Source: a virus | Reading direction: 5' to 3' (one strand) | Virus record (IMG/VR): IMGVR_UViG_3300025012_000320 | Location: 1 to 20,162 of that record | DNA length: 20,162 nt | In this document: positions 1 to 20,162 of the stretch, one piece after another | Layout: each line of letters begins with the position of its first letter | Numbering within the stretch: position 1 is the first letter of the stretch | Position numbers and translations under genes: made by a program | Notes under the pieces: model-generated | Databases searched by the model: none | What the model was told of the DNA's origin: nothing | Seen by the model: only the letters and a program-made list of their open reading frames with translations

Positions 1-96
1 CATGAGGATATCCCCATGAAACGCAGGGAGGCCATGCCCGGGTGCACCCTGTGTTTCGGCTGCCAGGCGCAGAAGGAAAGGTTGAAGCATGGTTGA
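1..96 (+). CDS. TraR/DksA-type C4 zinc-finger protein, C-terminal fragment
   Basis: The window opens inside this gene; 31 residues remain before TGA at 94-96. They read HEDIPMKRREAMPGCTLCFG and continue to CQAQKERLKHG. The I-P-x-x-R-x-E-A-x-P-G-C-x-x-C-x-x-C-Q pattern is the end of the zinc-finger helix typical of TraR/DksA family proteins, with the second Cys pair of the C4 site at residues 15 and 18 of the fragment and a further Cys at 21. The first Cys pair must lie upstream. Family members bind the RNA polymerase secondary channel and modulate transcription. Small TraR-like genes are common just upstream of the lysis and head genes in Mu-like phages, which fits here. The gene overlaps the next one by 8 bp, so the two are probably translationally coupled. 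The family call is confident from the signature; the regulatory role in this phage is inferred. Confidence 0.85.
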   Translation, partial: HEDIPMKRREAMPGCTLCFGCQAQKERLKHG

Positions 97-514
97 ACTG
101 TTCGGCGGAGTGGCCCTGCCCACGGTCATCGCGGTGGTGAACCTGCTCGGGCTGCCCGGGCTGGTGCTGATCATCTGGTCGGCGGACCAGCGGCGGTTCC
201 ACTCGATGCAGTTGCTGGCCCAGGAGGAGCGGGCCAGGGAGGCAAAGCGGCGGCAGGAGGAAATGACGGCGCTTAAGGAACAGTTTCTGGCCGCCATGGC
301 CGAGGCGGCCCGGCAGCATGCCGACGCGGTGCGGCTGTACGAAAACAATGTCGTCCTGACCAAAAGCTACGAGCGAACCACCAACGAGCTGATGAGCATC
401 ATCCAGCTGGCGACTCAGACCATGACCAGGCTGAGCGAGCAGGTCGTCAATAACATGTACTGTCCGGTCATCCGCAACGGGGAAAACAGATGGGCTTTGA
501 CACAGAGAGACTGA
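89..514 (+). CDS. Membrane-anchored coiled-coil protein (lysis/Mu gp25-region position)
   Basis: This 141-residue protein has one clear hydrophobic segment at about residues 9-30 (rich in V, I, L and G, ending in IIW), followed by a long charged helical stretch (about 36-115) rich in Glu, Arg, Gln and Ala that looks like a coiled coil. This is a single-pass membrane anchor with a long helical arm. In Mu-like phages the slot between the TraR-like gene and the small terminase holds lysis genes (holin, spanin) and the TM plus coiled-coil DUF2730 proteins, so an i-spanin-like or DUF2730-like role is possible. I cannot choose between them from sequence. The gene starts inside the TraR-like gene, and its 3' end overlaps the next gene by 25 bp. 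The start ATG at 89 follows AGGAAAGG at 75-81. Confidence 0.7.
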   Translation: MVELFGGVALPTVIAVVNLLGLPGLVLIIWSADQRRFHSMQLLAQEERAREAKRRQEEMTALKEQFLAAMAEAARQHADAVRLYENNVVLTKSYERTTNELMSIIQLATQTMTRLSEQVVNNMYCPVIRNGENRWALTQRD

Positions 515-741
515 AACACAAGGGCCGGCTGGCCGAGAAAGAGGCGGCCGCGTACCGGCTTGGCGTGATCCTGCGGGGGCAGATCACCACCCTGCGCGAT
601 CTCCTGGACCCGTTCTTGGCGCTCGATGAGCTGCCGGCCGAAGCGGCCGCGGTGCAGGCGGTGGAGCTGGCCGGGGTGCATGCCGAATACCTCGGGCTGC
701 TCGCCGAGATCAAGGCAATCAAGCGGGCGCTGGGAGACTGA
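490..741 (+). CDS. Small helical phage protein of unknown function
   Basis: This 83-residue protein starts MGFDTERLKHKGRLAEKEAA and is almost entirely charged or Ala/Leu-rich helix with no membrane segment or cysteine. It overlaps the 3' end of the preceding gene by 25 bp and ends at 741, where a repeat-filled gap begins. It sits in the Mu gp25/gp26 slot just before the small terminase, where Mu-like phages carry short, poorly characterised helical proteins. I do not recognise a named family. Coding is supported by strong GC third-position bias and tight packing with the gene before it. The ribosome site is weak (GGGGAA at 479-484). Confidence 0.65.
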   Translation: MGFDTERLKHKGRLAEKEAAAYRLGVILRGQITTLRDLLDPFLALDELPAEAAAVQAVELAGVHAEYLGLLAEIKAIKRALGD

Positions 742-810
742 TGGAACGGTTCGCGGTTCACGGTTCACGGTTCTTTTTTTCGTGCCGGCCTGGGGGCCGG
801 GGAGGCGGTC
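742..810 (+). repeat. Gap with GGTTCAC heptamer array and CCGGCC hairpin
   Basis: After the stop at 741 there is a 7-bp tandem array GGTTCGC-GGTTCAC-GGTTCAC-GGTTC at 748-773, a run of seven Ts (774-780), then CGTGCCGGCC at 781-790. CCGGCC (785-790) can pair with GGCCGG (795-800) around a TGGG loop. The 3' arm runs into the Shine-Dalgarno GGGGAGG (799-805) of the small terminase gene. The same heptamer in reverse complement, next to the same hairpin, recurs at 12384-12449. Confidence 0.85.
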
Positions 811-1419
811 ATGCCTGACGCCTATGGGTGGGACATCCGCGAGCAGGCCGAGGAACTGTACATCATCGACGGCCTGACCTATGAGCAGGTTGCGGAGCGG
901 ACCGGGGTGTCGCTTACCCAGCTCAAACGCTGGGGCACGGACTCCGAGCCCGGCTGGGCGGAGCGGCGGCGCGAATACCGCCAGGCCCAGACCACGGTCC
1001 GCCGCGGGGTGATGCTGGCCAAGGCCAAGGCGGTCAACTCCCTGCTGGAGGCCATGGACCCGCAGACCGCGTATGCGTTCTCCAGCCTGGTCAGCGCCGG
1101 CCGGGTGATCGAAGAAGAGTCCAGGCGGCAGCGCATCGAGGACCAGGGGCAGGCGGAGGCCGAGGTCCGGCAGATCAACACTGCCGAGGACGCCGTCGCC
1201 GCCCTGGGCGAGGCGGTGCAGCGCAAGGTGAATGTGCTCCTCTCCCAGCCGGGGGCGGTGTCGCTGGCCGGGATCAAGGAGATGCAGCAGGCCCTGGAAA
1301 TGATCGAGAAACTGAAGACCAAGTATGCACCGGTTGACGCCGGCCAGGACGGGCCGCGCGGGATTTCGGCGGAGGCCCTGCAGACCATCCGCCGCGACGT
1401 GCTGAGGATGTCGACATGA
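811..1419 (+). CDS. Terminase small subunit (HTH DNA-binding, DUF1804/DUF3486-like)
   Basis: This 202-residue protein has an N-terminal helix-turn-helix at about residues 11-45: an E-x-A-x-x-L-Y-I-x-x-G-L-T-Y-E-Q-V-A-E-R-T-G-V-S core, then a Leu-Lys-Arg-Trp recognition helix. The rest is long charged helix. This arrangement is typical of small terminase subunits of Mu-like phages, which bind phage DNA and load the large subunit for headful packaging. Position confirms the call, since the large terminase follows with a 4-bp ATGA overlap (1416-1419). ATG 811 has a strong GGGGAGG site at 799-805. Whether it belongs to DUF1804 or DUF3486 needs a profile search. Confidence 0.85.
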   Translation: MPDAYGWDIREQAEELYIIDGLTYEQVAERTGVSLTQLKRWGTDSEPGWAERRREYRQAQTTVRRGVMLAKAKAVNSLLEAMDPQTAYAFSSLVSAGRVIEEESRRQRIEDQGQAEAEVRQINTAEDAVAALGEAVQRKVNVLLSQPGAVSLAGIKEMQQALEMIEKLKTKYAPVDAGQDGPRGISAEALQTIRRDVLRMST

Positions 1420-2828
1420 AGAAGTTTTACGGCAAGGCCAAGATCGTCCCGGTCAACCCGGGCGGGCTCTTTTTGCCGTACCAGGAGGCGTGGATCAAGG
1501 ACCGCGGCAGGCTGAAACTGATGGAAAAGGCGCGGCAGATCGGCATCTCCTGGTCAACGGCCTATGCCGCGGTGGAGCGGACCGCCGAGGACGGCGCCAA
1601 GTGGGATCAGTGGATCTCCAGCCGCGACGATCTGCAGGCCCGGCTGGTGATCGAGGATTGCAAGATGTTTGCCCAGGTGCTGCAGATTGCCGCCGAGGAC
1701 CTGGGGGAACGGGTGATCGACGAGGAGCGCAAGATTTCGGCCTACGTGCTGCACATGGTCAACGGCCGGCGCATCCATTCGATGAGCAGCAACCCGGACG
1801 CCCAGGCGGGCAAGCGCGGCGGCCGTATCCTGGACGAGTTCGCCCTGCATCCGGACCCACGCAAATTGTGGTCCATCGCCTACCCGGGCATTACCTGGGG
1901 CGGCTCCATGGAGGTGATCTCCACCCACCGCGGCAGCGCGAATTTTTTCAACCTGCTGGTGCGCGAGATCCGCGAGCACGGCAACCCGAAGGGGATCAGC
2001 CTGCACCGGGTGACCCTGGACGATGCCCTGCTCCAGGGGTTCCTCTGGAAGCTGCAGCAGTCGCTGCCGGCCGGCCACGAGGTGCAGGAGATGGACGAAG
2101 CCCAGTACTTCGACTTCATCCGGAGCGGCTGCGCCGACGAAGAATCGTTTCGCCAGGAGTACATGTGCGAGCCGGCGGACGATGCTTCCGCATTTTTGGA
2201 ATATGACCTGATTGCGCACAGCGAGTACGGCCAGGCCGATCAGTGGGAGTGGGACGGCCTGAGCGCGACCAGGCCCAAGGGGCGGCTCTACGGCGGTCTG
2301 GACATCGGCCGCAAAAAGGACTTGACCGTGCTGTGGGTGGTGGAGGAAGTGGGCAGCGTCCTGGAGACCAGGCTGATCATCGAGCTGCATAAAATGAGCA
2401 AGCCCGCCCAGGAAGCGATTCTCTGGCCGATCATGGGCCAGCTTGACCGGACCTGCATCGACTACACGGGCCTGGGCATCGGCTGGGGCGACGACGCCCA
2501 GCACAAGTTCGGCGAGTACCGGGTCGAGCTGGTGACCTTTACGCCCCGGGTCAAAGAGGAGCTGGCCTATCCGGTGCGGGGGCTGATGGAGGACAGGCGG
2601 CTGCGCATCCCCTACCGGCCGGAGATCCGTGCCGACCTGCGGGCGGTGACCAAAGAGACCACGGCGGCCGGCAATATCAGGTTTACGGCCGAGCGCAGCG
2701 AAAACGGCCATGCGGACCGCTTCTGGGCGCTGGCCTTAGCGGCACATGCCGGTTCGACACCGGGCGGCGACACGGCGATCCTCTCGGGGCTGCCGCGGGA
2801 ATCAGCAACCTTGACCAGGGGGTATTGA
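1416..2828 (+). CDS. Terminase large subunit (Mu gp28-like ATPase/nuclease)
   Basis: This is the 470-residue packaging motor. The ATPase domain is in the N-terminal half: a Walker A-like EKARQIGIS at 37-45, Walker B RILDE at 137-141 with the catalytic Glu at 141, and the coupling motif STHRG at 169-173. The nuclease domain follows, with acidic residues in the expected places: GLDIGRKKD at 294-302 (Asp296), CIDYTGLG at 347-354 (Asp349) and GHADRFWALALA at 431-442 (Asp434). It would cut concatemeric or integrated phage DNA and drive it into the prohead through the portal. The ATG overlaps the stop of the small subunit, suggesting translational coupling. The length is a little short against many large terminases, but both domains are present. 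Confidence 0.93.
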   Translation: MKKFYGKAKIVPVNPGGLFLPYQEAWIKDRGRLKLMEKARQIGISWSTAYAAVERTAEDGAKWDQWISSRDDLQARLVIEDCKMFAQVLQIAAEDLGERVIDEERKISAYVLHMVNGRRIHSMSSNPDAQAGKRGGRILDEFALHPDPRKLWSIAYPGITWGGSMEVISTHRGSANFFNLLVREIREHGNPKGISLHRVTLDDALLQGFLWKLQQSLPAGHEVQEMDEAQYFDFIRSGCADEESFRQEYMCEPADDASAFLEYDLIAHSEYGQADQWEWDGLSATRPKGRLYGGLDIGRKKDLTVLWVVEEVGSVLETRLIIELHKMSKPAQEAILWPIMGQLDRTCIDYTGLGIGWGDDAQHKFGEYRVELVTFTPRVKEELAYPVRGLMEDRRLRIPYRPEIRADLRAVTKETTAAGNIRFTAERSENGHADRFWALALAAHAGSTPGGDTAILSGLPRESATLTRGY

Positions 2829-2829
2829 C

Positions 2830-4350
2830 ATGGCGGACGGCATCTGGGTGAGCCCTGACAGGTTCGTCTCCTTCGCCGAGGTCAAGCCGGCCGAGTTGAC
2901 CCGGGAGATTGCCAGTCGGTCCACGGCCTGGGACTTCTCCCAGGTGGTCGGCCTGCTGCCCGACCCTGACCCGGTGCTGCGCAAGCGCGGGGACGGGGTG
3001 CAGATTCTGGAGGAACTGCTGGGCGACGCGCACCTGACCAGCGTGGTCCAGACCCGCAAGCTCGGCACCCTCAAGCGCGAATTCAAGTGGGAGCCGGGCA
3101 CGGTGGACGGCCAGGCGCCGGCGGCGGCAGAGGCCCTGTGCGCGCAATTGGTCGAGGACCTGGAGCGGGTCGATCTCTACAGCCTGATCTCTGGCATCCT
3201 GGACGCCCCGCTCTACGGCCTGGCGCCGGTGGAGCTGATGTGGGAGCCGGGCGATCACCTGCGGCTCGCTGATCTGCGCTGCCTGCCGGCGCGCTGGTTC
3301 GGCGCCGACCAGGACAATGCGTTCCGGTTCAGGAGCATTGATCAGCCGGACGAGGGCGAAGAGATACCGTTCGGCAAGGTGGTCTTTGCCCGGCACTTCC
3401 CAACCTATGACAACCCCTACGGCCTGCGGCTGCTGTCGCGTTGCTTCTGGCCGGTGATGTTCAAGAAGGGGTCCATCAAGTTCTGGGTGACCTTCACCGA
3501 GAAGTACGGCATGCCCTTCCTCCTGGGCCGGTACGCCCGGGGCTCGTCCCTGGAGGATCAGCAGAACATGCTTGCCAGCCTGGTCAAGATGGTCCGGGAC
3601 GCGGTGGCGGTGGTGCCCGAGGGCAGCACCGTGGAGATGCTCGGCGGCACCGGCAAAACCGGCGGCAGCTATCTGGCCTTCGAGCGCCTGAAAGATGCCA
3701 TGGACGCCGAGATCTCCAAGGCGATCATGGGCCAGACCCTGACCGCCGAGATCGGCGACAAGGGCAGCTACGCCGCCAGCAAAACGCACGAGAACGTGTT
3801 GGGCCTGTACCAGGACGCGGACCGGCAGCTGGTCAAGACGGCCATGGAAGAAATCGCCTGGGTCTACGGCGAGGTCAACGCCCCGGGCGTGCCGCCGCCG
3901 ACCTTCACCTGGTTCGAGACCGAGGACCCGCAGCAGGCGTTTGCCGATCGGGACAAGGCCCTGACCGAGGGCGGCCGGGTCCGGCTGAAGAAGGAGTATT
4001 ACATCCGCCGCTACGGGTTCGGCGAGGATGAGATCGAGGTCGTTGACCAGGGTGGGGTGCCGGGCCAGCCTGGCAAGGCCGGCGGCGAGTTCAGCGAGGG
4101 CGATCAGTCCTACCCGCCGGACCTGATTGCCGACCGGCTCGATGCGGACGGGCAGCCGGCCGTTGACGAATGGATCGATCAGGCGCGGGTCATGCTGGCG
4201 CAGGCCTCCAGCCTTGAAGAATTTCGGGCCATGGTCCTCGCCGCCTGTCAGGATCTGCCCATCGATGCCCTGGGCCGGCTCATGGCCGGCGCGATGCAGG
4301 CGGCGCATGCTGCCGGGATCTTTGACATCGAGGAGGGGTCGGATGAATAG
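2830..4350 (+). CDS. Portal protein (DUF935, Mu gp29-like)
   Basis: This 506-residue protein matches the DUF935 portal family of Mu-like phages by its pattern of segments: an early D-P-D-P-V-L-R-x-x-G stretch, L-x-D-A-H-L-x-S-V-V-Q-T-R-K near residues 65-80, and the Y-x-L-I-S-G-I-L-D-A-P-L-Y-G-x-A-P-x-E-L-M-W helix region near 117-138. A dodecamer of such proteins forms the DNA entry channel at one capsid vertex and contacts terminase, then the connector. Its order after the terminase and before the F-like protein is that of Mu. The start at 2830 lies one base after the terminase stop, with AGGGGG upstream at 2817-2822. The last 8 bases overlap the next gene. Confidence 0.92.
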   Translation: MADGIWVSPDRFVSFAEVKPAELTREIASRSTAWDFSQVVGLLPDPDPVLRKRGDGVQILEELLGDAHLTSVVQTRKLGTLKREFKWEPGTVDGQAPAAAEALCAQLVEDLERVDLYSLISGILDAPLYGLAPVELMWEPGDHLRLADLRCLPARWFGADQDNAFRFRSIDQPDEGEEIPFGKVVFARHFPTYDNPYGLRLLSRCFWPVMFKKGSIKFWVTFTEKYGMPFLLGRYARGSSLEDQQNMLASLVKMVRDAVAVVPEGSTVEMLGGTGKTGGSYLAFERLKDAMDAEISKAIMGQTLTAEIGDKGSYAASKTHENVLGLYQDADRQLVKTAMEEIAWVYGEVNAPGVPPPTFTWFETEDPQQAFADRDKALTEGGRVRLKKEYYIRRYGFGEDEIEVVDQGGVPGQPGKAGGEFSEGDQSYPPDLIADRLDADGQPAVDEWIDQARVMLAQASSLEEFRAMVLAACQDLPIDALGRLMAGAMQAAHAAGIFDIEEGSDE

Positions 4351-5605
4351 CCCCTCGGCCATGACCGGCGTGCTCAAGCGGCCCTTTGCCGAACAGGTGG
4401 CGTATTTCCGGGGCAAGCTCGGCAGCCTGGTGCCCACGGCCCGCTGGGATGACATCGAGAAAAGCGCCCACGATATCGGCTATATGGTTGCCGGCGCGGC
4501 CAAGATGGACCTGTTGACGGACTTTGCCGCCGCCACCGACCGGGCCATAGCCGAAGGGACAAGCCTTGAGGCCTTCCGCAAGGACTTCATGGCCATCCTA
4601 GGTCGGCACGGATGGTCAGGCTTCACCGGCGACGAGTCCCCGGCCAGGCGGGCCTGGCGGACCAGAATGATCTACACCACCAACTGCACCACCAGCTACA
4701 ACGCCGGCCGTAACGCCCAGTTGGACGCTGCCGGGTTTCCCCTGCTGGTCTACCGGCACAACGATGCGGTGGACAATCCCCGGCCCCAGCACCTGGCGTG
4801 GAATGGGTTGACCCTGCCCAAGGATCATCCGTTCTGGCAGACGCACAAGCCGCAGAACGGTTGGGGCTGCCGGTGCTACATCCTCGGCGCGCGCAGCGAT
4901 AGGGGCGCGCGGCGGCTGGGCGGCGGCCCGGACAAGCAATTGCCGGAAGACTGGGACGCGATCGACCCCAAGACCGGCGAGCAGGTGGGGATCGGCAAGG
5001 GCTGGGGCTACTCGCCCGGGGAGAGCATCAAAAAGGAGATCAGCAAGCTGGCGGAGAAGACGTTGCAGTGGGACTACACCCTGGCCAAGGCCTACATGCA
5101 GGGCGTGCCGGAACGCCAGCGCGACGCCCTGGCCAAGGCATACCGGGGACTGCCCTCGGTGGCCGACGATGTCCGGCGCTACGCGCAGCGGATCGTCGAG
5201 GGGCGGACGCATCTTGACATCCCGCCCTACCGGACCATGGGCCTGCTTACCTCGGCGGATGCGGCGACGGTCGGCGGACTCAAAGGCCTTGAGGTTGCCG
5301 GATTCGATTACGCCGTGGACCAGAGCGCGATCAACAAGGTCCACAAGGACCACGGCGATCCGGAGAGCGAGGCCCCAAGGGGGCAAATTGCCATCACCGC
5401 CAGCGATTACGCCGACCTGCCGGAGCTACTGAACTCGCCGGACCAAATCAGTGACGTGGGCTCGACATGGAAGAGCAAGCAGCCGGTGATCAAGATTTCG
5501 AAGTATTTCGGAGGCGAGGAGCTGGTTACGGTCTGGGAGGTTCGGACCGGCCGCAAGAGCCTGGTCCTGCAATCAATGTGGAGGTTGGCTCATCGCGCCC
5601 TATAG
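4343..5605 (+). CDS. Mu F-like minor head protein with C-terminal PBECR-type nuclease domain; 3' end probably frameshifted
   Basis: ATG 4343 is chosen because it follows a strong GAGGAGGGG and overlaps the portal stop; the frame stays open further upstream inside the portal gene. The 420 residues contain the Mu F-like core, with YTTNCTTSYNAGRNAQ at 111-126 and the metal-binding-like end HLAWNGLTLPKDHPFW (150-165) plus GWGCRCY (173-179). It probably binds near the portal during head assembly. Residues 325-411 resemble the phage Barnase-EndoU-ColicinE5/D-RelE-like (PBECR) nuclease domains often fused to these proteins: HKDHGD at 334-339, RGQIAIT at 346-352, then a V-x-E-V-R-T-G-R-K-S-L core at 397-407 before SMW. 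An RNase activity delivered with the virion is a family inference. The stop at 5605 may be premature: the +1 frame stays open to a stop at 5690, just 2 bp before the next ATG. Confidence 0.85.
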   Translation: MNSPSAMTGVLKRPFAEQVAYFRGKLGSLVPTARWDDIEKSAHDIGYMVAGAAKMDLLTDFAAATDRAIAEGTSLEAFRKDFMAILGRHGWSGFTGDESPARRAWRTRMIYTTNCTTSYNAGRNAQLDAAGFPLLVYRHNDAVDNPRPQHLAWNGLTLPKDHPFWQTHKPQNGWGCRCYILGARSDRGARRLGGGPDKQLPEDWDAIDPKTGEQVGIGKGWGYSPGESIKKEISKLAEKTLQWDYTLAKAYMQGVPERQRDALAKAYRGLPSVADDVRRYAQRIVEGRTHLDIPPYRTMGLLTSADAATVGGLKGLEVAGFDYAVDQSAINKVHKDHGDPESEAPRGQIAITASDYADLPELLNSPDQISDVGSTWKSKQPVIKISKYFGGEELVTVWEVRTGRKSLVLQSMWRLAHRAL

Positions 5606-5692
5606 CCCATCTTCCCACGCCCGTGACGTTTCGGGGTATGAGCCCGACGGTGGATGTGCCATAGGGGCGGAGAGCCTGTACAAAGTATAGCC

Positions 5693-6232
5693 ATGATCAC
5701 CATAAAAATCAATGACCGCGAAGTGACCGAGGCCCTGGGCAAGCTGGCGGGGCGCTGCTCTGACCTGCGGCCGGCCATGGACGATATCGGCGAGTACATG
5801 GTCGAGTCCACGAAAAAGCGGTTCGCTACCTCCACGGCGCCGGACGGGACGAAATGGGCGCCCAACAAGGAGACGACGCTGCGCGAGTACTTCCGCCGCA
5901 AGGGTGGCGGCACGGTCCTGCGCAAGGGCGAAAAGGGGCCGGTGCCCGGCGGGCAGATCCTGGGCAGCAAGAAGGTGATGATCGGCGAGTCGAAGCGGCT
6001 CGGGACCGAGATCGCGCCGAAGGCGGAGCAGCGGCGGGTGGAGATCACCTCCAGCCTGATTTACTCAGCTGTCCAGCAGTTCGGGGCCGCGAGAGGGTCA
6101 TTCGGCCGCACCAAGAGGGGCGCGCCCATCCCCTGGGGGAACATCCCGGCCCGGCCATTTATGGGCCTCTCGGACGAGGATAAGGCGGCGGTGCTCGACA
6201 TCATCCAGGAGCATCTGGAGCTGGCGGATTGA
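5693..6232 (+). CDS. Virion morphogenesis protein (Mu gpG-like)
   Basis: This 179-residue protein begins MITIKINDREVTEALGKLAG, the usual start of phage virion morphogenesis (Phage_tail_S/gpG) proteins, followed by D-L-R-P-A-M-x-x-I-G-E-Y-M. Further features are a P-D-G-T-K-W-A-P segment near residue 50 and a closing P-A-R-P-F-M-G-L-S-D-E-D typical of the family. Family members act in joining or completing heads and tails. ATG 5693 is preferred over an in-frame ATG at 5654 because the conserved N-terminus starts there. Its own Shine-Dalgarno is poor (GGCGGAG 15-21 bases upstream), which would make sense if it is normally coupled to upstream translation ending at 5690. A repeat-containing gap of about 200 bp follows. 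Confidence 0.88.
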   Translation: MITIKINDREVTEALGKLAGRCSDLRPAMDDIGEYMVESTKKRFATSTAPDGTKWAPNKETTLREYFRRKGGGTVLRKGEKGPVPGGQILGSKKVMIGESKRLGTEIAPKAEQRRVEITSSLIYSAVQQFGAARGSFGRTKRGAPIPWGNIPARPFMGLSDEDKAAVLDIIQEHLELAD

Positions 6233-6434
6233 AGGGCGGCCCTCACCCCTTCCCTCTCCAGAGGGGAGAGGGGGAGAAGAGAAAAGGCCAAAACAGGCCC
6301 TAATTTGCAAAAACAGGGTCAGGGGATACCAACGTACCGGCGAGATGCCAATCGTCGAATACAGAGGATTTTAAAAATAGTTTCACAACGGTTCTGTTGA
6401 TCGTCACTGACGACCTGAAAGCGAGAGGAAGGAA
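6233..6434. other. 202-bp gap: GC-rich palindrome then AT-richer leader
   Basis: This is one of the largest gaps in the operon. It begins with a GC-rich palindromic repeat (6240-6276, listed separately). From about 6301 the DNA becomes visibly AT-richer than its neighbours and contains TTGCAAAAACAGGGTCAGG (6304-6322), which resembles dispersed REP-type sequences, and a perfect 13-base palindrome TCGTCACTGACGA at 6401-6413. The last bases hold the AGGAAGGA ribosome site for the protease gene. I see no convincing coding frame. A promoter or protein-binding site is possible but not demonstrated. Confidence 0.5.
6240..6276 (+). repeat. GC-rich palindromic repeat, copy 1
   Basis: CCCTCACCCC (6240-6249) is followed by a hairpin of CCCTCTCC (6252-6259) with GGAGAGGG (6265-6272) around an AGAGG loop. 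This looks like the short CCCTCTCCC/GGGAGAGGG palindromes scattered between genes in many proteobacterial chromosomes. An inverted copy lies at 11568-11606. No T-run follows, so it is not a classical terminator. Confidence 0.8.
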
Positions 6435-7487
6435 ATGGCAAAAAACGAGTTCAAGGGGTTTGGCGACTGGGTGGAAATTTTCCGCGGCGGCAAGCAGGTC
6501 GATTCCAAGGGCCGGGAGCATGACGGTGACGCGGTGATCGACCGGGCAGTTGCCAGCTTTGACGCGGGCAGGCATGAGCCGCCCCTGGTGCTCGGGCACC
6601 CGGCGGACAACGGCCCGGCCTTCGGCTGGGTCGAGGAACTGAAGACCGCGGCCCGGGACGGGGCGAAAGTGCTCCTGGCGAAGTTCCGCCAGGTGGCGCC
6701 CGAATTCGAGGAGCAGGTGCGCGCCGGCCGCTGGAAGAAACGGTCCGCCGCCTTTTACCGCGACGGCCGCCTGCGGCATGTCGGGTTTCTGGGAGGGACG
6801 CCGCCGGCGGTCCAGGGCCTGGCCGACCTGCGCTTCGACGAGGGAGAGGCCGATACTTTCGAGTTCGCTGATCCTTGGACCTGGGGTGTTATCGGTCGGC
6901 TGTTCGGCCAGCTCCGGGAGTGGATCATTGCCAAGGACGGGATCGAGGCGGCGGACCGCCTGCTGCCCGCGTGGGATATCGACCAGTTGAAAAAAGAGGC
7001 AGAGCGCCCCGGGGAAGAGGCCTCGGTGGTGGCATATGCCGAACCATCACAGGAGGGCACCATGCCGACCGTAGAGGAATTGCAAAAAGCACTGGACGCC
7101 GAAAAGGAGGCGCGGCAGGCGGCGGAGACCAGGGCCACCGCCGCGGAGACGAACTTTTCCGAGCAGCAGCAGGCGGCCCGGCGCCGGGAGGTGGACGCCT
7201 TTATCGACCAGGGCGTCGCCGCCGGCAAGATCCTGCCGGCCTGGAAGGCGCAGGGGCTGGGCGAGTTCATGATGTCCCTGGACGGGGACGCGGCCACCTT
7301 CGAATTCAGCGAGGGGAAAAAAGAGAGCAAGGCGGAGTGGTTCAAGGGTTTCCTGGCCACGTTTGCCAGCCACCCCCTGTTCAAGGAGATGGCGCCCAAG
7401 GCCGCGCCGGCAGCGGACGCGCAGTTCAGCGAAGATGAGAAAACTGCCCGCGAGATCGCGGGCGTAGCCATGGAGGAGACGAAATGA
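6435..7487 (+). CDS. Head maturation protease with fused scaffold (Mu gpI-like)
   Basis: This 350-residue protein matches the Mu I-like protease family. Its N-terminal domain (about 1-135) holds D-W-V-E-I-F-R-G-G, L-V-L-G-H-P-A-D-N-G-P-A-F-G-W (51-65, His55), W-K-K-R-S-A-A-F-Y (100-108, Ser104) and L-R-H-V-G-F-L-G-G-x-P-P-A-V-Q-G-L (113-129). Ser104 and His55 are candidate catalytic residues by family pattern, not proven. The C-terminal part from Met210 is a charged helical scaffold-like tail with its own internal start at 7062. The protease would cleave scaffold and itself during capsid expansion. ATG 6435 follows AGGAAGGA. It overlaps the decoration gene by 4 bp (ATGA at 7484-7487). Confidence 0.9.
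   Translation: MAKNEFKGFGDWVEIFRGGKQVDSKGREHDGDAVIDRAVASFDAGRHEPPLVLGHPADNGPAFGWVEELKTAARDGAKVLLAKFRQVAPEFEEQVRAGRWKKRSAAFYRDGRLRHVGFLGGTPPAVQGLADLRFDEGEADTFEFADPWTWGVIGRLFGQLREWIIAKDGIEAADRLLPAWDIDQLKKEAERPGEEASVVAYAEPSQEGTMPTVEELQKALDAEKEARQAAETRATAAETNFSEQQQAARRREVDAFIDQGVAAGKILPAWKAQGLGEFMMSLDGDAATFEFSEGKKESKAEWFKGFLATFASHPLFKEMAPKAAPAADAQFSEDEKTAREIAGVAMEETK
7062..7487 (+). CDS. Nested scaffold protein from internal in-frame start (Mu Z-like)
   Basis: Inside the protease gene, in the same frame, an AGGAGGG ribosome site (7051-7057) lies 5 bases before ATG 7062. The 141-residue product starts MPTVEELQKALDAEKEARQA, a strongly helical, coiled-coil-like N-terminus. Mu I/Z and lambda C/Nu3 use the same layout: a protease with the scaffold expressed separately from a nested start. 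The start falls at the junction between the protease domain and the helical tail, and the SD is one of the best in the window, so separate expression is very likely. It would guide capsid protein assembly and be removed by the protease. Confidence 0.85.
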   Translation: MPTVEELQKALDAEKEARQAAETRATAAETNFSEQQQAARRREVDAFIDQGVAAGKILPAWKAQGLGEFMMSLDGDAATFEFSEGKKESKAEWFKGFLATFASHPLFKEMAPKAAPAADAQFSEDEKTAREIAGVAMEETK

Positions 7488-7819
7488 CCACTGAAACAAC
7501 CCTGGATGTGAAGGCGTACCTGGCCTCGGACACCTACGGCCCGGTACTGATCAAGAAAACCATCGGCACCGCCGCCGACCTGGTGGTGGGCACCATCCTG
7601 GGCCGGATCACCGCCACCGGCAAGCTGGTGGCCTATGACGCCGGCAACGCTGACGGCAGCGAGAACCCGGTGGCCGTGCTCATGGAGGCGGCCGCCGCCG
7701 CCGCCGCCGATGTCGAGGCGATCTGCGGCTTTGCCGGGGTCTATGTCGAGGCCAATATGACCGGGCTCGATGCCGCCGGGAAGCTGGCTTTGGAGACTCG
7801 GGGTGTCTACTTCGTTTAA
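7484..7819 (+). CDS. Head decoration protein (lambda gpD-like)
   Basis: This 111-residue protein has the signature of lambda D-type decoration proteins: an N-terminal extended arm, then V-V-G-T-I-L-G-R-I-T-A-T-G-K-L-V-A-Y near residues 34-51, N-P-V-A-V-L-M-E at about 62-69, a GFAGVYVEANMTGLD stretch and a closing L-E-T-R-G-V-Y-F. Trimers of this family clamp the expanded capsid lattice. It sits directly before a lambda E-like capsid gene, as in lambda. It overlaps the protease/scaffold stop by ATGA. Decoration plus gpE-like shell is a different head type from the classical Mu T protein, a sign of modular exchange. Confidence 0.88.
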   Translation: MTTETTLDVKAYLASDTYGPVLIKKTIGTAADLVVGTILGRITATGKLVAYDAGNADGSENPVAVLMEAAAAAAADVEAICGFAGVYVEANMTGLDAAGKLALETRGVYFV

Positions 7820-7911
7820 GAAGGCAGGCTCTAAGGTGTAAGGCACTGAGAAAGAGGCCGCTGCCGTGGCTGACAAGCAACTGACCAACATCTCTCTTAT
7901 TGGAGGACATC
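7820..7911. other. 92-bp gap before capsid gene
   Basis: This non-coding gap contains two 7-bp units TAAGGTG-TAAGGCA at 7832-7845, a short example of the heptamer arrays seen at 748, 11540 and 12404. The remainder shows no hairpin or coding frame. GGAGG at 7902-7906 serves the capsid gene. Confidence 0.6.
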
Positions 7912-8901
7912 ATGCCTGAAGTATTTTCGTCCCGCGCGTTGACCATGGCGGTCAATCTCATGCGCACCGCCCCCACCAAGGTCCTGGATACTGTTTTTTC
8001 CAGGAAGAAACGCCAACTGTCCGGCATCTTCGAATGGGATGTCAAGACATCGAGCGAGCACCTGCTGTCGAACATCTCTGTTTCCGCCGAGGCGACGGTG
8101 CGCGGCGGCATCGGCCGCAAGAACATCACCTGCCGCGCGCCCCGGTACGCGGAAAAGGAATTCATCTCCGCCGCGGACCTGAACAACATGCGCGCCTTCG
8201 GCGATGCGGTCGCCCCGGAGCTGCTCAAGGAGCGGGTCGGCGACGAGCAGTTCGACATGAAGCAGACCATTGACCTGACCCGCGAGTTCCAGGCGGTCAA
8301 GGCCCTGTCAGGCCAGGTGGTGGACAAGAACGGCGTGGTCCTGGTGGACTACAACCTGCCGGCGGCCCACAAGCCGGTGCTCGCCGGCACGGCCCTGTGG
8401 ACCGATGCCGCCTCGGACCCGATCAAGAACATCCGCGCCTGGAAGAAGCTGATCGGCCAGGCCGGGCCGGTCACCGGCTTTGCGGCGTTCTGCGGCACCG
8501 GGGCCATGGATGCGCTGATCAACAACGGCAGCGCCCGGGAGCTGCTCAAGTACACCATGGGCGACCAGATCGCCAAGGAGGGGCGCGTCGCCCACCTGGC
8601 CGGGGTCGATATCGACGAGTACGACGGCTCGTATCTCGATGGCTCGGGCACTCGTCACGACCTGATCCCCTCCGGCGTGTTCGCCCTGGTCGGGTTCGGG
8701 CCGGACGTTGCGGCGGAGCTGTTCGCGCCGGTCATCGACCTCAAGGCGCCCGGCGGCGTCGGCAAAGGCAAGGAGGCGGACATCTTCTTCTCCAAGATGT
8801 GGGAGTCGGAAGACCCCTCCGGCCAGTGGGTCAAGGTGGAGTCGCGGCCGCTGCCGGTCTTCTTCCGGCCGCTGTGCGTGGTCTACGCGACGGTCATCTG
8901 A
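7912..8901 (+). CDS. Major capsid protein (lambda gpE-like)
   Basis: From ATG 7912 this is 329 residues. A TTG at 7900 is in frame, but GGAGG at 7902-7906 places the real start at 7912. The sequence fits the lambda E family: an N-terminal arm followed by R-T-A-P-T-K-V-L-D-T-V-F near residues 14-25, then a D-V-K segment, R-x-x-R-Y-A-E-K-E-F-I-S-A-A-D-L-N, and later P-S-G-V-F-A-L-V-G-F-G-P and a C-terminal S-R-P-L-P-V-F-F-R-P-L-C-V-V-Y-A-T-V. It forms the hexamers and pentamers of the icosahedral shell. The pairing with the decoration protein supports this over a Mu T-like capsid. Confidence 0.92.
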   Translation: MPEVFSSRALTMAVNLMRTAPTKVLDTVFSRKKRQLSGIFEWDVKTSSEHLLSNISVSAEATVRGGIGRKNITCRAPRYAEKEFISAADLNNMRAFGDAVAPELLKERVGDEQFDMKQTIDLTREFQAVKALSGQVVDKNGVVLVDYNLPAAHKPVLAGTALWTDAASDPIKNIRAWKKLIGQAGPVTGFAAFCGTGAMDALINNGSARELLKYTMGDQIAKEGRVAHLAGVDIDEYDGSYLDGSGTRHDLIPSGVFALVGFGPDVAAELFAPVIDLKAPGGVGKGKEADIFFSKMWESEDPSGQWVKVESRPLPVFFRPLCVVYATVI

Positions 8902-8959
8902 TCGGCAACCTGAGATACGGGGCGGCGGGCAGCCGCCGCCCCGGCATGAGGAGAATGCA

Positions 8960-9175
8960 ATGCAGATAACTGTATTGCCCGGGCGAGTGATCGACACCGG
9001 CAAGGCTGTCCATCAGCCGGGCGCGACCATCGAGGTCAGCGACTCCGAGGGGCGGCGGTTGATCGCCCTGAAGGCGGCCAGCGCGGTTGCTGTTGACAAG
9101 GCAGCGGGAGCCAAAGCCAAGGCGGAAGCGGAGGCCAAAGGCGAAAAAAAGGTAAGGGCAAGGGTAAGTAAATGA
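8960..9175 (+). CDS. Small Mu gp35-position protein
   Basis: The protein is 71 residues from ATG 8960, behind GAGGAG (8948-8953). The first 40 residues have a beta-rich pattern with G-R-V-I-D-T-G-K-A-V-H-Q-P-G-A-T-I-E-V, then R-R-L-I-A-L-K-A-A-S-A-V. The tail is a low-complexity Ala/Lys/Glu helix ending in basic residues. Short proteins with an H-x-P-G-x-x-x-x-V core and a closing 'L-I-x-x-x-A-A' occur between capsid and DUF1320 genes in Mu-like phages (gp35 slot). The exact role is unknown; a head-surface or connector function is only inferred from position. It overlaps the next gene by ATGA at 9172-9175. Confidence 0.75.
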   Translation: MQITVLPGRVIDTGKAVHQPGATIEVSDSEGRRLIALKAASAVAVDKAAGAKAKAEAEAKGEKKVRARVSK

Positions 9176-9597
9176 GCTATGCGACGATCGCCGATCTGCG
9201 GCAGTGGATCGATGAGGCGACCCTGGTCCAACTGACCGACGATGACGACACCGGCCTGGTCAACGAGGACGTGGTGGCCACGGTACTGGAGTCGGCGTCA
9301 ATAGAGATCGATGGCTATCTGGGCGGCCGGTATCCCCTGCCCCTGGCGACCCCGCCGGCAATACTCGGCAAATACTGCGTCGATATCGCCGGCTGGCTGC
9401 TCTATGTCCGCCGGGACGCAGGCGCGCCGCCGCACTGGCTGGAGCGGTACAAGACCGCCATCGCTTTTCTGAACAAGGTGGCCGCCGGCACCCTCAAGCT
9501 CGGCGCCGGGGATCCGGAAGGCACCGGCAGCAACGGCACCCTGGTGGTGGCCGCCGCCGATGCCGAATTTTCCAGCAACAAGCTGACGACCTACTGA
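9172..9597 (+). CDS. Head-tail adaptor, DUF1320 (Mu gp36-like)
   Basis: This 141-residue protein begins MSYATIADLRQWIDEATLVQ, then holds A-S-I-E-I-D-G-Y-L-G-G-R-Y-P-L-P-L near residues 43-59 and I-A-G-W-L-L-Y-V-R-R. This is the DUF1320/gp36 pattern: helical proteins forming the first connector ring under the portal. Position between the capsid and the gp37-like gene agrees. ATGA overlap upstream and a TGATG overlap downstream make coupled translation likely. Confidence 0.88.
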   Translation: MSYATIADLRQWIDEATLVQLTDDDDTGLVNEDVVATVLESASIEIDGYLGGRYPLPLATPPAILGKYCVDIAGWLLYVRRDAGAPPHWLERYKTAIAFLNKVAAGTLKLGAGDPEGTGSNGTLVVAAADAEFSSNKLTTY

Positions 9598-10055
9598 TGC
9601 AGACCCTGCTCATCAAAATCAAGGCGGCCCTGCAGGCAGGGCTTACCCAGGTCCGGGACGGGGACGTGTTCATCACCCCGGACCTGAGCTTTATCCCGGC
9701 CGGGGTCAAGTCGCAGTTGGCCATCGCCGTCAAGGACGGGACCGTGATCAACAAAGAGCTGACCTGCGGGGTTATTGAGCGGACCATGCCGGTGCACTTC
9801 CGGGTGTTCGTCCGCTTGCAGAAAAACCACGAGGCCCCGGTTGTCGGCGATGCGTCCACCGGCAGCCTCGGGGTGCTGGCGGCAACCGAGGCGATCAAGG
9901 TTTTGCTCAAGAACAACCTGCTCGGCATCGCCGGGATGCAGGCGGCCCTGCCCGATGCGCGCGAGCCGGAGTCGGAGCTGTTCGTCGGTCAGGCGGGCAA
10001 TACCGTAGCCTGGCAGACCAAGGATATCACCATCAACTACATCCGGGAGGATTAA
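9597..10055 (+). CDS. Neck/tail-completion protein, DUF1834 (Mu gp37-like)
   Basis: This 152-residue protein begins MQTLLIKIKAALQAGLTQVR, continues with a beta-rich middle (V-I-E-R-T-M-P-V-H-F-R-V-F-V-R near residues 59-73) and a helical stretch A-T-E-A-I-K-V-L-L-K-N-N-L-L-G-I-A-G. The pattern and its place after DUF1320 match the gp37-like DUF1834 family, which is thought to act at the neck or as tail terminator. It shares one base with the preceding stop (TGATG at 9595-9599). Confidence 0.8.
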   Translation: MQTLLIKIKAALQAGLTQVRDGDVFITPDLSFIPAGVKSQLAIAVKDGTVINKELTCGVIERTMPVHFRVFVRLQKNHEAPVVGDASTGSLGVLAATEAIKVLLKNNLLGIAGMQAALPDAREPESELFVGQAGNTVAWQTKDITINYIRED

Positions 10056-10057
10056 CC

Positions 10058-10255
10058 ATGTACATGCTGAAAAAAGGGCAGCCGGCCATCGAGATCGTGG
10101 ACGGCCCCATGGCCGGGCGGAAGTTCGTCCCGGGCGTGGAGTATGCGGAAGTGCCGCCGCAGGAGAAACACCGGTTCAGCGAAGTCAAGAAGGCCGCGCC
10201 GAAAAGGCCGGCGGTACCGGCGGCGAGTGAGACCGCCAAGGAGAGCGCGAAATGA
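10058..10255 (+). CDS. Small hypothetical connector-region protein
   Basis: This 65-residue protein lies behind GGGAGG (10045-10050) and is locked by an ATGA overlap to the tail tube gene. Residues 1-35 look beta-structured (a V-D-G-P-M-A-G-R-K-F-V-P-G-V-E-Y core) and the rest is a Lys/Pro/Ala-rich tail. I do not recognise a family. The slot corresponds to the small gp38-type proteins of Mu-like phages. Confidence 0.7.
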   Translation: MYMLKKGQPAIEIVDGPMAGRKFVPGVEYAEVPPQEKHRFSEVKKAAPKRPAVPAASETAKESAK

Positions 10256-11532
10256 ACAACCCTAGAGCCAACCTGAACCTGCTGGCGGTATCGGCCAATG
10301 CGAAGGAAACGGCGATCAACACCGCCCAGACCCTGGACACCTCCCTGCTCTGCGGGGTGGATGACTACATCAACCTGGAGCCGCGGCGGGAGAACAACGC
10401 CTCCGAGATGAACGGCCGAGAAGAGCCGGACACCATCTATGACCTGGGTTCCCTTGCCGGCGGAACACTGAATTTCGGCAAGCTGCAGCCGCAGCACGCC
10501 GCGTTCCTCCTGGCCTTTGGCCTGGGCAGCGTGGCCACCGCGGCCGCCGGCGCCGGCTACCGGCACACGATCACCCCGATCGCCGGGGACCTGGACGAGG
10601 CCCGGAGCAATCCCAGCTTTACCGCGGCGCAGCGGTTGGGCAATGCCATTGCCAAGCGGCGCTTCTGTTCCGGTTTCGTGGACACGGTCAGCATTACGTT
10701 CAGCGAGGATGACTGGGTCAAGGGCTCCGGGACGATCAAATACACCGGCAAATTTGATTCCACCATCGTCGAAGAGACGGTGTCGGCGCTGAACAATGCC
10801 ACCTCCCTCGTGCTGGCCGCCAATGCGGTGCATGGGGCGACCGCTGAAGAGCGGCTGGCCAATGTCCATGTCGTCCGGGCGGCGGCAGCCGGCGGCCAGT
10901 ACGAGTTCCCGGTCGTGTCCGCGGTATCGGCGGCGACCCCGGCGGTAATTACTATCGCCGCCCTGGGCGGCGACGGGCTGTCCAACATCGACTACAAGAT
11001 CCTCTACGTGCCGACCGAACCGGCATGGGCAACCTTCCCTGCCCGGGTCACCGAGACGCCGCTGCGGGTCTCGCAGGCGTGTCTGTACGTGGGCGGGGCC
11101 TGGGACGGCTCGGCGTTTGTCGGCGGCAAGGCCCTGGGGCCGACGCTGAAGTCGTTCGAGTACAGTCTGCAGAACAACCTGCAGGTCGGCTTTACGATGT
11201 GCGCGGGCGGGACCTACGGCGGCAAAGGGCTGCGCGGCAACCGCAACCAGACCATCAAGCTGACCCGGGAGCTGCGGGACTTCCTCCTGCAGAACTATAT
11301 CACCCAGAATGAGACGTTCGGCCTGCACGTGCTCTGCGAGGGCGCGGAGTTCGACACCGGCCATAAGTATACCCTGGAGATGATCTTCCCGCTGATGGGG
11401 ATCCTCAACTCGCCGATCTCCAGCAACAACGGCCGGGTGGCCGAGGCCGGGGATCTGCAGGTGCTGGAGGACGCTACCTACGGCAGCGTCATCGCCCGGG
11501 TGAAGAACATGGTGAGCGCGTACGCGGCGTAA
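10252..11532 (+). CDS. Tail tube protein (siphovirus type)
   Basis: At 426 residues this is the largest gene between the connector and the tape measure, in the place where contractile Mu relatives have sheath plus tube. No sheath gene is present. Features include L-G-S-L-A-G-G-T-L-N-F-G-K-L-Q-P-Q-H-A-A-F near 64-84, a tube-like S-G-F-V-D-T-V-S-I-T-F-S-E-D-D-W-V-K-G-S-G-T-I-K-Y core (139-164) and a C-terminal Y-T-L-E-M-I-F-P-L-M-G-I-L-N region (about 375-388). An Ala/Val-rich segment (about 176-260) looks like an inserted beta domain that may project from the tube. The tail-tube call comes from position, size and beta pattern; I did not recognise a specific family motif. Confidence 0.78.
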   Translation: MNNPRANLNLLAVSANAKETAINTAQTLDTSLLCGVDDYINLEPRRENNASEMNGREEPDTIYDLGSLAGGTLNFGKLQPQHAAFLLAFGLGSVATAAAGAGYRHTITPIAGDLDEARSNPSFTAAQRLGNAIAKRRFCSGFVDTVSITFSEDDWVKGSGTIKYTGKFDSTIVEETVSALNNATSLVLAANAVHGATAEERLANVHVVRAAAAGGQYEFPVVSAVSAATPAVITIAALGGDGLSNIDYKILYVPTEPAWATFPARVTETPLRVSQACLYVGGAWDGSAFVGGKALGPTLKSFEYSLQNNLQVGFTMCAGGTYGGKGLRGNRNQTIKLTRELRDFLLQNYITQNETFGLHVLCEGAEFDTGHKYTLEMIFPLMGILNSPISSNNGRVAEAGDLQVLEDATYGSVIARVKNMVSAYAA

Positions 11533-11651
11533 CAGGAGCCAGAAGACAGAAGACAGTGGACGGAGGACCCCCTCTCCCCTCGCGGGAGAGGGCTGGGGTG
11601 AGGGGGATGTCCCCGCAAAATATCAATCCAAGATGAATGAGGAAAAGCACA
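11533..11651. repeat. Gap with CAGAAGA heptamer array and GC-rich palindrome, copy 2
   Basis: A 7-bp array CAGAAGA-CAGAAGA-CAGTGGA-CGGAGGA occupies 11540-11567. It is followed by a 9-bp perfect hairpin, CCCTCTCCC (11570-11578) with GGGAGAGGG (11584-11592), and then CTGGGGTGAGGGGG. The stretch 11568-11606 is an inverted copy of the palindrome at 6240-6276. The remainder up to 11651 is AT-richer leader with a GAGGA ribosome site at 11639-11643. Confidence 0.85.
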
Positions 11652-12056
11652 ATGGCCCGCAATACATCAACAACTGGCAATAATGAGCTGAAGATCCACG
11701 ACAATGTTTCGGACTCGGACATTGTCCTGTTTTATCGGACACCGACCACCAAGGAGCGGCAGGAGTACCAGAACCTGGCCCTGCAGCGCAAGGGGAAGAA
11801 GGTCACCTTCAACCAGGCCGAGGCGCGGCTGGTCTCCGGGCTGAAGATTCTCACCGGGTTCAGGGAAGGGGACTTTGTCCGTGATGTCCTGGGCGCCGCG
11901 CAGCCCTATTCGTCCGACAAGAACTCGCCCCATTACCTGGAGGAGTGGAAGACGGAGGTTGAGGCAGGGGCCAGCGACCTGATCATGCTCCTGGCTGCCC
12001 ACGTTTTTGACGCATCCGCCGAGATCGTGGATCCGGAGGACGGCGAGGGAAACTGA
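11652..12056 (+). CDS. Tail assembly chaperone, zero-frame product (lambda G-like)
   Basis: This is 134 residues from ATG 11652; an in-frame ATG at 11637 would overlap the GAGGA ribosome site, so 11652 is preferred. The sequence is hydrophilic and mixed alpha/beta, beginning with an N-terminal R-N-T-S-T-T-G-N-N-E and including V-L-F-Y-R-T-P-T-T-K-E-R-Q-E-Y and L-V-S-G-L-K-I-L-T-G-F near the middle. It lies between tube and tape measure, the place of lambda G. Such chaperones coat the tape measure during tail assembly and are absent from virions. The gene ends at TGA 12054-12056, immediately after a GGGAAAC slippery heptamer that allows a longer product. Confidence 0.85.
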   Translation: MARNTSTTGNNELKIHDNVSDSDIVLFYRTPTTKERQEYQNLALQRKGKKVTFNQAEARLVSGLKILTGFREGDFVRDVLGAAQPYSSDKNSPHYLEEWKTEVEAGASDLIMLLAAHVFDASAEIVDPEDGEGN

Positions 12057-12346
12057 TCGGAGACCTGGCCGCCCTGCGGAAAGGTCTCTGCAACGACGAA
12101 GAGGAGGAGCGGTGCAGGGAGGAAAACGGCGACAACCTGGCATGGGCCTGCAAGAACTGCCCGAAACAGACCGCCGGCGACCTGCACCCCTACACCCTGA
12201 AGATGCTCAACCTGTACGGCCTGCAGCAGGCCGGCTACCCCTTCGAGGCCGATGATCTGACCCTGGAGGAGTGGCAGGACCTGGGCCGGATCCGGACGGC
12301 CATGGAGCCGGCGACGGGGTGTCCGATGATGGGAACGAAAAGATGA
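11652..12346 (+). CDS. Tail assembly chaperone, -1 frameshift fusion (lambda G-T-like)
   Basis: A -1 shift on GGGAAAC (12047-12053) continues translation with CTG at 12053 to a TGA at 12344-12346, adding 97 residues for a total of about 231. The extension reads as real protein: it contains WACKNCPKQ, then LHPYTLKMLNLYGLQQAGYP and a D-L-T-L-E-E-W-Q-D-L-G-R-I-R-T-A-M-E helix, with good codon bias. No start with a ribosome site begins this frame, so frameshifting is its only evident route of expression. Four cysteines (147, 155, 167, 170) suggest a metal site. In lambda, the T part recruits the tail tube protein to the tape measure; the same role is inferred. The joining point is not a standard contiguous reading frame, so simple gene callers will miss the extension. 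Confidence 0.88.
12047..12089 (+). promoter_or_regulatory. Programmed -1 frameshift site: GGGAAAC plus hairpin
   Basis: The heptamer G-GGA-AAC (12047-12053) is in the correct zero frame for -1 slippage (GGA to GGG, AAC to AAA) and directly precedes the TGA at 12054-12056. Six bases after it, GAGACCT (12060-12066) pairs perfectly with AGGTCTC (12082-12088). The loop holds a second stem, CCGC (12069-12072) with GCGG (12076-12079). This is the textbook stimulator layout, comparable to lambda GGGAAAG. Confidence 0.92.
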
Positions 12347-12443
12347 AAGCTTATCAAGTTCGTCAAGTTCATCAAGTGCGGCTCGTGCCGGCCATGGGCC
12401 GGAGAACCTTGAACCGTAAACCTTAAACCGTGAACCGTAACCA
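12347..12443. repeat. Gap with 9-bp array, CCGGCC hairpin and RAACCKT heptamer array
   Basis: Three elements fill this gap. A 9-bp array ATCAAGTTC-GTCAAGTTC-ATCAAGTGC lies at 12353-12379. CGTGCCGGCC at 12384-12393 forms a hairpin, CCGGCC (12388-12393) with GGCCGG (12397-12402). A 7-bp array GAACCTT-GAACCGT-AAACCTT-AAACCGT-GAACCGT-AACCAGT then spans 12404-12445. The last units run into the GTG start of the tape measure gene. No Shine-Dalgarno is visible. The hairpin and heptamer match those at 748-800, with the heptamer inverted. Confidence 0.88.
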
Positions 12444-15400
12444 GTGAACGCTTCCACCCTCAACATAGTCATCGAAGTTGACGACAAGGGATCGGTCAAG
12501 ATCCGTCAGCTCGGCGATACGGTGGCGGACGCCGGCAAGAAGGGCGAGGACGGCGGTAAGCGCATGGGCCGCTCCCTGGGCGAGATCGACGGTATTGCCG
12601 GCAAGGCGGTGACCGCGCTCAAGGGTGTCGCCATGGCCGGCGCAGCCATCGGCGGGGCGGCGGGGCTCGGCGGGATCTACCTGCTCACCGGCGCCCTGCG
12701 CGAATCGGTGCAGCTTGCCTCGGACATGGAAGAGGCGCAGTCCAAGTTCAACACGGTTTTCGGCGAGCTATCGGCCCAGGCAGAGCAGTGGGCCGGTGAA
12801 CTCCGCAAATCCTATCACATGTCCAGTCTGGACGCCAAAAAGTACCTGGCCGCCATGCAGGACCTGCTGGTGCCCATGGGCATGAACAGCGAGGCGGCGG
12901 CGGCCATGTCGTTTGAGGTGGTCAAGCTCTCCGCCGATCTGGGCAGCTTCAACAATCTGCCCACCGCCCAGGTCATGGATGATATCCAGTCCGCCCTGGT
13001 CGGCAACTACGAGACCATGAAAAAGTACGGGGTGGTGGTCAACGCCGCCACGGTCGAGGAAAAGGCCCTGGCCATGGGCCTGGCCGAAACCAAGGACGCC
13101 ATCACCGCGGCGGACAAGGCCCAGGCCGCCTACCAGCTCATTGTCGAGGGCTCGACTTTTGCCGTAGGGGACGCCATCCGGACCGCCAAAAGCTTCGCCA
13201 ACCAGATGCGGGACCTTGAGGTTAATATCACCGAACTCAAAATAGCCGCGGGCGAGGCGTTGCTGCCCGTGATCAACAACCTGGTGACCGGGCTGAACGA
13301 ATGGCTGACGGCCAACGAGGACCTGCTCAAGCAGAATATCCAGGAGTTCGTCAGCAAGTTGATCCCGATCATCGAGGGGACGGCCAAGGCGATCGGCTGG
13401 CTGGTCGAGCAGATCGATAACTGGATCGAAGGCGCGAAGATCCTCGGCATCATAGAGGACGAGAACGCGACACGGCGCGAGGAGGCAGCGAAGAAAAACG
13501 CAACGATCAAGGCACTTGAAGAGGAAATAGCTCTCCATGAATCAATCCTTGCCGTCGAGGGGTTACGGGATGACGCAAGGGTGAAGCATCAGGAGTTGCT
13601 CGACCGGGCGACCGAAAAATACCGAGCCCTCACCTACAACATCGACGCCAATAAAGTATCGATAGATGAGCTGAGTGCGGGCCTTGACGCATACTATGGC
13701 GCGGGCATCTCCGCCGGTGAGGCTACCGATGCGCAGGGCGAATCCCACGGCAAGACCGCCAAGGAGATTGAGAAACACGCGACCGAGCTGCAGAAGCTCC
13801 TGGACAAATACCTGCCCCTGAAAAAAGAGGCGGAGGATGTTACCGCTGCCGAGGACGGGCTCAATGAGCTGCGCGCCAGCGGCACGATCACCTTGGAGGA
13901 ATACCAGCTCGCCCTGGACAATCTCCGCAAGTCCACCGCCCAGTACAAGGAAGACGAAAAGAAGCTGGCCGAGGCGATCAAGGCGACCGAGGAGCGGGTC
14001 AAGGAAAAGCAGAAGGCAGAGGAGGAGGCGGTCAAGGCCGCGGCCGAACTATCCAAGGCCTATATGGACATCTATGGCGAGATGGCCGACTCCTCGGCGG
14101 CCATGTCGCAGCGCAGCTACGAGGCCCAGGTCAAGGCCCTGGACGAACAGCTTGCCGCCTACCGCAAGATGGGCGTTGACGAAAATCTGCTGAACGAACT
14201 CCGCTATAAGCGGCAGCGCGAGCTTGACAAGAAAAAGCTGCGCTCTTCCGGCGAGTTCTTCGGCGGTGTGATTGCCGCGGCCATGGACGCGGAAGACGCC
14301 ATGCAGAGCATGGCCGATATCGGGTATCAGGCGTTCAACATGCTGTCCGACACCTTCAGCCAGACCTTTGTTGCGGTGATGGAGGGCGAGTTTGATTCCA
14401 TCGGCGACATCTGGGACTCGCTCCTGGACAACATGCTCAACATGTTCATCCAGTTCATCGCCGACCTGCTGGCCAAGTGGGCAATGACGGAAATAGTGTC
14501 CCTGTTTGGTAGCTTTGGCGGTTCCGGATCCGGGTGGGGGAGCGTACTCGGCTCCATCGGCTCGCTCATCAGCGGCAGCCCCTCGTCCAATGGCGGGGGC
14601 GGTGTCGGCAGTGGTGCTTCAACCGCCGGATCGGCAGTAAGCACCGCAACAACCGGCTATGCCCTTTATTCTTATCTCTCCGGTGGCGGGGCTGGCAATC
14701 TTGCAAATGCCGGATGGGTAGGCGATCTTGTAGCTCAATATCAAGTTTCTGAGATTGCCGCCGAATACGCCGCGGCGGAAGCGGCAGCAATAGCGGCGGA
14801 GGGAGCGGCTACATATGCTGAACTGGAGGCCCTTTCCGCGGGCCTTGAGGCTTATTATGGATATGAGGCAGGATCGGTAGCGGCGGCTGAAGGCAGCGGA
14901 GTCGCAATCAGCTCATACGTCCCAGTGATCGGGACGGTTGTGGCCGCGGCAATGGCCCTCTATTTTGGCCAGGAAAAGAAAATGTTGCCTGACGAAGCGG
15001 ATATGTTCAATCGGGCCGGCTTCCGGCCGGAGACGTTTGCCTCTTTGATCGGCAACGAATTTACGCGGACCATGGTCCCTTATTTTGGCGAGTATGACGC
15101 AAAGTGGGATCAGGCCTCCTCGACCCTGATCATGCTTGCTGACGCTGAAAAAACCAAGAATTTCCGGGAGGATTACTATTTCAGCCCTGACGTAGACAGC
15201 GCCGCGATGTCCACCAGGAGCATCAGGTGGGATGCGATGGCTCCTACTTGGGATCTCGACACTGACGTGCTGGCCGCGGTTAACACATTGTTTGGTTCGG
15301 CGAGCGATATGGGGCAGGGTCTTATCCAGATGTCTCTCGGCATCGATGGCGTGCCGGAAACGCTCGATGAATTTGCTGTAGCATTGGACAAAATGAACAT

Positions 15401-17237
15401 CTCGCTCGACCCTTCCACAATCGAAGAGATGTGGAAGTGGGCCGAAAAGTCCAAGCCGTCCTTTGATAAAATCAAAACGTCCCTGGAGGACATGGGGCTG
15501 AAGGGCGGCTACATGCAGCAGGCCATGAGCCTGTTGGAGAGCGCGGCCACGTCGGCAACCGGCTCGACAGAGGATCTCGAAAACTATCTGATATCCCTGG
15601 GCCATACCCAGGAAGAAGTAGCCGACATGCTGGCGGACTACACGGGGTCGGCAATAAGCAAGATGCGGGATGCCGGCGAGGCCTATCTCGCGGCTACCAA
15701 TCCGGTATTGCATGCCATGTCGCTGATGGCCAAGGAAATGACGGATGTTACTACGGACACCTCCGGGCTGTCCAATGCGGTCGGCGTATTCGGCGATGAG
15801 GCCAATACGGTGCAGAATGCGGTCAGCGCCCTGAACGCCGAGATATTTGACCTGGACGTCGCGGCGAGCAGGGCCGGGGCAACGATCGGCGAGGCTGCAT
15901 ATGATATCAGCGCCGCCCTCGCCGAACTCACCGGCACCGGGACGGGCGCGACGCCAACGGCCGGCGGTCCGCCGGTCACGGTTGGCAACTGGGATGGCGG
16001 GATCATAGGCTATGCGGATGGCGGCATCCTGCAGGGCGGCTCAGGGGTGCGGGATGATCTCTATCTCGGCACGGTCAACGGCAAGGCACAGCTGGCCGTT
16101 GGCGGTGAGTATATCATGCCCCAGGCCCAGACCATAAAATACCTGACCGAGCTGGAAGCCATGCGCGCAGATCGCTACCTGCTGGGCGGGCCGACCAAGG
16201 GCGTGCCGCCGGTCAGCCCCAGGCCGATCAATCCCAGCCCGTTGGATACCACTCGCAGCGGCGACGACCCGGCGGCGATCGCAAAATACATGAACGATAT
16301 CCTTTTCAAGATCGCGCAGATGGGCCGCAGCGGACTGGAGCGAGACCTGGCTTCCCTTCACCGGAGCATGGCCGAGACAGTGGCCCGCGCCAAAGAGCTT
16401 GGCGCATCGGAAAAGGACCTGGCCGACATCCGCAAGCTGGAGGCGCTGCAGACCTTCGAGATCCTTGAGGCGCACAAAAAGGCCCGGCAGGATTTCATGC
16501 GCGGGATCACCGACGAGATTGACTCCTACTCGATGACCGACCAGCAATTGGCCATCCGCGAGACGGTCCGGACCATGGAAAAGCAGCTGGCCGCCGCTAG
16601 AGAGCTTGGCGTCAGCGAAGAGGGGCTGGCCAATATCCGCAAGCTGCAGGGGCTCAAGGCGGCGGAGGTCATGGACGAGGGCCTGCGCACGGCCATCACC
16701 TCCATGCAGTCGTTCCGCGAGTCAATGGCCGCCACGGAGGCCGGGGTGGATCGATCCGCCGAAGCCCAGCAGAAGCTGTTCGCCACCCTGGCCCAGGCAA
16801 AGAAAGGAGATTTCTCCGGGGTCGAGGCCATCGGCGAGGTGCTGCAGAACATTGCCATCAACAAGGAAAGCTACGCCACGGCAGCCGATTACGCCCGAGA
16901 CTACTGGCGGACCATGTCCGCGGTGTCCGAGTTGGAACGGCTCACCACCGTGCAGGTCCAGCCGCAGGGGTTTGCCGACGGCGGCGAGTTCGGCGGCGGC
17001 TGGCGCCTGGTCGGCGAGCAAGGGCCGGAATTGGAATACACCGGCCCGAGCAGGATCTACAGCAACGACCAGTCCCGGGCGCTGGTTGATCTCTCCGAGG
17101 TGGTCGCCGAGATCCGGGAGCTGCGCCAGGAGATCGCCGCCACAGGCTACCAGGGGTTGAAAAATAGCGGCAAGGCGGTCCGGGTCCTGGAGAGGTGGGA
17201 TGCCATCGGCCTGCCGCCGGAGAGGGCCGCCGCATGA
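12444..17237 (+). CDS. Tail tape measure protein
   Basis: This is 1597 residues, by far the longest gene. GTG 12444 is the first possible start after an in-frame TAA at 12438-12440, and the S-T-L-N-I-V-I-E-V-D-D-K-G opening is usual for this family, but there is no Shine-Dalgarno. Segments in order: Ala/Gly-rich hydrophobic stretch 57-84; tape-measure core (about 90-300) with M-E-E-A-Q-S-K-F-N-T-V-F-G and A-Q-V-M-D-D-I-Q-S-A-L-V-G-N-Y-E; coiled coils about 340-600; a hydrophobic/Gly-rich region about 610-730; a second hydrophobic stretch P-V-I-G-T-V-V-A-A-A-M-A-L-Y-F about 830-845; near-repeats about 1300-1420; and a C-terminal F-A-D-G-G-E-F-G-G-G-W-R-L-V-G-E-Q-G-P-E-L segment near 1510-1530. 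It sets tail length and may help DNA cross the inner membrane. Codon use shifts at about 14640-15480. It overlaps the next gene by ATGA. Confidence 0.93.
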   Translation: MNASTLNIVIEVDDKGSVKIRQLGDTVADAGKKGEDGGKRMGRSLGEIDGIAGKAVTALKGVAMAGAAIGGAAGLGGIYLLTGALRESVQLASDMEEAQSKFNTVFGELSAQAEQWAGELRKSYHMSSLDAKKYLAAMQDLLVPMGMNSEAAAAMSFEVVKLSADLGSFNNLPTAQVMDDIQSALVGNYETMKKYGVVVNAATVEEKALAMGLAETKDAITAADKAQAAYQLIVEGSTFAVGDAIRTAKSFANQMRDLEVNITELKIAAGEALLPVINNLVTGLNEWLTANEDLLKQNIQEFVSKLIPIIEGTAKAIGWLVEQIDNWIEGAKILGIIEDENATRREEAAKKNATIKALEEEIALHESILAVEGLRDDARVKHQELLDRATEKYRALTYNIDANKVSIDELSAGLDAYYGAGISAGEATDAQGESHGKTAKEIEKHATELQKLLDKYLPLKKEAEDVTAAEDGLNELRASGTITLEEYQLALDNLRKSTAQYKEDEKKLAEAIKATEERVKEKQKAEEEAVKAAAELSKAYMDIYGEMADSSAAMSQRSYEAQVKALDEQLAAYRKMGVDENLLNELRYKRQRELDKKKLRSSGEFFGGVIAAAMDAEDAMQSMADIGYQAFNMLSDTFSQTFVAVMEGEFDSIGDIWDSLLDNMLNMFIQFIADLLAKWAMTEIVSLFGSFGGSGSGWGSVLGSIGSLISGSPSSNGGGGVGSGASTAGSAVSTATTGYALYSYLSGGGAGNLANAGWVGDLVAQYQVSEIAAEYAAAEAAAIAAEGAATYAELEALSAGLEAYYGYEAGSVAAAEGSGVAISSYVPVIGTVVAAAMALYFGQEKKMLPDEADMFNRAGFRPETFASLIGNEFTRTMVPYFGEYDAKWDQASSTLIMLADAEKTKNFREDYYFSPDVDSAAMSTRSIRWDAMAPTWDLDTDVLAAVNTLFGSASDMGQGLIQMSLGIDGVPETLDEFAVALDKMNISLDPSTIEEMWKWAEKSKPSFDKIKTSLEDMGLKGGYMQQAMSLLESAATSATGSTEDLENYLISLGHTQEEVADMLADYTGSAISKMRDAGEAYLAATNPVLHAMSLMAKEMTDVTTDTSGLSNAVGVFGDEANTVQNAVSALNAEIFDLDVAASRAGATIGEAAYDISAALAELTGTGTGATPTAGGPPVTVGNWDGGIIGYADGGILQGGSGVRDDLYLGTVNGKAQLAVGGEYIMPQAQTIKYLTELEAMRADRYLLGGPTKGVPPVSPRPINPSPLDTTRSGDDPAAIAKYMNDILFKIAQMGRSGLERDLASLHRSMAETVARAKELGASEKDLADIRKLEALQTFEILEAHKKARQDFMRGITDEIDSYSMTDQQLAIRETVRTMEKQLAAARELGVSEEGLANIRKLQGLKAAEVMDEGLRTAITSMQSFRESMAATEAGVDRSAEAQQKLFATLAQAKKGDFSGVEAIGEVLQNIAINKESYATAADYARDYWRTMSAVSELERLTTVQVQPQGFADGGEFGGGWRLVGEQGPELEYTGPSRIYSNDQSRALVDLSEVVAEIRELRQEIAATGYQGLKNSGKAVRVLERWDAIGLPPERAAA

Positions 17238-18145
17238 AGATAATCAAGCCGATCGCGGTGACCGACGCCACCCTGGTTTCGCACAGCGTCGCCGAAAACG
17301 ACTATGCGGTCTGGGCGAGCGGGACCACCTACACCGCCGGGCAGAAGGTGATCATGACCACCGGCGTCCACAAGATTTTCGAGTCGGTGGCCGACGGCAA
17401 TACGGGGAACGATCCGTCCACGACCACCGGCTTTTGGATCGACCTCGGCCCGACCAATCGCTGGGCCATGTTCGACCAGGCGGTCGGCACGGTGACCGAG
17501 GGTGCCCTGGAAATTGCAACGGTGATCGAGCTGGCCGACGCCGATGGGGTGGATGCCATCGCCCTGTTGGACCTGTCCGGAGACACTGCGCTGATCGAGC
17601 TGATCGACGCGGCGGATGCGGTGCTCTACAGCGACGAGCGGCCCCTGATCGATTACGCCGACGCGGCGCCTTCCTGGTACAGTTATTTTTTCGGGGAGCA
17701 GGAGCATATCGCGAACCTGGTGCTGCTGGGCCTGCCTTTTTTTTACTCGGCCCGCCTGCGGGTGACCATTTCGGCCGCGGCCGGCAACGTGTCCATCGGC
17801 ACTTTGGCGTTCAGCCGCGCCGTGGAGGCCGGCATTACCGAGTGGTCGCCGGAGATCGGCATCACCGATTATTCCACCAAGGAGACGGACATCTACGGGG
17901 TGACAAAGGTGGTGGAGCGCCGGTATGCGACAGTGATGAGTTGTGATTTTAAGATCCCGCACCGGCAGCTGCGGGCGGTGTTCAGGCTGCTGGCCGCGAT
18001 CAGGGCCACGCCGGTGGTATGGATCGGATCAGAAGACCAGCAGCTCGACGTCACCATCGTCTACGGATTTTACAAGGGTTTTAATATCATCATGAAAAAC
18101 ACTCGGTTTTCCTTTTGCAGTCTGGAGATCGAGGGGCTCACTTAA
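17234..18145 (+). CDS. Distal tail protein with carbohydrate-binding-like segment
   Basis: This is 303 residues from ATG 17234, which overlaps the tape measure stop; an in-frame ATG 39 bp upstream lies inside the tape measure gene. It begins MKIIKPIAVTDATLVSHSVA. Residues 24-72 (Y-A-V-W-A-S-G-T-T-Y-T-A-G-Q-K-V ... T-G-N-D-P ... G-F-W) have the aromatic and turn pattern of CBM5/12-type modules, and a T-N-R-W-A-M-F-D segment follows at 74-81. The C-terminal half includes G-I-T-D-Y-S-T-K-E-T-D and a closing Y-G-F-Y-K-G-F-N ... S-F-C-S-L-E-I-E-G-L-T. I recall this architecture as a conserved tail-tip protein of siphophages and Mu-like prophages, though its exact function is not established. A sugar-binding role at the tail tip is inferred. 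Confidence 0.75.
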   Translation: MKIIKPIAVTDATLVSHSVAENDYAVWASGTTYTAGQKVIMTTGVHKIFESVADGNTGNDPSTTTGFWIDLGPTNRWAMFDQAVGTVTEGALEIATVIELADADGVDAIALLDLSGDTALIELIDAADAVLYSDERPLIDYADAAPSWYSYFFGEQEHIANLVLLGLPFFYSARLRVTISAAAGNVSIGTLAFSRAVEAGITEWSPEIGITDYSTKETDIYGVTKVVERRYATVMSCDFKIPHRQLRAVFRLLAAIRATPVVWIGSEDQQLDVTIVYGFYKGFNIIMKNTRFSFCSLEIEGLT

Positions 18146-18159
18146 AAAGGAGAAGCAGC

Positions 18160-18936
18160 ATGCCTATCAATCCACTGCCGGCCGCGCCGAACAAGAGCAC
18201 TGACACCAAATACGAGTTTGACGTCAAGGCTGATGCCTTGGTCGCCGCCCTGGGCGATTTCGTCACCGAGGCGAACGCCCTGGAAACCAATGTCAACGGC
18301 AAGGAAGCGGCTGCCGCCGCATCGGCCGCCGCGGCACTTGGTTCAGAGGGCGCCGCTGCCGCCAGCGCCGCCAGCGCAATCGCCGCGCCCGGCACCAGCG
18401 CCACCAGCGCCACCAGCATGAGTGTCGGCACCGGCACCAAGGACCTGACCATCGAGACCGGCAAGGACCTGGTGGTCGGCATGAAGGTGATCATCGCCAG
18501 CTCTGCCGCGCCGAGTACCTATATGTACGGCACGATCACAGCCTACGACTCGGGCACCGGGGCACTCCAGGTGAGCGTCGAGCAAACGGCAGGCAGTGGC
18601 ACTGCCGCCGCCTGGACGGTGTCGCTGACCGGGCCTCGGGCGCTTGCCCTTGGCGATGGCCAGACGTGGACCAATGTCAAGGCGTCCAGGTCGCTTGGTG
18701 TCACCTATACCAACACCACTGGCCGGTCAATTATGGTTATGGCAACAATCCTGGAGATTTCGCCGTCGATTGCCGGAGTTACCGTGCTTATCGACGGATC
18801 TTTAATGGCATCCTGGTACTCTGACAACAACGGCACCGATATAGCCCCGATCAGCTTTATCGTTCCCGCCGGCAGCTCTTACAGGATTAACACGACAGGC
18901 GGCTGCTCCGTCGAGCAGTGGTCTGAACTGCGGTAA
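18160..18936 (+). CDS. Tail-fibre-like protein with C-terminal tip domain
   Basis: This is 258 residues from ATG 18160, with AAGGAG at 18147-18152; the frame is open upstream but lacks a better start. The N-terminus (1-45) ends in F-V-T-E-A-N-A-L-E, as seen in phage fibre attachment regions. An Ala/Ser-rich helix (48-77) follows. Residues 78-158 carry a widespread fibre module: T-S-A-T-S-M-S-V-G-T-G-T-K-D-L-T-I, G-K-D-L-V-V-G-M, A-Y-D-S-G-T-G-A-L, then A-A-W-T-V-S-L-T-G-P. The last 87 residues (172-258) are a beta-rich tip domain that resembles residues 32-116 of the following secreted protein. It is short for a fibre, so it may be a tip or an adaptor. GC content falls in the tip-coding part. 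Confidence 0.8.
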   Translation: MPINPLPAAPNKSTDTKYEFDVKADALVAALGDFVTEANALETNVNGKEAAAAASAAAALGSEGAAAASAASAIAAPGTSATSATSMSVGTGTKDLTIETGKDLVVGMKVIIASSAAPSTYMYGTITAYDSGTGALQVSVEQTAGSGTAAAWTVSLTGPRALALGDGQTWTNVKASRSLGVTYTNTTGRSIMVMATILEISPSIAGVTVLIDGSLMASWYSDNNGTDIAPISFIVPAGSSYRINTTGGCSVEQWSELR

Positions 18937-18958
18937 ACAACAACAACGAGGTAAGGCA

Positions 18959-19309
18959 ATGAAAAAACTGATCTTTGCGGTACTCTTCGGCTTGGCCCTT
19001 AGTTTAAGCTCTCCTGCCCTTTCACACGACATCGGCGAAGGCCAAGTGCTCGTGCAGCTTATAGGCAAGCGGGCTTTTAACACTATTTACAAGAACCGCA
19101 GCGGGAGGACAATTTTCGTAATGGTCAGCGCCTGTTTTGCCGGGGAGGGTACTCTTGAGGCAAGGCTGAACGGCAAACTTGTTGCGTTCACCTCAACACC
19201 CCCTAACGGTGACTCGTCGGTGTCCTTCCCGGTCCCCCCCAATGCTACCTACTCGGTCGGCTGCCGGAACAGTGTGTGCGATGCAAACGCCTGGGTAGAG
19301 CTACGATAA
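18959..19309 (+). CDS. Secreted protein homologous to the tail-fibre tip domain
   Basis: This 116-residue protein lies behind GAGGTAAGG. Residues 1-22 are a clear Sec signal peptide: MKK, a hydrophobic core IFAVLFGLALSL, then SSPALS with likely cleavage near residues 20-22. There is no lipobox cysteine. The mature part aligns with the tip of the preceding fibre: Y-K-N-R-S-G-R-T-I-F-V-M-V against Y-T-N-T-T-G-R-S-I-M-V-M-A, then L-N-G-K-L-V-A against I-D-G-S-L-M-A, V-S-F-P-V-P against I-S-F-I-V-P, and a shared final W-x-E-L-R. It has three cysteines (59, 102, 107), where the fibre tip has one, which fits an oxidising periplasm. DNA is less GC-rich than most of the window. Possible roles are receptor masking or superinfection exclusion. 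It could instead be an ordinary secreted adhesin-like moron. Confidence 0.8.
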   Translation: MKKLIFAVLFGLALSLSSPALSHDIGEGQVLVQLIGKRAFNTIYKNRSGRTIFVMVSACFAGEGTLEARLNGKLVAFTSTPPNGDSSVSFPVPPNATYSVGCRNSVCDANAWVELR

Positions 19310-19342
19310 CAAGCGGCCATTTGAGATAAACGAGGGCAAGCT

Positions 19343-19693
19343 ATGATTATACCCTACGACTGGCCGCTGATCATCTATGTCGGCCCCGACTTCGAGGATG
19401 AGATCATCTTCACGCAGAGCGGGGTGCCGCTGGACCTGACTGACTATACCGCCTACGACCAGATCAGGACGGGGCAGTCGCAGGCAGCCGGCCTGATCGC
19501 GGAGTTTACCTGCGCAATCACTCCGGCCGAGGGCAAGGTGAAACTCTCCCTGACCGACCTGGTGACCCGGTTGATCAGCGTTGCCGCCGGATATCACACC
19601 CTGGTGCTGCGCGATCCGGCCGGACTGGACCTGCCCTTTGCCATGGGCACGGTAACCTTTGTCCAGACCTCCACCGTGCTGCCTGAGGCGTGA
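19343..19693 (+). CDS. Small beta-rich tail protein
   Basis: This 116-residue protein lies behind GAGGG (19332-19336). It reads as an all-beta domain: an early D-F-E-D-E-I-I-F, then G-V-P-L-D-L-T-D-Y-T-A-Y-D-Q-I-R near residues 27-42, I-T-P-A-E-G-K-V-K-L-S-L-T near 59-71, and G-Y-H-T-L-V-L-R-D-P-A-G near 83-94. This is the 'G-x-P-x-D-L-T-G-Y-x-x-x-x-Q-I-R' pattern of small tail and baseplate-associated proteins similar to BppU N-terminal domains. It probably sits between tail tip and fibre proteins. The function is by analogy only. Confidence 0.7.
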   Translation: MIIPYDWPLIIYVGPDFEDEIIFTQSGVPLDLTDYTAYDQIRTGQSQAAGLIAEFTCAITPAEGKVKLSLTDLVTRLISVAAGYHTLVLRDPAGLDLPFAMGTVTFVQTSTVLPEA

Positions 19694-19696
19694 GCC

Positions 19697-20162
19697 GTGC
19701 CGACCCGTGAAATAGCCGAAACCGAGGTGCCGGCCCGTGAGCTGGTCGAGACTGAGGTTCCGTCCCGCGAACTGGCAGAGACCGTGCCCGCTACCTGCGA
19801 GCTGGTCGAGCCGGAGGCCCCGGTCCGGGAGGTGGAGTTTACGGCCGAGGCTGAGGCTGTGGTGGATCCGGCATTCAAGCTGTACCACCCGCAGCCCAAA
19901 AATTACATCGGCGCCGCCGGCGGCGTCGGTTTCGGTGTCGGCATCTGTCCCGTGGTGCCATCGGGGTTTGTCGAGCTGCCCGGGACGCGCAGCCCTGGTT
20001 ATGACAACCATGGCAATTATCAGTATGCGGATGGTTCGATCATGGTCTGGATCCCGGCGTTCTATTACCGGATTGGCCATGTCGACAACCCGACCTATGC
20101 GGCCTATGGGGCCAACGCGGTTGACGTGCTGCCCGAGTCGGCGTTTGCCGATGTCGCCGCTG
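19697..20162 (+). CDS. Tail protein with decapeptide repeats and probable C-type-lectin/FGE-like domain (5' part)
   Basis: GTG 19697 follows GAGG and opens a frame that runs off the window after 155 codons. Residues 1-45 are four and a half degenerate copies of a 10-residue unit R-E-L-V-E-T-E-V-P-[AS]. From about residue 58 the sequence reads F-K-L-Y-H-P-Q-P-K-N-Y, then G-A-A-G-G-V-G-F-G-V-G-I-C-P and D-N-H-G-N-Y-Q-Y-A-D-G-S, ending in M-V-W-I-P-A-F-Y-Y. The G-N-Y-Q-Y-x-D-G-S-x-M-V-W-I-P-A-F-Y-Y motif is one I recall from prophage tail proteins with a formylglycine-generating-enzyme/C-type lectin fold, a fold used by receptor-binding proteins. The C-terminal half, where a lectin domain would be complete, is missing here. 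Confidence 0.75.
   Translation, partial: MPTREIAETEVPARELVETEVPSRELAETVPATCELVEPEAPVREVEFTAEAEAVVDPAFKLYHPQPKNYIGAAGGVGFGVGICPVVPSGFVELPGTRSPGYDNHGNYQYADGSIMVWIPAFYYRIGHVDNPTYAAYGANAVDVLPESAFADVAA

Follow-up and report, generated by a model that had tools for sequence, protein, structure and literature searches.

What is the tip domain of a phage tail fibre doing behind a signal peptide, in a gene of its own just after the fibre gene? The question is raised by IMG/VR record IMGVR_UViG_3300025012_000320, which we analyzed over its whole length (20162 bases, referred to here as the window) and whose head and tail genes are Mu-like according to their PHROG matches (terminase, portal, minor head protein, head maturation protease, major head protein, and tape measure). 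A preliminary description of this DNA had proposed that the gene after the fibre gene, here called P0002, is a signal-peptide copy of the fibre tip that could occupy the receptor of the fibre, much as Llp of phage T5 blocks FhuA, the receptor of that phage. The stretch to which it pointed, 18673-19309, indeed runs from fibre residue 172 (at 18673) to the end of the P0002 gene. A second record, IMGVR_UViG_3300025000_000688 (L010), overlaps window positions 18640-20162 with 0 mismatches in 1523 bases and extends downstream, and the P0002 gene, present in both overlapping records, probably belongs to one phage population. The features discussed below are collected in Table 1.

Table 1. Features of the window around the fibre gene and the basis on which each was assigned.
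Feature	Positions	Strand	Basis or remark
Window, whole record	1-20162		20162 bases
P0005, conserved gene upstream of the fibre gene	17234..18145	+	PHROG 6278, 8.5e-67; anchor of the census
Tail fibre gene, 258 aa	18160..18936	+	Conserved N-terminal part and C-terminal tip domain
Fibre tip domain, predicted C1q/TNF-like jelly roll	18646..18933	+	AF2 pLDDT 95
Cassette, fibre tip and P0002 gene	18660..19341	+	Differs from sister phage L011; GC 0.54 vs 0.63 for the window
P0002, predicted exported tip-domain gene, 116 aa	18959..19309	+	Profile 62.7 bits; AF2 pLDDT 95
Predicted Sec-type signal peptide of P0002, MKKLIFAVLFGLALSLSSPALS	18959..19024	+	Sequence by eye and rule-based test; cut expected before HD
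P0003, next tail gene, 116 aa	19343..19693	+	PHROG 1084, 2.5e-11; right edge of the cassette

The claimed homology between the fibre tip and the product of the next gene stands well clear of chance. The fibre protein matches PHROG 18834 (E 2.2e-17) and PHROG 26525, "tail fiber protein" (5.9e-06), whose tips are the C-termini of tail fibres of Acinetobacter, Edwardsiella, Salmonella, Pseudomonas, and Vibrio phages, and relatives of its tip are encoded in 425 viral loci. Separated from the fibre gene by a 22-base gap, the P0002 gene encodes a protein that aligns with the fibre protein by BLASTP (32% over 111 positions, E 6e-11), scores 62.7 bits with a 79-tip profile from which it had been left out (2000 shuffles reached 6.2 at best), and reaches an hhalign probability of 97% (1.5e-11) against six other tips. 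It also matches the C-terminus of PHROG 18834 at 2.7e-09, and its significant profile match across the domain places it in the PHROG 18834 type of tip domain. The shared motifs listed in the preliminary description are present in both proteins, with the correction that in the fibre S-[VI]-S-F-x-V-P begins with P instead of S. All six columns that are invariant across 80 aligned tips (Q, R, N, Y, W, and E) are retained in P0002 at 21-38% identity to other tips, and this retention despite such low identity points to selection and not decay.

The predicted structures agree with this assignment. AF2 models of the mature P0002 domain and of the fibre tip (mean pLDDT 95 each) have the same seven strands in identical order, a C1q/TNF-like jelly roll, with the two models resting on nearly identical relative alignments and hence not independent of each other. 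Against BFVD, the P0002 model gave query-normalised TM values of 0.80-0.89 for the best 16 viral models, several of which are named as tail fibres. The closest PDB chain to the P0002 domain, taken as a monomer model, is C1QL2 (4qpy; Z 9.1, rmsd 2.9 A, 91 residues), and the fibre tip model is likewise closest to a chain of the C1q-like trimers (Z 8.2, 3.3 A, 94 residues); these middling Z values show a common arrangement of the predicted folds and no function. Among solved structures, no sequence relative of either tip was found; two haemagglutinin matches at E 0.4 were weak and were taken as chance. P0002 thus resembles the tips of PHROG 18834 and 26525 in domain, conserved residues, C-terminal W-x-E-L-R, and predicted fold, yet it differs from them in lacking the GQTW tryptophan, which is kept in more than 90% of tips, and in having three cysteines in its mature form. 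The fibre tip has one cysteine, so that the contrast of three against one drawn earlier was correct, and 50 of the 80 tips have none.

P0002 is not, however, the copy of the adjacent tip that it was first taken to be. The two domains are 26% identical over the aligned region, below the median of 39% between tips of different phages, and the median for P0002 against other tips is 29%; on the tree it forms the longest branch, the most diverged among the 80 aligned tips. On its low identity and its position in the tree, we reject an in-place duplication of the fibre tip. An identity of 26% also gives no indication of a common ligand or receptor, and the idea that P0002 occupies the same receptor as the fibre is left unsupported. 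A short tip protein of 116 aa, from locus L094, stands closest to it in the tree (support 96/78), with the placement unsure.

Compared with the fibre protein, P0002 is also shorter: it has neither a stem nor the N-terminal part that we infer docks the fibre to the tail, and just 22-24 residues, signal-peptide-like, precede its domain. One could regard it as a relic, a short tip protein or the second of two tandem fibre genes that has lost its docking part, with an incidental signal-like start and a functionless product. The short L094 protein would fit such a history, as would the 17 other short tip proteins (20-60 residues before the tip) among 152 and the tandem fibre genes of Burkholderiaceae. 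Tips were found in 15 of 268 Burkholderiaceae genomes, all within open frames of at least 283 aa. Tandem tip-bearing fibre genes were seen in locus L098 and, with about 1.7 kb between them, in genomes G761, G764, G766, G767, G775, and G795; lone tip genes may come from such pairs.

The start of P0002 speaks against a relic, as do the invariant tip residues that it has kept. By eye, MKKLIFAVLFGLALSLSSPALS followed by HD contains K-K, a hydrophobic core, and A-x-S preceding the cut, with a ribosome-site-like GAGG upstream, and the rule-based test likewise found the n-, h-, and c-regions and the SPase I site of a Sec-exported protein. This test is crude, places the P0002 cut elsewhere in the core, and was used as a yes/no filter; across three related records it passed 5 of 593 ATG-started open stretches, and these five are all starts belonging to three evident genes. 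The claim that the second protein alone has a Sec signal peptide is upheld by both approaches, and its scope can be widened: of the 152 distinct tips that the retrieved loci contain, P0002 is the sole one led directly by a signal peptide, the PHROG 18834 and 26525 tips being C-terminal parts without one, and six other weak signal matches (in five proteins) lie distant from the tip or within long fibres. With these observations weighed, we consider a functionless relic quite unlikely. No lipobox cysteine occurs around the predicted cut (SPALSHDIG), in contrast to Llp and Cor.

A sister phage (L011) bears on how the gene came to stand where it does. The protein encoded before its fibre gene is 87% identical to that of the window, and much of the shared DNA is 75-87% identical. 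Its fibre has the same N-terminal part as in the window (about 85% identical in DNA) and a different tip, the next gene begins three bases past the fibre stop, and the P0002 gene is missing. Both the alignment and the blastn breakpoints show that homology between the two phages is lost in the first codons of the tip and returns with the start codon of P0003, which also matches "L-shaped tail fiber protein assembly" at 2.2e-05 in the PHROG search. The intervening stretch of about 680 bases is the G+C low point of the window (sliding-window minimum of 0.529, against a mean of 0.632 and s.d. of 0.032), and the fibre tip and P0002 gene look like one low-GC cassette that was swapped. Because the breakpoints flank the tip and the P0002 gene together, the two would have been exchanged together, in either direction. 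Joint gain or loss as a cassette, a point new to this analysis, is supported at the sequence level, ties both genes to each other, and provides the best evidence that the P0002 gene belongs with the fibre tip.

Conservation in related phages, which a general system would be expected to show, is not seen for this pairing. In the P0005-anchored loci listed, 80 viral and 80 bacterial with each scan limited to 80, we looked for proteins that have a signal peptide and also a paralogue within their locus. The 80 viral loci yielded zero such pairs, and the 80 bacterial loci yielded eleven, none of which matched the tip profile, the single bacterial locus with a tip-profile match being L220. In the pair of L204, the one of the eleven that was read through, the common stretch falls outside any tip. 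A fibre gene paired with an exported tip was therefore found in none of these loci beyond the phage studied here, and the sister phage, with its 87% identical upstream protein, lacks it as well, which counts against a general system. Searches with the tip alignment returned nothing from genome contigs, plasmids, or E. coli genomes, and sets of 369 and 379 genomes contained no tip, a result that is little informative. P0002 as the unique predicted exported fibre-tip gene within what was searched is well supported by these comparisons. From the preliminary interpretation, the homology and the signal peptide have stood, with the same predicted fold in their favor; the copy and the shared receptor have not, and the absence of a conserved pairing had been named there as a refutation.

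In other phages, the position after the tip is usually filled by something else. Among 72 other phages with a PHROG 18834-type tip and enough flank, 42 encode there a small protein whose start resembles MKYYKD (by a loose motif test), and none has an exported tip. Eight of these genes were checked: one clearly belongs to the Caudo_TAP tail fibre assembly proteins, one matches Tfa weakly, and the rest match families of unknown function. The slot reads as usually that of a chaperone or similar cytoplasmic accessory gene, firmly so for few phages. P0002 might by its position be an assembly or virion part that has replaced a Tfa-like gene, and Pam3 offers a parallel in gp24 and gp25, a TNF-like fibre tip with a dedicated small partner that serves as its chaperone (PMC9608196). 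However, fibres assemble in the cytoplasm and P0002 has a predicted export signal; gp25 and Tfa have a helical trimerising domain, whereas P0002 is a predicted exported tip without one; and the sister phage has a fibre with the slot empty. P0002 has no Pfam or NCBIfam match and no Tfa-type PHROG match, which places it outside the Caudo_TAP and Tfa families. An assembly role is, in our view, very unlikely.

The genes further downstream add to the picture of the tail. They include two large related tail proteins of 588 and 554 aa. The 588-aa paralogue begins at window position 19697, and its end has diverged and gives no match to the template repeat described below. After the tail genes, the overlapping record L010 (IMGVR_UViG_3300025000_000688, reverse strand) contains a diversity-generating retroelement with an Avd gene (PF22296, 1.7e-15) and a reverse transcriptase gene (PF00078). 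In reversed L010 coordinates, the template repeat lies at about 6305-6415 and the variable repeat, which ends the 554-aa tail protein and matches the template, at 5733-5845; the differences between the repeats cluster at template adenines (19/36, over a 130-base stretch overrunning the repeat). Judging from these genes and repeats, the phage also uses a retroelement to vary one of its tail proteins. If receptor choice depends on the 554-aa protein, the fibre and P0002 may, as a speculation, serve a constant first-contact ligand. The same order is seen in a prophage of a Dechloromonas MAG (L204, 9001-14105), a relative of this type of phage in a bacterium, with a P0005 homologue, a fibre, a large variable-type tail protein, an Avd-like gene, a repeat of the end of that tail protein, and a reverse transcriptase.

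Directly before the retroelement target gene lies a second small signal-peptide protein of 117 aa (MNKLAMAIMLTVLLAATTALA followed by WG; reversed L010 3851-4204 and L011 13009-13383), which is 79% conserved in the sister phage. It has no family match, was not found in the phage collection, and is unrelated to the tip. Other signal-peptide- or lipoprotein-like starts occur among the tail and lysis genes at reversed L010 2846-3376, 7888-8268, and 8424-9176 (176, 126, and about 238 aa).

The presence of other predicted exported genes, their roles unassigned, is one reason to consider P0002 a moron lectin, that is, a tip domain turned exported binder that serves host or phage through another ligand, unrelated to the receptor of the fibre. 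The low similarity to the adjacent tip, the longest branch on the tree, and the foreign base composition all agree with such an origin; its place among tail genes and its exchange together with the tip tie it instead to the fibre. We regard this origin as doubtful.

We tentatively favor, as a possible role, P0002 as a soluble exported tip lectin that is made late and occupies surface ligands. C1q/TNF-like tips bind sugar in a known case, the Bdellovibrio MAT fibres, one tip of which was seen with bound GlcNAc and which are themselves exported (PMC10769870), and the fibre of Pam3 has a TNF-like tip for which ligand binding was proposed (PMC9608196). The MAT proteins resemble P0002 in being phage-fibre-like, with signal peptides and TNF/C1q-like, disulfide-bearing, sugar-binding tips (PMC10769870); they are, however, long fibres displayed on bacterial cells, and P0002 is a lone 94-residue phage tip. 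Fibre tips of the PHROG 18834 type form the distal end of the fibre, and ligands are expected to bind there.

As a soluble lectin, P0002 would be made late together with the tail genes; no promoter-like match was found just upstream of its gene, and this together with the 22-base gap makes co-transcription with late tail genes likely. Sec export to the periplasm would keep it from mixing into the cytoplasmic fibre trimers, and it would fold in the periplasm, perhaps with a disulfide between Cys80 and Cys85 of the mature chain. Lacking an outer-membrane anchor or lipobox, it would remain periplasmic before lysis and be unable to cover surface receptors on living cells. Freed at lysis, or active in the periplasm, it would then occupy ligands like those of fibre tips, whether glycan or protein, such that released progeny might not be trapped on debris or other phages using the same ligand might be blocked. 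Late expression fits a role in release or late superinfection better than one in lysogen immunity. The more specific proposal, a soluble decoy tip, built on the fold of the adhesin itself, acquired in one cassette with the fibre tip and controlling adsorption by superinfection exclusion or anti-readsorption, is rather unlikely in our estimate. Against the lectin stands that the pairing was seen in a single phage, represented by two overlapping records, and with the GQTW tryptophan lost and the stem missing, P0002 may or may not form trimers or bind a ligand.

The comparison with T5 Llp that accompanied the original proposal holds in part. P0002, like Llp and Cor, is a small, in this case predicted, exported phage protein just after a receptor-binding protein gene, in the way that Llp lies beside pb5, but Llp is lipid-anchored and periplasmic and jams FhuA from below (PMC9586334), and P0002 is instead a tip homologue with neither lipobox nor surface anchor, so that the analogy is loose. 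A periplasmic exclusion factor of this type could work from within the cell, late in infection or during lysogeny, its target being either a receptor or some part of an incoming phage, and the exported Ltp of Streptococcus phage TP-J34, whose partner is the tape measure of the infecting virion, gives a precedent (PMC3952083). Llp and Ltp, the latter from Gram-positive hosts and directed at the tape measure, are both lipoproteins, fibre tips bind outward-facing ligands, and a separate promoter for expression in the lysogen was not found upstream of P0002; such a factor is accordingly unlikely. We know of no relation between Ltp and the tip domain. A scan with PADLOC yielded no defence family.

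Phages known for exclusion use unrelated small lipoproteins or membrane proteins, and a secreted relative of the fibre tip, if true, would represent direct ligand competition. Judging by the layout of the cassette, an exported partner can travel with the tip when tips are swapped. Even if its ligand differs from that of the fibre, P0002 would still be a virion domain turned exported protein.
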